Shown: positions 1 through 64,000 of the stretch, piece by piece
How positions within the stretch are numbered: position 1 is the stretch's first letter
Layout: every line of letters starts with the position of its first letter
Program-made: the position numbers and the translations under genes
NCBI RefSeq assembly: GCF_020667835.1
Contig: NZ_JAFMPR010000001.1
Span: 372,001-436,000, forward strand
Source of the DNA: Roseibaca sp. Y0-43
Lineage (GTDB): Bacteria; Pseudomonadota; Alphaproteobacteria; Rhodobacterales; Rhodobacteraceae
Direction: 5' to 3'
Length of the DNA stretch: 64,000 bases
Notes under the pieces: model-generated
What the model was told of the DNA's origin: nothing
What the model saw: the letters and a program-made list of their open reading frames with translations, nothing else
The model's database searches: none

Positions 1-1020
1 GACGGGCACGCCCATCAGACCGGTCGTTTCTGGCAACCCCAACATCAGGTTCGCGTTCTGAATCGCCTGCCCGCTGGACCCTTTGCACAGGTTGTCCAGC
101 ACGCCAACGACCAGCGCGCGCCCCGGTATACGGTCGCCCACAACGCCAATATGCACGAAATTAGACCCGCGCACATCATGAGTCGACGGGGTTGTGCCAA
201 AAGGTAGCACTTTCACGAAGGTTTCATCGGCGTAACGCGCCTGAAGCACGCTGTGAATCTGGGTGGCATCTCCATCGAGCCACGCGCTGGCCAGAATACC
301 GCGATTCATGGGCAGCAGATGCGGGGTGAATTGAATGCGCAGGTCGCGGCCGGCGATGGCAGAAAATTCCTGATCGAATTCGCCCAGATGGCGATGCGTG
401 CCGCCAACGGCATAGGCCTGCGTGCCCTCGGACAATTCGGCGTGAAGCAGGTTCTCTTTCAACGACCGCCCGGCACCAGAGACACCACATTTCAGGTCCA
501 GAATGATCCGGTCCAGATCAATGCAGCCGGCCTCGATCAGGGGGCGCAGGATGTATTGGCCGGTGGCCGCGTTACAGCCCGTGCCAGCAACCAGCCGTGC
601 GCTGCGGATGGCGTCGCGGTAGAATTCGGTCAGGCCATAGACGGCCTCTGCCTGCAACTCTGGCGCGGCATGGGGCTGGCCATACCATTTTTCATAGGCC
701 GCCGGGTCGCGCAGGCGGAAATCGGCGGACAGGTCCACGATGCGCAGATCGCGCGGCAAGTCCTTGATGACTGCTTGGCTGGTCGCATGGGGCAGCGCGC
801 AAAAGGCCAGATCGACGGCGGCGAAATCCACATCCTCGATCCGGCACAGATCGGGCAGGTCCAGATGGCGCAGGAACGGAAAGACCGACGCCATTGGCTG
901 GCCCGCCTTGCGCTCGCCCGTCAGCGCGACGATCTGAAAGTCGGGATGCGTGGCGATCAGGCGCACAAGTTCCGCGCCGGTGTAGCCAGAAGCCCCAAGG
1001 ATAGCGATGCGTTTGGTCAT
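1..1020 (-). CDS. argC: N-acetyl-gamma-glutamyl-phosphate reductase (3' end cut by window edge)
   Basis: Reduces N-acetyl-glutamyl-phosphate to the semialdehyde with NADPH, the third step of arginine/ornithine biosynthesis in the cytoplasm. The protein starts [15 protein letters not shown]; the nucleotide-binding GASGYTG is at residues 9-15. The catalytic cysteine is in [11 protein letters not shown], about residue 149. The frame is open to base 1, giving 340 codons, so only the last few C-terminal residues of a protein of this family's usual length (about 342-345) can be missing. ATG at 1018-1020 is the only sensible start, because the dinucleotide-binding motif follows at once. It lies 69 bp downstream of murI on the same strand and may be cotranscribed with it. 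Confidence 0.96.
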
Positions 1021-1089
1021 GGTGGGTTTCCTAGTCGGATGCGCGGGCTGTCAGGCCGCGAGCCGTGAGTCGTGTTGCCAAGATGAAGA

Positions 1090-1911
1090 TCAGGCCGATT
1101 GAAAGGTGATCTGACGTTTCAGGAACTGGGTCGCCTTGCGAGAGACATTGGCGGGGTCGCCCGTGGTCAGGAATTTCGATCCGCGCCCCGGCCCGATCAT
1201 TTCGGGGCGGCGGGCAAGGTAATCGGACAGGCTGGCCGCCACCAGATTGGGTTGCGAATAGACGGCAACATCGGGGCCAAGGGCCGCGCGGAACGCGTCT
1301 TCCAGAAGCGGGTAATGGGTGCAGCCCAACACGGCGGCTTCGGGATGCGGCATCCTGCGTTTGAGCGATTCGACATGGCTGTGGACAAGCGCCTCGGCCA
1401 GGATCATGTCGCCCTGCTCGATCGCATCGACCACGCCGCCGCAGGGCTGCGCTTCGACATCGACCCCGATGGCGCGGAAGGCCAGTTCGCGCTGGAACGC
1501 ACGGCTGGACACCGTCGCGGGCGTAGCGAACAAAGCGACATGCTTCACGGCCACTTCGCGCGGGGGCGAATTGTCGCCCCATTGCCGTTCGGTCAGTGCC
1601 TCGATCAGCGGCACGAACACGCCCAACACGCGCTTGTCGGCGGGCACCCATGTTTCCTGCATCCGCTTCAACGCGGCAGCAGAGGCCGTGTTGCAGGCGA
1701 GGATGACCAAATCGCACCCTTCCGCCCAGAGCCGTTCGACACCCGCGCAGGTAAGGTCATAAATCTCTGCCGGGGGGCGCGTGCCATAGGGCGCGTGGGC
1801 ATTGTCGCCCAAGTAGACGAAGGGCACATCGGGCAGCTTGTCGACCAGCGCGCCCAGCACCGTCAAACCGCCCAAGCCCGAATCGAACACGCCGACTGCC
1901 ATAGCTGTCAT
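1090..1911 (-). CDS. murI: Glutamate racemase
   Basis: Converts L-glutamate to D-glutamate for peptidoglycan. The 273-residue length fits the family. The N-terminal [12 protein letters not shown] gives the catalytic Asp near residue 10. The two catalytic cysteines lie in LACNTASA (Cys73) and LGCTHYPLL (Cys197, with His199). The ATG at 1911 is followed by a second in-frame ATG at 1902, and either could be used. A short perfect hairpin (GCCCGGA/TCCGGGC, 1928-1944) lies just upstream, in the 239-bp gap shared with the divergent LysR gene; nothing else is convincing there. argC follows on the same strand. Confidence 0.95.
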
Positions 1912-2150
1912 CCTTCGTCACGTCATTGCCCGGAGCTTCCGGGCGTTAACGGCATGATTAGGCCGCATGGGCGCGAAAATCCATCCTGTTCTTTGCAAGC
2001 GGCGCGCGCGGCGGCGGTGCATGGCAAACGATCATCTGCATGAAGAATCATACCTTTGTGCTACGGCGCGCATCCTTCGCTTTGCAGCACAGCCGATTCG
2101 GCCTAAGAGGGATAGCACAGGCCGCGAACAGATAAAGAAGTTAGAATTCC

Positions 2151-3050
2151 ATGGATTGGGACAAGCTCAGGATATTTCATGCCGTTGCCGATGCGGGCAG
2201 CCTGACCCATGCGGGCGACGCGCTGCAATTGTCGCAATCCGCCGTCAGCCGCCAGATCCGCGCGCTGGAAGAGGCCTTGGATACCAGCCTGTTCCACCGT
2301 CACGCGCGCGGGCTGATCCTGACCGAACAGGGCGAATTGCTGTTCAAGGCCACCAAGTCCATGTCACGCGAGCTGGAAACGGCGTCCGCCCGCATTCGCG
2401 ACAGCGAGGACGAGGTGTTTGGCGAGTTGCGCGTGACCACGACCACGGGTTTTGGCACGCTGTTTCTGGCCCCGCGCCTGCCTACGCTCTATGCCCAGTA
2501 TCCAGAGTTGAAGATCGACCTTATGCTGGAAGAGCGCGTGCTGGACTTGCCCATGCGCGAAGCCGATGTGGCGATCCGCATGAAGGAACCCAGCCAAGCC
2601 GACCTGATCCGCAAGCGCCTGATGAATGTGAACATGCGGCTGTTTGCGACCTCTGAATACCTGCGCGCGAATGGCACGCCCCATGCGATCGAAGACCTGT
2701 CGGATTATCGGCTGATCTCGCAAAACGTGACATCGGCGCAGGTCAGCGTGGGCGCACAACTTATACGCGAGCTGAACGCCCGCCCGCTGCGGTCCACCTT
2801 CACGGTGAACAATTATTTCGGCGTGTTGCAGGCGGTTCTGAACCATCTTGGCATCGGCGTTCTGCCCGATTACGTCGCCGAGGATTTCCCCGAACTGGTG
2901 CATGTGCTGCCCGAAGTCGCCAGCGGCGATATTCCGGTTTTTCTGGCCTTCCCCGAAGAGCTGCGGCATTCGCGGCGCATCGCGGCCTTTCGCGATTTCG
3001 TGGTGCAGGAAATACAGGCCTATCGCCGCGCACGGCAGATGCAGGGCTAG
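2151..3050 (+). CDS. LysR-family transcriptional regulator
   Basis: A 299-residue protein with the LysR plan. The N-terminal winged helix-turn-helix spans about residues 1-62 (WDKLRIFHAVADAGSLTHAG, then SQSAVSRQIRALEEAL). An effector-binding domain of periplasmic-binding-protein type spans about residues 90-295. It should act as a cytoplasmic DNA-binding tetramer that responds to a small molecule, but the ligand cannot be read from the sequence. LysR proteins often control the divergent neighbour, here murI/argC, across a 239-bp gap. The downstream neighbour is a putative small RNA rather than a gene of the same operon. The start ATG at 2151 opens directly into the helix-turn-helix domain. 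Confidence 0.93.
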   Translation: MDWDKLRIFHAVADAGSLTHAGDALQLSQSAVSRQIRALEEALDTSLFHRHARGLILTEQGELLFKATKSMSRELETASARIRDSEDEVFGELRVTTTTGFGTLFLAPRLPTLYAQYPELKIDLMLEERVLDLPMREADVAIRMKEPSQADLIRKRLMNVNMRLFATSEYLRANGTPHAIEDLSDYRLISQNVTSAQVSVGAQLIRELNARPLRSTFTVNNYFGVLQAVLNHLGIGVLPDYVAEDFPELVHVLPEVASGDIPVFLAFPEELRHSRRIAAFRDFVVQEIQAYRRARQMQG

Positions 3051-3122
3051 GCATGTTCAACCTAAACCTGAGACATGTCTGCAACGCATGTCGGAGTTGT
3101 TGCAGGGGCAAGGGAAATTAAC

Positions 3123-3150
3123 TTGCGAACCATGTGTTTGGTCATTTAAT
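3123..3150 (+). promoter_or_regulatory. Sigma70-like promoter of the putative small RNA
   Basis: TTGCGA at 3123-3128 and TTTAAT at 3145-3150 are 16 bp apart. Transcription would start near 3156-3157, which is exactly the first base of an 11-bp stem. That alignment is the main reason to believe it. No coding gene begins downstream before the terminator at 3206. Confidence 0.5.
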
Positions 3151-3156
3151 AGGCGG

Positions 3157-3233
3157 TAAGACGTGATTGGAGATCATTCATGTCTTAACCTCCCTGTTGG
3201 ACTTCGGCCGAGCATTGCGCTCGGCCTTTTTTT
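3157..3233 (+). ncRNA. Putative small regulatory RNA (about 77 nt) with an exposed CCUCCC
   Basis: No gene fits here, but the stretch folds like a bacterial trans-acting RNA. A 5' stem of about 11 bp pairs 3157-3167 with 3176-3187 (one bulge), with loop UGGAGAUC. An unpaired segment follows at 3188-3205 and contains ACCUCCCUG, complementary to Shine-Dalgarno sequences. The RNA ends in a strong intrinsic terminator (GGCCGAGC/GCUCGGCC then seven U). The loop GGAG could also pair with the CCUCC inside the same molecule. Alphaproteobacteria have families of anti-Shine-Dalgarno RNAs with CCUCC-type motifs, so this may be a relative. Targets are unknown. It could also be a 3'UTR-derived RNA of the LysR gene. 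Confidence 0.55.
3206..3233 (+). terminator. Intrinsic terminator of the small RNA
   Basis: Perfect 8-bp stem GGCCGAGC (3206-3213) and GCTCGGCC (3219-3226), loop ATTGC, followed by seven T (3227-3233). The rest of the gap up to purL (3234-3375) holds no gene that I can see. Confidence 0.9.
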
Positions 3234-3375
3234 ATGCCGATGCCGGGCACTGCACGCACAGCGATTCGCGTGTGCCGTCCGGCTGCGCATTCGGTGTCGC
3301 GGCAGCGCGCGCCCCCTTTTGCTTGGGGCCGCAATAGCCTAGAAGGCAGCAAGCTTGCCTGAGAGGATGCCCTAG

Positions 3376-5541
3376 ATGACCGATCCCGCCCTCACGCCTG
3401 ACCTGATTGCGGCGCATGGCCTGTCGCCGGACGAATATGACCGCATCCTGGAGATCATCGGGCGCGAACCCAGCTTTACCGAGCTGGGCATCTTCTCGGC
3501 CATGTGGAACGAGCATTGCTCCTACAAATCCTCGAAGAAATGGTTGCGCACCCTGCCCACCTCTGGCCCGCAGGTCATTTGCGGCCCCGGCGAGAATGCG
3601 GGCGTGGTCGATATTGGCGACGGGCAAGCCGTGATCTTCAAGATGGAGAGCCACAACCACCCGTCCTATATCGAACCCTATCAGGGCGCTGCGACCGGCG
3701 TGGGCGGCATTTTGCGCGACGTGTTCACCATGGGCGCGCGCCCCATCGCGGCGATGAACTCGCTCAGCTTCGGCGCCCCGTCGCATCCCAAGACGCCGCA
3801 TCTGGTCTCCGGCGTGGTCGAAGGCGTGGGCGGCTATGGCAATTGTTTCGGCGTGCCCACCGTTGGCGGCGAAGTCCGCTTTCACCCCGCCTATAACGGC
3901 AACTGCCTTGTGAATGCCTTTGCCGCCGGGCTGGCCGACGCCGACAAGATTTTCTATTCGGCAGCCAGCGGGGTCGGGATGCCCGTGGTCTATCTGGGTG
4001 CCAAGACGGGCCGCGATGGCGTGGGCGGGGCGACCATGGCCAGCGCCGAGTTTGACGACACGATCGAAGAAAAGCGCCCGACCGTTCAGGTAGGCGACCC
4101 GTTCACCGAAAAGCGCCTGTTGGAAGCCTGTCTGGAACTGATGGCCTCTGGCGCGGTCATCTCGATTCAAGACATGGGCGCGGCGGGCCTGACTTGTTCG
4201 GCCGTGGAAATGGGCGACAAGGGCGGCTTGGGCGTGAAGCTGCAACTGAGCGACGTGCCCCAGCGCGAAACGGCGATGACCGCCTACGAGATGATGCTGT
4301 CCGAATCCCAGGAACGCATGTTGATGGTGCTGAAACCTGAAATGGAGTCAGAGGCGCGCGCGATTTTCGAGAAATGGGATCTGGATTTCGCCATCGTTGG
4401 CGAGACGATTGCCGAAGACCGCTTCCTGATCCTGCACGGCAATGACGTGATGGCGGACCTGCCGCTGTCGAAACTGTCTTCCAGCGCCCCGGAATATGAC
4501 CGCCCTTGGGTCGAAACGCCCCCGGCGGGTGATCTGCCGGACCTGCCCACGATCGCGCCCATGGATGGTTTGCGCGCACTCATTTCCGCGCCCAGCTACG
4601 CCTACAAGGGCTGGGTGTGGGAGCAGTATGACAGTCAGGTCATGGGCGACACGGTCCGCACCCCCGGCCTTGGCGCGGGCGTGGTGCGGGTGCATGGCAC
4701 GACCAAGGCGCTGGCCTTCACCAGCGACGTGACACCGCGCTACGTGCGCGCCAACCCGTTCGAGGGTGGCAAACAAGCCGTGGCCGAAGCCTACCGCAAC
4801 CTGACGGCCGTGGGGGCCGTGCCCTTGGCCACAACCGATAACCTGAATTTCGGCAACCCCGAAAAGCCAGAGATCATGGGCCAGTTCGTGGGCGCCATTC
4901 AAGGCATCGGCGCGGCCTGCACGGCTTTGGACATGCCTATCGTTTCGGGCAATGTGAGCCTCTATAACGAAACCGACGGCAAACCCATTCTGCCCACGCC
5001 CACGATTGGCGCGGTCGGGCTGATTGCCGATATCGAGCAGATCATCGCGGGCCTGCCGTCAGAGGGTGATCTGGCGCTGGTGATTGGCGAAACCAAGGGG
5101 CATTTGGGCCAATCCGCCCTCCTGGCCGAAGCCGCCGGGATAGAGGCCGGCGATGCCCCCTATGTCGATCTGGATGCCGAGCGCCGCAATGGCGACTTCC
5201 TGCGCGCGAACCGGGCGCTTGTCACCGCCGCAACCGACCTCTCGGACGGTGGACTTGCGCTGGCCGCGTTCGAGATGGCCGAAGCGGCAGGCATGGGCGT
5301 CACGCTCGAGAGCGGCGACATTGGTCAGCTCTTTGGCGAAGATCAGGCGCGCTACCTTGTGGCTGCAAGCTTCGACCAGGCAGAGGCGCTGATGGTCGCG
5401 GCGGGCCAAGCCGGTGTTGCCATCGCCATGGTGGGCCGCTTCGGGGGCGATACCGTCAGCTTCGGCGACGACAGCGCGCCCATGGCAGAGCTATCCACGC
5501 TCTACCGCAGCAGTTTCGCCAAAGCCATCGGCGCGGCTTGA
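3376..5541 (+). CDS. purL: Phosphoribosylformylglycinamidine synthase subunit PurL
   Basis: ATP-dependent amidation of FGAR to FGAM in de novo purine synthesis, working with the small subunits PurQ and PurS, which are not in this window. The 721-residue length matches the small, multi-subunit form of PurL. It shows [15 protein letters not shown] (His47, conserved in the active site) and [20 protein letters not shown], which holds ATP/Mg-binding residues. The later repeat half carries the [14 protein letters not shown] motif. A GAGAGGA ribosome-binding site lies 8 bases before the ATG. bolA-like and grxD genes follow on the same strand, an order common in this family of bacteria. Confidence 0.97.
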
Positions 5542-5595
5542 TTCAGCAAATCGTGGGGATTACCTATTCCTCAAGACCAGACAGGGACCACACGC

Positions 5596-5838
5596 ATGGC
5601 CATTTCCGCCGAAGAACTTGAAACGCTGCTGAAAGAGAGCTTTCCCGACGGCAAAGTGACGATCACGGATCTTGCCGGTGACGGGAACCATTACGCCGCC
5701 GAAGTGATCGACGACAGCTTTCGCGGGCTGAACCGCGTGCAGCAGCAGCGCGCTGTCTATGCCGCGCTGAAAGGCAAGATGGACGGCAGCCATGGTGAAT
5801 TGCACGCGCTGGCCCTGACGACCAAAGCCCCCGACTGA
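5596..5838 (+). CDS. BolA/IbaG-family protein
   Basis: An 80-residue BolA-fold protein. The DGNHY segment (residues 29-33) and SFRGLNRVQQQRAVYAAL (41-58) are the class signature, and a conserved C-terminal His is in GELHALAL. BolA proteins form [2Fe-2S]-bridged heterodimers with CGFS monothiol glutaredoxins and act in iron-sulfur handling. The gene directly downstream (44 bp) encodes such a glutaredoxin, so the pair very likely works together. The DGNHY loop looks more like the IbaG/YrbA branch than the longer E. coli BolA. Confidence 0.92.
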   Translation: MAISAEELETLLKESFPDGKVTITDLAGDGNHYAAEVIDDSFRGLNRVQQQRAVYAALKGKMDGSHGELHALALTTKAPD

Positions 5839-5881
5839 AACGCCGACTGACCTGCGCAGACTGAACCGAAAGAGGATTGCC

Positions 5882-6241
5882 ATGAGCGCCCAAGAGACGA
5901 TCAAGAAAACCGTCACGGACAATGACGTGGTGCTGTTCATGAAAGGCACCAAGACCATGCCGCAATGCGGCTTCTCCAGCCGCGTGGCGGGTGTGCTGAA
6001 TTTCATGGGCGTCGAATACGCCGATGTGAACGTGCTGGCCGATGAAGACATCCGCCAAGGCATCAAGGATTACTCGGACTGGCCGACCATTCCGCAGCTT
6101 TACGTGAAAGGCGAATTCGTCGGTGGCTGCGATATCGTGACCGAGATGACGCTGTCGGGCGAACTGGATCAACTGTTCGCCGACAAGGGCGTGACCTTCG
6201 ACAAGGAAGCCGCCGACAAGATCCGCGAAGCCAACGCCTGA
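5882..6241 (+). CDS. grxD: Monothiol glutaredoxin, Grx4 family
   Basis: A 119-residue single-domain glutaredoxin with the monothiol active site CGFS (Cys29) in TMPQCGFSSRV. The family uses this Cys plus glutathione to bind and transfer [2Fe-2S] clusters rather than to reduce disulfides. WPTIPQLYVKGEFVGGCDI is the glutathione-binding segment. The ATG is preceded by AGAGGA. The gene follows the BolA-like gene, its expected partner. It ends 13 bp before the convergent comEC gene, leaving almost no room for a terminator. Confidence 0.95.
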   Translation: MSAQETIKKTVTDNDVVLFMKGTKTMPQCGFSSRVAGVLNFMGVEYADVNVLADEDIRQGIKDYSDWPTIPQLYVKGEFVGGCDIVTEMTLSGELDQLFADKGVTFDKEAADKIREANA

Positions 6242-6254
6242 TCGCAGGGCGGGC

Positions 6255-8330
6255 CTATCCGCCCGTCCACGGACGCAGCCCTTGGGTGTCGCGTAGGTCA
6301 TACCGCGCGACGCCCTTTTCATTTGCGCGAAAGGCGACCGCCCCGGTGGCCCGAAGATCGCGCGGCGAGAGCACAGTGCACGGCCCTTCGGGTGGCACAT
6401 CGAGGTCAGTGTTGGTCACGATCAACCGGCCCGGCAGGCAAAGCGCAGGCAGCTCAGCCAAGCCGCGCTGTCCAGACAGGTGCACCACGTCCAGCCCGTG
6501 ACCGCGCAGATGCACCACCGCATCGCTTGGCCCGTGGGGGCCGCGCTGTTGCGCGCCCTCTTGGCTGGCCAGATCGCCATCGGCCTGCAACCAGCTTTCG
6601 GCGGCAAATGCCCCGGACCGTGCCCGGCTCAGGATGCGCCCCTCTGGCCCCATCAGCCCGACCACCGCGCCGTCATCCGACACCAGCAGCGTCGGGCGCT
6701 CGGCCAGTGCCCAGCCCAGTGTCGCCAGCGCCACCACCGGCACACCCAGCCAGCGCGCAGGCGCGGCCCACAGGATCAGCCACAAGCTGCCCAGCGCCAT
6801 TACCGGGATAACCCAGCGCGGCGGCTGCACCACGCCTATCAAGTTGCCCTCTAGCCCTGCCACGAAACTCGCAACCAGCAGGATCCAATCGATGGCCAAG
6901 CCCATGACCGCCAGCGGCACGCCTTCTAGGCCAAAAGGCGCAAGCAATGCCGCGACCACACCGGCCGGCATGATGACCAGCCCCATCAGCGGCACGGACA
7001 GCAGATTAGCCACAAGCCCGTATTCCACCATGCGGTTAAAACTGGCCGCCGCAATCGGGGCGGTGGCGACACCCGCGACCACCGAGCACAGGATGACAGA
7101 CGCCACGGGCATGGCCCAGCGCGGCACACGCTCGCGCCATGTGCCGTCATCGTTCAGCGCGCGGAAGATGGCGACAAGGGCCACCGTGGCGGCAAAGCTC
7201 ATCTGGAACCCCGCCTGCACCAGCGCCTCTGGCCGCAGAACCAGCACGATCACGGCGGCAATGGCCACGCTGCGCAAGGAAATGGCGCGGCGGTCCAGCA
7301 GCACCGCGACAAACATGACCGCCACCATCACAAAGGCACGTTGCGTGGCAATATTTGCGCCCGACAGCGCCAGATAGAATGCGCCCGCGCCCAGTGCCGC
7401 CACCGCCGCGATCTTGCGCGTGGGCAAGCGCAGCGCGACGCGCGGCCACAGTGCCAGCAGAAGGCGGAGCGCGGCAAAGACAAATCCCGTCAGCAGCCCC
7501 ATATGCAAGCCAGAGATCGCCAGCAAATGCGCAAGGTTGGAATTGCGCAGGTCGTCCAGATGGGACGTGTCCACGCCAGAGCGATCGCCTGTCAGGATGG
7601 CAGCGGCAAAGCCGCCCGCCGCGCCCGGCATCCGGTCTTGCAACGCTTGTGACAACTGCATCCTCAACACCCCCAGCGGCGCACCACCGTCGTCTTGCAG
7701 CGCCAGCACCGGCACGCGGGTATAGCCGACCGCGCCCAAACGCTCGAACCAGGCATGGCGGCGGAAATCGAAGCCGCCGGGCTCCGACGCTTTGGGCGGC
7801 GGCGACAGGTGGCCGGTCGTCATCACCCGCAGGCCGGGGCGCGGGTCGAAATACCGCTGCTCGCCATGCAGCGACAGGCGCACGCGCGCAGGCGTCCGGG
7901 CGGGCGACAGGCCCGCAAGGCGCGGCCGGTCCAGCGTCAGCCGCAAATGCCCATTGGCAGCGCGGTCGATCTTCACGATCCGCCCCTCTATCGCGCCATA
8001 AAAACGAAAATCCAGAACGGGGGCGGCGACCATATGGGTGCGCAAACCCGCCAAACCGGCCCCGGCGGCGATCAGCAGGCATCCCATGGCCAAGGGGCGA
8101 AGATTGACCGGCAAAAGATAGGCCAGCATGGCAGAAGCGAACGAGGCCGACCCAAGGCCCAGCCACTCCGCGCGCCCCGGCTCGACCGGCAGCAGGAAAT
8201 ACAAACCGATCCCGATCCCAAGGCATACCGGCACGAACAGGAACAGCCGACCGCGCTGCGCGGCCAAGGCCTGCGCAACGCTTCCCTCGCCGAAGCGAGG
8301 CGTGACATGCTCCATGCTGGTGACAGCCAC
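6255..8330 (-). CDS. ComEC/Rec2-family membrane protein without a metallo-beta-lactamase domain
   Basis: In competent bacteria ComEC forms the inner-membrane channel for single-stranded DNA. This 691-residue protein starts with two or three membrane segments, then an OB-like DUF4131 region (about 100-210), then the polytopic competence core (about 240-510, with [20 protein letters not shown]). The C-terminal 170 residues are soluble, but the HxHxDH metal motif of full-length ComEC is absent. Alphaproteobacterial homologues often show this reduced tail. The start is uncertain: GTG at 8330 or ATG at 8315. Whether it still imports DNA is unknown. Confidence 0.88.
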
Positions 8331-8408
8331 CCTTGCCCTACCCCGCGCGCTTGCCTAGAACCTGCGCAAGTATGCCGCCTCCATGGTTTCCAAAAGGTTA
8401 AGATCCCC

Positions 8409-9812
8409 ATGTCCGATACCCCCGTCGTCACCCGTTTCGCGCCCTCGCCCACCGGGTATCTGCATATCGGTGGGGCACGCACGGCGCTGTTCAACTGGCT
8501 TTACGCCCGTGGGCGGGGCGGCAAGTTCCTGTTGCGGATCGAGGATACCGACCGCGAACGCTCTACCCCGGAAGCGACAGAGGCCATTCTGAAAGGCCTG
8601 ACATGGCTTGGTCTGGATTGGGATGGCGAGCCGATCAGCCAATTCGACCGCGCCGACCGCCATGCCGAGGTGGCGCATCAGATGCTGGCTGCTGGCACGG
8701 CCTATAAATGCTTTGCCACGCAGGATGAAATCGAAGCCTTCCGCGAAGCGGCGCGGGCCGAGGGGCGCTCGACCCTCTACCGCTCGCCATGGCGCGATGC
8801 AGATCCGGCCACCCACCCGGATGCGCCCTATGTCGTGCGGATCAACGCCCCGCTAGAGGGCGAGACGATCATCCGTGACCAGGTTCAGGGCGATGTGCGC
8901 ATTCGCAATGACCAGCTTGATGACATGGTGCTGCTGCGCTCGGACGGCACGCCCACCTATATGCTGGCGGTAGTGGTCGATGACCATGACATGGGCATCA
9001 CCCATGTCATTCGCGGCGACGACCATCTGAACAATGCTGCCCGTCAGATGCTGGTCTATAGCGCGATGGGATGGGACGTGCCGATCTGGGCGCATATCCC
9101 GCTGATCCACGGGCCGGACGGCAAGAAACTGTCCAAGCGCCACGGCGCGCTGGGGGTCGAGGAATATCAGCTTATGGGCTATCCGGCGGCGGCGATGCGC
9201 AACTACCTTGCGCGTCTGGGCTGGAGCCATGGCGACGATGAGTTCTTCACCGATTCGCAGGCGATGGAGTGGTTCGACCTTGGGGGAATCGGCAAATCGC
9301 CCGCACGTCTGGATTTCAAGAAACTGGACCATCTGACGGGTTTGCACATGAGCGCCGCCGACGATGCTGCGCTGCTGCATGAATTGCAGGCATATCGCGC
9401 CGCAAAAGGTGACGCGCCTTTCGCTGACGCGCAATTGGCCCTGCTGCAAGACGCCATGCCGCTGGTGAAGGACAAGGCGAAGGGCTTTGACCAACTTCTT
9501 GAAAAAGCACAATTTGCTTTGGCTTCGCGGCCCGTTGAACAAGATGAGAAGGCGGCCAAGGCGCTCGACGATGTATCCCGCGGTATACTGAGAGAATTGA
9601 CGCCGCGCCTGCAAACTGCTACGTGGAGCCGGACGGAATTAGAGGAGAGTGTCAGCGCATTGGCGCAAGAGCATGGCCTTGGGCTTGGCAAGCTGGCGCA
9701 GCCTCTGCGCGCCGCACTCGCCGGCCGGATGACCAGCCCCAGTGTGTTCGACATGATGCTTGTTCTTGGCCGCGACGAATCGCTCGCGCGGATCAAGGAC
9801 GCAACCGAATAA
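8409..9812 (+). CDS. gltX: Glutamyl-tRNA synthetase
   Basis: Charges tRNA-Glu and, in many alphaproteobacteria, tRNA-Gln as well, to be amidated later by GatCAB. It has 467 residues. The class I signatures are present: [16 protein letters not shown] (HIGH-like, residues about 10-25) and GKKLSKRHG (KMSKS-like, about 237-245). The open frame continues far upstream, but the ATG at 8409 is the right start because the HIGH motif begins ten residues later and homologues start there. An AAAGG sequence precedes it. The divergent comEC gene begins 78 bp upstream. Confidence 0.96.
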
Positions 9813-9887
9813 TCCGGCGCAGTCGCGCCGTGATCGTAGCCCATCTGCCCGGCAAGCATGCCGGCAGGCAGACATGAAGGAAGCGAA

Positions 9888-11180
9888 ATGGCGGAGACTG
9901 AAACGGCAAAGCTGACACTCGGCGACAAGGTGATCGACCTGCCGATCATGAAACCCTCGGCCGGGCCCGACGTGATCGACATTCGCAAGCTCTATGCGCA
10001 AGGTGACGTGTTCACCTATGACCCCGGCTTCACCTCGACCGCGTCCTGTTCTTCGACCATTACCTATATCGACGGTGACAAGGGCGAGCTTCTGTATCGC
10101 GGCTACCCGATCGAGGAACTGGCCGACAAATCGCATTTCCTGGAATGCTGCTACCTGCTGCTTTACGGCGAATTGCCCAGCGCCGGCGAGCTGGAGGATT
10201 TCGAGGCCCGCATCACCCGCCACACCATGCTGCATGAACAGATGCAGTATTTCTTCCGTGGGTTCCGCCGCGATGCGCACCCGATGGCGATCATGGTCGG
10301 CGTGGTCGGTGCGATGTCGGCTTTCTACCACGACTCGACCGACATCAACGACCCGTGGCAGCGCGAAGTGGCGTCCATTCGCATGATCGCGAAAATGCCG
10401 ACGATTGCGGCTTGGGCCTATAAATACTCGGTCGGCCAGCCTTTCGTCTATCCGAAGAACAGCCTCGATTACTCGGGCAATTTCCTGCATATGTGCTTCT
10501 CTGTGCCCGCCGAGGATTATGTCGTCGATCCGATCCTGAGCCGCGCGATGGACCGGATCATGATGCTGCACGCCGATCACGAGCAGAACGCCTCGACCTC
10601 GACGGTGCGTCTGGCCTCGTCCTCGGGCGCGAACCCGTTCGCGTCGATTGCCGCTGGCATCGCCTGCCTGTGGGGTCCGGCGCATGGCGGGGCGAACCAG
10701 GCTTGCCTGGAGATGTTGCAGGAAATCGGCACGGTTGACCGCATTCCCGAATATATCGCCCGCGCCAAGGACAAGGACGATCCCTTCCGCCTGATGGGCT
10801 TTGGCCACCGCGTGTACAAGAATTTCGACCCGCGCGCGAAGGTCATGAAGCAATCCGCAGACGAGGTTCTGGGGCTGTTGGGGATCGAGAATAACGAAAC
10901 CCTGAAGGTCGCGAAGGAACTGGAAAAGATCGCGCTCGAAGACCCGTATTTCGTGGACAAGAAGCTGTATCCGAACGTGGATTTCTACTCGGGCATCATC
11001 CTCGAGGCGATGGGCTTCCCGACCTCGATGTTCACGCCGATCTTCGCGCTGTCGCGGACCGTCGGCTGGATTTCGCAGTGGAAAGAGATGATCGCCGATC
11101 CAGAGCAGAAAATCGGTCGCCCGCGCCAGCGCTACATGGGCGCGCCGCGCCGGTCCTATGTCGAGATCGAGGATCGCTGA
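9888..11180 (+). CDS. gltA: Citrate synthase (type II)
   Basis: Condenses acetyl-CoA and oxaloacetate into citrate, the entry to the TCA cycle. It has 430 residues, typical of the hexameric bacterial type II enzyme. Catalytic segments are visible: [13 protein letters not shown] (about 227-239), [11 protein letters not shown] (about 261-271) and [14 protein letters not shown] (about 304-317). The first ATG with a ribosome-binding site (GAAGGAAG) is 9888; an earlier in-frame ATG at 9858 has none. A strong hairpin terminator follows the stop. Confidence 0.97.
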
Positions 11181-11191
11181 GATCCTGCAAG

Positions 11192-11215
11192 CGCCGCCCC
11201 AGGGGGCGGCGTTTT
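11192..11215 (+). terminator. Intrinsic terminator after gltA
   Basis: CGCCGCCC (11192-11199) and GGGCGGCG (11204-11211) form an 8-bp GC stem with loop CAGG, followed by TTTT. It lies 11 bp after the gltA stop. Confidence 0.75.
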
Positions 11216-11252
11216 GCCTTGGCATCCGCCGCCCGCCTGTTATCTGTGGCGC

Positions 11253-11963
11253 ATGATGATCGTGTTGCTCGCCCTCGCCACCCTTGCCTTTCTGCTGTCG
11301 CCTGCGCTGACAGAGCCGTTCATGGGTTATGCGCCCGGCAGCTTTCCCGTGGAACAGGTGGACCCGCCCGTACAACCTGCGGGCTACGCTTTCGCGATCT
11401 GGGGCGTGATCTATATCTGGTTGGGCGTGATGGCCGCTTATGGGGTCTGGAAGCGGCGCAGCTCTGACGCATGGGCGCGCGTGGCTTGGCCTTTGACCCT
11501 CAGCCTTGGGCCGGGGGCGGCTTGGCTTTGGGTCGCTGGCTTTGCGCCGATCACGGCCACCGTGTTGATCTTCTGGATGCTGGGCTGCGCGCTCTGGGCG
11601 CTGTTGCGCGTGCCCGCGACCGACCGCTGGCTGTTGCAAACCCCGGTCGCGCTTTACGCGGGCTGGCTGACGGCGGCGGCGCATGTATCGCTGGGCGTGG
11701 TTCTGGGCGGCTATGGCGTGCTGAGTGCAACGGGTGCGGCGGTTCTGTGCATCTTGATGGCGCTGGCGGTCGCGCTTTGGGTGCAAAGGCAACGCCCGCG
11801 CGCGCCGGAATACGGCGTGGCCGTCGGCTGGGCGCTGATCGGGATCGCGGTCGACAATGCCGACAGCAACCTGCCCGTCATGGCTCTTGCCCTGGCCGGG
11901 TTGCTGGCCGTGGTCGCCATGGCCCTGCGCAGCATTTGGAAGGGGCGCACCCATGCCGCATGA
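11253..11963 (+). CDS. Polytopic membrane protein of unknown function, tryptophan-rich
   Basis: A 236-residue inner-membrane protein with about seven hydrophobic segments, starting MMIVLLALATLAFLLSPAL. The PAGYAFAIWGVIYIWLG segment (about 44-60) recalls the FxIWxxIY pattern of TspO/MBR-like proteins, but the match is too weak to call the family. Trp and Ala are abundant, and no catalytic motif is evident. Either ATG 11253 or 11256 can be the start. Its stop overlaps the mazG start by 11 bp, so the two are translationally coupled, but nothing links their functions. Confidence 0.75.
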   Translation: MMIVLLALATLAFLLSPALTEPFMGYAPGSFPVEQVDPPVQPAGYAFAIWGVIYIWLGVMAAYGVWKRRSSDAWARVAWPLTLSLGPGAAWLWVAGFAPITATVLIFWMLGCALWALLRVPATDRWLLQTPVALYAGWLTAAAHVSLGVVLGGYGVLSATGAAVLCILMALAVALWVQRQRPRAPEYGVAVGWALIGIAVDNADSNLPVMALALAGLLAVVAMALRSIWKGRTHAA

Positions 11964-12780
11964 CCCGCTGATCTTTGCGCCTGACGGCTCTGTCACGCGC
12001 CTGCGCGCCATCATGCGCGCGCTGCGCGACCCTGAAAGCGGCTGCCCATGGGACATAGAGCAGGACTTCGCCAGCATCGCGCCTTACACGATTGAAGAAG
12101 CCTACGAGGTCGCCGACGCGATTGAAAAACAGGACTGGCCGGGCTTGCAGGGCGAATTGGGCGATCTGCTGTTGCAGGTCGTCTATCATGCGCAAATGGC
12201 AGAAGAGGCCGGGCATTTCAGCTTTGCCGACGTGGCCCGCGCGATCAGCGACAAGATGGTCGCGCGCCACCCCCATGTCTTTGGCGACGAGAGCCGCGAG
12301 AAATCGGCCGAGCAGCAGGTGCAGGACTGGGAAAAGGTCAAGGCAGCCGAACGCGCCGCCCGTGCGCAAGGCGGGGTGCTGGATGACGTGGCGCTTGGCC
12401 TGCCCGCGCTGATGCGGGCGGTGAAGCTGCAAAAGCGCGCGGCGCGCGTGGGGTTCGACTGGCCCGACACGGTGCAGGTACTGGACAAGATCGCCGAGGA
12501 AAGCGCCGAGCTGGTCGAGGCCCGAGAGACGATGACCCAAGCCGAGATCGCCGAGGAAATGGGCGATCTGCTGTTCGTCATGGCCAATCTGGCGCGGCAT
12601 CTGGACGTGGACCCGGAAGAAGCCTTGCGCGCGGCCAATGCCAAGTTCACCCGCCGTTTCCGCGCGATCGAGGCGGCGCTGGCGGCTGAAAACCGTCGGC
12701 CCGAGGATAGTGACCTGGCCGAGATGGACGCATTGTGGAACGCGGCGAAGGCGGCGGAGAAGGGCCATGCCTGTGGATGA
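11953..12780 (+). CDS. mazG: Nucleoside triphosphate pyrophosphohydrolase MazG
   Basis: Hydrolyses NTPs and dNTPs to monophosphates plus pyrophosphate, cleaning damaged nucleotides and tempering stress signalling. The 275-residue protein has the two tandem MazG domains of the E. coli type. The first has EEAYEVADAI and GELGDLLLQVVYHAQ (about 38-75). The second has EESAELVEAR and EEMGDLLFVMANLARH (about 184-220). These Glu/Asp rows bind Mg. ATG 11953 lies inside the end of the preceding membrane-protein gene, and the open frame further upstream is not conserved. The gene overlaps the next one (DUF1638) by 14 bp. Confidence 0.95.
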   Translation: MPHDPLIFAPDGSVTRLRAIMRALRDPESGCPWDIEQDFASIAPYTIEEAYEVADAIEKQDWPGLQGELGDLLLQVVYHAQMAEEAGHFSFADVARAISDKMVARHPHVFGDESREKSAEQQVQDWEKVKAAERAARAQGGVLDDVALGLPALMRAVKLQKRAARVGFDWPDTVQVLDKIAEESAELVEARETMTQAEIAEEMGDLLFVMANLARHLDVDPEEALRAANAKFTRRFRAIEAALAAENRRPEDSDLAEMDALWNAAKAAEKGHACG

Positions 12781-13402
12781 CGACACGCTTGCCAGCGACG
12801 GTCTGCGCGCCGAGGGCACGGGCCGCATTTTGCTGCTGGCCTGCGGGGCATTGGCGCGCGAGATACTGGCGCTGAAGGCCGCGAATGGCTGGGACCATAT
12901 GGACCTGCATTGCCTGCCCGCCAAGCTGCACCTGTGGCCCGATCGCATACCCGATGCCGTGGAGCGGGCCGTGCGTGAGCATCACGCACGCTACGCGCGT
13001 ATCTTCGTAGTCTATGCCGATTGCGGCACGGGCGGGTTGCTGCGGACGCGCTGCGACGCATTGGGGGTCGAGATGGTGGCAGGGCCGCATTGCTACGCGT
13101 TCTTCGAGGGGGTCGAGGCTTTTGCCGCCAAGGCCGAGGAGGAGGTGACGGCGTTTTACCTGACGGATTTCCTGGTCCGGCAATTCGACGCCTTCGTCTG
13201 GGAGCCGATGGGATTCGACCGCCACCCTGAACTGATCGCGATGATGTTCGGCAATTACACCAAGCTGATTTACCAGGCCCAGACCGACGATCCGGCCTTG
13301 GATGCGACAGCACGCGACTTTGCCGCGCGGTTGGGGCTGGCCTATGAACGGCGGTTTACCGGCTATGGGGACTTGGCGCGGGCCTTGGCTGCGCAGGCGT
13401 GA
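12767..13402 (+). CDS. DUF1638 family protein
   Basis: A 211-residue soluble protein that I recognise as DUF1638. The family is known mainly from methanogens, near corrinoid methyltransferase genes, and from some proteobacteria. No reaction is established. Conserved-looking Cys and His residues include LACGALARE (Cys26), LHCLPAKLH (Cys49), YADCGTGG (Cys86) and GPHCYAFFEG (Cys109), a pattern that could bind metal or a cofactor. The gene starts inside mazG (14-bp overlap, ribosome-binding site GGAGAAGG in the mazG coding sequence), so it is the last gene of that operon. Confidence 0.82.
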   Translation: MPVDDDTLASDGLRAEGTGRILLLACGALAREILALKAANGWDHMDLHCLPAKLHLWPDRIPDAVERAVREHHARYARIFVVYADCGTGGLLRTRCDALGVEMVAGPHCYAFFEGVEAFAAKAEEEVTAFYLTDFLVRQFDAFVWEPMGFDRHPELIAMMFGNYTKLIYQAQTDDPALDATARDFAARLGLAYERRFTGYGDLARALAAQA

Positions 13403-13424
13403 CGGGTTTCATTTGGAGGGCGTG

Positions 13425-13492
13425 ATCCAGGGGCTTTGCCCCTCTGGGCCCTGCGGGCCCACTCACCCCAGGATATTTGGGCAAGGATGAAA
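13425..13492 (+). repeat. Intergenic palindromic element of Rhodobacteraceae type
   Basis: Between the DUF1638 gene and the convergent small gene lie GGGGC-TTT-GCCCC (13430-13442) and GGGCCC-TGC-GGGCCC (13446-13460). A block reading CCCCAGGATATTTGGG (13466-13481) followed by CAAGGATGAAA comes next. I recall near-identical GGATATTTGG-plus-GATGAA blocks between genes in many Rhodobacteraceae genomes. It sits at the end of two converging transcripts and may serve as a bidirectional terminator. Only this copy is apparent in the window. Confidence 0.5.
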
Positions 13493-13735
13493 TCAGCCGC
13501 GTTTGCGGCGGCCAGAGCGGGTCGGCCTGCTGTTCAGCCCTTCGCGCAAAAGCGCCGTCATGGGGTGATCGGGCGCTTGTGCCTGATAGAGGGCCAATTG
13601 ATCGGCGAGGGCCGCGCGCGCGTCTTGCCCATCGGGCAGGCTGAGTGCCCAGTCAATGAGGATGGAGCGGCATTCCGCATCCGTGATCCCCTCTATGCGG
13701 TAGCTTTCGCGGATCAGGCCTTTGGGGTCGGTCAT
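13493..13735 (-). CDS. Small conserved-looking protein coupled to glnE
   Basis: An 80-residue cytoplasmic protein that I do not recognise by name. It is mostly helical, with an Asp-rich middle and a basic C-terminus (RPTRSGRRKRG). Its ATG overlaps the glnE stop by 3 bases (13732-13735), so it is translated as the second gene of the glnE transcript. A link to nitrogen regulation is possible from position only. Confidence 0.75.
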   Translation of the reverse strand: MTDPKGLIRESYRIEGITDAECRSILIDWALSLPDGQDARAALADQLALYQAQAPDHPMTALLREGLNSRPTRSGRRKRG

Positions 13736-16521
13736 TCTGTGGAATCCGGTTGCGAAAGAAGCTCGTCGAACAGGGCCGCGGCGGTCTGGACACGGCTATG
13801 CAGGGTCGCGGTCAGGTCATCGACGCTTTCGGCACCAGCCGCGCGCAAGATCAGCGCCTGTCCGGTTTCGCCGAGTTCCGCGAGATCGGTGATCGTGTCG
13901 GCCAGAAGCCGTCCGGTTGCCTGCATGGTCCAGCACAGGCGATAGGCGGACAGGAAGCCGTCTTGCGTGGCCTTGTCGATGATCCCCGCGCGGTGGCCTG
14001 CCTGGAATTGGGCCTCGACCCGGCGTGCATGGTGGCCTGCCGCGAGCGCGCAGAATTCCGCTGCCAGTTCGATATCCATAAGCCGTCCGGGGCCGGATTT
14101 GGCATCCCACAAGCCATGGGCGGGCTTTGCCTGCGCAAGCCGCGCGCGCATCTCGGCCACATCGGTGCGGATACGCGCGTCCTGCGCCTTGTCTGCCAGC
14201 ACCTTGCGGCGGACGGTTTCGACCGCATCGGCCAGCTCTGCGCTGCCCGCGACATGGCGCGCGCGGGTCAGGGCCAGGTGTTCCCATGTCCAAGCTTCGG
14301 TCTGCTGATACGTCTCGAAGGCGGTCAGACTGGTTGCTACCGGCCCCTGACGTCCCGAGGGCCGCAGGCGCATATCGACTTCGTAGAGGCGACCTTCGGC
14401 AGTGGGGGCGCTGATTGCCGTCAGGAAGGCTTTGGTCAGGCGGGCGTAATAGCTGCGGGCATCCAGCGGGCGGCGGCCATCGGATTGGGCGTCCGGTTCC
14501 GCGTCATAGATGACGATCAGGTCCAGGTCGGACACGGCATTCAACCGCCCCGCCCCGAGCGAGCCCATGCCCAGAACCACCGCGCCCCGCCCGGCAACCT
14601 GCCCGTGTTTGCGCGCGAAATCCGCTTGCACGACGGGCCAGAGCGCGCTCAAGACGGCCTCTGCCAAGGAGGCATATTCTGCCCCCGCCTCGAACGGGTC
14701 GATCAGCCCGCGCAGGTGGTGCACGCCGATGCGAAAATGCCATTCGCGCGCCCAAATGCGCGCAGCATCGAGTTGGCGCTCATAATCGTCGAGTTCCGCC
14801 AGCCGCGCTGCCAGATCGGCGCGCAGCGCCGCAGTGCCGGGCCACGGCGCGAAGAAATCACCGCCGATGACGGCATCGAACACCGCCGCGTTGCGCGACA
14901 GATAGGCGGCAAGCCGCGGCGCGGTCGTGCAGATGTCGACGATCAGGTCGATGAGTTGGGGGTTCGCGTCGAACAGGGAAAAAACCTGCACACCGGCGGG
15001 CAGCCCGGCAAGGAACCGGTCGAATTGCACCAAGGCGTCTTCCGGGTCGGCGGCCTTGTAAAGCTGGGTCAGCAGCTTTGGCCGCATCCGCTTGAAGATC
15101 TGCTTGGCCCGGTCAGAACGCAGCGCCGGAAAGGCGGGCCAGCCCGCGACGATGTTCTGGGCGTGGTCTGACAGCTCCGGCTCGGCGCAGGCCGCAGCCT
15201 CGGGGGCGAAGAACCCTTCCGTCAGGCCAGAGACGTCTTGCAGGCGGGCCATCAGGCGCTTGCGAAAGGCGTCGGTGTCGCCCTCGCCGCAGAAGCGGGC
15301 GATGCGGTCCATTTCCTCGGGCCGGGTGGGCAGGATTTGCGTCTGGGCGTCTTGCACCATTTGCAGGCGGTGCTCGATCTCGCGGTGCTCGATATAATGC
15401 GCGGTCAGCTTTTCGGCCACGTCCTGCGGGATCCAGCCCTTGTCGGCCAAGGCGGCCAACCCTTCGACCGTTCGGGGGCTGCGCAGGTCGGGGTCGCGTC
15501 CGCCCGCGATCAATTGGCGGGTCTGGGTGAAGAACTCGATCTCGCGAATGCCGCCTTGGCCCAGTTTCAGGTTATGGCCGTCCAGCGACAGCGCGCCGCC
15601 AAGCCCCTTGTGGGACTTGATGCGCAAGCGCATGTCATGGGCGTCCTGGATTGCCGCGAAATCAAGATGCCTGCGCCAGACAAAGGGGCGCAACCCGTCC
15701 AGAAACCGCGCCCCCGCCTCTAGATCGCCGGCACAGGGGCGCGCCTTGATATAGGCGGCGCGTTCCCATGTGCGCCCAAGGCTTTCGTAATATCGTTCCG
15801 CCGCGTCCATGGACAGGCAGACGGGCGTGACCGACGGGTCGGGGCGCAGGCGCAGGTCGGTGCGAAAGACGTAGCCCTCTTCGGTGATGTCGGACAGAAG
15901 GCCGCACATCTTGCGCGCCACCCGGATAAAGGCGGCACGGGCCTCGTGATAGTCATCGGGGGCGAAAGCGTCCTGGTCGAACAGGCAAATCAGGTCGATG
16001 TCAGACGAGTAGTTCAGCTCTCGCGCGCCCATCTTGCCCATGGCCAGCACGACCATACCCGCGCCTGTAGCGGCGTCTTCCTCGGTCTTGCCGGGCAGTT
16101 TGCGGCGGCGGATTTCCTCGGCCACCAGCGCGGTCAGGGCGGCATGGGTTGCGCGGTCAGCCAGATCGGTCAGCGCGCCGGTCACCTGGTCCAGCGACCA
16201 GACACCACCAAGATCGGCCAGCGCCGCCATGAGGGCAACACGGCGCTTGGCACGGCGCAGCCGAGAGCCGAGATCGGGCAAGGCACATGCGGACAGCCCA
16301 CGCAGTTCCGCGTCGCAGGCCCGGTCCGGCCCGTCGGAAAACGCGGTTTCCAGCCAGTCACGCTCGCGCAGCATGAGGGCTTTCAGGTAGGGGCTGCACC
16401 CGGCGGCACCAGCCAGCAAATCCGCAAGGTCGGCCGGTTGTTCTGCGAATGCGCGGCGCACCTCTTGGCCCGATTCGGGGTCATGAGGGATGGGGCAGCG
16501 GGTGATGGGACCGAATGACAT
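13732..16521 (-). CDS. glnE: Bifunctional glutamine synthetase adenylyltransferase/deadenylylase
   Basis: Adds and removes AMP on glutamine synthetase in response to PII, setting nitrogen assimilation. About 929 residues hold two nucleotidyltransferase halves joined by a helical linker. The N-terminal half (deadenylylase) has NYSSDIDLICLFD, about residues 167-179. The C-terminal half (adenylylase) has AVSDLDLIVIYD, about 659-670. I start it at ATG 16521 (MSFGPITRCPIPHDP), the form expected for the family. A GTG at 16590 would add 23 residues that look unlike a natural N-terminus. The small gene at 13493-13735 follows. Confidence 0.94.
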   Translation of the reverse strand: MSFGPITRCPIPHDPESGQEVRRAFAEQPADLADLLAGAAGCSPYLKALMLRERDWLETAFSDGPDRACDAELRGLSACALPDLGSRLRRAKRRVALMAALADLGGVWSLDQVTGALTDLADRATHAALTALVAEEIRRRKLPGKTEEDAATGAGMVVLAMGKMGARELNYSSDIDLICLFDQDAFAPDDYHEARAAFIRVARKMCGLLSDITEEGYVFRTDLRLRPDPSVTPVCLSMDAAERYYESLGRTWERAAYIKARPCAGDLEAGARFLDGLRPFVWRRHLDFAAIQDAHDMRLRIKSHKGLGGALSLDGHNLKLGQGGIREIEFFTQTRQLIAGGRDPDLRSPRTVEGLAALADKGWIPQDVAEKLTAHYIEHREIEHRLQMVQDAQTQILPTRPEEMDRIARFCGEGDTDAFRKRLMARLQDVSGLTEGFFAPEAAACAEPELSDHAQNIVAGWPAFPALRSDRAKQIFKRMRPKLLTQLYKAADPEDALVQFDRFLAGLPAGVQVFSLFDANPQLIDLIVDICTTAPRLAAYLSRNAAVFDAVIGGDFFAPWPGTAALRADLAARLAELDDYERQLDAARIWAREWHFRIGVHHLRGLIDPFEAGAEYASLAEAVLSALWPVVQADFARKHGQVAGRGAVVLGMGSLGAGRLNAVSDLDLIVIYDAEPDAQSDGRRPLDARSYYARLTKAFLTAISAPTAEGRLYEVDMRLRPSGRQGPVATSLTAFETYQQTEAWTWEHLALTRARHVAGSAELADAVETVRRKVLADKAQDARIRTDVAEMRARLAQAKPAHGLWDAKSGPGRLMDIELAAEFCALAAGHHARRVEAQFQAGHRAGIIDKATQDGFLSAYRLCWTMQATGRLLADTITDLAELGETGQALILRAAGAESVDDLTATLHSRVQTAAALFDELLSQPDSTE

Positions 16522-16608
16522 GAGCAGACCATGGCGCGAGCCTCGGCGAAGGTCAATTCGCTCTGACGGGGTGTAAATCCGTTCAAACACACGCGACGCG
16601 GCGCTAAC

Positions 16609-16640
16609 ATCGCTGCGTCATGCCGTCGCAGCGATTTTTT
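16609..16640 (+). terminator. Hairpin with T-run lacking an obvious plus-strand gene upstream
   Basis: ATCGCTGCG (16609-16617) and CGCAGCGAT (16627-16635) form a perfect 9-bp stem followed by six T. On the plus strand it looks like an intrinsic terminator, yet the only upstream gene (glnE) is on the other strand. It may end an antisense or small RNA, or act as a hairpin in the glnE leader. Confidence 0.5.
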
Positions 16641-16651
16641 CCTTGCTTAAA

Positions 16652-16672
16652 TTGGTAAGTTCATTTTACCAA
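16652..16672. promoter_or_regulatory. Operator-like inverted repeat upstream of the TRAP operon
   Basis: TTGGTAA (16652-16658) and TTACCAA (16666-16672) are a perfect 7-bp inverted repeat with 7 bp between them, in an AT-rich patch. TGGT/ACCA half-sites are typical of GntR-family (FadR-type) regulators. It lies between the divergent glnE and TRAP genes, about 150 bp before the TRAP start, so it could control either. The regulator gene is not in this window. Confidence 0.45.
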
Positions 16673-16818
16673 GACAGGGAGGGAGGCACGGCACGTTCTT
16701 TTTTTGCCCGTTTTGGCGCAAGAAAATTACCGATCAACAGACTCTCTGCTTGACCTCGTGCGCTGTCCGGGACTGGATAGCGATACAAAAAAAGCATCAA
16801 CGGTGGAGGAGAACCGAC

Positions 16819-17847
16819 ATGAAGACCTTTTTGACCACGACCGCGCTGTGCGCTGGCTTGATCGCCGGGACCGCACAGGCACAAGAAACCTGGAATATGC
16901 AATCGACCTTCCCGGGTTCGTTGACTCAGCTCGGCACCATGGGCAAGCGCGTGGCCGAACAGATCACGCAGATCACCGATGGCGAGATCGAGGTGGTCTT
17001 CCAAGAGCCCGGCGCAATCGTACCGGCATTCGAGGCATTTGACGCAGTGGGCACCGGCGCGGTGGAAGCTGGTTGGTCAAACCCAGGTTACTGGGCAGGG
17101 CGTGTGCCTGCGCTACAGCTCTTGGCGGCTGTCCCCTTCGGTCCGCAAGCTGGTGAGTATCTGGCATGGATGAAGTTCGGTGGCGGTCAGGAATTCCTGA
17201 CCGAGTTGTATGAACGTCACAACATCAAATCGCTGCCCTGCGCCGTGACCGCTCCCGAAGCGGCAGGCTGGTTCCGTGAGCCCATCAATACCCCAGAAGA
17301 CCTGCAAGGCCTGACCATGCGCTTCTTCGGTCTGGGCGCGAAGGTCATGGAAAAGATGGGCGTGTCCACGCAGCTTCTGGCCGGTGGCGACATCTTCCCG
17401 GCTCTGGAACTGGGCACCATCGACGCGACCGAGTTCTCGATGCCCGCCGTGGATCTCAGCTCGGGCTTCTATCAGGTTGCAAGCCAGTATTATTTCCCGG
17501 GCTGGCACCAGCAGTCGACCTTCTATGACCTGCTGATCAATCTCGACCTGTGGGAGAGCCTTGACGAAAGCACGCAGTTCAAAATCGAAACCGTGTGTGA
17601 CGCGAACCTTGCCTACGGTCTGGCAGAGGGTGAATACCTACAGTTCAGTGCTCTGCAAGAGTTGGTGGGGAACGGTGTCACTCTGAACACGCTTTCTGAC
17701 GAGTTGCTGACCGCTCTCGAGGCTGCCTGGATGGAAGTGGTTGCGGAAGAATCGGCCGCAGACGCAGATTTTGCCCGTGTGTATGAAAGCTACGCGGCGT
17801 TCCGTGAAAACTACAAAATCTGGGGCGACCTGGGCTTCCTGAAGTAA
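16819..17847 (+). CDS. TRAP transporter substrate-binding protein, TakP-like
   Basis: Periplasmic receptor that captures an organic acid and hands it to the membrane subunits for sodium-driven uptake. It has 342 residues and a clear signal peptide (MKTFLTTTALCAGLIAGTAQA, cleaved before QETWN). GGDIFPALELGTIDATEFS and YFPGWHQQST are features I associate with the TakP branch (2-oxo acids such as pyruvate, possibly lactate). The ATG follows GGAGGAGA. An earlier in-frame ATG at 16750 would bury the signal peptide. The gene is noticeably less GC-rich at third positions than its neighbours. Two hairpins separate it from the permease genes. Confidence 0.92.
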   Translation: MKTFLTTTALCAGLIAGTAQAQETWNMQSTFPGSLTQLGTMGKRVAEQITQITDGEIEVVFQEPGAIVPAFEAFDAVGTGAVEAGWSNPGYWAGRVPALQLLAAVPFGPQAGEYLAWMKFGGGQEFLTELYERHNIKSLPCAVTAPEAAGWFREPINTPEDLQGLTMRFFGLGAKVMEKMGVSTQLLAGGDIFPALELGTIDATEFSMPAVDLSSGFYQVASQYYFPGWHQQSTFYDLLINLDLWESLDESTQFKIETVCDANLAYGLAEGEYLQFSALQELVGNGVTLNTLSDELLTALEAAWMEVVAEESAADADFARVYESYAAFRENYKIWGDLGFLK

Positions 17848-17857
17848 CACAAGGTCT

Positions 17858-17919
17858 GACTGGCCCATACAGGGCCAGTCATGCGCCGCGCATCCTGATC
17901 GGGTTGCGCGGCCTTTTTT
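17858..17919 (+). terminator. Intercistronic double hairpin between TRAP receptor and permease genes
   Basis: First hairpin: GACTGGCCC (17858-17866) and GGGCCAGTC (17872-17880). Second: GCCGCGC (17885-17891) and GCGCGGC (17906-17912), followed by C and six T. This should stop part of the transcription and stabilise the upstream message, giving more receptor than permease, a usual arrangement for binding-protein transporters. Confidence 0.75.
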
Positions 17920-17940
17920 CAGAATTCACGGAGACGTCCG

Positions 17941-18987
17941 ATGGTCCTCAAGGAACTGAGCGGAACTGTGCTGGCAGTCGTTGCACTCGCTGCGGCATTC
18001 TGGCTAAGCGTCCTACCCGCAAGCTCCAACGAAATTTTGCCGACGCTCGCGGTCTTGATCGCCTCTCTGGTCGGCGCGGCGTTGTTGCAGGCCAATCCCG
18101 GCACATTTGCTGCTGCCAGCGTTCTTGGCTGGTTCGGGATCATGTTCGCCCAACCTTTCTCGCTGACCGACAGACAGTTCAACGGGTTGCGTCGACAGGC
18201 AAATCGCGGTGATGAGGAAGCCGCAGAGCTTCTGGCCTATTACGATGCGTTCTCACCCTATGCGTTCTATCTGATGCTTGGCCTGACAGCGCTGCTTCTG
18301 GCTATCCTGATCTTTGGAATGGCGCGGGGCCGGTTGCTTCTTCATCAGAACCTGCTTGCGGCGAGCGACGGACTTGCGACTTTCCTGAACCGCGTGGGTA
18401 TTTCTGCTGCTGTCGTGCTGTTCAGCATCCTGATCTTTGCGATCATGTACGACGTGACACAGCGCCAGTATCTTGGGTTCGATCCGACATGGACAGAGAC
18501 AGAATGGTACTCGCTGTTCAGTTCGACCCGCGTTCAGGAGTATGAGTGGCATTTACATGCGACTCTGTTTCTTTTGGTATTGGGCTATGCCTACATACAG
18601 GATGCACATGTCAGAATCGAACTTGTGCGCGATACGTTGAAGCCGCGCACCCGCGTCTGGATCGAACTTGCAGGATCTATCTTGTTCATGGTGCCATATT
18701 GCTACGTAGTTATGGAATACGGCATTGAGAACGCGCTTCGGTCTTGGGAAATTGGTGAGAGTTCTGCATCCACCACGGGTCTGCCGCATCGGTTCATCAT
18801 AAAGGGTATGCTGCCTTTCGGTTTCGCGCTGATCGCGCTTGCCGGTATGTCGGTTGCGCTGAAATGCGTGGTCTACCTGTTCGGCCCGCCCAGCCTGCGC
18901 GCGCGCTCCAACTACTACGCGCATAGCCACCAGAACCCCGCCCCGGCAGAGGATGACGATACCTCGGCCGACGTGAAACACGCCTGA
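17941..18987 (+). CDS. TRAP transporter small permease subunit (DctQ type), enlarged
   Basis: Small membrane subunit that couples the receptor to the large permease. The DctQ core is the C-terminal part, roughly residues 145-330, with about four membrane helices and IQDAHVRIELVRDTLKPRTR, the typical DctQ segment. Ordinary DctQ proteins have 160-230 residues. This one has 348, because a membrane-embedded N-terminal part (helices about 7-27, 33-50, 57-75 and 108-128) precedes the core. A charged tail (AEDDDTSADVKHA) ends it. The large subunit follows 17 bp later. Confidence 0.88.
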   Translation: MVLKELSGTVLAVVALAAAFWLSVLPASSNEILPTLAVLIASLVGAALLQANPGTFAAASVLGWFGIMFAQPFSLTDRQFNGLRRQANRGDEEAAELLAYYDAFSPYAFYLMLGLTALLLAILIFGMARGRLLLHQNLLAASDGLATFLNRVGISAAVVLFSILIFAIMYDVTQRQYLGFDPTWTETEWYSLFSSTRVQEYEWHLHATLFLLVLGYAYIQDAHVRIELVRDTLKPRTRVWIELAGSILFMVPYCYVVMEYGIENALRSWEIGESSASTTGLPHRFIIKGMLPFGFALIALAGMSVALKCVVYLFGPPSLRARSNYYAHSHQNPAPAEDDDTSADVKHA

Positions 18988-19004
18988 GCGGAGACCCGAA
19001 GAAA

Positions 19005-20393
19005 ATGGAATTCCTCATCGAATACTTGCCGCTCGTGATGTTCGCGGTGCTGGCAATCCTCTTGTTCAGCGGATACCCGGTTGCCTTCATCCTTGGCGGC
19101 ATCGCGCTTCTGTTTGCCGTGCTTGGCGATCTGGCGGGCACCTTCCGCCTGCAACAGCTGACGCTGATCCCCCTGCGCATCTACGGGGGGACAATGGAAA
19201 GTCTGGTCCTTGTGGCCATACCCATGTTCACCTTCATGGGCACCATGCTTGAGAAATCCGGCGCGGCGCGTGACCTGCTTTATGCGCTTCAAGTCATGCT
19301 GCGCCGCGTGCCGGGTGGTCTGGCGCTGTCGGTCACGCTGATGGGCACGATCATGGCCGCGACCACGGGCATCATCGGCGCGTCGGTCGTGATGATTACG
19401 CTGATGGCCCTGCCGGTGATGATGAAGGCGGGCTATTCCATGCCGCTGGCCACGGGGACGATCGCATCCTCGGGCACGCTGGGCATTCTGATCCCGCCCT
19501 CGATCATGCTGGTCATCATGTCCGACCTGTTGTCGGTGCCGGTGGGCACGGTGTTCATCGCGGCGCTTATGCCGGGGCTGCTGCTGGCCGCGCTGTATTT
19601 CGTCTATCTGCTGGTCATCTGCCGCTTCAAGCCGCAGCTTGCCCCGCCCATGGACGAAGATATGGGCCCGGCCACGCGCGGCGAATTCTGGGCGATGATC
19701 TTCCGTAGCTTTATCCCGCCGATCTTCCTGATCCTATGTGTGCTTGGCTCGATCTTCCTGGGCTTTGCCACGCCGACAGAGGCCGCGGGCGTCGGTGCCT
19801 TCGGGTCCATCCTGCTGGCCGCGTTCAACAAGCAGCTGAACTGGGAGAATTTCGTGGAGGTCTGCCGCCGCTCTGCGCTGACCGTGGCCATGTTGTTCGG
19901 CATCTTCGTTGGCGCAACGGCCTTTGCCTTCGTGTTCAAATCGATTGGTGGCGAGCACCTGATCATCGACATCATCAATGGCAGCAGCGCCGGACCCTGG
20001 TCCATCCTGATCGTGCTTCTGGCGATGGTGTTCTTCCTTGGCTTCTTCTTCGACTGGATCGAGATCACGCTGATCGTGCTGCCGATTTTCGCCCCCATCG
20101 TCGGTCTGCTGGATTTCGGCGGCCATGTGGGCGATTGGGAGGGCATCAGCCAGCCGATCATCATCTGGTTCCTGATCCTTGTGGCGGTCAACCTGCAAAC
20201 CAGTTTCCTGACACCGCCCTTCGGCTTTGCGCTGTTCTACATGAAGGGCGTGGCCCCGCCCGAAGTGCGCATTCAGGACATCTACAAGGGGATCATTCCC
20301 TTCGTGATGTTGCAGATCTTCGGGCTGATGCTGTGTGTGGCCTTCCCGTCCATCGTGTTGTGGTTCCCAAGTTACATGCTTGGCGGGGGCTAG
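19005..20393 (+). CDS. TRAP transporter large permease subunit (DctM type)
   Basis: Forms the sodium-coupled translocation pathway for the organic acid bound by the receptor at 16819-17847. It has 462 residues and about 12 membrane helices. Recognisable DctM segments are ATTGIIGASVVMITLMALP (about 121-139), the IPPSIMLVI loop near 163-171, and PTEAAGVGAFGS (about 256-267). Third-position GC is as high as in the surrounding genome, unlike the first two genes of the operon. A terminator follows. Confidence 0.95.
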   Translation: MEFLIEYLPLVMFAVLAILLFSGYPVAFILGGIALLFAVLGDLAGTFRLQQLTLIPLRIYGGTMESLVLVAIPMFTFMGTMLEKSGAARDLLYALQVMLRRVPGGLALSVTLMGTIMAATTGIIGASVVMITLMALPVMMKAGYSMPLATGTIASSGTLGILIPPSIMLVIMSDLLSVPVGTVFIAALMPGLLLAALYFVYLLVICRFKPQLAPPMDEDMGPATRGEFWAMIFRSFIPPIFLILCVLGSIFLGFATPTEAAGVGAFGSILLAAFNKQLNWENFVEVCRRSALTVAMLFGIFVGATAFAFVFKSIGGEHLIIDIINGSSAGPWSILIVLLAMVFFLGFFFDWIEITLIVLPIFAPIVGLLDFGGHVGDWEGISQPIIIWFLILVAVNLQTSFLTPPFGFALFYMKGVAPPEVRIQDIYKGIIPFVMLQIFGLMLCVAFPSIVLWFPSYMLGGG

Positions 20394-20423
20394 CACCCGG
20401 AAACTTCGCGAGTTAAACATTGC

Positions 20424-20450
20424 CCCCGGCGCAGCTTGCGCCGGGGTTTT
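20424..20450 (+). terminator. Intrinsic terminator after the TRAP operon
   Basis: CCCCGGCGC (20424-20432) and GCGCCGGGG (20438-20446), loop AGCTT, followed by TTTT. Confidence 0.8.
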
Positions 20451-20469
20451 CAATCGCAGGGAATGAACC

Positions 20470-21063
20470 GTGTTCTTCGACCCACTTCTTTACAGCTTCA
20501 TGTTCCTTGGCCTGTTCTCTCCGGGGCCGAATGTCATCATGCTCACGGCCTCTGGCGCGCGTTTCGGGCTCAAGCGCAGCCTTCCGCATCTGTTCGGCGT
20601 GGTGCTGGGCGTGGGCGTGATCGGCGCGGTCACTGGCTTGGGCGTGGGTGCGCTGATCCTTGCCAACCCGGCGCTGGCGCTGGTGCTGAAATCACTCGCG
20701 GCAGGCTGGATCCTCTATATGGCGTGGAACTATTTCAACGCCACACGCCGCCCCGCCGCGCAGGCCAAGGACGACGGCAAACCCATGACACTGTGGCAGG
20801 CGGTGCTGTTTCAATGGATCAACCCCAAGGTCTGGGCGGTCGCCTTCGCAGCCTCGGCAGGCTATGGCGCGGGGTTGGGGCCGGTTCTGGAATCGGCGCG
20901 GCTGGCCACGGCCTTCAGCAGCGTGAACCTGTTCGTCTGCCTGTTCTGGACCAGCGCGGGCGCGCTTCTGACCACGCTTTTGTCTTCGCCCGCGCGCTGG
21001 AAAGTGTTCATGCGCATCATGGCGGCGCTTCTGGCGCTCTCTGCCCTGATGGTGTTTCGCTAA
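20470..21063 (+). CDS. LysE/RhtB-family amino-acid exporter
   Basis: A 197-residue inner-membrane protein with about six hydrophobic segments. The LFSPGPNVIMLTASGARFG motif (about 15-33) is the hallmark of the LysE/RhtB superfamily, which exports amino acids or analogues such as homoserine, threonine or cysteine derivatives. The substrate cannot be told. WQAVLFQWINPKVWAVAFA (about 108-126) is a second family motif. The start is GTG at 20470. The gene stands alone between the TRAP terminator and hemB. Confidence 0.9.
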   Translation: MFFDPLLYSFMFLGLFSPGPNVIMLTASGARFGLKRSLPHLFGVVLGVGVIGAVTGLGVGALILANPALALVLKSLAAGWILYMAWNYFNATRRPAAQAKDDGKPMTLWQAVLFQWINPKVWAVAFAASAGYGAGLGPVLESARLATAFSSVNLFVCLFWTSAGALLTTLLSSPARWKVFMRIMAALLALSALMVFR

Positions 21064-21129
21064 CGCGCCGCTTTCCTTTCGGGCGGGCGCGTGGCACCAA
21101 AGCGCAAAGCCCCGTGATAGGTGACAGAC

Positions 21130-22125
21130 ATGCAAAGCCCCGCCCCCTTCCCCGCCGCCCGTATGCGCCGCCTGCGCCGCACCCGCGCCCTGCGCGAGAT
21201 GGTGCAGGAAAACGGGCTGTCCGTGAGCGACCTGATCTGGCCGGTTTTCATCCGCGACGGCGCGGGCGTGGAAGAGCCTATCGCCTCGCTGCCCGGTGTC
21301 AGCCGCCTGTCGCTTGATCGTCTGCTGCCCGCCGCTGAACGTGCACTGGCCCTTGGTATCCCGGCGATCTGCCTCTTTCCCTATACCGCGCAAGAGCTGC
21401 GCACCGAAGATTGCGCCGAGGCGTGGAACCCGGAAAACCTGACCAACCGCGCTATCCGCATTTTGAAGGCGGAACTGCCAGAGCTGATGGTCATGACCGA
21501 CATCGCGCTCGACCCCTATAACGCCAATGGCCATGACGGCTTCGTCGTGGACGGTCAGATCGTGAATGACGAAACCGTCGAAGCGCTGGTCAAGATGGGG
21601 CTGGCCCAGGCCGAAGCGGGGGCCGATATCCTCGGCCCGTCCGACATGATGGACGGACGCATCGGCGCGCTGCGCTGCGCCATGGAAGCCGCCGGGCACC
21701 GCGACGTGGCGATCCTGTCCTATGCCGCGAAATTCGCGAGCGGCTTTTACGGCCCCTTCCGCGATGCGGTGGGCGCGGGCGCGCGACTGGTGGGCGACAA
21801 GGCGACCTACCAGATCAACCCCGCCAACCGCGAAGAGGCCTTGGCCTGCGTAGCCCGCGATCTGGCCGAAGGGGCCGATATGGTCATGGTCAAACCCGGA
21901 ATGCCCTATCTGGACATCTGCCGCGCCGTCAAGGACCGCTTCCAGCGCCCGACCTTCGCCTACCAGGTGTCGGGCGAATACGCGATGCTGATGGCAGCGG
22001 CACAAAACGGCTGGCTGGATGGCGACAAGGTCATGCTGGAAAGCCTGATGGCCTTCAAGCGCGCAGGCTGCGACGGGGTTCTGACCTATTTCGCCCCGCG
22101 CGTGGCCGAGGCTTTGCGCAAGTAA
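21130..22125 (+). CDS. hemB: Delta-aminolevulinic acid dehydratase (porphobilinogen synthase)
   Basis: Condenses two 5-aminolevulinate molecules into porphobilinogen, the first common tetrapyrrole step for haem and any bacteriochlorophyll or B12. It has 331 residues. The Schiff-base lysines are Lys201 (SYAAKFASGF) and Lys255 (MVKPGMPYLD). The metal-site loop reads ALDPYNANGHDG with no cysteine, so this is not a zinc enzyme of the animal or E. coli type. That fits the known alphaproteobacterial form. AGG at 21119-21121 is 8 bases before ATG 21130; a GTG at 21121 would add three residues. Confidence 0.97.
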   Translation: MQSPAPFPAARMRRLRRTRALREMVQENGLSVSDLIWPVFIRDGAGVEEPIASLPGVSRLSLDRLLPAAERALALGIPAICLFPYTAQELRTEDCAEAWNPENLTNRAIRILKAELPELMVMTDIALDPYNANGHDGFVVDGQIVNDETVEALVKMGLAQAEAGADILGPSDMMDGRIGALRCAMEAAGHRDVAILSYAAKFASGFYGPFRDAVGAGARLVGDKATYQINPANREEALACVARDLAEGADMVMVKPGMPYLDICRAVKDRFQRPTFAYQVSGEYAMLMAAAQNGWLDGDKVMLESLMAFKRAGCDGVLTYFAPRVAEALRK

Positions 22126-22134
22126 CTGCCAAGG

Positions 22135-22163
22135 GCCGCCCCTTGCAGGTGACAAGGGGCGGC
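22135..22163 (+). terminator. Hairpin after hemB
   Basis: An 11-bp perfect stem GCCGCCCCTTG (22135-22145) and CAAGGGGCGGC (22153-22163), loop CAGGTGA. Only a weak T stretch follows, so it may terminate poorly or protect the 3' end. Confidence 0.55.
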
Positions 22164-22222
22164 ATTCGCGTTATCTTTTGGCAAAAGTCGCACAAAGCGA
22201 TCACCATACCAGAGGCAGAGCA

Positions 22223-22786
22223 ATGACACAGATGAACAGGCGGGCGTTCACGCTCGCGGGGTTAGCAGGCGTTTCGACGGCATTGGCGGCATGTGGCAAC
22301 CCGGTCGGGGGCCAGGGGGCCGACCGGCTGGATGCACGGGTCGACGCGGCGCGCGACTACCTGCGCAACACGTATCCCAGCCTTGAAGAGCTGTTCCGCA
22401 ACGCGCGCGGCATCCTCTACATCCCGGTCGTGACCGAAGCCGGACTGTTCGTGGGCGGTGCCTACGGGCGCGGGGCGCTGCGCATCAACGATGCGACGGT
22501 GGATTACTATTCGGCCACACGCGCCAGCGTCGGCCTGCAAATCGGCGCACAGCAATATGCCCATGCGCTGTTCTTCATGACCGAACAGGCCCTGTCGGAT
22601 TTCCGCTATTCCGAAGGCTGGGCAGCCAGCGCGGATTTGCGCTATGCGACCCCCTCGCAGGGCGGCTCGCTCGGGGCAGAAACGACAACGCAATTCGCCC
22701 CCGTGATCGCGGTTGTGTTCGGCCAGTCGGGCATTCTGGCGGGCGCATCGCTCGCCGGCGTCAAATACGCCCGCATCATCCCTTAA
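22223..22786 (+). CDS. SYLF-domain (YSC84-like) lipoprotein
   Basis: A 187-residue exported lipoprotein. The N-terminus MTQMNRRAFTLAGLAG has a twin-Arg, Tat-like flavour, and the lipobox TALAAC puts the lipidated Cys near residue 22. The rest matches the SYLF/YSC84 lipid-binding fold: ARGILYIPVVTEAGLFVGGAYGRG is followed by YYSATRASVGLQIGAQQYAHALFFM. Its bacterial role is unknown; the eukaryotic relatives bind phosphoinositides. ATG 22223 is preceded by AGAGGCAGAG. A palindromic repeat separates it from the convergent fabD. Confidence 0.88.
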   Translation: MTQMNRRAFTLAGLAGVSTALAACGNPVGGQGADRLDARVDAARDYLRNTYPSLEELFRNARGILYIPVVTEAGLFVGGAYGRGALRINDATVDYYSATRASVGLQIGAQQYAHALFFMTEQALSDFRYSEGWAASADLRYATPSQGGSLGAETTTQFAPVIAVVFGQSGILAGASLAGVKYARIIP

Positions 22787-22795
22787 GCGACACGC

Positions 22796-22816
22796 GCCCC
22801 GGACTTGATCCGGGGC
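22796..22816. repeat. Dispersed palindrome, copy 1
   Basis: GCCCCGGA-CTTGA-TCCGGGGC, an 8-bp perfect stem with a 5-base loop, in the 37-bp gap between two convergent genes. It shares its CCGG-CTTGA-CCGG core with the copies at 55440-55460 and 55488-55508. Confidence 0.7.
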
Positions 22817-22823
22817 CTCTTGG

Positions 22824-23753
22824 TCAGGCGCGCAGTGCCGCCACGTCCTCTGGCGTCGCAAAGTTGCGCGTGCCGGCCTCTTTGGCAATGCGCTTGACCA
22901 TGCCCGACAGCGCCTTGCCCGCGCCGATTTCCCAGAACTCGGTCACGCCCTGCGCCGCCATCCACGCAATGGACTCGCGCCAGCGCACAGACCCAGTGAC
23001 CTGCTCTATCAGCAGCTTGCGGATCGTGTCGGCGTCGCTCACGGCTTCGGCGCGGACATTGGCGACCACGGGCACAACCGGGGCATTCAGCGTGACATCG
23101 GCCAAGGCATTGGCCATCACATCGGCAGCGGGTTGCATCAACGCGCAATGAAACGGCGCAGAGACGGGCAGAAGCATCGCGCGCTTTGCGCCGCGGGCTT
23201 TCGCGATCTCTACCGCGCGCTCGACCGCCGCCTTGTGGCCCGACACCACCACCTGCGCGGGGTCATTGTCATTGGCGGCTTGGCAAACCTGGCCCTGCGC
23301 TGCCTCCTGCGCTACCTCGGTGACGGTCGCAAAATCCAGCCCCAACAGCGCCGCCATCGCGCCCTCGCCCACGGGTGTGGCCGCCTGCATCGCGCGGCCC
23401 CGGATGCGCAGCAGTTTCGCCGCGTCGGTCACGCTCAGCGCCTCTGCCGCCGCAAGCGCCGAATATTCCCCCAGCGAATGCCCTGCGACAAAGGCCGCGT
23501 CGGTGATCGCCACGCCTTCGGCCTGAAGCGCGCGCAGCGTGGCCAGCGACGTGGCCATCAGCGCGGGCTGGGCATTGGCGGTCAGGGTCAGCTCGGCGAT
23601 ATCGCCCTCCCAGATCAGCGCCGACAGGCTTTCGCCCAGCGCGTCATCCACCTCTTGGAATACGTCTTTCGCCGCCGGGTAAGTGTCGGCCAGCGCGCGG
23701 CCCATCCCGATGGTTTGTGCCCCTTGACCGGGAAATAGAAAAGCGCGGCTCAT
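22824..23753 (-). CDS. fabD: Malonyl-CoA:acyl carrier protein transacylase
   Basis: Loads malonyl groups onto acyl carrier protein for type II fatty-acid synthesis. It has 309 residues. FPGQGAQ is at 7-13, the nucleophilic Ser93 is in GHSLGEYSAL, the malonyl-binding Arg is near 118 (LLRIRGRAMQ), and the catalytic His202 is in SAPFHCALM. The ribosome-binding site GGAGACTGAC ends directly at the ATG, with GGAG 6 bases away. The other fab genes are not visible downstream, as the next gene on that strand is far away. Confidence 0.97.
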   Translation of the reverse strand: MSRAFLFPGQGAQTIGMGRALADTYPAAKDVFQEVDDALGESLSALIWEGDIAELTLTANAQPALMATSLATLRALQAEGVAITDAAFVAGHSLGEYSALAAAEALSVTDAAKLLRIRGRAMQAATPVGEGAMAALLGLDFATVTEVAQEAAQGQVCQAANDNDPAQVVVSGHKAAVERAVEIAKARGAKRAMLLPVSAPFHCALMQPAADVMANALADVTLNAPVVPVVANVRAEAVSDADTIRKLLIEQVTGSVRWRESIAWMAAQGVTEFWEIGAGKALSGMVKRIAKEAGTRNFATPEDVAALRA

Positions 23754-23887
23754 GTCAGTCTCCTACCCATGTTTTGCCAAAGGAAATGCCCCAAAGTGCT
23801 GCCCGGTTCAAGCGCCGGTCGGGCTTGCGCGGGCCGGCTATTATGGTAGCGTCTTGGCCAAGTCACCCCGCATATCAGGAGCCACCG

Positions 23888-25207
23888 ATGCTGGACCGCC
23901 CCACCCCCAATGACCTGCGCGCCTTCTGGATGCCGTTTACCGCGAACCGCCAATTCAAATCGGCCCCGCGCATGTTGGTCGCCGCCGAGGGGATGCATTA
24001 CACCACCTCTGACGGGCGGCAGATTCTGGACGGTACGGCGGGCCTGTGGTGCTGCAACGCGGGTCATGCCCGCCCGCTGATTACAGAAGCCATCCAGAAA
24101 CAGGCGACAGAGTTGGATTATGCCCCCGCCTTCCAGATGGGCCACCCCAAGGCGTTCGAATTGGCCAACCGGCTGGTCGATCTGGCCCCAGATGGCATAG
24201 ATCACGCCTTCTTCACCAATTCCGGGTCCGAAAGCGTGGAAACCGCGCTAAAGATTGCCATCGCCTACCACCGCGCGCGCGGCGACAGCAGCCGCACCCG
24301 CCTGATCGGGCGCGAGCGCGGCTATCACGGGGTGAACTTCGGCGGCATTTCAGTGGGCGGCATTGTTAACAACCGCCGCCATTTCGGTACCATGCTGGCC
24401 GGTGTCGACCACCTGCCCCACACGCATCTGCCGGAAAACCAATGGTCGCGCGGGATGCCGGAACATGGCGCGCATCTGGCGGATGATCTGGAGCGTATCG
24501 TCGCGCTGCACGGGGCCGACACGATCGCGGCCGTGATCGTCGAACCCGTGGCCGGGTCCACCGGCGTTCTGATCCCGCCCAAGGGCTATTTGCAGCGCCT
24601 GCGCGAGATCACGCGCAAGCATGGTATTCTGCTGATCTTCGACGAGGTCATCACCGGCTTCGGCCGCCTTGGCAGCGCCTTTGCCGCGCAGCATTTCGAC
24701 GTGACGCCCGACATGATTACCTGTGCCAAGGGTCTGACCAACGGCGTGATCCCGATGGGGGCGGTGCTGACCTCTGCGGATATTCACGACGCGTTCATGC
24801 ACGGGCCGGAGAACCTGATCGAGCTGTTCCACGGCTATACCTATTCGGGCAATCCCATTGCCTCTGCCGCAGGTCTGGCGACGCTGGAAACCTACAAGCA
24901 GGACGATCTGTTCGCCCGCGCCGATGCCATCGCCCCCTATTGGGAAGAGGCCGTGCATTCGCTGAAAGGTCATCGCCATGTCATCGACACCCGCAATCTG
25001 GGGCTGATCGGCGCGGTGGAACTGGAACCGATTGCGGGTGCGCCCACGAAGCGCGCGTTCAATGCGTTCCTGAAAGCCTATGACAAGGGCATCCTGATCC
25101 GCACCACGGGCGACATCATCGCCATGTCGCCACCGCTGATTATCGAGAAGTCACATATCGACCAGTTGATCGGCACCTTGGCAGAGGTTCTGGAAACCCT
25201 TGAGTAG
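23888..25207 (+). CDS. Class III aminotransferase, omega-amino acid (beta-alanine):pyruvate type
   Basis: PLP-dependent transfer of the terminal amino group of beta-alanine or a similar omega-amine to pyruvate or another 2-oxo acid. It has 439 residues. AFFTNSGSESVETALKIA (about 112-129) is the phosphate-binding segment, LLIFDEVITGFGRLGSAF holds the PLP-ring Asp, and the Schiff-base Lys281 is in ITCAKGLTNGVIPMG. The DYAPAFQMGHP and ELFHGYTYSGNP segments resemble known beta-alanine:pyruvate transaminases. The exact amine is uncertain. ATG 23888 follows CAGGAGCC. The next gene starts 8 bases before its stop. Confidence 0.92.
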   Translation: MLDRPTPNDLRAFWMPFTANRQFKSAPRMLVAAEGMHYTTSDGRQILDGTAGLWCCNAGHARPLITEAIQKQATELDYAPAFQMGHPKAFELANRLVDLAPDGIDHAFFTNSGSESVETALKIAIAYHRARGDSSRTRLIGRERGYHGVNFGGISVGGIVNNRRHFGTMLAGVDHLPHTHLPENQWSRGMPEHGAHLADDLERIVALHGADTIAAVIVEPVAGSTGVLIPPKGYLQRLREITRKHGILLIFDEVITGFGRLGSAFAAQHFDVTPDMITCAKGLTNGVIPMGAVLTSADIHDAFMHGPENLIELFHGYTYSGNPIASAAGLATLETYKQDDLFARADAIAPYWEEAVHSLKGHRHVIDTRNLGLIGAVELEPIAGAPTKRAFNAFLKAYDKGILIRTTGDIIAMSPPLIIEKSHIDQLIGTLAEVLETLE

Positions 25208-25667
25208 ATCGGTCGCCCGCGTGGCCCGCGCCTTGCAGGATGCGGGCCTTGCCAACACCATCTCTGAACCCGGAGAGGCGCGCACCGCCGAACTGGCGGC
25301 ACAGGCATGCGGCTGCGAGTTGGACCAGATCGTGAAGTCGATCCTGTTTGCGGGACAATCCAGCGGCGCGCTTTACCTGTTCCTGACCGCAGGCGGCAAT
25401 CGGATAGATGCAGCGAAAGCAAGCGCGCTTGCGGGCGAGGCGTTGGGCCGCGCCAATGCCGCTCAGGTGCGCGAAGTGACGGGCTTTGCCATCGGCGGGG
25501 TGGCCCCTATCGGCCATCTGACCGCGCCAAAAACATGGGCCGACCCCTGCCTTTTGGACTTTGAAACGGTCTTTGCGGCGGCGGGAACGCCGCGCCATGT
25601 CTTTTCAATCGCGCCACGCGTCCTTATCTCTGTTGCCAAAGTCACAGTCGCGGATTTTACCGAATGA
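25200..25667 (+). CDS. YbaK/ProX-type aminoacyl-tRNA deacylase domain protein
   Basis: A 155-residue single-domain protein of the YbaK/EbsC/ProX fold, which hydrolyses mischarged tRNAs such as Cys-tRNA-Pro or Ala-tRNA-Pro. TAELAAQACGCELDQIVKSILF and the conserved Lys within it (about 46), then EVTGFAIGGVAPIGH (about 97-111), are the family pattern. The most likely start is TTG at 25200, overlapping the transaminase stop. It also overlaps the following RDD gene by ATGA. The editing specificity cannot be read. Confidence 0.87.
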   Translation: MSRSVARVARALQDAGLANTISEPGEARTAELAAQACGCELDQIVKSILFAGQSSGALYLFLTAGGNRIDAAKASALAGEALGRANAAQVREVTGFAIGGVAPIGHLTAPKTWADPCLLDFETVFAAAGTPRHVFSIAPRVLISVAKVTVADFTE

Positions 25668-26098
25668 CCTTGCCAGACCCGGCGCTTCAGCCCGAATTCT
25701 ACGCCGATGTGCCCTTCAAGCGGGTCGGTGCATGGACCATCGACCTGCTTGTCACCGTCGCGCTCACGCTGGTCGGGCTGGTGTTGACCCTGTTTCTCAG
25801 CGCGTTCCTGCTGCCGCTTCTGTTCGCCGCCGTCTCTGTGGCCTATCGCACGGTGATGCTGTCGCGCTACGGGGCCACCTTGGGCATGATGATGATGGCG
25901 CTGAAATGGCGCCACCTGAATGGGCGGGCACCCGATACCACCACGGCGTTGCTGTATAGCGGGGCACATGCGGTCATGTGGACGGTGTTTCCGCTTCAGA
26001 TTGTTTCCGTTGCGTTGATATTGCTGTCACCTCAGCGGCAAGGGTTGCACGATTACCTGCTGTCGACGACGATGCTGCACAAGGTAGCGCCGGAATAA
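25664..26098 (+). CDS. RDD-family membrane protein
   Basis: A 144-residue inner-membrane protein with three or four hydrophobic segments. FKRVGAWTIDLLVTVAL (about 18-34) has the Arg and Asp that name the RDD family, and YGATLGMMMMALKWR resembles the second conserved loop. The function of most RDD proteins is unclear; some act as sodium/proton antiporters. It starts in an ATGA overlap with the deacylase gene. Confidence 0.82.
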   Translation: MTLPDPALQPEFYADVPFKRVGAWTIDLLVTVALTLVGLVLTLFLSAFLLPLLFAAVSVAYRTVMLSRYGATLGMMMMALKWRHLNGRAPDTTTALLYSGAHAVMWTVFPLQIVSVALILLSPQRQGLHDYLLSTTMLHKVAPE

Positions 26099-26179
26099 GC
26101 GCATCGCCTTGAATGCAGGCTTGGCAGATGCCGAAACGCTTGCTAGCCTCTGCTGGTTTTCTGTGACCAAGAGCACCTG

Positions 26180-27037
26180 ATGCGTCATTCCCTGCCGACA
26201 GTTCCGCAGTTCTACGTGACCGCGCCACAACCCTGCCCCTACCTGCCGGGCCGGATGGAGCGCAAGCTGTTCACGGCGCTGCATGGCGAACATGCCGAAG
26301 CAATGAATGACAAGCTGTCGCAACAGGGCTTCCGGCGGTCTCAGAACGTGCTGTATCGGCCCTCTTGCGCCGATTGCGCGGCGTGCCTGTCGGCGCGCAT
26401 CCGGGTGGAGGATTTCAAACCCTCGCGCTCGCAGCGCCGTATTTTGAAGCGCAACGCGCATTTGCAACGCGATGTGACCAGCGCATGGGCGACCGAAGAC
26501 CAATATGCCCTGTTCCGCCGCTACCTGGACCATCGCCACACCCATGGCGGCATGGCGGATATGGACGTGTTTGAATATTCCGCCATGGTCGAAGAAACGC
26601 CGGTGCGCACCCGCGTGCTGGAATACCGCGATGCCGCGACCGGCCCCAACGGCCCGCTTGTCGCCGCCTGCCTAAGCGATGTGCTCGATGACGGGCTGAG
26701 CCTTGTGTATTCCTTTTTCGACCCCGCGCTGCGCGACCAGTCGCTGGGCAGCTTCATGATCCTTGACCAGATCGAGCTCGCGCGCCGGGTGGGCCTGCCC
26801 TATGTGTATCTGGGCTATTGGGTGCCCGGCAGTCCCAAGATGGACTACAAGGCACGCTTTTCAGCACTGGATGTCTACCATGACGGCGCATGGCGCGAGA
26901 TGGACGATCCAGCAAAATTCTCTGGCACGACACATCCGCTTTCCGTTCAGCCCATTGCCGAGCAGGTGGCGAAACTGTCGCTGCCGTCTGAAATGGGCGG
27001 GCCGGTCGATATGGCAGCCCCGAAACCCAAGCGTTAG
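26180..27037 (+). CDS. bpt: Aspartate/glutamate leucyltransferase (arginyl-tRNA--protein transferase homologue)
   Basis: Transfers leucine from Leu-tRNA to proteins with N-terminal Asp or Glu, marking them for ClpS/ClpAP degradation. The 285-residue length is that of bacterial Bpt. [16 protein letters not shown] (about 56-71) is the N-terminal Cys-rich motif of the family. The C-terminal ATE domain has [19 protein letters not shown] and [18 protein letters not shown]. The stop TAG shares bases with the TAA of the convergent phosphatidyltransferase gene. Confidence 0.95.
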
Positions 27038-27642
27038 TCGCGAAAGACGCGCGCCGCCAAGGCAAGACGCGCGGCCATGGTCAGCGCGCAAAGTGCCGCG
27101 AACACATAGGCCAGCGGCGCGAACCATGCGGGCCATAGGCAGAGCGCGATGAAAAAGGCGATGGTTTCGGCGCCTTCCAGCAAGCCACCGGTGAAATAGA
27201 GCGACTTCACCCCGTGGCTGTCGCTGCGCATCTGCTTCTTCTCTGCCAGGATCGCATAGCCCAGAAACGACGCCCCGTTGATGTAGAAACTGGCCAAAAG
27301 CACTGCCCCCGCCACGCCATTGCTGGCCGGGTCATAAAGCACGAAGGCCAAGGGGATCGCGGCGTAAAAGACGAAATCGCTGGTAATATCCAGATAGCCG
27401 CCGAAATCCGTGACACCATGGGCGCGGGCCACGGCACCATCCAGACCATCGGCCACCCGCGACGCCAAGATAAGCGCAATCGCAAGGTAGAACTGCCCCA
27501 AGACTATGGCGCCCGCTCCGGCCAAGCCAAAGGCCAGCCCGATGAGCGTGACGGCATTCGCCGTCAACCCCGTGCGCGCAAGTTGCCCGCCGATCATGTT
27601 CAGCGGCGGGTCGATCAGGGGGCGCAGGTGGCGGTCGAACAT
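27034..27642 (-). CDS. CDP-alcohol phosphatidyltransferase family protein
   Basis: Integral membrane enzyme that exchanges CMP of a CDP-linked lipid or alcohol for another alcohol. It has 202 residues and about five or six membrane helices. The catalytic motif is complete: DG at 65-66, DGAVAR at 68-73, Gly near 81-82, then Asp85 and Asp89 (YLDITSD). The substrate is not known; it could be phosphatidylglycerol- or inositol-like synthesis or another polar head group. It ends in a 4-bp overlap with bpt. Confidence 0.9.
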
Positions 27643-27748
27643 GGAACCTCGGGAGGGATGGGCGCGGCGGTGTGTCTGGTCACTATACGCAACACGCGCA
27701 CCGATTGTTTCACGTTAAGGTGTCGCAACCTGAAACTTGCCGTAACCT

Positions 27749-27777
27749 TTGACAGTTTCTTAGCGTAAAGGCACATA
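27749..27777 (+). promoter_or_regulatory. Promoter candidate for the YnjBCD-type operon
   Basis: A perfect TTGACA (27749-27754) is followed after 17 bp by CACATA (27772-27777), a weak -10. The start of transcription would be about 20 bp before the ynjB-like ATG. AGGAAGGA lies just before that ATG. Confidence 0.4.
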
Positions 27778-27802
27778 GAAGGAAAACAGGAAGGACCATT
27801 CC

Positions 27803-29014
27803 ATGCGATTTTTGACCTGCCTTGCCGCGTCCGCGCTGGCATTTGCCATGCCCGCCACGGCCCAGACCCCGGACCCGGCAGATTGGCCCGCGGTGCTGGA
27901 ACAGGCGCGCGGCCAGACGGTGTATTGGCACGCATGGGGGGGCGATCCGCGCATCAACGCCTTTATCGCGCAGGTGGGCGCAGAGCTGTCCGAGCGTCAC
28001 GGGGTCACGCTGGAACATGTGCGTCTGGCCGATACCGCCGATGCCGTCACGCGGGTTGTGTCAGAGCGTGCGGCTGGGCGTGACACGGGTGGCGCGGTCG
28101 ATGCGATCTGGATCAACGGCGCGAATTTCGCGTCCATGAAGGACCAAGGCCTGCTCTTCGGCCCCTTTGCCGAAAGCCTGCCCAATTGGCCCTTGGTCGA
28201 CACCGATGCGAACCCCGCGATCCTGATCGACTTTACCCTGCCGGTCGAAGGCTATGGCAGCCCATGGGCCATGTTCCAGATGGTGTTCGAATATGACAGC
28301 GCCACGGTGCCAGAGCCGCCCCGCTCGCTAAACGCCCTGCGCGCATGGATAGCCGAGAATCCGGGCCGCTTCACTTATCCGCAGCCGCCCGATTTCCTTG
28401 GCACAAGCTTTCTGAAACAGGCGCTCTACGGGGTGCTGGATGACCCGTCGGTTCTGCTTCAGCCTTCCGAGACCGTCGATTACGACGCGGTCACAGCACC
28501 CCTTTGGGCGTTTCTGGACGAGATCACGCCCAACCTGTGGCGCTCCGGCCGCGCCTACCCGGCGAATGAGCCCGCGCTTGGCCAGCTTCTGGCAGATGGC
28601 GAGGTTGACATAGGCTTCAGCTTCAACCCCGGCCGCGCCTCTGCCGCCATTGCCGATGGCGAATTGCCCGACACGGTGCGCACCATGGTCTTCGACGAAG
28701 GCACGCTGGCCAATTCATCCTACCTGTCGATCCCCTATAATGCCACGAACCAAGCGGGTGCGCTGGTGCTGGCGAACCTGATCCTTGACCCGGAAATCCA
28801 GGCCTTGGCCCAAGACCCTGCCGTTCTGGGCTTTCAGACAGTGCTGGGCATGGACCGGCTTGCCCCAGAGGACCGCGCCCGCTTTGACGCGCTGGAGTTG
28901 GGCATCGCAACCCTTGCGCCCGACCAGATGGGCACCGGCCTGCTAGAGCCGCACCCAAGCTGGATGACCCGCGTCGCCGCCGACTGGACCGCGCGCTACG
29001 GCACAGCCCAGTGA
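27803..29014 (+). CDS. ABC transporter substrate-binding protein, YnjB family
   Basis: Periplasmic receptor of a three-gene importer. It has 403 residues, with the signal peptide MRFLTCLAASALAFAMPATA and mature protein from about residue 21. The segments QTVYWHAWGGDPRINAFI, DAIWINGANFASMKDQGLLFG and LPVEGYGSPWAMFQM are characteristic of YnjB-like proteins. The substrate of E. coli YnjBCD is not established; distant similarity to thiamine and iron receptors exists. The stop overlaps the GTG start of the permease gene. Confidence 0.9.
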   Translation: MRFLTCLAASALAFAMPATAQTPDPADWPAVLEQARGQTVYWHAWGGDPRINAFIAQVGAELSERHGVTLEHVRLADTADAVTRVVSERAAGRDTGGAVDAIWINGANFASMKDQGLLFGPFAESLPNWPLVDTDANPAILIDFTLPVEGYGSPWAMFQMVFEYDSATVPEPPRSLNALRAWIAENPGRFTYPQPPDFLGTSFLKQALYGVLDDPSVLLQPSETVDYDAVTAPLWAFLDEITPNLWRSGRAYPANEPALGQLLADGEVDIGFSFNPGRASAAIADGELPDTVRTMVFDEGTLANSSYLSIPYNATNQAGALVLANLILDPEIQALAQDPAVLGFQTVLGMDRLAPEDRARFDALELGIATLAPDQMGTGLLEPHPSWMTRVAADWTARYGTAQ

Positions 29015-30672
29015 TCCGCGCCGCGCCGGGACTGGTGGTCGCGCTGATGGCGCTGCCGGTCGCGGCGGGGCTGGCGGGCGTGGTGCTGCCCGCCTTCGGC
29101 TATTTCCCGGCATTGGGGGGCACAGCTTTCGCGCTTGCCCCATGGCGCGCGCTGCTGGACTGGCCGGGGATTGGGGCATCGGTGCGGCTGTCACTGGTGA
29201 CGGGTCTGGCTGCGACGATCCTGTCGCTGGCTATCACGCTGTTGATCGTGGCGGCATGGCAGGGCACCCGCAGCTTTCGGGTTGTCACAAGCCTGCTTGC
29301 GCCGCTTTTATCGCTGCCCCATGCAGCGGCGGCATTCGGGTTGGCCTTTCTGATCGCCCCCTCGGGCTGGTTTGCGCGTGCAATCTCGCCATGGGCCACG
29401 GGGTGGCAGCGACCGCCCGACCTGCTGATCGTGAATGACCCTTCGGGCCTTGCGCTGATCGCGGGGCTGGTGATGAAGGAAGTGCCCTTCCTGCTGCTGA
29501 TGACCCTCGCCGCGCTTGGCCAAGCCGACAGCGCACGGCGCATGGCCGTGGCGCGCAGCCTTGGCTATGGCCGCGTCACCGGCTGGGTCAAGACCGTGCT
29601 GCCCGCCGTTTATACCCAAATCCGCCTGCCGGTTTTCGCGGTTCTGGCCTATTCCATGTCGGTGGTCGATGTGGCGCTTATCCTTGGGCCAACACGCCCG
29701 CCCACGCTGGCAGTGCAAGTGCTGGACTGGATGACCGCGCCCGACCTGAGCCTGCGTTTCATGGCCAGCGCCGGGGCACTTTTGCAATTGCTGCTGGTTC
29801 TGGCGGCCTTGGGCGCGTGGCTGCTGGCAGAACGCCTGATCGCGGCACGCGGGCGCATCTGGGCCGCGGGCGGCGGGCGCGGGCAGGCGCTGGACGCACC
29901 CTTGCGCATTGCAAGCGCCCTGCCCATGGCGCTGATCGGGCTGGGCGTGGGCGCGGGGCTGGCGGGGCTGGCGCTTTGGTCCGTCGCGGGCCTGTGGCGC
30001 TTTCCCGACCTTTTGCCGCAAAGCTTCGGCTGGCGCGTCTGGGCGGACCAGTCGGCGCAGCTTTGGCGGCTGGCGGGCACAAGCGCGGGGCTGGCAGCCG
30101 CCTCTGCCCTGATCGCGTTGGGGCTGACCATTGGCTATTTGCAGGCCGGGGCATCGCGGCTTCTAGGCATCATCTACCTGCCGCTTCTGGTGCCGCAGAT
30201 CGCATTCCTGCCGGGGCTGTCGGCCTTTGCGCTTTGGCTTGGGCTGGACGGGTCTTGGGGCGCGGTGCTGGCGGTGCATCTGGTCTTCGTGCTGCCTTAT
30301 GTGGCGCTGTCATTGTCGGACCCGTGGCGCGCATGGGACGCGCGTGCGGGGCTGACGGCGGCATCCCTTGGCGCAGGACCATGGCGGGTGTTGCTGACGG
30401 TGCGCCTGCCCATGCTGTTGCGGGCGCTTTTCATTGCGTTTGCCGTGGGCTTTGCGACCTCCATCGCGCAATACCTGCCCACGCTCTTGATCGGCGCGGG
30501 CCGTGTCGGCACCGTCACGACAGAGGCGGTGGCGCTCGCCGCCTCTGGCAACCGGCGGCTGATCGGGGTCTGGGCGGTGGTGCAAATGGCGCTGCCGATG
30601 CTGGTTTTCGCGCTGGCCTTGGCCGCGCCAGCCCTTGTCGCGCGGCGCAGGTCGGGGTTGAAAGTGACATGA
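29011..30672 (+). CDS. ABC transporter permease, YnjC family
   Basis: A 553-residue double-length permease with about 12 membrane helices, made of two fused binding-protein-dependent permease halves, as in ThiP and YnjC. Each half has its own EAA-like cytoplasmic loop for the ATPase: ARSLGYGRVTGWVKTVLP (about 186-203) and AASLGAGPWRVLLTVRLP (about 450-467). The start is GTG 29011, overlapping the receptor stop. It overlaps the ATPase gene by 4 bases. Confidence 0.92.
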   Translation: MIRAAPGLVVALMALPVAAGLAGVVLPAFGYFPALGGTAFALAPWRALLDWPGIGASVRLSLVTGLAATILSLAITLLIVAAWQGTRSFRVVTSLLAPLLSLPHAAAAFGLAFLIAPSGWFARAISPWATGWQRPPDLLIVNDPSGLALIAGLVMKEVPFLLLMTLAALGQADSARRMAVARSLGYGRVTGWVKTVLPAVYTQIRLPVFAVLAYSMSVVDVALILGPTRPPTLAVQVLDWMTAPDLSLRFMASAGALLQLLLVLAALGAWLLAERLIAARGRIWAAGGGRGQALDAPLRIASALPMALIGLGVGAGLAGLALWSVAGLWRFPDLLPQSFGWRVWADQSAQLWRLAGTSAGLAAASALIALGLTIGYLQAGASRLLGIIYLPLLVPQIAFLPGLSAFALWLGLDGSWGAVLAVHLVFVLPYVALSLSDPWRAWDARAGLTAASLGAGPWRVLLTVRLPMLLRALFIAFAVGFATSIAQYLPTLLIGAGRVGTVTTEAVALAASGNRRLIGVWAVVQMALPMLVFALALAAPALVARRRSGLKVT

Positions 30673-31298
30673 GCCTACGGCTGGACGACCTGCGCATCCT
30701 GCGCGACGGCGCCCCCATGGTCTCGCTGGACCTGACCGTCGCGGCAGGCGAGGTGCTGACCATCATGGGGCCGTCCGGGTGCGGGAAATCGACCCTACTG
30801 GCCGCCATCGTGGGCGCTTTGCCGCCCGCCTTCACGCTCAGCGGGCGAATATGGCTGGATGGGCGGGACGTGACGCATCTGCCCACCCATCGCCGCCAGA
30901 TGGGGCTGTTGTTTCAGGATGACATCCTGTTTCCGCACCTTTCGGTCGCGGGCAATCTGGGCTTCGGGCTGTCGCGCGACACGCCTGACCGCGCCGCCCG
31001 GATAGAGGACGCGCTAGGCAAGGCCGGGCTAGGCGGCATGGGCACGCGTGACCCGGCCACGCTGTCGGGCGGGCAGCGCGCCCGCGTGGCGCTGATGCGG
31101 ACGCTTCTCAGCGCACCGAGGGCACTTTTGCTGGACGAACCCTTCTCGAAGCTGGATGCGGCGCTGCGCGACCAGATGCGGGCCTTCACCTTTGAACAGG
31201 CCAAAGGATTGCCGACGATCCTTGTCACCCATGACCAAGACGATGCAAAAGCCGCGCAAGGGCCGATTCTGACCGTAACAGGCGCGCCAGCCGCCTGA
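30669..31298 (+). CDS. ABC transporter ATP-binding protein, YnjD family
   Basis: A 209-residue ATPase of the importer above. It shows Walker A GPSGCGKST (34-42), a Q-loop in LFQDD (81-85), signature LSGGQRARVAL (132-142), Walker B ALLLDEP (152-158) and the switch His187 in TILVTHD. It is short, with no C-terminal regulatory domain. Its ATG overlaps the permease stop. Its TGA is directly abutted by the stop of the convergent kinase gene, with no gap. Confidence 0.94.
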   Translation: MSLRLDDLRILRDGAPMVSLDLTVAAGEVLTIMGPSGCGKSTLLAAIVGALPPAFTLSGRIWLDGRDVTHLPTHRRQMGLLFQDDILFPHLSVAGNLGFGLSRDTPDRAARIEDALGKAGLGGMGTRDPATLSGGQRARVALMRTLLSAPRALLLDEPFSKLDAALRDQMRAFTFEQAKGLPTILVTHDQDDAKAAQGPILTVTGAPAA

Positions 31299-33491
31299 TC
31301 AATCCGCCACGGCGAAGAACTGAAGCAGGGTGTCGTGCAGGCGTTCCAGTTTCAGCGGCTTGGTCAGGCACGCATCGAACCCGGCTTTCAGATAGCTGTC
31401 GACCTGGTCTGACATAGCATTCGCCGTAAAGGCGAAGGCCGGTATCTTCGTCCGGCCCGCGCGCATTTTTTCGCAGCGGATGGTGTTCAGCAACGTGACA
31501 CCGTCCATCCCCGGCATGGAAATGTCGAGGATCATCAGGTCAAAGCGTTCTTTCCGGCTTTTCTCCAGAGCGTCCAGCCCGTCATTCGCCAAAGTGACAC
31601 GCGCGCCAAGCTGGCCCAGCATGATGCTGAGGATCATCTGGTTGGTGCGATTGTCATCCGCGGCAAGGATCGACAATTCGGGCAATTTGCGCGCCGCGCT
31701 CGACATGGGCTTGGGGGCGGCTGCATGTGGGGCATCGTCGGGAGCCACGGGGATCGGCAGTCGCACGGTAATGCTTGTGCCGACATCCGGCGCGCTTTTG
31801 GTGTCGATCTGACCGCCCATCAAGTCGACAAGGTTGCGCACGATCGACATGCCAAGGCCAGTGCCCCCGAAACGGCGCGAGATGCTGCTGTCGGCCTGAA
31901 CGAAGGGTTCGAACAGGCGGGCATGTTGCGCCTCTGTCATACCGATGCCGCTGTCTTCGACGGTCAGGATAACGCTGTCTTTGTCTGGCGCTGAAATCGA
32001 GACGCTGACAAAGCCCTTTTCGGTGAACTTGATCGCGTTCGAGATCAGGTTGTGCAGGATTTGCATCAGGCGCTGCGGATCGCCAAGCCGGTCCTTGGCC
32101 AGCACGTCTTTTATCGTCACGGCGAAAGACAACTGCTTTTCCGAGGCGCGCAGCGTGTGCACTTCTTCGGTGCGGCGCGCGAGTTTGCTCAGCGAAAAGG
32201 CGGTGGATTCCAGCTCCAGCGCGTCGGCCTCTATCTTGGACATGTCCAGAAGATCGTTGATGATGCCCATCAACAGCCCGCCGCTGTCGCGCAGAACATC
32301 CAACATGCGCACCTGGGCGGGGTCTTCGATCATCTCTTCCAGAATGTCAGAGATCCCCAGAATACCGTTCAGCGGCGTGCGGATTTCATGGCTCATCTTC
32401 GCGAGGAAATTCGACTTCGCGATATTCGCGCGATGCGCTTCTTGCAGCGCGGTTTCGCGGGCTTGCTCGGCCAGAACAAGGTCGGTTACATCGGTGACGG
32501 AATAGACGACCGATGCCGCATCAATCCCGTCGCGCGCAATCGGTGCTGCGTTGATGGACGCGTAGCGCACCCCGTCGGGGCAATGCAGCGCGATGCGGTG
32601 GTTCTCGACCAGTTGGCCTGTGCGTTTGACGATCGCGAACGGCTCATCCCGGTCGCGAACGCGCTTGCCATTGATATCGGTGATCCGCCAGTTCGGGGAA
32701 TTGTAGGCCTGCCCCATCATCTCTTCTATCGTCACGCCCAGAACGCGCTCTGCCTCGTCATTGGCGTAGACGATGGTGCCGGTTTCCGACAAAACGACGA
32801 ACCCCGCCGCGTTGGTGCTGACAATGCCTTTCAGAAAGGCGCGTTCCTTCGCCAGCTCCTCTTGCGCGCGGCGCATTTCGATCATTGTCTTGCGCCGCAT
32901 CAGAACAGACCGGACCACATCGGCGAAAGAACGCAACAGGTATATCTCACCCGGCAGGAACTGGCCGGTATTGCTGACACTGTCGAAACCCACGAACCCC
33001 ACGAGCTTGTCCTCGTCGATCATGGGCACGACCAGAAGCGAGCGGATGCCCTGCTGTTCCAGAAACGTGCGTTCTTCCGATTCGGCAGGCAGTTGCGCGA
33101 TGTCGGGCAGATGAAACGCGACACCCTTCTGGATCGGGGCCAGGAACCAGCCGAACGCGTCAACCGGCAGGTCTTGCAACTGGTCGATCATCGGTTCAGT
33201 GGCATCACTGCACCATTCATGCGTGTTGCTGCCCGTCTCTCCTTCGATGACAAAGACATAGACCCGGTCACGCCCGGTGAACGCGCCCAGCTGCGCCAGC
33301 CCGTCCTGAACCGCTTTATCCACCTCTTCGATCGGGGCGGACAGCATCCGGTTTATCAACATGACGACAAGCGCCTGAATCTCTGTCAGGCGTTGCTCGT
33401 TGCCACCCGCAAGAACCGTGGCTTCTTGTTTCTCGTCAGCCAAAGACAAACCTCGCCATCGGCGCCGGTGAAAATCGGCCTGTTCCATCAT
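31299..33491 (-). CDS. Hybrid sensor histidine kinase (GAF-PAS-HisKA-HATPase-receiver)
   Basis: A 730-residue soluble signalling kinase with no membrane helix. It has a GAF-like sensor domain (about 40-200) and a PAS domain (about 215-345). The dimerisation domain carries phospho-acceptor His368 in KMSHEIRTPLNG. The ATPase domain has the N box near 481-486, DSGIGM (513-518) and GGTGLGM (542-548). The C-terminal receiver has acidic Asp612/613, phospho-acceptor Asp656 (LMILDISMPGMDG) and Lys711. No response regulator is adjacent, so its output must be elsewhere. The signal is unknown. Confidence 0.94.
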   Translation of the reverse strand: MMEQADFHRRRWRGLSLADEKQEATVLAGGNEQRLTEIQALVVMLINRMLSAPIEEVDKAVQDGLAQLGAFTGRDRVYVFVIEGETGSNTHEWCSDATEPMIDQLQDLPVDAFGWFLAPIQKGVAFHLPDIAQLPAESEERTFLEQQGIRSLLVVPMIDEDKLVGFVGFDSVSNTGQFLPGEIYLLRSFADVVRSVLMRRKTMIEMRRAQEELAKERAFLKGIVSTNAAGFVVLSETGTIVYANDEAERVLGVTIEEMMGQAYNSPNWRITDINGKRVRDRDEPFAIVKRTGQLVENHRIALHCPDGVRYASINAAPIARDGIDAASVVYSVTDVTDLVLAEQARETALQEAHRANIAKSNFLAKMSHEIRTPLNGILGISDILEEMIEDPAQVRMLDVLRDSGGLLMGIINDLLDMSKIEADALELESTAFSLSKLARRTEEVHTLRASEKQLSFAVTIKDVLAKDRLGDPQRLMQILHNLISNAIKFTEKGFVSVSISAPDKDSVILTVEDSGIGMTEAQHARLFEPFVQADSSISRRFGGTGLGMSIVRNLVDLMGGQIDTKSAPDVGTSITVRLPIPVAPDDAPHAAAPKPMSSAARKLPELSILAADDNRTNQMILSIMLGQLGARVTLANDGLDALEKSRKERFDLMILDISMPGMDGVTLLNTIRCEKMRAGRTKIPAFAFTANAMSDQVDSYLKAGFDACLTKPLKLERLHDTLLQFFAVAD

Positions 33492-33611
33492 AAAAGGACT
33501 TTCCAGAAATGTCTTGGCTTAACGCACGCAGCCGAGAGTAGTGGACACATTCTTAATATTCAATTTATGCGCGCAACTGGCAAGTCAAGGAACACGGCCG
33601 CGCGAATGGGG

Positions 33612-33639
33612 TTGCACTGGCACGGCCTTTGCCTATAAC
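33612..33639 (+). promoter_or_regulatory. Sigma70 promoter of carB
   Basis: TTGCAC (33612-33617) and TATAAC (33634-33639), 16 bp apart, place the transcript start near 33646, about 55 bp before the carB ATG. The stretch upstream (33492-33611), shared with the divergent kinase gene, holds no further gene. Confidence 0.65.
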
Positions 33640-33700
33640 CCGCCTCAATTTGCGCGGGCCCGGCCGGGGGCCTGCGCCTGCGCGTGCAAGGGGGCCAGCC

Positions 33701-36700
33701 ATGCCGAAAAGAACCGACATCCAGTCCATCATGATTATCGGGGCCGGGCCCATCGTGATCGGGCAGGCCTGCGAGTTCGACTATTCCGGCGCTCAGGCCT
33801 GCAAGGCACTGCGCGAGGAAGGCTATCGGGTCATTCTGGTCAATTCGAACCCTGCGACGATCATGACCGATCCGGGGCTGGCAGATGCCACCTATATCGA
33901 ACCCATCACCCCCGAGATCGTGGCCAAGATCATCGAGAAGGAACGCCCCGATGCGCTGCTGCCCACCATGGGCGGGCAGACGGGGCTGAACACCTCGCTT
34001 GCGCTGGCCGATATGGGCGTGTTGGAAAAATTCGGGGTCGAGCTGATCGGCGCGAACCGCGCGGCCATTGAAATGGCCGAGGACCGCAAGCTGTTCCGCG
34101 AGGCGATGGACCGCATCGGGCTGGAAAACCCCCGCGCCACCATCGTGGCGGCGCCGAAGCTGGCAAATGGCAAATACGACATCAATGCCGGTGTGGCCGA
34201 AGCGATGGCCGCGCTGGAAGAGATCGGTCTGCCCACGATCATCCGTCCCGCCTTTACGCTTGGCGGCACGGGCGGCGGTGTGGCCTATAACCGCGACGAT
34301 TATGAACGCATCTGCCGCTCTGGGCTGGATGCGTCACCCGTGGCGCAGATTCTGGTCGATGAATCGCTGCTGGGTTGGAAAGAGTATGAAATGGAAGTCG
34401 TGCGCGACCGCGCCGACAACGCCATCATCGTCTGCTCTATCGAGAACGTGGACCCGATGGGCGTTCATACGGGCGATTCGATCACGGTCGCCCCGGCGCT
34501 GACGCTGACTGACAAGGAATACCAGATCATGCGTAACGGCAGCATTGCCGTGCTGCGTGAAATCGGGGTCGAAACTGGCGGGTCCAACGTGCAATGGGCG
34601 ATCAACCCAGCCGATGGCCGCATGGTCGTGATCGAGATGAACCCGCGCGTGTCGCGCTCGTCGGCGCTGGCGTCCAAGGCCACCGGCTTTCCGATTGCCA
34701 AGATCGCGGCGAAACTGGCCGTGGGCTACACGCTGGACGAGCTGGACAATGACATCACCAAGGTCACGCCCGCCAGCTTCGAGCCGACCATCGACTATGT
34801 TGTGACAAAGATCCCGCGTTTCGCATTCGAGAAATTCCCCGGATCGAAACCCGAGCTGACCACCGCCATGAAATCGGTGGGCGAGGCGATGGCGATTGGA
34901 CGGACCTTCCACGAATCCATGCAAAAGGCGCTGGCCAGCATGGAAACGGGCCTGAGCGGGTTTGACGAGATCGCCATTCCCGGCGCGCCCGACCGTGCCG
35001 CGATCATCAAGGCCATCAGCGCCCAGACCCCTGACCGTTTGCGCCTGATCGCGCAGGCCATGCGCGAAGGGCTGAGCAATGACGACATTCAGGCCGCCAC
35101 GTCCTTCGACCCATGGTTCTTGGCCCGCATTCGAGAGATCATCGACGCAGAGGCCGTCATCCGCAAGAACGGCCTGCCCGTGACCGCCGAAGGGCTGCGC
35201 GAGGTCAAGATGCTGGGCTTTACCGACGCACGCCTTGCCACGCTGACGGGCCGCGACGAGGATCAGGTCCGCCGCGCCCGCCGCAATCTGGGTGTGAATG
35301 CCGTGTTCAAACGGATCGACACCTGCGCGGCAGAGTTCGAGGCGCAAACCCCCTACATGTATTCGACCTATGAGACCCCGGTCATGGGCGACGCCGAATG
35401 CGAAGCGCGCCCGTCCGACCGCAAGAAGGTCGTGATCCTGGGCGGCGGCCCGAACCGGATCGGCCAAGGGATCGAGTTCGACTATTGCTGCTGCCATGCC
35501 TGCTTCGCGCTGACCGATGTCGGCTACGAAACGATCATGATTAACTGCAACCCGGAAACCGTCTCGACCGATTACGACACTTCGGACCGTCTGTATTTCG
35601 AACCGCTGACGCTGGAGCATGTGCTGGAAATCCTGCGGGTGGAGCAGGAAAACGGCACGCTGCACGGGGTGATCGTGCAGTTTGGCGGGCAAACACCGCT
35701 CAAGCTGGCCAATGCGCTGGAAGCAGAGGGCATCCCGATCCTTGGCACCTCGCCCGATGCGATTGACCTTGCCGAGGACCGCGAGCGGTTCCAGGCGCTT
35801 CTGAACAAGCTGGGCCTACGTCAACCGGTGAACGGCATTGCCTCCAGCCCCGAACAGGCGTTCGAGATCGCGCAAAAGGTCGGCTATCCGCTGGTGATCC
35901 GCCCGTCTTATGTGCTGGGTGGCCGCGCCATGGAGATCGTGCGCGATGACGCGCATCTGGAACGCTATATCCGTGACGCTGTGCAGGTCTCGGGCAAGAA
36001 CCCGGTGCTGCTGGACAGCTACCTTGTCGGCGCGACAGAGGTGGATGTGGACGCGCTCTGCGACGGAACGAACGTGCATGTCGCGGGCATCATGCAGCAT
36101 ATCGAGGAAGCGGGCGTCCATTCGGGCGACAGCGCGTGCTCGCTGCCCCCCTATTCGCTAAGCCCCGAGACCATCACGGAACTGCGTGCACAGACCGAAG
36201 CCATGGCGCGCGGGCTGAACGTGGTCGGGCTGATGAACGTGCAATTCGCCATAAAGGATGGCGAGATTTACGTGTTGGAAGTGAACCCGCGTGCCTCGCG
36301 CACCGTTCCTTTCGTGGCCAAGGCCACCGATAGCGCGATTGCGTCCATCGCCGCGCGGCTGATGGCGGGCGAGCCTTTGTCGAACTTCCCGCTGCGCGCA
36401 CCGATTACGTCCGATGTGGCCCCGAACGAACCCATGCCCATGGGCGATCCGATGACGCTGGCGGACCCGCAAACGCCATGGTTCTCTGTCAAGGAAGCGG
36501 TGCTGCCCTTCGCGCGCTTCCCCGGTGTCGATACGCTTCTGGGGCCGGAAATGCGCTCTACCGGCGAGGTGATGGGCTGGGCACGCCGCTTCGACCGCGC
36601 CTTCTACAAGGCACAGCTTGGTGCGGGCGTGGACCTTCCGTCCGAGGGCCGCGTGTTCCTGTCTATCAAGGATTACGACAAGGGCCCGATGATGACCGAA

Positions 36701-37045
36701 GCCGCGAAACTGCTGGTCGAGATGGGCTTTACCATTGTCGCCACCCGCGGCACCGCCGAATGGCTGGGCACCCAAGGCGTGGCCTGCGAAGTGGTCAACA
36801 AGGTCTATGAGGGCCGTCCGAATATCGTCGACCTGCTGAAGAGCGGCGAGATCGCGATGGTGCTGAACACCACCGAAGGCGCACAGGCGATCGAGGACAG
36901 CCGCGAAATTCGTGCGGTCGCGCTCTATGACAAGATCCCCTATTACACCACCGCAGCGGGCAGCCATGCAGCGGTGCAGGCCATCCGCGCCATGCGCGAG
37001 GGCAATATCGGGGTGCGCGCGTTGCAACACGCGGCGGCGGAGTGA
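33701..37045 (+). CDS. carB: Carbamoyl-phosphate synthase large subunit
   Basis: Makes carbamoyl phosphate from bicarbonate, ammonia (from the CarA glutaminase) and two ATP, for arginine and pyrimidines. It has 1114 residues with two homologous ATP-grasp halves: [20 protein letters not shown] near residue 12 and [19 protein letters not shown] near 574. A C-terminal allosteric MGS-like domain begins at about 970 ([20 protein letters not shown]). ATG 33701 is the proper start; the longer open frame lacks support. carA is not adjacent. Confidence 0.98.
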
Positions 37046-37055
37046 TCCGCCGCCC

Positions 37056-38657
37056 CTAGCGGTCAGGCTGCAACCCGCTGGGCAGGCTTTCGGGCACGCC
37101 CATGCGGCCCTCCAGCGACGCGGGGTCGCTGAGCGCGTCAAGGAATGCCATCAGCATATCCATCTCGCCGTCGGATAGGGCAGGCATTCGATACCGCTCC
37201 ATCGTGCGGGCGGCGGCGTCTTTGACCGCGCCGACGCGCATCTGGTTCGACAGCGCGGCGTAATCCGGTTCCGCACTGGCCAGTTGCGGCAGCACCGCTT
37301 GCGGGCTGTAGCGGTCAAGCCCCGCGACCGGGTCCATGTGGTGGGTCAGGAAGGCGCGCAGGTCGGAAAACGCACCGGCATGACCCCAAGGGCCGTTATG
37401 GACCACGTTGCGCAACATCGGCGTGCGGAAGGCGTAGGCATCCGCACGGTCCAGCGTCACGCCCGCGCGGCCAATGTCACGGGTATAGCCGTCCTCGTCA
37501 CGGTCCTTGCCGGGGCCGATGGGCGGCTCTCCCATGGCGTGGAAGGCCTGATCGCTCAGAAGCGGGCCGGAATGGCATTCGGCGCAGCGCGCCTTGCCGA
37601 AGAACAGGCGCATCCCCTCGCCCGCACCGGGCGACAGCGCCTGTTCCTCGCGCAGATAGCGGTCAAAGGCGGTGTCATCGGCGCGGAACTCATGGGCGAT
37701 GAAGGCGGCAATCGCGTTGCCGATCTCGTCGATGCGCACCGGGGCGGCTTGCCCGCGCCACGCATCGAACCGGCCCCGATACCCTTCCAAAGCGTCAATC
37801 CGGGCCGCCAGCAAGGCCCAAGCCCCATCATCGCCATGGATACGCTCCTCGACCACGGCGGTGGCGATCTCGTTCTCGCCCTCGCGACCCGCCATTTCGG
37901 CATGGGACAGCACAGGGAAAAGCGCCTGCGCGGCCAGAAGCGTATCGAGCGCCATGTAATCCAGCGGGCCTTGCGGGGTCAGGATGGCACCGGGGTTGGC
38001 CGGGTCACGCTCGACCCGGCCATCATGGAACAAGACCCGCAGCTCGGTCACGCCAAGGTTCCAAAGCGCTGGCGCATTGCGGGGAATGCGTTCGTCGGCG
38101 GCATGGGGGCCGGTGACGCTGCGTTCCGGCCCAAGCCCGGCGGCGCCGGTGCCCAAGCCCAGCGACACCCCGTCGCCCGAGCCAAGGCTGGGATGGTGGC
38201 AGGTCGCACAAGACACGTCCTTGTTGCCCGACAGGATCGGGTCGAAAAACAGGTCGCGGCCTATATCGGCCAAGGCCAGATCGACCGGCGCGAACAGATC
38301 GGCGGTCAGCGCCACGGGGCTGGAGGGCTGCGCGAAAGGGCGCACGGGTGGGCGCCGAATGACGACGGGGGCCGCAACACGGGTGCGGCTGGCAGGTGTC
38401 GCGCGGGTTTGCGGAACAGAGCGCGGCACCTCTTGTGGCTGCACACGCGCATAGGGGCCGACGCCGAAAATATCGCCCATCAGCGCGCCCGCGCGGGCAT
38501 CGCCCTGCTCTGCCGCCACGCGCAAGGCGCGGTAGGCGGTGGCGAAGTCCTCCTGCTCCATCGCAGAGAAGCCGCGCTCGACCGACTGGGCCAGTGCCGT
38601 CTCAGTTGCCACCGACAGGCAGGTGACAGACGCGCAAATCAACAAGATCTTGTGCAT
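37056..38657 (-). CDS. Secreted di-haem cytochrome c peroxidase/MauG-like protein with N-terminal Sel1-like segment
   Basis: A 533-residue periplasmic protein. The signal peptide is at about 1-23 (ending ETALAQ). One Sel1/TPR-like repeat follows (about 29-66: FATAYRALRVAAEQGDARAG), then a proline-rich linker. The peroxidase module carries two c-type haem sites, CATCH (150-154) and CAECH (358-362). RNAPALWNLG and RTPMLRNVV are typical of the CcpA/MauG family. It could reduce hydrogen peroxide or oxidise a protein partner; no mau genes are nearby. The ribosome-binding site is GGGGGGAA directly before the ATG. The 173-bp gap to groEL otherwise holds only the groEL terminator. Confidence 0.9.
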   Translation of the reverse strand: MHKILLICASVTCLSVATETALAQSVERGFSAMEQEDFATAYRALRVAAEQGDARAGALMGDIFGVGPYARVQPQEVPRSVPQTRATPASRTRVAAPVVIRRPPVRPFAQPSSPVALTADLFAPVDLALADIGRDLFFDPILSGNKDVSCATCHHPSLGSGDGVSLGLGTGAAGLGPERSVTGPHAADERIPRNAPALWNLGVTELRVLFHDGRVERDPANPGAILTPQGPLDYMALDTLLAAQALFPVLSHAEMAGREGENEIATAVVEERIHGDDGAWALLAARIDALEGYRGRFDAWRGQAAPVRIDEIGNAIAAFIAHEFRADDTAFDRYLREEQALSPGAGEGMRLFFGKARCAECHSGPLLSDQAFHAMGEPPIGPGKDRDEDGYTRDIGRAGVTLDRADAYAFRTPMLRNVVHNGPWGHAGAFSDLRAFLTHHMDPVAGLDRYSPQAVLPQLASAEPDYAALSNQMRVGAVKDAAARTMERYRMPALSDGEMDMLMAFLDALSDPASLEGRMGVPESLPSGLQPDR

Positions 38658-38774
38658 ATTCCCCCCAAAAACCGCTCACTTAAATGTGAGGACCAGAGTA
38701 ACGCAGCCCTTGAGTCGCACAAGAATTTTCTAACCCATGGTCGGGTGCGGGGAATAAACCGCGCGTTACGCACG

Positions 38775-38800
38775 AAAAAAGGCCGCCCCGAGGGGCGACC
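38775..38800 (-). terminator. Intrinsic terminator of groESL
   Basis: On the minus strand a 9-bp stem (38792-38800 with 38781-38789, one G-T pair) is followed by six T (38780-38775). It lies 30 bp past the groEL stop. Confidence 0.85.
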
Positions 38801-38830
38801 TTTCAAGCTTTCGGCAGGTGCCGGGCTGGC

Positions 38831-40513
<1,683 letters not shown>

Positions 40514-40525
40514 TCAGGTGCGAGA

Positions 40526-40813
40526 TCAGGCGATGACGCCCAGAATGTCGCTTTCCTTCATGATCAGCAGCTCTTCACCATCGACGGTGACTTCGGTGCC
40601 CGACCACTTGCCGAACAGAACGCGGTCGCCAGCCTTGACAGCGGGCGCGATCAGTTCGCCAGAATCCTTACGAGCGCCTTCACCGGTGGCGATGACTTCA
40701 CCCTCTGCGGGCTTTTCCTTGGCGGTTTCGGGGATGATCAGGCCGCCCTTGGTCTTCTCTTCACTTTCGACGCGACGGACAAGCACACGGTCGTGCAGCG
40801 GTTTGAATGCCAT
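40526..40813 (-). CDS. groS: 10-kDa co-chaperonin GroES
   Basis: The lid of the GroEL chamber. It has 95 residues, beginning [15 protein letters not shown], with the mobile loop [18 protein letters not shown] (about 18-35) that contacts GroEL. A longer in-frame start at 40861 would run through the CIRCE operator and is not credible. First gene of the groESL operon. Confidence 0.99.
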
Positions 40814-40847
40814 CTGAGAACACTCCTTGGTTCCAGGTTGAATTTGA

Positions 40848-40874
40848 TTAGCACTCGGCATGGGTGAGTGCTAA
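40848..40874 (-). promoter_or_regulatory. CIRCE operator (HrcA binding site)
   Basis: TTAGCACTC (40848-40856), nine bases, GAGTGCTAA (40866-40874): the canonical inverted repeat with exact half-sites and spacing. It lies at the predicted transcript start of groESL, where HrcA would block transcription until heat shock. Confidence 0.97.
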
Positions 40875-40881
40875 CGGCGCA

Positions 40882-40910
40882 TAGGTAGGCAGGGCGTGAC
40901 AAGCTGTCAA
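40882..40910 (-). promoter_or_regulatory. groESL promoter
   Basis: On the minus strand TTGACA (40910-40905) and TACCTA (40887-40882) are 17 bp apart, placing the start of transcription at about 40875, the edge of CIRCE. This looks like a housekeeping-sigma promoter rather than a sigma-32 one. Confidence 0.8.
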
Positions 40911-40946
40911 CAGGGGGGATCGGGAAAAATTTTGCTGCGCGTGCAA

Positions 40947-41660
40947 CTAATCGGGCAAGGCACCGTCCCAGTCGGCAAGCCCTTTTTGTCCGGCATCCGA
41001 CAGGGCGTAGACGCCCTTTTCGACGCGGGCGAACCAGCCGTAATGATTGTCCGACATGATCCGCGTGGCCACCGGAACACCCGTATCACGCGCGACCGCT
41101 GCGCCCCGGCTTGGGCCGTATTCAGCAAGATAGGCCGCGCAGCGCAACGCGTCTTGCCGGTAGCCCGTCACCAACCCATGCCGCGTGGCCCCGCCGGCAT
41201 TGGGATCGCCCTGCCGCCGGTCGAACTCTGCCGCCAGCTTCTTGCGCTTGGCGGCGGATTTGCGCGGGGCATAGGGGCCGGGCTGCGCCAGAACCTCGAC
41301 CAGCCCATCGCGGGCACGCACCGTCAGCAGGCCCAACCCCAAGCGGCGGCACATGGCGGTGTTGTCGCGCAGGATACGGCGCGCCTGCGCACCTTGCGGG
41401 CGCTTCACCGCCAGATAGACCTGATCGCTCAACGCCAGTCGCGCGATGCCTTGGTGGTAAAGCGCCAGCGAAAACCCGAGCTTCATTTCCACGATCACCG
41501 GCTCTGGCCCGCCCATGGCAACCAGATCGGCCGCGCCGATCTCGCCCTTGACGGTCAGACCAAGTGCTTCGAAATGCGCCTTGAGATGGGGGTAAAGGTC
41601 GGATTCGCGCTGCATGGTCGCCACGTTAGCGACCGACATCGCCGCGCACCAGCGGCCCAT
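40947..41660 (-). CDS. DUF2161 family protein, possible PD-(D/E)XK nuclease fold
   Basis: A 237-residue cytoplasmic protein that I recognise as DUF2161. The N-terminal half has GEIGAADLVAMGG followed by PVIVEMKLGF, an Asp then Glu-x-Lys arrangement like the PD-(D/E)XK phosphodiesterase core. The C-terminal part (about 165-237) looks like a winged-helix DNA-binding region. Its function is not established. Start: ATG 41660 has AAGGGGG nine bases upstream; ATGs at 41639 and 41615 are alternatives. Confidence 0.83.
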   Translation of the reverse strand: MGRWCAAMSVANVATMQRESDLYPHLKAHFEALGLTVKGEIGAADLVAMGGPEPVIVEMKLGFSLALYHQGIARLALSDQVYLAVKRPQGAQARRILRDNTAMCRRLGLGLLTVRARDGLVEVLAQPGPYAPRKSAAKRKKLAAEFDRRQGDPNAGGATRHGLVTGYRQDALRCAAYLAEYGPSRGAAVARDTGVPVATRIMSDNHYGWFARVEKGVYALSDAGQKGLADWDGALPD

Positions 41661-41738
41661 GGCCGAACGCCCCCTTTCCCTAAGCGCGTGCGCTGCCTAT
41701 AACGCGGCAAACGCCAACACGCAGGACGGACCTGACCC

Positions 41739-42659
41739 ATGACCACCCTTGTCTTCGGCCATTATTCCCCCGACACCGACTCGACCGGCTCGCCCATTAT
41801 CTGGGCGTGGTTCCTGAACGAGGTGAAGAAAATCCCGGCAGAGGCCGTTCTGCTGGGCGAACCCAACACCGAAGCCGCCTTTGTCCTGAAACACTGGGAC
41901 TGCCCCAAGCCCCGCATCGTGACAGAGATTGCCGACGGCACCCAAGCCGTCGTCGTCGACACCAACAACCCCGGCGAATTGCCCGCCAATATCAACGCGC
42001 TGGACGTGACCGCGATCATCGACCACCACAAGCTGGTGGGCGGGCTGGAAACCAAGGGGCCGATCGACATCACCATCCGCCCGCTGGCCTGCACCGCTAC
42101 CATCATGCACAGCCTGATCGGCAAGCACATGGCACAAGCCCCGCGTTTCGTGAAAGGGCTGATGCTGTCCTGCATCCTGTCGGACACGCTGGAATTCCGC
42201 TCTCCCACCACCACGCAGGAAGACCGCGCCATCGCGCACGCGCTGGCAGAGGATCTGGGCGTGGACATGAATGAGCTGGCGACCGCCATGTTCGCCGCGA
42301 AATCAGACGTGTCAGCGTTCAGCGATGCCGAATTGTTGCGGATGGATTCCAAGAATTACGAAGTGGGCGGCAAGAAATTCCGCGTCTCTGTTCTGGAAAC
42401 CACCTCTCCCGACCAGATCCTGTCGCGCAAGGACAGCCTTGTGGCCAGCATGGAAACCGTCGCGACCGAGGACGGCGCAGACCAGGTACTGTTGTTCGTG
42501 GTCGATATTCTGCGCGAAGAAGCCACGATGCTGGTGCCCAATGACCTGACCCGCACGGTGGCGGAAAAGTCTTTCGGTGTCAGCGTGGACAACGACACGG
42601 TCGTTCTGCCCGGCGTCATGAGCCGCAAGAAACAGATCATCCCGGTTCTGGCGCTCTGA
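41739..42659 (+). CDS. ppaC: Manganese-dependent inorganic pyrophosphatase (family II)
   Basis: Hydrolyses pyrophosphate to drive biosynthesis. It has 306 residues of the DHH superfamily. Metal ligands are His8, Asp12 and Asp14 (GHYSPDTDSTG), Asp74 (VVDTNNPGE), His96/His97 (AIIDHHKL) and Asp149 (ILSDTLEF). The substrate-binding SRKKQ lies near the C-terminus (about 294-298). This is unrelated to the common hexameric family I enzyme. AGGACGGA precedes the ATG. The next gene follows after 10 bp. Confidence 0.93.
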   Translation: MTTLVFGHYSPDTDSTGSPIIWAWFLNEVKKIPAEAVLLGEPNTEAAFVLKHWDCPKPRIVTEIADGTQAVVVDTNNPGELPANINALDVTAIIDHHKLVGGLETKGPIDITIRPLACTATIMHSLIGKHMAQAPRFVKGLMLSCILSDTLEFRSPTTTQEDRAIAHALAEDLGVDMNELATAMFAAKSDVSAFSDAELLRMDSKNYEVGGKKFRVSVLETTSPDQILSRKDSLVASMETVATEDGADQVLLFVVDILREEATMLVPNDLTRTVAEKSFGVSVDNDTVVLPGVMSRKKQIIPVLAL

Positions 42660-42669
42660 AAGGCCTGAC

Positions 42670-43551
42670 ATGACCCGCATCCTACGCAGTTTCGCCGAGG
42701 TTTCGGCAATCTATGACCTTGCCTTGGTGGACCTTTGGGGCTGCGTGCATAATGGCGAGGACATCTATCCCGCCGCCGAAGCCGCTTTGATCGCCTTTCG
42801 CAAGGGTGGTGGCCGGGTCATTTTGGTCACCAATGCGCCCCGGCCAGAGGCGGGCGTGCGCGCGCGGCTGGACGAGATGGGGCTGTCCCCCGACGCTTAT
42901 GACGCCATCGCCACCTCTGGCGACGCCGCACAGCAGGGCATGTTGATGGGCGCGGTCGGCACCAAGGTCTGGCATCTTGGCCCGGACAAGGATGACGGGT
43001 TTTTCACCGACCTGCCCGATTGGGCGGGCGAGTATCCGGCCATCGAACGCGTCAGCTTCGAGGATGCCGAGGGCATTGTGTGCACTGGCCCGTTCGAGGA
43101 GCTGACGGAAACCCCAGAGGATTATCGCGGCCGCCTGCTGGCCGCCAAGGCGCGCGGGTTGAAACTGCTCTGCGCCAATCCCGATATCGTCGTCGATTAC
43201 GGCGAAACCCGCATCTATTGTGCGGGCGCGATTGCGCAGCTTTACGACCAGATGGGCGGCGAGAGCCTGTATTTCGGCAAGCCGCACCCTCCCATCTACG
43301 ATTTGGCCCGTCGTCACGCCCAGCGCATTGGCGTGGCCTTTGCCGAGGATCGGATCATCGCCATCGGCGACGGTATCCAGACCGATGTGAAGGGCGGCAT
43401 GGCCGAGGGGGTGGATACGCTGTTCATCACCGGCGGGCTGGCAGCAGAGGAGTTTGGCCCGGATGTCGAACATCCCGAGCAAGCGTTGCTCGATGCGTGG
43501 CTGACCAAGGAAGGGCAATCCCCGACCTATGCCATCGGGCGGCTGCGCTAG
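42670..43551 (+). CDS. HAD-superfamily hydrolase, TIGR01459 type
   Basis: A 293-residue phosphatase-like protein of the NagD-like HAD branch. The nucleophile motif reads DLWGCVHNG (Asp21), so the usual second Asp is Trp, a feature of this subfamily. The Thr of motif II is in ILVTNAPRP, and motifs III/IV are FGKPHPPIYD and IAIGDGIQTDVKGG. The substrate is unknown. It is probably cotranscribed with the pyrophosphatase gene 10 bp upstream. Confidence 0.9.
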   Translation: MTRILRSFAEVSAIYDLALVDLWGCVHNGEDIYPAAEAALIAFRKGGGRVILVTNAPRPEAGVRARLDEMGLSPDAYDAIATSGDAAQQGMLMGAVGTKVWHLGPDKDDGFFTDLPDWAGEYPAIERVSFEDAEGIVCTGPFEELTETPEDYRGRLLAAKARGLKLLCANPDIVVDYGETRIYCAGAIAQLYDQMGGESLYFGKPHPPIYDLARRHAQRIGVAFAEDRIIAIGDGIQTDVKGGMAEGVDTLFITGGLAAEEFGPDVEHPEQALLDAWLTKEGQSPTYAIGRLR

Positions 43552-43712
43552 GGGCGCCCGCGTGCCTCTTGCGGCAGAATGTCACGCAACATAATTGCAC
43601 CACAAACCCGGTTCGCTATTATTTTATTACGCAAGGCGCTTGCGCGACTCGGTCAGATAGGCTATTGCTGCACCGCAACATGGCCCTGAACCGAATGGAA
43701 AGGCGTGATACG

Positions 43713-44171
43713 ATGTTGGACACTGGCATGAACGATAATTTCCCGCGTGGCACGATCTGCATCGAAGATCTGGAAATCGGGATGGCGCGCCATCTGCAAA
43801 AGGAAATCACCGACCGCGACATCGAGTTGTTCGCGGAGGTGTCGACCGACCGCAACCCGGTGCACCTGGACGATTCCTACGCGCAGGACACGATCTTCGA
43901 AGGCCGTATCGCGCATGGTATGCTGACCGCTGGTCTGATCTCTGCGGTCATTGGCGAACAGCTTCCCGGCCACGGCACGATCTACATGGGCCAGTCTCTG
44001 AAATTCATGGCCCCCGTGCGCCCCGGCGATGTTGTGCGCGCCGAAGTGTCGGTGCTGACCATTGACTACGCCAAACGCCGCGTGACCCTTGATTGTCGCT
44101 GCACGGTGGGGGATATGACGGTCCTGAAGGGCGAAGCGACCGTGCTCGCCCCAAGCCGTAAATTCGACTAA
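43713..44171 (+). CDS. MaoC-like (R)-specific enoyl-CoA hydratase
   Basis: A 152-residue single hotdog-domain protein. ELFAEVSTDRNPVHLDDSYA (about 37-56) carries the catalytic Asp/His pair of R-hydratases, and IAHGMLTAGLISAVIGEQLPG follows. The family hydrates trans-2-enoyl-CoA to (R)-3-hydroxyacyl-CoA, supplying polyhydroxyalkanoate or other pathways. GGAAAGG is nine bases before ATG 43713. The 161-bp gap before it is AT-rich around 43615-43630 and may hold its promoter, but no clear pair of boxes stands out. Confidence 0.9.
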   Translation: MLDTGMNDNFPRGTICIEDLEIGMARHLQKEITDRDIELFAEVSTDRNPVHLDDSYAQDTIFEGRIAHGMLTAGLISAVIGEQLPGHGTIYMGQSLKFMAPVRPGDVVRAEVSVLTIDYAKRRVTLDCRCTVGDMTVLKGEATVLAPSRKFD

Positions 44172-44198
44172 GGGGCGCATTTGCCCCGACGAGGGCAG

Positions 44199-45125
44199 AT
44201 GCAGGTTTTCCACCATTGGACTGGGCTTGACCCGCAGGCCCGTGGCGCGTCTGTCGCCATGGGCAATTTCGACGGGCTGCATCTGGGGCACCGCGCAGTG
44301 CTGGACATGGCCCGCCGCCCCGACGCGCCCTTGGGCGTCGTCACGTTCGAGCCGCACCCGCGCGAGTTTTTCGCGCCAGACGCCCCGCCCTTCCGGCTGA
44401 TGAACGCCACCGCCCGCGCGCATCGGATGCAGATGCTGGGGGTCGAGCGGCTGTTTGAACTGCCTTTCGATGCCACGCTCTCGCAGCTATCGGCGCGCGA
44501 CTTCGCCCAACAGGTGTTGCATGACGGGCTTGGCATTCGCCATGTCGTGATCGGCGCGGATTTCTGCTTTGGCAAAGGGCGCGAGGGGACGGCCGCCGAT
44601 TTGCAGGCCTTGGGGGCAGAGCTGGGCTTTGATGTGACCGTGGCTGATCTGGTCAAGCAAGGCGAGGAGGTGTTTTCCTCGACCGCTATTCGCGCCGCGC
44701 TGACCGAAGGCGACCCGCGCCGCGCCGCGCGGATGCTGGGGCATTGGCACCGCATCGAAGGGCCGGTGCTGCATGGCGAAAAACGCGGGCGCGAGCTGGG
44801 CTATCCGACAGCGAACATGTCCATCGACGGGCTGCACCCGCCGCGTTTCGGCGTCTATGCCGTGCTGGTCGATGTGATGGACGGCCCCCATGCCGGGCGC
44901 TACCAAGGCGTGGCATCCATGGGGGTGCGGCCCATGTTCGGGGTGAACACGCCCAATCTGGAAACCTTCCTGTTCGATTTCAAAGGCGATCTGTATGGCG
45001 CCAAGCTGTCCGTCGCACTGGTGGAACACCTGCGCGACGAAGTGGCCTTTGAAGGTATCGAGAAGCTGATCGCGCAGATGAACGCCGACAGCCTTCAGGC
45101 GCGGGCCATCCTGAACGCGCTCTAG
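44199..45125 (+). CDS. ribF: Bifunctional riboflavin kinase/FAD synthetase
   Basis: Phosphorylates riboflavin to FMN, then adenylates it to FAD. About 308 residues. The N-terminal adenylyltransferase has MGNFDGLHLGHR (21-32) and VFSSTAIRAAL (about 162-172). The C-terminal kinase has RGRELGYPTANM (about 197-208). ATG 44199 matches the expected protein start, although GAGGG is only three bases before it. A TTG at 44181 with AAGGGG upstream is an alternative. No FMN riboswitch is seen. It ends 3 bp from the convergent polyprenyl synthase gene. Confidence 0.95.
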   Translation: MQVFHHWTGLDPQARGASVAMGNFDGLHLGHRAVLDMARRPDAPLGVVTFEPHPREFFAPDAPPFRLMNATARAHRMQMLGVERLFELPFDATLSQLSARDFAQQVLHDGLGIRHVVIGADFCFGKGREGTAADLQALGAELGFDVTVADLVKQGEEVFSSTAIRAALTEGDPRRAARMLGHWHRIEGPVLHGEKRGRELGYPTANMSIDGLHPPRFGVYAVLVDVMDGPHAGRYQGVASMGVRPMFGVNTPNLETFLFDFKGDLYGAKLSVALVEHLRDEVAFEGIEKLIAQMNADSLQARAILNAL

Positions 45126-45128
45126 CGC

Positions 45129-46139
45129 TTATTTCAACCGCTGCACCACATAAGTGGCCAGGTCCGACAGCATGGCGCGCAAGGGCGTGTCGGGCAGGAG
45201 GGCCAAGGCTTCTTTGGCCTTGTCCGACCATGCCAGCGCCTCGGAACGGGTTTCTTCCAACGTGCCGTGGCGGGCGATGATGGCGCAAGCCTGCTCGAAA
45301 TCGCCGTCCTTCTGGTCGCCCTTGGCGATGGTGCGGGTCCAGAAAGCGCGCTCGTCGTCATCCGCGCGGGCATAGGCGCGGATGATGGGCAGGGTCACTT
45401 TCCCTTCGCGGAAATCGTCGCCAATCCGCTTGCCGATGTCGTCGCCTGCGCCGCCGAAATCCAGGAAATCATCCACCATCTGGAAACTGATGCCCAGCGC
45501 GTCGCCATAGGTGAAGAGCGCCTGCACCTTGTCATCGGGCGCCGCGGCCAGCACCGCGCCCGCCTCGGTCGCGGCGGAAAACAGCGCGGCGGTCTTGCCC
45601 CGGATCACGCGCAGATATTGCTCTTCGGTTGTGCCAAGGTTCTGCGCGGTGGTCAGTTGCAGCACCTCGCCCTCGGCAATCGTGGCAGAGGCATTCGACA
45701 GGATATCCAGCACCCGCAACGACCCGCAGGCCACCATAAGCTGGAAGGCGCGCGCAAACAGGTAATCGCCCACCAGCACCGAAGATTTGTTGTCCCACAA
45801 CAGGTTCGCGGTCGCGCGCCCCCGGCGCTGCGCGCTTTCATCGACCACGTCATCATGCAACAGCGTCGCGGTGTGAATGAACTCGACCGTCGCCGCCAGG
45901 TGGTGATGATAGGGGCCGTCATAGCCACACAATTCCGCCGCGGCCAGAACCAGCATGGGGCGGATGCGTTTGCCGCCCGCCTCGATCAGATGCGCGGTCA
46001 CTTCGGGGATACGCGGCGCATGTTCGGACGCCATGGTCTTGCGGATCAGGGCATTCACCGCGACCAGATCCTCCGACAGATGCGCGGCAAGCGCATCATG
46101 CGGGCGATCTTGCATATGTTGCGTGTCCATCTTCTGCAT
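45129..46139 (-). CDS. ispB: Polyprenyl diphosphate synthase (octa/decaprenyl type)
   Basis: Makes the long isoprenoid side chain of ubiquinone from FPP and IPP. It has 336 residues. The first Asp-rich motif is LLHDDVVD (Asp96-Asp100), the second is QMVDDFLDF (Asp223-Asp227), and KRIRP lies near 57-61. Alphaproteobacteria usually make Q-10, so a decaprenyl product is likely but not proven by sequence. The divergent DUF2007 gene starts 33 bp away. Confidence 0.94.
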   Translation of the reverse strand: MQKMDTQHMQDRPHDALAAHLSEDLVAVNALIRKTMASEHAPRIPEVTAHLIEAGGKRIRPMLVLAAAELCGYDGPYHHHLAATVEFIHTATLLHDDVVDESAQRRGRATANLLWDNKSSVLVGDYLFARAFQLMVACGSLRVLDILSNASATIAEGEVLQLTTAQNLGTTEEQYLRVIRGKTAALFSAATEAGAVLAAAPDDKVQALFTYGDALGISFQMVDDFLDFGGAGDDIGKRIGDDFREGKVTLPIIRAYARADDDERAFWTRTIAKGDQKDGDFEQACAIIARHGTLEETRSEALAWSDKAKEALALLPDTPLRAMLSDLATYVVQRLK

Positions 46140-46172
46140 CCCGTCTCGACAAAGGCAGGTCCGCGCCCCTAA

Positions 46173-46397
46173 ATGTTGACCATGAAAGAGCTTTTGCGCA
46201 CCACGAACCCGACCATCATCCCGTACGCCACCGCCTTGCTACAGGGCGAGGGTATAGAGGTGTTCGATGTGGACGTCCATATGCACACGCTCGAATCGAC
46301 CTTGGGCATGATGCCGCGCAGGCTGCTGGTGCGACGCGAGGATTTTTTCATGGCCAGTTCCATCCTGCGGGAAAATGGTATTCCGTTGCATGACTGA
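46173..46397 (+). CDS. DUF2007 domain protein (signal-transducing-like)
   Basis: A 74-residue cytoplasmic protein of the DUF2007 family. The KELLRTTNPTIIPYATALLQ and RLLVRREDFFMASSILRENG segments show the ferredoxin-like fold with an ACT/PII-like look. Its role is unknown. Start at ATG 46173 or 46182. Its stop overlaps the following methyltransferase start (46390). Confidence 0.82.
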   Translation: MLTMKELLRTTNPTIIPYATALLQGEGIEVFDVDVHMHTLESTLGMMPRRLLVRREDFFMASSILRENGIPLHD

Positions 46398-47163
46398 GTC
46401 AACCGAAGCGGACCTGACGCGCGACGCCTTTCTGGGCGGGCATGTCTGGGCATGGCAGCCACGCAACGGCTACCGTGCAGCGACCGATCCGGTGTTCTTG
46501 GCGGCCTCTGTTCCCGCGCGCACCGGGCAGTCGGTGTTGGAACTGGGCTGCGGGGTGGGCGTGGCCAGCCTGTGTCTGGCCGCGCGCGTGCCGGGCTTGT
46601 CACTTGCTGGTGTGGAACTGCAAACCGATTACGCGGCCCTTGCGCGGCGCAACGCCGCAGAGAACGGGGCCGCCATGACCGTGGCGCAGGCCGACCTGCG
46701 CGCCCTGCCCGCCGACCTGCGCAGCCAAAGCTTTGACCATGTCATCGCCAACCCGCCCTTTTACGCGGCGTGCGGGCCTGCCGCGCAGGATGCAGGCCGC
46801 GACCGCGCCTTGCGCGAAGATACACCATTGGCCGATTGGCTGGATGTCGGTCTGCGGCGGCTGCGCGATGGCGGCTATCTGAGCGTGATCCACCTGACGG
46901 ACCGCCTGCCCGATATTCTGGCGGCGCTGCAAGGCCGTGCAAGCGCTGTGGCCCTGCCCTTGGCCGCCCGCGCGCACCGCCCGGCACGCCGAGTGATCGT
47001 GCAGGCGCGCAAGAGCGGGCGCAGCCCCTTCGTACTGTTGCCGCCCCTTGTTATCCACCAAGGCGACCATCACCCCGGAGATGGCGAGTATTTCACCGAT
47101 CCGGTGCGCGCGATCATGCGTGATCTGGGCGCATTGGATCTGGCCAAGATGGCGCGCGGCTAG
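46390..47163 (+). CDS. tRNA1(Val) (adenine37-N6)-methyltransferase-like protein
   Basis: A 257-residue class I SAM-dependent methyltransferase. The SAM loop is VLELGCGVGVAS (49-60), and the amino-methylase motif is IANPPFY (119-125). Together with the RAATDPVFLAASV segment this places it with TrmN6/YfiC, which methylates A37 of tRNA-Val; a related N6-adenine target is possible. It is translationally coupled to the DUF2007 gene (8-bp overlap). Confidence 0.9.
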   Translation: MTESTEADLTRDAFLGGHVWAWQPRNGYRAATDPVFLAASVPARTGQSVLELGCGVGVASLCLAARVPGLSLAGVELQTDYAALARRNAAENGAAMTVAQADLRALPADLRSQSFDHVIANPPFYAACGPAAQDAGRDRALREDTPLADWLDVGLRRLRDGGYLSVIHLTDRLPDILAALQGRASAVALPLAARAHRPARRVIVQARKSGRSPFVLLPPLVIHQGDHHPGDGEYFTDPVRAIMRDLGALDLAKMARG

Positions 47164-47202
47164 GGGATTGCCCCGGCCCACGCCCCGTTGCATAGAAGGG
47201 CG

Positions 47203-47847
47203 ATGGCCAAGCAACTCGATTACCTCACGATCCGCGAGATCTTTCGCCGCTTTCACGCGGCCGACCCGGAACCCAAGGGCGAGTTGGAGCATGTCAACGC
47301 CTACACATTGGTCGTCGCCGTGGCGCTATCGGCGCAGGCCACCGATGTGGGTGTGAACCGTGCGACCCGTGGCCTGTTCGCCGTGGCCGATACACCCGAA
47401 AAGATGCTCGCCCTTGGTGAAGAGGGCGTAATCGAGCACATCAAGACCATCGGCCTCTATCGCAACAAGGCCAAGAACATCATCAAGCTGTCGCGTATCC
47501 TGGTCGAGCAATATGACGGCGAGGTGCCTTCGTCCCGTGCCGCATTGCAGGCGCTTCCGGGCGTGGGCCGGAAGACGGCCAATGTGGTCCTGAACATGTG
47601 GTGGCGTATGCCCGCGCAAGCGGTGGACACGCATATCTTCCGCGTCGGCAACCGCACGGGCATCTGCCCCGGCCGTGATGTCGATGTGGTTGAGCGCGCG
47701 ATAGAGGACAACATCCCCGCCGAATACCAGCTTCACGCGCATCACTGGCTGATCCTGCACGGGCGCTATGTCTGCAAAGCGCGCAAACCCGCCTGCGGCA
47801 CCTGCCTGATCCGCGATCTATGCCCATTTGAGGAAAAGACCCTATGA
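47203..47847 (+). CDS. nth: Endonuclease III
   Basis: DNA glycosylase/AP lyase that removes oxidised pyrimidines. It has 214 residues. The helix-hairpin-helix LPGVGRKTANVVL carries catalytic Lys124, and Asp142 (AVDTHIFRV) completes the active site. The iron-sulfur loop has Cys191, Cys198, Cys201 and Cys207 in the usual C-x6-C-x2-C-x5-C spacing. ATG 47203 is taken as the start. The stop overlaps the next ATG (47844) by 4 bases. Confidence 0.97.
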   Translation: MAKQLDYLTIREIFRRFHAADPEPKGELEHVNAYTLVVAVALSAQATDVGVNRATRGLFAVADTPEKMLALGEEGVIEHIKTIGLYRNKAKNIIKLSRILVEQYDGEVPSSRAALQALPGVGRKTANVVLNMWWRMPAQAVDTHIFRVGNRTGICPGRDVDVVERAIEDNIPAEYQLHAHHWLILHGRYVCKARKPACGTCLIRDLCPFEEKTL

Positions 47848-48836
47848 AAACCTACCAGATTGCCGGGATCGGCAACGCCATTGTCGATGTCATCAGCACG
47901 GTCGAAGACCGCTTTCTGGAGCGGATGGACATTCACAAGGGCATCATGCAGCTGATCGAACGCGACCGCGCGGAAACGCTGTTTGCGGCAATGGAGGACC
48001 GCGCCCAAGCCTCTGGCGGGTCGGTCGCCAATACGCTGGCAGGCGCGGGGGCGCTGGGTTTGCGCGCGGCCTTCGTGGGGCGTGTGAATGACGACGAATT
48101 GGGCCGCTTTTACGCGCAGGATTCCGACAAGGTGGGCGCGAAATTCGTGAACGCGCCGGTCAAGGACGGCGAATTGCCCACCTCGCGCAGCATGATCTTC
48201 GTCACTCCCGATGGCGAGCGGTCGATGAACACCTATCTGGGCATGTCCGCCGAACTTGGGCCCGATGACGTGGACGAAGCCATCATGGCCGATAGCGAGA
48301 TCGTCTTCCTCGAAGGATACCTCTTCGACAAGGACAAGGGCAAAGAGGCGTTCCTGAAAGCCGCGCGGACCTGCCGCAGCACCGGGGGCATGGCGGGCAT
48401 CGCCCTGTCAGACCCGTTCTGCGTGGACCGCCACCGCGCCGATTTCCGCAAACTGGTGGCCGAGGATATGGATTACGTCATCGGCAACGAACAGGAATGG
48501 GTGTCGCTTTATGAGGCGAATGACCTGAACGACGCGCTGGCGCAGGCCGCCAAGGAATGCGAGCTGATCGTCTGCACCCGCTCGGGCGACCCGGTCTGGA
48601 TCGTGCACAAAGGCGTGCGCTTCGAAATCCCGGTTGAAACCACCACCCCGGTGGATGCGACCGGCGCGGGCGACCAGTTCGCGGCGGGGTTCCTGTTCGG
48701 GCTGGCCACGGGCTGCGACATGGAAACAGCCGGACGCATGGGCTGCATGGCTGCAACAGAGGTCATCGGCCATATCGGCGCGCGCCCCAAGGCCGATATG
48801 CGCGCGGCCTTCCGCGCGGCGGAGCTGCTGGCCTGA
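47844..48836 (+). CDS. PfkB-family carbohydrate kinase, adenosine-kinase-like
   Basis: ATP-dependent kinase of 330 residues. GIGNAIVDVIS at the N-terminus, SGGSVANTLAGAGAL (about 57-71) and TTPVDATGAGDQFAAGF (about 266-282, catalytic Asp in GAGD) are PfkB signatures. Alphaproteobacterial members are annotated as adenosine kinases, which fits the N-terminal part, but another nucleoside or sugar is possible. It overlaps the nth stop by ATGA. Confidence 0.91.
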   Translation: MKTYQIAGIGNAIVDVISTVEDRFLERMDIHKGIMQLIERDRAETLFAAMEDRAQASGGSVANTLAGAGALGLRAAFVGRVNDDELGRFYAQDSDKVGAKFVNAPVKDGELPTSRSMIFVTPDGERSMNTYLGMSAELGPDDVDEAIMADSEIVFLEGYLFDKDKGKEAFLKAARTCRSTGGMAGIALSDPFCVDRHRADFRKLVAEDMDYVIGNEQEWVSLYEANDLNDALAQAAKECELIVCTRSGDPVWIVHKGVRFEIPVETTTPVDATGAGDQFAAGFLFGLATGCDMETAGRMGCMAATEVIGHIGARPKADMRAAFRAAELLA

Positions 48837-48902
48837 TTCACGCTTGCGTCATCAAGAGCCGCGGGGCATGGTTTCAGGGGCATTCAGCACAAGGGATTTC
48901 CA

Positions 48903-49463
48903 ATGAAAACCGCGACACTCGCCTTTTGTGCGGCCTTGCTGGCCGCACCCGCCACCGCCGACCCGTTTCTGGAAGCAATGAACGCCGCAATCGAAGCCTA
49001 TCAGGACGGCGATGTGGTCTATGCGCAAGACGAGTTGAATGAGGCGCAACGTCTGCTCTCGGCGATGAAGGCCGATGGGTTGCAGGCGTTTTTGCCCGAA
49101 GCGCCTGAAGGGATGACGCGCGAAATAGATCAGGAGGCAAATGCCGTGATGGCCATGCTGGGCGGGGGAACGTCCGCAAATGCGACCTATTCGGGGAACG
49201 GCACCAGCTTCACCATCAACCTGATCGCGGATAGTCCAATGGTCGCGCAAATGGCTATGATGCTGAGCAATAATGCTATGGTCACGCAGATGGGTGGGCA
49301 GATTGAGCGCATCAACCGCGTGCGCTTCCTGCGGGCCGATGGCAGCCTGCAAGCGATCATCGCGAACCGGATATTGGTTCAGGCCGAAGGGAATGATCTG
49401 GACGCGATCATTCCGGTGCTGGAAACCATGGATTTTCGCGCGATGGAAAGCTTCGGAGGCTGA
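48903..49463 (+). CDS. Secreted protein of unknown function
   Basis: A 186-residue protein with a clear signal peptide (MKTATLAFCAALLAAPATA, mature from DPFLEAM). The first half is helical and acidic (EAYQDGDVVYAQDELNEAQ). The second half looks like beta strands (SFTINLIADSPMVAQM, RVRFLRADGSLQAIIANRIL). I do not recognise a family. It lies between the kinase gene and htpX on the same strand, about 70 bp from each, without shared overlaps. Confidence 0.8.
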   Translation: MKTATLAFCAALLAAPATADPFLEAMNAAIEAYQDGDVVYAQDELNEAQRLLSAMKADGLQAFLPEAPEGMTREIDQEANAVMAMLGGGTSANATYSGNGTSFTINLIADSPMVAQMAMMLSNNAMVTQMGGQIERINRVRFLRADGSLQAIIANRILVQAEGNDLDAIIPVLETMDFRAMESFGG

Positions 49464-49533
49464 CTGGGCCAAACTTGCGCGGGCCGCGCCGCCTTACCAT
49501 ATATCAGCGACATAGTGTCGAGGGGTGCGCAAG

Positions 49534-50412
49534 ATGATGGGTTACACGAAAACCGCCATTCTGATGGCCGCGATGACCGCGCTGTTCATGGCCGTGGGCT
49601 ATGCCTTGGGCGGTGGCAACGGCTTGCTGATTGCCTTCGTGGTGGCAATTGCGATGAACGGCTATTCCTATTGGAATTCCGACAAGGCCGTCTTGCGGAT
49701 GCACAATGCGCAGGAATGCAACAGCCAAGTCTACCCGGAACTGGAACGCATGGTGCATGATCTGGCCGATGGCGCGAACATGCCGCGCCCGCGCGTCTAT
49801 GTCATAAACGAGGATCAGCCCAACGCCTTTGCCACGGGCCGGAACCCGGAAAATGCCGCCGTGGCCGCAACCACCGGCCTGCTGCGTCGCATGTCGCAAG
49901 AAGAGGTCGCGGCGGTGATGGCGCATGAACTGGCGCATATCCGCAATTACGACACGCTTATCATGACGATCACGGCGACCTTCGCCGGCGCGATTTCGAT
50001 GCTGGCGAATTTCGCCATGTTCTTTGGCGGCAATCGTGAGCGCGGCAACATTGTCGTGACGCTTTTGGTCATGATCCTTGCCCCCATGGCGGCGGCGATC
50101 GTGCAGATGGCGATCTCGCGCTCGCGCGAGTATGAGGCCGACCGCGTGGGGGCTGCGATCTGCGGCAATCCGCTGTGGCTGGCCTCTGCGCTGGATAAGA
50201 TTCAAGGCTTTGCCAGCCGTATTGATTATGAGCGCGCAGAGCGTAACCCGCAAACCGCGCATATGTTCATCATCAACCCGCTGCACGCGTTCAAGCGCGA
50301 CAAACTGTTTTCCACCCATCCCAACACCGAGAACCGCATCGCGGCACTGGTGAAACTGGCGGAAGAACAAGGGCAAAGCCCGTCGCGTGGGCGTTCCAAC
50401 CCATGGGGCTGA
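49534..50412 (+). CDS. htpX: Membrane zinc protease HtpX
   Basis: Inner-membrane metalloprotease that clips misfolded membrane proteins. It has 292 residues. The zinc motif HELAH is at 131-135, and the third ligand Glu201 is in [10 protein letters not shown]. Two N-terminal helices (about 8-24, 30-46) and two after the zinc motif (about 145-165, 172-192) complete the usual topology. AGGGG precedes ATG 49534 by 8 bases; GTG 49525 is less likely. A hairpin follows the gene. Confidence 0.96.
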
Positions 50413-50458
50413 CCTGGTTTGACCTGAAGGTGCGGCTGCGCCGCAAGTCTATATGTCA

Positions 50459-50481
50459 CCCCCTGCCCCGTGGGCAGGGGG
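50459..50481 (+). terminator. Hairpin between htpX and the convergent flavoprotein gene
   Basis: A 10-bp stem CCCCCTGCCC (50459-50468) and GGGCAGGGGG (50472-50481) with a 3-base loop. The T-run starts only after a few bases (TTCCGGTTTT), so termination is probable but not textbook. Confidence 0.6.
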
Positions 50482-50505
50482 TTCCGGTTTTCGCGCAACT
50501 TCTGA

Positions 50506-51771
50506 CTATTCCGCTGCGAGCCGCGCGTCTGCGGGTGTTGTCAGCGTTTCGAGGTAGTCAGCGATTGCACTGGCGATCTTGGCTTTGCCTTCGACCGGGC
50601 TGACACCCTCGCGCTTCACCATCAGTGCACGCTGTTCGCGGCCCTTGGTATCCTCGCCACGCGTGGCCACGACAAGGCCCGCGCGGTCCAGCCGTTTGCT
50701 GGCGACGCGGATCAGTTCCTCTTCGGACACCTTTTCAAGATACTTGAACGCCACCGTGTGCATGTCGCGGCCCGCATCCATTGCCAGGTCGATCACCTTC
50801 TCGGTCGGCTCCAGCAGCAGCGGCAATTCCGCGCTGCCCGAGACGATCTTTCCATCGACCACCTGCTTGGGCCGGTAATCCGCCACCCCAGCCGAGAAGA
50901 TGCCCGCGAACAGTCCTTGTTCGACCCGTTCCAGCACCATGTCGCGATAGTCGTCATAGGTGCGCGCGATGCTCAAGCGCATCGGCGCCGAAGGGCGCCA
51001 CGCGCCATCGCCCAGAAGCAGTTCCGCATCGGCCCCGCGCCATGTGAGTTCCGCCGCGATGTCGGCCCCAAGCCGCCCCCGGAAACGGTTGACGATGCGC
51101 CGCACCCCGTCGATGGGCACGGGCGTTGGCCCTGCGGTGACAAGGATGCGCTTGCCCTTGAGGGCCGAGTTCGACAGCGCGCGCCCGACAGAGGTGCAGA
51201 TCACATCCGTATCGGGCAGGTTATGCTTGCCGTAAGCAGCGCGCGGGGCGATGAAATGCACCCCTTGCGCGGCCAGTCGTTTCGAGTTGTCGACAAGCTG
51301 CGCGTTATGCATCGACCCGTGCATGGTGGGCGCGACCAGCACCTGGGTGCGCCCCTGCTCCATCCGGCCCAGCGCCGAGATGAGCGCCGATGTCACGAGC
51401 GTGTCGCCAATGCCCTGCGCCATCTTGGCGATGGTATTATGCGTGGCGGGCGCGACCAGATAGGCGTCAAAAGGCGCGCCATCGGACAGGTGTTCGGCGC
51501 GCCATGTCAGCCCGTCGACCACTTGGCCAAGGCAAGCCCATTCCAGCGCCTCTCGGGCGACATAGCGGAGCGCGTCGGTGCTGGTGAAGGCGGTGACATC
51601 GGCCCCGTGCCGCCGCAGACCCCGCGCGATTTGCGGGGTCTTCATGGCGGCAATGCCCCCGGTGACAAGAAGCGCCACGCGTTTGCCTGCAAGCCGTTCG
51701 CTTGCAGGCGGCACGTCATGGTCGCCCATGTCGCTTGGCGTCGGGGCCGAAAAGTCCCAGTCGAAAGTCAT
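50506..51771 (-). CDS. Atypical CoaBC-like flavoprotein
   Basis: A 421-residue protein with the two-domain plan of CoaBC (phosphopantothenoylcysteine decarboxylase plus synthetase). The flavin domain is evident: LLVTGGIAAMKTPQIARGL (34-52), a candidate catalytic His94 (WRAEHLSDG) and VAPATHNTIAKMAQGIGD (106-123). However, the PxMNxxMW loop reads PTMHGSMHN (148-156) and the CoaC cysteine loop (ACGxxGxG) is missing; that region reads APRAAYGKHN. In the second domain ITAGPT is kept as VTAGPTPVPID, but SSGKMG reads FRGRLG and the later Asn motif reads VVATRGED. It may be a diverged paralogue acting on another Cys-containing substrate, or this genome's only CoaBC. It lies 12 bp after the transglutaminase-like gene. 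Confidence 0.85.
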   Translation of the reverse strand: MTFDWDFSAPTPSDMGDHDVPPASERLAGKRVALLVTGGIAAMKTPQIARGLRRHGADVTAFTSTDALRYVAREALEWACLGQVVDGLTWRAEHLSDGAPFDAYLVAPATHNTIAKMAQGIGDTLVTSALISALGRMEQGRTQVLVAPTMHGSMHNAQLVDNSKRLAAQGVHFIAPRAAYGKHNLPDTDVICTSVGRALSNSALKGKRILVTAGPTPVPIDGVRRIVNRFRGRLGADIAAELTWRGADAELLLGDGAWRPSAPMRLSIARTYDDYRDMVLERVEQGLFAGIFSAGVADYRPKQVVDGKIVSGSAELPLLLEPTEKVIDLAMDAGRDMHTVAFKYLEKVSEEELIRVASKRLDRAGLVVATRGEDTKGREQRALMVKREGVSPVEGKAKIASAIADYLETLTTPADARLAAE

Positions 51772-51783
51772 ACCTGTTCCGCC

Positions 51784-52872
51784 TTAGCTGACGACGCGCA
51801 AACCGGCGCCCAGATCGGGGTGATCGTCTTCGACCCAATTGCGCCACGAACCTTGGGCGCGGTCAAGCCGTGTATTCAGCGCCTCGAACTGCGCGGGCGA
51901 GAAGCGGCTTTTCTTGCTCATCTCTTCGTTGAGATGCGGCACGACCTGAATATCGAACGGGTCCACGCCGTTCTTTTCCGCCGTCGGGCTATAGGGTTTG
52001 CCGGTCGATACATGCGCGGGCAGCAAATGCGCGTAATCGGGGAAGCTTTCTAGGTAAATGCCCATGCTGTCGTCATTGTAGGACGAATCCGCCGCGTGCC
52101 AGCGTCCGCCCAGTTTGACCGCACCGAAATAGTGGCGCACGGTGGGGCGCATCATGGCCAGCCAAGCGCTTGGCATCAGTTTGCCCAGCACCGACATGGA
52201 CATGGGCATTTCGACGAACCCCGCTTCCAGACCGGCCGCGCGCATGAGCGTGACCTGCAAATTGGCCTTGGTCGTGCACATGCCATTGCCCCGCGCAAGC
52301 GTGTCAGAGGCGCGTTCCTGCCAGTTGCCGAAACGGTAGGGCATGGCCTGCACGAAGCGGAAAATCGCGTCTGCCGTGGCCTCTGGCGTGGTGCGGCGCA
52401 GGCGGGCGGCGGTGCGGCGGATTTGCGGATGGTCAACGTCGCTCAGGGTTTCGGGATCGGGCAGCTCAGTGGGCGGCGTTGCCGCAGCCAGCGCGCGATC
52501 TGCGGCGCGACAAGCTTTGTCCAGCGCGACATGCAGCGACTGAAGCCCCTTGACCGCCCAAGGCTCTGCGCCCCGGTCCAGAACCCAGACCACCGCTTTC
52601 TCGCCCTTGACCATGTAACGGCTGCCGTCGCCGTCCAAGTGGCACCCCGGCCCTTGCCAGCCATGTTCCGACACCAGAACACCTTCCAGAACCACGTTCA
52701 GCGTTTGCGGGCCGCCGAAGGTAAGGCTCTCGCCCTCCGTCAGGTGGCACAGGGCACCAAGGCCGAATACCCGAGGGGCGTATTGGCCCAGGTAGAGCGC
52801 CAGAACGCTATCCTCGAAATGCTCCAATTCATGCGACGCGGGACGGGCCTGCTTCAACTGGTGCAGATGCAT
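51784..52872 (-). CDS. Transglutaminase-like protein with an N-terminal cupin-like region
   Basis: A 362-residue cytoplasmic protein, no signal peptide. Residues about 35-110 look like a small beta-barrel (TLNVVLEGVLVSEHGWQG, SRYMVKGEKAVVWVLDRG). The C-terminal half is a transglutaminase/cysteine-protease core with the triad Cys199 (RGNGMCTTKANLQVTLMRAAG region), His247 (VRHYFGAVKLGGRW) and Asp262 (WHAADSSYND). Bacterial relatives cleave or ligate peptide bonds; the substrate here is unknown. A strong ribosome-binding site AAGGAG is eight bases before the ATG. It is the first gene of a two-gene operon with the flavoprotein. Confidence 0.83.
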   Translation of the reverse strand: MHLHQLKQARPASHELEHFEDSVLALYLGQYAPRVFGLGALCHLTEGESLTFGGPQTLNVVLEGVLVSEHGWQGPGCHLDGDGSRYMVKGEKAVVWVLDRGAEPWAVKGLQSLHVALDKACRAADRALAAATPPTELPDPETLSDVDHPQIRRTAARLRRTTPEATADAIFRFVQAMPYRFGNWQERASDTLARGNGMCTTKANLQVTLMRAAGLEAGFVEMPMSMSVLGKLMPSAWLAMMRPTVRHYFGAVKLGGRWHAADSSYNDDSMGIYLESFPDYAHLLPAHVSTGKPYSPTAEKNGVDPFDIQVVPHLNEEMSKKSRFSPAQFEALNTRLDRAQGSWRNWVEDDHPDLGAGLRVVS

Positions 52873-53004
52873 GACAATCTCCTTTTTGCGAACGAAGGGG
52901 CCGAATCCTGCTTTGGCACCCGTGTCCAGATTACAACCACAGGTTACATTGGCACAGATTATTTCTGAACCGTATAGGATTTTGAAGATATGCGGAAATT
53001 GTCG

Positions 53005-53742
53005 CTAGGCAGGAACCAGTTCGACCCGGCCAGCGGGGGTCAAAAGCCATGCCTTGCGGCCTTCCAGAACCACGGCGGACAAGGGACCGCCATAGGCAGC
53101 CGAGCTGTCGATATTCAGCCGGTTGCGGTAGTGCCGCGCACGCGGCAAGGCCGTGTGCCCATGGACGATCAGCGGGCCGTGGTCGCGCGCGTCTTGCAGG
53201 AACGGATCGCGAATCCAGAGCAGATCATCCTCTGTCTGGTGCTCTAGCGGGCGGCCCGGACGTAGCCCGGCATGGACGAAAAGCTGCGCCCCAAGGTCGA
53301 TCACGCGGGGCCGTTCGGCAAGGAAATCCAGATCCTCCGCCGGGACCAGATCGCGGGCTTGCGCCTGCGCCAGTTCAAGATCATCGAACACGGCGGGGTC
53401 GACACCGAAATTTTGCAAGGTGGCGCGCCCCCCGATCAGCGGGTGCAGATAGGTCAGCCCCGGCCGCAGCCCCGGATCGCGCCAGTCGGGCTGCCGCACG
53501 AAATTCAGCAGCAACCGGTCGTGATTGCCCAGCAACACATCCCAATTCTCGCCCCGCGCGATTCCCTCGCGCAGGTAGCGCAGCACGCCGGGGCTGTCGG
53601 GGCCACGATCCACCAGGTCGCCGATATGGATGATCGGGGCGCTGTTGTCGCCATGCGCGTCGCGGTCGCGCGCGATCAGCTCATGCGCGCCGTGCAACAG
53701 CGACAAGTGCCCGTGAATATCGCCAATGGCATAGACCTGCAT
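53005..53742 (-). CDS. Calcineurin-like metallophosphoesterase (PP2A/ApaH-type serine/threonine phosphatase)
   Basis: A 245-residue enzyme with the complete two-metal signature: GDIHGH (7-12), [10 protein letters not shown] (41-50), GNHD (72-75), and the C-terminal HAGL and HGHT motifs. The family includes protein phosphatases and dinucleotide polyphosphate hydrolases, and the sequence does not decide between them. The 132-bp gap to the transglutaminase-like gene is AT-rich and probably holds that operon's promoter, without clear boxes. Confidence 0.92.
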
Positions 53743-53785
53743 GTGCTACGGCTTCCTGCTCGTGTTTGGGCGCAGTCAACAACGC

Positions 53786-53813
53786 AAAAAGCCCCGGGTC
53801 AACCGGGGCTTTT
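53786..53813 (-). terminator. Bidirectional intrinsic terminator downstream of serA
   Basis: GCCCCGG (53791-53797) and CCGGGGC (53803-53809), loop GTCAA, with five A on the left and TTTT on the right. It works for serA on the minus strand and looks usable on the plus strand too. Its GGGTCAACC centre resembles the dispersed palindromes. Confidence 0.85.
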
Positions 53814-53831
53814 CGTGTTTCACGTCATGCC

Positions 53832-55430
53832 TTAGCCCAGAACGAATTCCAGCGGGCGCACCTGCTGGAACAGGTTGGTGCCGCGCAGCGCGGTCAGCGC
53901 GTCCTCCGTGGGCGCGCCATCCAGGTAGAGAAGCGCGATTGCATCGCCACCTGCGGCCTGACGGCCAAGCGTAAAGTTCGCAATGTTCACGCCATGCGCG
54001 CCAAGCGTGCCACCCAGCGTGCCGATGATGCCCGGCACGTCCTTGTTGGTGGTGTAGAGCATATGCTCACCCACTTCCGCGTCGATATTGATGCCCTTGA
54101 TCTGAATGAAACGCGGCTTGCCATCCGAGAAGACCGTCCCGCCGATCGAACGCTCGCGCGTCTCGGTCACGACGGTCAGCTTGATATAGCCGTCAAACGC
54201 ACCCGACTTGTCCTGCGTCGTGGTCGAGATCTGCACGCCACGCTCTTTGGCCAGAACCGGGGCCGAGACCATGTTCACATCGGGGTTGGTGGCTTTCATC
54301 ACGCCTGCGATGGCGGCGCAGCTCAGCGCTTCGAGGTTCATTTCGGCCACGACACCATCGTACAGGATGTTGATCGCCTTGATCGGCTCATCCGTCAACT
54401 GGCCTGCGAAGGCGCCCAGATGACCCGCCAGCTTGACCCACGGGCCCATGACGCGCGCTTCCTCGGCGGTCACAGATGGCATGTTGAGCGCGTTCTGCAC
54501 CGCGCCCGTCAGAAGGTAATCCGACATCTGCTCTGCCACTTGCAGGGCGACGTTTTCCTGCGCCTCGGCGGTAGACGCGCCCAGATGCGGGGTCACGACC
54601 ACGCCGGGCAGACCGAACAGCGGGCTTTCGGTGGCCGGTTCGACCTCGAACACATCGAAACCCGCGCCAGCGACATGGCCCGATTTGATCGCTTCGGCCA
54701 GTGCGGCCTCATCGACCAGACCGCCACGCGCGCAGTTGATGATGCGCACGCCTTTCTTGGTCTTGGCGATATTCTCGGCCGACAGGATGTTGCGGGTCTT
54801 GTCGGTCAGCGGCACGTGCAGGGTGATGAAATCGGCGCGTGCCAGCAGCTCGTCCAGCTCCACCTTGGTCACGCCCAGCTTTGCGGCGCGCTCTTCCGAC
54901 AGGAACGGGTCGAACGCCACGACCTTCATACGCAGCCCGCGCGCCCGGTCGCAGACGATGCCGCCGATATTGCCCGCGCCGATCACGCCCAAGGTCTTGT
55001 TGAACAGCTCGACCCCCATGAAGCGGGACTTTTCCCACTTGCCGGCATGGGTGGATTCGTTGGCTTCGGGGATCTGGCGCGCGACCGCCATCATCAGCGA
55101 AATCGCATGTTCGGCGGTGGTGACAGAGTTGCCGAAGGGCGTGTTCATGACGATCACGCCTTTCTTGGACGCGGCAGGGATGTCGACATTATCGACCCCG
55201 ATGCCGGCGCGGCCGATGACCTTGAGATTGGTCGCTTCGGCCAGAACCTTTTCAGTGACCTTGGTAGCAGAGCGGATGGCCAAGCCGTCATACTGGCCGA
55301 TGGCGGCCAGAAGCTTGTCCTTGTCCTTGCCGATGGACGGGTCGAAGGTCACGTCGATGCCACGGTCGCGGAAGATCTGGACGGCGGCGTCAGAAAGTTT
55401 GTCGGAAATCAGAACTTTGGGTGCGGTCAT
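53832..55430 (-). CDS. serA: D-3-phosphoglycerate dehydrogenase
   Basis: Oxidises 3-phosphoglycerate to 3-phosphohydroxypyruvate with NAD, the first step of serine synthesis. The 532-residue length is that of the long form with an intervening regulatory domain and a C-terminal ACT domain (about 455-532). The NAD motif GVIGAGNIGG is at 148-157, IGRAGIGVDNVDI at 72-84, and the catalytic Arg/Glu/His lie in NCARGGLVDE, FDVFEVEP and TPHLGAST. serC lies 95 bp upstream on the same strand. Confidence 0.97.
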   Translation of the reverse strand: MTAPKVLISDKLSDAAVQIFRDRGIDVTFDPSIGKDKDKLLAAIGQYDGLAIRSATKVTEKVLAEATNLKVIGRAGIGVDNVDIPAASKKGVIVMNTPFGNSVTTAEHAISLMMAVARQIPEANESTHAGKWEKSRFMGVELFNKTLGVIGAGNIGGIVCDRARGLRMKVVAFDPFLSEERAAKLGVTKVELDELLARADFITLHVPLTDKTRNILSAENIAKTKKGVRIINCARGGLVDEAALAEAIKSGHVAGAGFDVFEVEPATESPLFGLPGVVVTPHLGASTAEAQENVALQVAEQMSDYLLTGAVQNALNMPSVTAEEARVMGPWVKLAGHLGAFAGQLTDEPIKAINILYDGVVAEMNLEALSCAAIAGVMKATNPDVNMVSAPVLAKERGVQISTTTQDKSGAFDGYIKLTVVTETRERSIGGTVFSDGKPRFIQIKGINIDAEVGEHMLYTTNKDVPGIIGTLGGTLGAHGVNIANFTLGRQAAGGDAIALLYLDGAPTEDALTALRGTNLFQQVRPLEFVLG

Positions 55431-55439
55431 TGTCGTCGC

Positions 55440-55460
55440 GCTCCGGACTTGATCCGGAGC
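55440..55460. repeat. Dispersed palindrome, copy 2
   Basis: GCTCCGGA-CTTGA-TCCGGAGC, an 8-bp perfect stem in the serC-serA gap. The loop and inner stem are identical to the copy at 22796-22816; only the outer pair differs, with matching changes on both arms. Confidence 0.7.
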
Positions 55461-55487
55461 CTCCTGTCAAAAGGGGAAAGGGGAGCG

Positions 55488-55508
55488 GTCCCGGGTCAAG
55501 CCCGGGAC
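55488..55508. repeat. Dispersed palindrome, copy 3
   Basis: GTCCCGGG-TCAAG-CCCGGGAC, an 8-bp perfect stem in the opposite orientation (on the minus strand it reads CCCGGG-CTTGA-CCCGGG). It lies 28 bp from copy 2 in the same intergenic gap. Confidence 0.7.
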
Positions 55509-55525
55509 AGGTGTTTTCGGTGCGG

Positions 55526-56683
<1,158 letters not shown>

Positions 56684-56834
56684 GGTATCCTTCCAGATAT
56701 GTGCCCTTCGTTGGGGAAGGGTGTCCCGCTGCCGCCATTACGCCTGTTGCCGGACTGGCGCAAGGAAAACTTTTGCTCTAAAGCGCCGCTTGAGCGCGCG
56801 AAAGCGACGCGCCCCATCGCAGGAAGAAATGCCC

Positions 56835-57713
56835 ATGTATGTCGTCACGCTGCTTGCAAACCCAGCCGCTGCCAATCTGACTGCCGCAACGGTCGAGTCG
56901 CTGCGAAATGCCTGGGGCGGCAGGGTGGCGGAATGGCTGAACCCCGACATCGCGGCCGAATTCCCGCTGGAAGAAGTGCCCGCGAATCGCTGGCAGGTCT
57001 GGGACGACCTGCAAGCCATGGGCGTGGACATGGTGCTGCGCCCGGCGCATGGGCGGCGCAAGATGATGCTGCTGGCCGATATGGACAGCACCATGATCGG
57101 GCAGGAATGCATCGACGAATTGGCAGATGAAGCGGGCGTGGGCGCGCATGTGGCGGGCATCACCGCGCGCGCCATGAATGGCGAGCTGGATTTCGAGGAT
57201 GCGCTGCGCGAGCGCGTGGCATTGCTGCGCGACCTGCCGGAAAGTGTGATCGCCAAGGTTCTGGCCGAGCGCATAACCTTCACCCCCGGCGGGCGCGAGC
57301 TGATCGCGACGATGAAGGCGCATGGCGGCTACGCGGCGCTGGTGTCGGGCGGGTTCACGGCCTTTACCGGGCATGTGGCCAAGTCGCTTGGCTTTGACGA
57401 ACACCGCGCCAACACTTTGCATGTCGAAGGGGCCAAGCTGACCGGAACTGTGGCAGAGCCGATCCTTGGGCGCGAAGCGAAAGTGACCGCGCTGCAAGAG
57501 ATTGCCGCGCGGCTCGGCATTACCCCGTTCGAGGCGATGGCCGTCGGCGATGGCGCGAATGATCTGGGAATGCTCGGGATGGCCGGGGCTGGTGTCGCGC
57601 TGCACGCAAAGCCCACCGTCGCCGCGCAATGCGACATCCGCATCAACCACGGCGATCTGACCGCCCTTCTCTACATCCAAGGCTATCGCGCGGACGAGTT
57701 CGTCACCGACTGA
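56835..57713 (+). CDS. serB: Phosphoserine phosphatase
   Basis: HAD-type phosphatase for the last step of serine synthesis. It has 292 residues. The nucleophile motif is ADMDSTMIGQECIDELA (Asp82, Asp84); LVSGGFTAFTGHVA and AVGDGANDLGML are motifs II and IV. The N-terminal 75 residues form the ACT-like region usual in SerB. AGGAAG is eight bases before ATG 56835 but only two before ATG 56829, so I take 56835. It is divergent from serC-serA across 151 bp. Confidence 0.95.
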   Translation: MYVVTLLANPAAANLTAATVESLRNAWGGRVAEWLNPDIAAEFPLEEVPANRWQVWDDLQAMGVDMVLRPAHGRRKMMLLADMDSTMIGQECIDELADEAGVGAHVAGITARAMNGELDFEDALRERVALLRDLPESVIAKVLAERITFTPGGRELIATMKAHGGYAALVSGGFTAFTGHVAKSLGFDEHRANTLHVEGAKLTGTVAEPILGREAKVTALQEIAARLGITPFEAMAVGDGANDLGMLGMAGAGVALHAKPTVAAQCDIRINHGDLTALLYIQGYRADEFVTD

Positions 57714-57716
57714 CGG

Positions 57717-58703
57717 CTACCGCAGCATTTGCCGGATGCGCCTGTCGATCTTGCCTTGGAAATAGCGCTGAGGCCCGCGCAGCCGCAGCCTGTTGGCAAG
57801 CCTAACGCCGAAAAACGGCACCGCGCCGTAAGCGCGCACACCAAAGCGCCACATGCCAAGTCGATGGCGCAGCGCCAGCGTGGCCTTGCGGATCGGGCCG
57901 GGCGCTCGGAACGGGGCACTGGGCATGTAGCCGCGCGCCCGCATCATCTTGGCGATACGGCTTTCCAGATCGGCCACGTCACGCGGCTTGCACTTATGCG
58001 TCCATTGGCCGGCAACCCTTGGATTGGGCGGGCCGTAGGTGGAATGCGCGGGGTAGCCCAGCATCTTGGGTGAATAGGGCACACCCAGAAAGGCGCAAAT
58101 CCGTCCCAGTTCCTGCTCGGGCGCGCACATGAGCGATTCGAAGCTCAGCTCGGTCCAGCCATCCGCGGGCAGCTTGTCGCGCACCTTGTCCCATTCCAGC
58201 TCTGAGCGGACCCAGTGGTCCGCGCCGTGATAAAGCGTGCCGGCCCAGCCCATTTCGACGCTGGAGCGCGCCACGTCGCGCGGGTCGCGCAGCAGGTGGA
58301 TGACGCGTGCGCCCGGCAAAAGCCGCAAGGCAAGCGGCAAATCGCGGTGCATACTGACACAGAGCAGGCCGCGCGATTTGGCGGCCAGCCGTGCAAGCAA
58401 GGCATCCATCAGGTCCAGCCCGTCCAGACCTTCGGGGATCTCTATGGCCTGCGCGGTGAACATGCGGTCCGAGCGCAGCGCCGCCATGTCATAGCGCCAG
58501 CCCGTGGGCGCGTCGGGCGCGGGGCGGATATGGTCTGTCAGGAAATCGACCTCTCCGGGGTTGTTCAGGTCTGGATGGGCGTTCAGCATCAACCGCAGAA
58601 GTGTGGTCCCCGACCGCAGCGCCCCGAACACGATCACAGGGGCCGGGCGCTCTTGTGGCGCACGCGCATCGCGCGGCTGGTCGTTCGCGGTCTGTTGTGG
58701 CAT
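57717..58703 (-). CDS. Sulfotransferase family protein
   Basis: A 328-residue PAPS-dependent sulfotransferase-like protein. The 5'-phosphosulfate loop is VFGALRSGTTLLRLML (25-40), and the 3'-phosphate motif is LLRDPRDVARSSV (137-149). The C-terminal part is basic and may touch the membrane. The acceptor (lipid, glycan or small molecule) is unknown. GGAAG is five bases before ATG 58703. It ends 3 bp from the serB stop, so the two converge without a terminator. Confidence 0.9.
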   Translation of the reverse strand: MPQQTANDQPRDARAPQERPAPVIVFGALRSGTTLLRLMLNAHPDLNNPGEVDFLTDHIRPAPDAPTGWRYDMAALRSDRMFTAQAIEIPEGLDGLDLMDALLARLAAKSRGLLCVSMHRDLPLALRLLPGARVIHLLRDPRDVARSSVEMGWAGTLYHGADHWVRSELEWDKVRDKLPADGWTELSFESLMCAPEQELGRICAFLGVPYSPKMLGYPAHSTYGPPNPRVAGQWTHKCKPRDVADLESRIAKMMRARGYMPSAPFRAPGPIRKATLALRHRLGMWRFGVRAYGAVPFFGVRLANRLRLRGPQRYFQGKIDRRIRQMLR

Positions 58704-58775
58704 CAAGGCTTCCAACTGGTCCGGGGTCACTTTGCGTCTATTTTTGTGCCGGGTCCAGATGAAGCGAGGAACACA

Positions 58776-59945
58776 ATGCCGGTCCAGGAACGAATTGCCG
58801 CCCTTTTGCCCCAGATCGTTGCGCTTCGGCAAGACCTGCACGCGCATCCCGAAATCTTGTTCGACTGTCACCGCACCAGCGGCATTGTCGCGGATTTCCT
58901 GCGCAAGATCGGCTGTGACACGGTCGAAACCGGCATCGGGCGCACGGGCGTTGTTGGGCTGATCCATGGGCGCAACGGTCCGGGGCGCTGCATCGGGCTG
59001 CGCGCGGATATGGATGCGCTGCCCATTCATGAGGCAACCGGTTTGCCCTACGCCTCGACCGAGGCGGGCAAGATGCACGCCTGCGGCCATGACGGGCACA
59101 CCGCCATGCTGCTGGGGGCGGCGCAGTATCTGGCCGAGTCGCGCGCCTTTGACGGCACCGTGGCCGTCATCTTCCAGCCCGCCGAAGAGGGCGGCGGCGG
59201 CGGGCGCGAGATGTGCGAGGACGGGCTGATGGACCGCTTTGCCATCACCGAGGTTTACGGGATGCACAATTGGCCCGGCGTGCCCACCGGCACTTTCGCC
59301 ATTCGCCCCGGCCCGTTCTTTGCCGCGACCGACCAGTTCGAAATCGCGGTCGAGGGGCGCGGCGGCCATGCCGCGAAGCCGCATCACTGCATTGATACGA
59401 CCGTTGTCGCCGCGCATATCGTGCTGGCCTTGCAAAGCATTGTCAGCCGCAATGCCGACCCGACGCAGGAAATCGTCGTGTCTGTCACGTCATTCGTGAC
59501 GGAATCGCAGGCGTTCAACGTGATCCCGCAGCATGTCACCCTGCGCGGCACCGTGCGCACGCTGTCGACCGAAATGCGCGCTTTGGCCGAGGACCGCTTG
59601 CCCAAACTGGCAGAGATGACCGCGCAAGCCTATGGCGCGACCGCGCGGGTCAATTACATGCGTGGCTATCCGGTGATGGTGAACACAGAGGCGGAAACGG
59701 AATATGCCGCCGAAGCCGCCCGCGCCATTTCGGGCGATTGCGCGACTGCGCCTCTTGTCATGGGCGGCGAGGATTTCGCCTATATGCTGGAAGAACGCCC
59801 CGGCGCTTACATCTTGGTCGGCAATGGCGACAGCGCCGATGTGCACCACCCGAAATACAATTTCAACGATGACGCGATCCCCGCAGGCTGCGCCTATTGG
59901 GTGGAGCTTGTCGCGCGGCGCTTGCCGATGACGAATGCCGCTTAA
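58776..59945 (+). CDS. M20-family amidohydrolase (HipO/aminoacylase-like)
   Basis: Metal-dependent amidohydrolase of 389 residues. MHACGHDGHTAMLLGAA (100-116, Cys103, His105), PAEEGGGGG with Glu near 137-138, GMHNWPG near 164, and the C-terminal GGEDFAYMLEERPGAY are the class signature. Relatives cleave N-acyl amino acids such as hippurate, acetyl-amino acids or indole-acetyl conjugates. The substrate cannot be fixed. GCGAGGA lies five bases before the ATG. The stop codon is shared with the convergent ThiE-like gene. Confidence 0.93.
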   Translation: MPVQERIAALLPQIVALRQDLHAHPEILFDCHRTSGIVADFLRKIGCDTVETGIGRTGVVGLIHGRNGPGRCIGLRADMDALPIHEATGLPYASTEAGKMHACGHDGHTAMLLGAAQYLAESRAFDGTVAVIFQPAEEGGGGGREMCEDGLMDRFAITEVYGMHNWPGVPTGTFAIRPGPFFAATDQFEIAVEGRGGHAAKPHHCIDTTVVAAHIVLALQSIVSRNADPTQEIVVSVTSFVTESQAFNVIPQHVTLRGTVRTLSTEMRALAEDRLPKLAEMTAQAYGATARVNYMRGYPVMVNTEAETEYAAEAARAISGDCATAPLVMGGEDFAYMLEERPGAYILVGNGDSADVHHPKYNFNDDAIPAGCAYWVELVARRLPMTNAA

Positions 59946-60559
59946 CCCAAAGGCGCGATCAAGGCCCGCAGGCGTGCCAGCGGGTCATCATCGCCCCAGA
60001 TTTCCGCGCCGATGGCGAAGAAATCCGTAACCGGGGCCAGCGCTTCAACCAGATCGGTGGTCAAGGCACCCTCTGCCACGACCGGCAACTCGATCATCGC
60101 GGACCACCATTCGAACAGCTCGCGTTCGGCGCGCGCACCGTCGCCCAGCAGCGTGTCGCCCACGGGGCCAAAGGCGATGTAGTCGGCCCCTGCCTCTCCT
60201 GCCGCCATGCCGTCATGGCGCGAGCTGCCGCAATGCGCGCCGATGATCGCATCAGCGCCCATCGTGTCGCGCAGCTTGCGGATACCGGTGCCGGGGTCGG
60301 TCAGGTGCACGCCGTCCAGCCCCAGTCGTTCGACCATCAGCACATGATCGGCAATCACCAGCGGAATGTCGCGCGCATGGGCCAATTCGCGCAGCGCGTC
60401 GCCCGCGCGCAAAATCGCGTCTTCGTCCTGCGTGGCCATGTGCAGGCGCAGGCACGCCACGTCCTGCGCATCCAGAATGCGGGCCAGTTGCGGCACGAAG
60501 CTGTCCAGATCGAAGCTTGGCGGCGTGACAAGGTAAAGCTGGGGGGTGTCCTCGGCCAT
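59942..60559 (-). CDS. ThiE/TenI-like protein with degenerate active site
   Basis: A 205-residue TIM-barrel protein of the thiamine-phosphate synthase superfamily: QLYLVTPPSF at the start, DGVHLTDPG (82-90) and GADYIAFGPVGDT (124-136). The residues that bind HMP-pyrophosphate and magnesium are not there: QLREK reads CLRLHM (36-41), NDR reads IADH (69-72), PTxTK reads GDTLLG (134-139), and AIGGI reads VAEGAL (161-166). It is therefore unlikely to make thiamine phosphate and may have another role. No thiamine genes or riboswitch are near. It overlaps the M20 gene by 4 bases at the stops. Confidence 0.83.
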   Translation of the reverse strand: MAEDTPQLYLVTPPSFDLDSFVPQLARILDAQDVACLRLHMATQDEDAILRAGDALRELAHARDIPLVIADHVLMVERLGLDGVHLTDPGTGIRKLRDTMGADAIIGAHCGSSRHDGMAAGEAGADYIAFGPVGDTLLGDGARAERELFEWWSAMIELPVVAEGALTTDLVEALAPVTDFFAIGAEIWGDDDPLARLRALIAPLG

Positions 60560-60686
60560 GGGCGGGGTCTTTCCTGCAAAGGTCTGTCTGGCCTTCTAGA
60601 CCGCGCGCGGGCCGGAAACAAGCGCGCCCGGCTTGCGAGCGCGCGCGCGGCCCGCTAACAGCACAGCCAAGCGCAAGAGGACCGCC

Positions 60687-61448
60687 ATGACCCCGCAAGA
60701 CGACGCGATATTCGACGAAAACACGCCCCTGATGGTGCTGGTGCGCCCGCAGATGGGCCGCAATATCGGGGCCGCCGCACGCGCCATGCTGAATTTCGGC
60801 TGCGCGCGAATGCGAGTGGTAGCCCCCCGCGATGGCTGGCCAAACCCTGACGCGGTCGCGCTCGCCTCTGGTGCCTCGCCCGTTCTGGACCGCGCGGGCG
60901 TGTTCGATGACCTGCCCAGCGCCATTGGCGATTGCGATTATGTCTATGCCACCACCGCGCGCGGGCGCGGCATGACAAAACCCGTGCTGACGCCAGAGCG
61001 TGCAATGGCAGAGGCCCGCGCGCTGACCGCCGCCGGCAAGCGCGTGGCGGTCTTGTTCGGGCCGGAACGTGCGGGGCTGGAAAACGAGGATGTCGCCCGC
61101 GCGAACGCGATCATCACCGTGCCGGTCAACCCCGCCTTCTATTCGCTGAACCTTGCGCAATGCGTGCTGCTCGTGGCCTATGAATTCCTGCGCCAGACCA
61201 CCGACACACCGCCCGAAGTGCAGGTCATGGCGGGCACGGACTTTGCAAGCGCCATCGAGCGTGAAAAGCTGGGCGACCATGTTGAAACCCAACTGGCCGA
61301 AACGGGTTTCTTCTTTCCGCCGGAAAAAACCGCCAGCATGAAACTGGCGCTGCGCAACATGTGGGGCCGCCTGCCGCTGACGCGTGCCGATGTGCAAACG
61401 CTCCACGGCATCTTGCGGCACATGGCCCGCACCCGCGACAAGCCGTGA
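60687..61448 (+). CDS. trmJ: tRNA (cytidine/uridine-2'-O-)-methyltransferase TrmJ-like
   Basis: SPOUT-class methyltransferase that 2'-O-methylates position 32 of several tRNAs. It has 253 residues. VRPQMGRNIGAAARAMLNFG (about 19-38), FGPERAGLENEDVARAN (about 124-140) and NPAFYSLNLAQCVLL (about 149-163) form the trefoil-knot motifs in the TrmJ order. AAGAGG precedes ATG 60687; the upstream open frame is not needed. Confidence 0.93.
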   Translation: MTPQDDAIFDENTPLMVLVRPQMGRNIGAAARAMLNFGCARMRVVAPRDGWPNPDAVALASGASPVLDRAGVFDDLPSAIGDCDYVYATTARGRGMTKPVLTPERAMAEARALTAAGKRVAVLFGPERAGLENEDVARANAIITVPVNPAFYSLNLAQCVLLVAYEFLRQTTDTPPEVQVMAGTDFASAIEREKLGDHVETQLAETGFFFPPEKTASMKLALRNMWGRLPLTRADVQTLHGILRHMARTRDKP

Positions 61449-61506
61449 TGCTTGAACAAAATCGGCACGGGCACTAGCTTGCCAGCGAAACATCAGGAGG
61501 GCGCAG

Positions 61507-62655
61507 ATGGCCGCCAAACGCGCGATTTTCGAAGAGGTCAGCGACAGCAAGCAGACGAAACCCGCCCCGCAAGGCGGCGTGATCGACCGCCGCCCCAAGG
61601 GCGCGCGCGGCGCGATCCGCCTGTGGCTGATGGTGTTGTTCGCGCTGGTCTGCGTCATGATCGCCGTGGGCGGCATGACCCGGCTGACCGATAGCGGCCT
61701 GTCGATTACCGAATGGCGGCCCGTGACCGGGGCCATTCCGCCCATGACCGCCGAAGCCTGGGCGCTGGAATTCGAGAAATACCGCCAGATCGACCAATAC
61801 CGCCTGATGAACCGGGGCATGAGCCTTGAAGAATTCCAGTTCATCTATTGGTGGGAGTGGGGCCATCGGCAGTTGGGCCGGGTAATTGGCCTTGTCTGGG
61901 CGGTGGGGTTCCTGTTCTTCTGGCTGACCAAGCGCATCCCCACGGGCTGGACGCCGCGCTTGCTGTGGCTGGGCGCCTTGGGCGGGCTGCAAGGGGCGAT
62001 TGGTTGGTGGATGGTCGCTTCTGGCCTGACCGAAGGCATGGTGTCGGTCGCAAGCTACCGGCTTGCCACTCATCTGGGGCTGGCCTTTGTCATCCTTGGT
62101 TTCATCGCTTGGTATACGTTCCTTTTGAACCGGTCCGAGGCGGAGTTGCTGACTGCAAGACGGTCGCGCGAGGCGAAGCTCTTTTCACTCTCGACCGGGT
62201 TGATGCATTTCGCGTTCCTGCAAATCCTGCTGGGCGCGCTGGTCGCGGGTATCGACGCGGGGCGCGGATATACCGACTGGCCGATGATGAACGGCGTCTT
62301 CTTCCCGCCAGAGGCGTTGGACATGCAACCCGTGTGGCAAAACTTCTTTGAAAACCCGGCCATGGCGCAATTCGTTCACCGCATGGCGGGCTATGGATTG
62401 GCCGTGTTCGGGTTGATCGTCTGGCTGCGCGGGCGCAAATCGGCACATGGGGCCACGCGCGCGGCGTTCAACACGGTCGGGTTGGTCCTGCTGGCGCAGA
62501 TTACCCTTGGGATCGTGACGGTGCTTTATGCCGCGCCATGGCAGCTTGGCATTGCCCATCAGGCGACCGCCGTGTTGCTGTGGGTGCTTATCATCCGGGC
62601 ACGCCACCTGTCACAATACCCGCGTTTCGACAGCCTGCGCGGGGCAAAGGCATGA
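61507..62655 (+). CDS. ctaA: Heme A synthase
   Basis: Oxidises haem O to haem A for aa3-type cytochrome oxidase. It has 382 residues and eight membrane helices. The alphaproteobacterial CtaA pattern is clear: VGGMTRLTDSGLSITEW (about 55-71), WWEWGHRQLGRVIG (about 115-128, haem-ligand His), and a matching His region in the second half (QFVHRMAGYGLAVFG). AGGAGG lies seven bases before the ATG. The stop overlaps the following carboxypeptidase start. Confidence 0.95.
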   Translation: MAAKRAIFEEVSDSKQTKPAPQGGVIDRRPKGARGAIRLWLMVLFALVCVMIAVGGMTRLTDSGLSITEWRPVTGAIPPMTAEAWALEFEKYRQIDQYRLMNRGMSLEEFQFIYWWEWGHRQLGRVIGLVWAVGFLFFWLTKRIPTGWTPRLLWLGALGGLQGAIGWWMVASGLTEGMVSVASYRLATHLGLAFVILGFIAWYTFLLNRSEAELLTARRSREAKLFSLSTGLMHFAFLQILLGALVAGIDAGRGYTDWPMMNGVFFPPEALDMQPVWQNFFENPAMAQFVHRMAGYGLAVFGLIVWLRGRKSAHGATRAAFNTVGLVLLAQITLGIVTVLYAAPWQLGIAHQATAVLLWVLIIRARHLSQYPRFDSLRGAKA

Positions 62656-64000
62656 GCGCCTACGCAGACCTTCGCGCCCATCTGCGCCAGACCGCGGCCT
62701 TGGCAGAGGTCGCGGGGCGCTTGGGCTGGGACCAGCAAACCGTGATGCCACGCGGTGCCAATGACCAGCGCGCCGAGGAAATGGCGGCGCTGGAAGATGT
62801 GCTGCACGCACGCCGCACCGATCCGCGCCTGGGCGAATTGCTGGAGCAAGCCGATGCTCCTGATGCGGTGGGCGACGCCATCCTGCGCGAGGCGCGGCGC
62901 GACTATGCCCGCAACACCAGCGTGCCCGCGCGTCTGGCATCGGAACTCGCGCGCGTCACAGCGCTGGCCCAGACCGCTTGGGAAGAAGCCCGCGCCGGCG
63001 ATGACGTCGCAGCCTTCCTGCCGTGGCTGGAGCAGGTCGTCGCCCTGCGCCGCGAAGAGGGTCAGGCCATCGCCAAGGGGGGCGATGCCTATGACGCGCT
63101 GATGCAGGATTACGAGCCGGGCAGCGATGCCGCGCAAGTGGCCGCCATTTTCGACCGGATGCGACCCCGGCTTGTCGCCCTGCGCGACCGCATTCTTGGC
63201 GCGCCCACGCCCCCTGCCCTACAAGGCCATTTCCCTGCCGAAGGGCAGATGCGGCTGGCGCATGATCTGGCCCGCCGGTTCGGGTATGATTTCAACCGCG
63301 GCCGCATTGATCTGGCTGTGCATCCGTTTTCCAGCGGGTCCGGGTCGGACGTGCGCATCACCACCCGCGTGGCCGAAGATGACCCGTTCAACTGCCTCTA
63401 TTCTACGCTGCACGAAGTGGGCCACGCCACCTACGAGCAGAACATCGCGCCCGATTACGCACTCACCCCCTTGGGGCACGGCGTGTCGATGGGCGTGCAT
63501 GAAAGCCAAAGCCGCATCTACGAAAACCAGCTTGGCCGCTCGCGCGCGTTCACGGGCTGGCTGTTCGGGGCGATGCAGGCTGAATTCGGCACGCTGAACA
63601 TCGACAGCCCGGATGCCTTCCACGCCGCCGTGAACCGGGTTCACAAGGGCTATATCCGCACCGAATCCGACGAGGTGCAGTATAACCTGCACATCATGCT
63701 GCGCTTCGATCTGGAACGCGCGCTGATCGCGGGAAGCTTGGCCCCACGCGACCTTGAAGAAGCTTGGAACACCCGTTTCGCGGCCGATTTCGGCTATCCT
63801 GTGGACCGCCCGGCCAATGGCGTGTTGCAAGACGTGCATTGGTCCGTGGGGCTGTTCGGGTATTTCCCCACCTATGCGCTTGGCAACATTTACGCGGGCT
63901 GCCTGAACGCGGCCTTGCGCCGGGATTGCCCGGATCTGGATGCCCAACTGGCTGCGGGCGATCTGACACTTGCGACCGATTGGCTGGCGGACAAGGTGCA
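62652..64000 (+). CDS. M32 carboxypeptidase Taq-type (3' end cut by window edge)
   Basis: Zinc carboxypeptidase that trims C-terminal residues. 449 codons are visible out of about 490-500. The zinc motif HEVGH is at 254-258 in STLHEVGHATYEQ, followed by the M32 hallmark GVHESQSRIYEN. Later helices (HIMLRFDLERALIAG, and DVHWSVGLFGYFPTYALGN) are typical of the family. The ATG overlaps the ctaA stop by 4 bases (ATGA). The remaining C-terminus lies outside the window. Confidence 0.95.
   Translation, partial: MSAYADLRAHLRQTAALAEVAGRLGWDQQTVMPRGANDQRAEEMAALEDVLHARRTDPRLGELLEQADAPDAVGDAILREARRDYARNTSVPARLASELARVTALAQTAWEEARAGDDVAAFLPWLEQVVALRREEGQAIAKGGDAYDALMQDYEPGSDAAQVAAIFDRMRPRLVALRDRILGAPTPPALQGHFPAEGQMRLAHDLARRFGYDFNRGRIDLAVHPFSSGSGSDVRITTRVAEDDPFNCLYSTLHEVGHATYEQNIAPDYALTPLGHGVSMGVHESQSRIYENQLGRSRAFTGWLFGAMQAEFGTLNIDSPDAFHAAVNRVHKGYIRTESDEVQYNLHIMLRFDLERALIAGSLAPRDLEEAWNTRFAADFGYPVDRPANGVLQDVHWSVGLFGYFPTYALGNIYAGCLNAALRRDCPDLDAQLAAGDLTLATDWLADKV

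Follow-up and report, generated by a model that had tools for sequence, protein, structure and literature searches.

The gap between a LysR-family regulator gene and purL raised the question of whether it encodes a small RNA and, if so, whether this RNA belongs to a known family. Positions refer to the window, the whole stretch of 64,000 nucleotides that was analyzed. A sequence-only reading had described a self-contained small RNA gene with an anti-Shine-Dalgarno segment, which it did not recognize and for which it suggested a switchable or dimerizing regulator. The observation was confirmed and the interpretation held in part: the small RNA gene stood, but the RNA was not an unrecognized one and the switch was not supported. 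Read as a whole, positions 3157–3233 (+ strand) very probably hold the gene for the SorY small RNA in a bacterium of the Roseinatronobacter group. The RNA is genuine, yet it belongs to an already-known family, SorY, described in the related photosynthetic bacterium Rhodobacter sphaeroides, in which oxidative stress induces it and it lowers a nutrient transporter.

Gene order and family assignment

The LysR-family regulator gene (2151–3050, + strand; Pfam HTH_1 and LysR_substrate) was used as the upstream synteny marker and purL (3376–5541, + strand; Pfam AIRS, AIRS_C and FGAR-AT_linker) as the downstream marker. No gene was found over the small RNA stretch between the LysR end at 3050 and the PurL start at 3376, in line with the earlier statement that coding genes do not explain it. 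The RNA stretch lay 106 bases beyond the end of the LysR gene. In R. sphaeroides (genome G110, locus L035), the SorY model matched at C4:1632645 with 115 bits, between LysR and PurL, and both marker proteins were recovered in this locus with tblastn (72% identity to the window LysR and 87% to the window PurL). Passages of PMC6238624 place the main SorY 5' end of R. sphaeroides at 1,632,642 and the SorX cleavage site at 2,598,224. Since SorX was located at 2,598,225 in G110, this genome was taken to share the coordinates of the published reference genome; the published SorY 5' end is then 3 bases ahead of the model match at 1,632,645 and corresponds to position 1498 of L035. Orthology of the window RNA to R. 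sphaeroides SorY rests on gene order, sequence and structure. Gemmobacter tilapiae (L040/L086) had approximately 1 kb extra between LysR and SorY compared with most other loci.

A covariance search against Rfam, which had been proposed as a check, matched the RNA at 3157–3233 to SorY (RF02651) over model positions 1–83 of 83 with 49.8 bits (E 4.3e-9, permissive settings), short of the SorY gathering score of 111. The match to SorX (RF02784) was 47.6 bits (E 1.5e-10), passing the gathering score of 46.6. A default Rfam scan of the window consequently returned the SorX label, barely above the cut-off, and under permissive settings SorY had the top bit score and SorX the smaller E-value. Since both families share the core and the terminator type, the score alone left SorY versus SorX undecided, and gene order settled the assignment. 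Among 295 genomes spread over the family, one (G110, R. sphaeroides) passed the SorY gathering score of 111, versus 279 with SorY-model matches at E ≤ 0.001, a count that takes in SorX copies. The cut-off was therefore taken as fitted to the close kin of R. sphaeroides; seen this way, it is not a biological feature, and membership rests on gene order. Within the genus, 35 of the 36 genomes (own genome included) had SorY-model matches at E ≤ 0.001, again with SorX copies counted. One genus genome (G012) was without a SorY-model match and without the exact core, a possible loss. A covariance model built from 29 genus sequences gave 87 bits for the window, which is in the training set, 63.5 bits for R. 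sphaeroides SorY and 42.7 bits for the SorX of the own genome.

The label assigned by the default Rfam cut-offs would make the window RNA a SorX copy, i.e., a 3'-UTR-derived RNA processed from the upstream mRNA. The score (47.6 bits, cut-off 46.6), the core ACCUCCCUGUUGGAC common to both families and the similar terminator speak for this assignment, which we nevertheless consider very unlikely. The genome contained exactly two copies of CCTCCCTGTTGGAC, one in the window and one on contig C33, and the C33 copy (L001, C33:173485–176562) was a far better SorX, with 73 bits. As in R. sphaeroides, it was located downstream of an OmpR-type response regulator gene (Response_reg and Trans_reg_C); this gene and its counterpart upstream of SorX in R. 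sphaeroides share 83% identity. Passages of PMC6238624 describe SorX as released by RNase E from the 3' UTR of an OmpR-type gene; the window copy, in contrast, followed a LysR gene and had conserved promoter-like boxes and the SorY neighbors. Since the neighboring genes of each locus matched those in R. sphaeroides, the window locus was assigned to SorY and the C33 locus to SorX. A third, weak relative was observed elsewhere in the genome (L003, C50:94858–94919; 31.4 bits to SorX and 24.1 bits to the genus-built SorY model).

With the SorY assignment, one supposed unknown RNA is struck off the list, and present Rfam thresholds can be seen to misname or miss SorY. When default cut-offs were applied to 40 relatives, all of them LysR- or purL-linked SorY loci (20 of the 29 genus loci, L006–L025 of L006–L034, and 20 of the 80 named loci, between L071 and L143), 18 were labeled SorX, 22 remained unnamed and none was labeled SorY. 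Re-seeding RF02651 with LysR–purL loci would fix this naming. Elsewhere in the window, a serC leader (RF00517) was detected at 56680–56731 (− strand; 69.9 bits, cut-off 35). The literature search returned nothing mentioning Roseinatronobacter together with sRNA, and only unrelated papers for an anti-Shine-Dalgarno RNA with Rhodobacteraceae and purL. SorY, SorX and takP did not come up in a term search of PMC10673084.

Structure and conservation of the RNA

In the predicted fold of the RNA, a 5' hairpin was joined through a linker with ACCUCCCUGUUGGACUUC to a GC-rich terminator carrying seven U. The fold had a free energy of −32 kcal/mol (z = −5.8), and none of 200 dinucleotide shuffles was as stable. 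The 5' hairpin (3157–3187, + strand) was defined by the fold and by compensatory changes. An 11-bp stem had been given earlier; the fold showed 10 contiguous pairs (3157–3166/3178–3187), followed by 2 pairs past a mismatch. Downstream, the segment ACCUCCCUGUUGGAC (3188–3202, + strand), with ACCUCCCUG at 3188–3196, contained the anti-Shine-Dalgarno CCUCC (3189–3193) and is the presumed target-pairing region. The intrinsic terminator (3206–3233, + strand) had the form GGCCGAGC-AUUGC-GCUCGGCC plus U7. Its stem (3206–3226) with seven T was the one terminator-like site in 2900–3500; since shuffled sequences averaged 0.5 sites, the scan by itself proves little, and the proof comes from conservation of the stem.

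The segment described before as single-stranded was present, but its CCUCC was predicted to be only partly unpaired. For a start at 3157, the unpaired probabilities of its five bases were 0.75, 0.75, 0.74, 0.70 and 0.32, and with a start at 3154 or 3155 the first two C paired with G3155–G3156 in the fold. The mean unpaired probability of CCUCC had a median of 0.66 over 127 loci and reached 0.8 or more in 2 of them. In these fold calculations, the anti-Shine-Dalgarno stretch is thus only partly free, to a degree set by the exact start. The loop of the 5' hairpin contains GGAG (3169–3172), complementary by letters to CUCC, and pairing with CCUCC, within one molecule or between two, had been put forward as a self-switching or dimerizing mechanism. 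Such a mechanism appears highly improbable: forcing GGAG onto CUCC gave −21.2 versus −32.0 kcal/mol, a cost of 10.8 kcal/mol, and the computed dimer gained only 3.9 kcal/mol over two monomers. Additionally, 8 of the 127 loci and 2 of the 29 genus sequences, the window being counted in both, had GGAG in the 33 bases preceding CCUCC. At least one of GGAG, GAGG, GGGG and AGGG was present in these 33 bases in 40 of the 127 loci. Being rare and energetically unfavorable (approximately 11 kcal/mol), the GGAG switch was rejected.

Conservation of the core was assessed from loci chosen by the LysR protein alone. In 78 of the 80 named loci, the top 80 among at least 570 LysR relatives, CCTCCCTGTT[GA]GAC was found within 1.5 kb downstream of LysR, so that SorY extends well past R. 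sphaeroides. The two loci missing the core were L119 and L074, the latter on a contig ending after 91 bases. L119 carried the LysR gene, yet neither the core after it nor a match to covariance model R2, a possible loss (R1 was applied to 96 sources, R2 to 44). The 127 loci were obtained from 140 (L004 and L006–L144) by leaving out three without LysR (L018, L039 and L043), two without the core (L074 and L119) and eight duplicates. Since these 127 loci were selected for the core, only the set chosen by LysR bears on its constancy. All columns of segment 3188–3202 were identical in the 29 genus sequences, rows that had been picked by the core motif.

The 5' stem varied in sequence around a helix that tended to be retained. 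At least seven contiguous pairs in a stem that stopped directly ahead of the core were found in 72 of the 127 loci (mean 13.9 and maximum 23 over 40 shuffles), and at least six in 89 of them, with 56 different 5' arms; the 38 loci with fewer than six contiguous pairs count against the SorY reading. In the 29 genus sequences (alignment A1, 29 rows out of the 127), 80% of the stem cells were paired and both-sided changes occurred in 8 of 9 stem pairs, while the terminator was paired in 100% of cells. The compensatory stem changes that the sequence-only reading had named as a check were found, as were the constant CCUCC, in the LysR-chosen loci, and conservation of the strong terminator. For the whole structure, the covariation score and the paired cells were higher than in any of the 500 shuffles or any slid version; less clear measures were the both-sided pairs, equaled in 47 of 500 shuffles, and the further pair types, equaled in 31 of 500. 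These shuffles ignore the relatedness of the sequences. In a wider fitted alignment (93 distinct rows), the 5' helices were paired in 56–65% of cells, since the stems vary in length and register, and the covariation score of the whole structure was still above all 500 shuffles.

Predicted promoter and transcription start

The promoter-like boxes noticed earlier belong to a conserved pair: CTTGCG (3122–3127) and CATTTAA (3143–3149), separated by a spacer of 15 in an RpoH-like arrangement (3122–3149, + strand). A CTTG was present 50–95 bases ahead of CCTCC in 122 of the 127 loci (window included). In 200 mononucleotide shuffles, the count averaged 22.9 of 127 and never exceeded 35. The commonest −35 words over the loci were CTTGAT (39), CTTGCG (32) and CTTGAA (28), and the commonest −10 word was CCTAAAT (16). 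The spacer was 16 in 93 of the 122 loci, a count that is favored because the second box was picked for best fit. Passages of PMC3441632 give the −35 TTG as a shared mark of RpoHI and RpoHII promoters of R. sphaeroides, with C/T at −14/−13 for RpoHII. Because of this mark and the conserved CTTG pair, the boxes were read as RpoH-type, and from the sequence we infer that the window promoter would depend on an RpoH-type sigma factor. The genome encoded three RpoH-like sigma genes (open frames of 300–325 aa), of which one passed the family cut-off, as well as a fourth, larger relative. A sigma-70 promoter for the small RNA was also considered and rejected, as a scan of 2900–3500 gave none.

By comparison with the R. 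sphaeroides SorY start at 1,632,642, transcription is predicted to start at 3155–3157, and the start near 3157 given in the earlier reading is likely on this placement. Boxes, stem, conserved anti-Shine-Dalgarno segment and terminator were kept together in LysR–purL gaps, which bears out the description of a self-contained small RNA gene. That the stretch is instead a cis-acting purL leader (attenuator), with no separate RNA, has next to no probability, although purL follows it on the same strand: the strong terminator finishes 142 bases ahead of purL, the distance between RNA and purL varies among loci, purL was not seen in 12 of 30 family loci with the RNA (in stretches reaching approximately 1.5 kb), and SorY has its own promoter in R. 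sphaeroides according to passages of PMC6238624.

Predicted targets and comparison with known RNAs

As described in parts of PMC6238624, PMC8307010, PMC5036791 and PMC7866481, SorY of R. sphaeroides is RpoHI/RpoHII-dependent and unprocessed, binds Hfq, affects takP mRNA stability, limits malate import and lowers TCA-cycle flux; passages of PMC5036791 and PMC6238624 also give it a role in singlet-oxygen resistance, besides Hfq binding and an action on takP mRNA. By analogy, RpoH-type sigma factors would turn on the window SorY under singlet-oxygen and other stress, and Hfq would bind it. Its CCUCCCUGUUGGAC segment may pair with transporter mRNAs at their ribosome-binding site, as with takP in R. 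sphaeroides, and the lowered transporter expression would let less organic acid flow into the TCA cycle. A mechanism of this class, in which an anti-Shine-Dalgarno segment blocks the translation of transporter mRNAs, is plausible.

In duplex calculations, the R. sphaeroides SorY core paired with takP (L153, identified through the 2hzk protein) at −29.6 kcal/mol over the Shine-Dalgarno and start region. Three other TRAP genes of R. sphaeroides gave −20.4, −21.6 and −23.1 kcal/mol, takP being the strongest of the 4 tested (of 9), and the calculation agrees with the published SorY target. In the own genome, 6 of the 9 genes for TRAP binding proteins were covered and gave −14.9 to −21.2 kcal/mol, weaker than R. 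sphaeroides takP, in a comparison that somewhat favors R. sphaeroides through the core length used (24 bases versus 20 for the own genome). The strongest of these pairings was with the gene after C53:142419 (−21.2 kcal/mol). Within the window, a TRAP solute-binding gene (DctP family; 16819–17844, + strand) had a strong ribosome-binding site and a pairing energy of −18.0 kcal/mol, ranking second among the 47 genes of the window, whose median was −12.5 kcal/mol when each long open frame was started at its first ATG.

The pattern CCAAC-N0-4-AGGGAGG-N2-10-ATG, derived after the pairing of the C53 gene had been seen, matched in the own genome only the antisense of the RNA itself and one TRAP binding-protein gene (C53). 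TRAP enrichment among extended-complement matches failed its control: over 36 genomes, 3 of 18 non-self matches were TRAP genes (Pfam DctP), and the pattern with its 5-mer scrambled gave 5 of 9. The 18 came from 30 of 31 listed places (one without a locus) and include some mutual orthologs; L201 among the 18 and L202 among the 9 begin no real frame. Prediction of targets by extended complement was rejected on this larger TRAP share of the control. Since the scrambled pattern picked TRAP genes even more often, the signal was attributed to the AGGGAGG ribosome-binding site rather than to extended pairing. Genus TRAP binding-protein genes (DctP) with an AGGGAGG ribosome-binding site (L178, L192, L203–L205, L207 and L208) matched unrelated 5' words too. 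In R. sphaeroides, GTCC-N0-4-AGGGAGG-N1-9-ATG gave seven rows representing six places (SorY, takP and four others), and the extended-complement pattern is therefore not unique to takP, with five places beyond SorY, takP included. A broader proposal is that SorY and SorX of Rhodobacteraceae form a duplicated RpoH-driven anti-Shine-Dalgarno pair with the fixed core ACCUCCCUGUUGGAC and freely changing 5' stems, acting in oxidative stress as a general brake on AGGGAGG-type nutrient-transporter mRNAs, beyond one mRNA; we regard this as doubtful.

Among known systems, the window RNA resembled SorY of R. sphaeroides (RF02651; RSs1543) in the LysR–SorY–purL order, the RpoH-like promoter, the whole-model match, the 5' hairpin ending directly before ACCUCCCUGUUGGACUU and the GGCCGAGC terminator. 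The two differed in the letters of stem and loop and in the −35 box (CTTGAA there, CTTGCG in the window), and the own TRAP genes (6 of 9 tested) were without a site as strong as that of takP. SorX (RF02784; RSs2461), a paralog, shared the core and had a similar terminator, but it is excised by RNase E from an OmpR-type 3' UTR (passages of PMC6238624), and the SorX of the own genome was the separate locus L001. MmgR/suhB RNA (RF00519) likewise had CCUCCCU and GACUU ahead of a terminator of the GGCC type, but the match was weak (25.5 bits, below the cut-off of 41) and the 5' hairpin was another one. The Betaproteobacteria toxic small RNA (RF02278) matched 3181–3233 weakly, with 23.5 bits, below the cut-off of 50.
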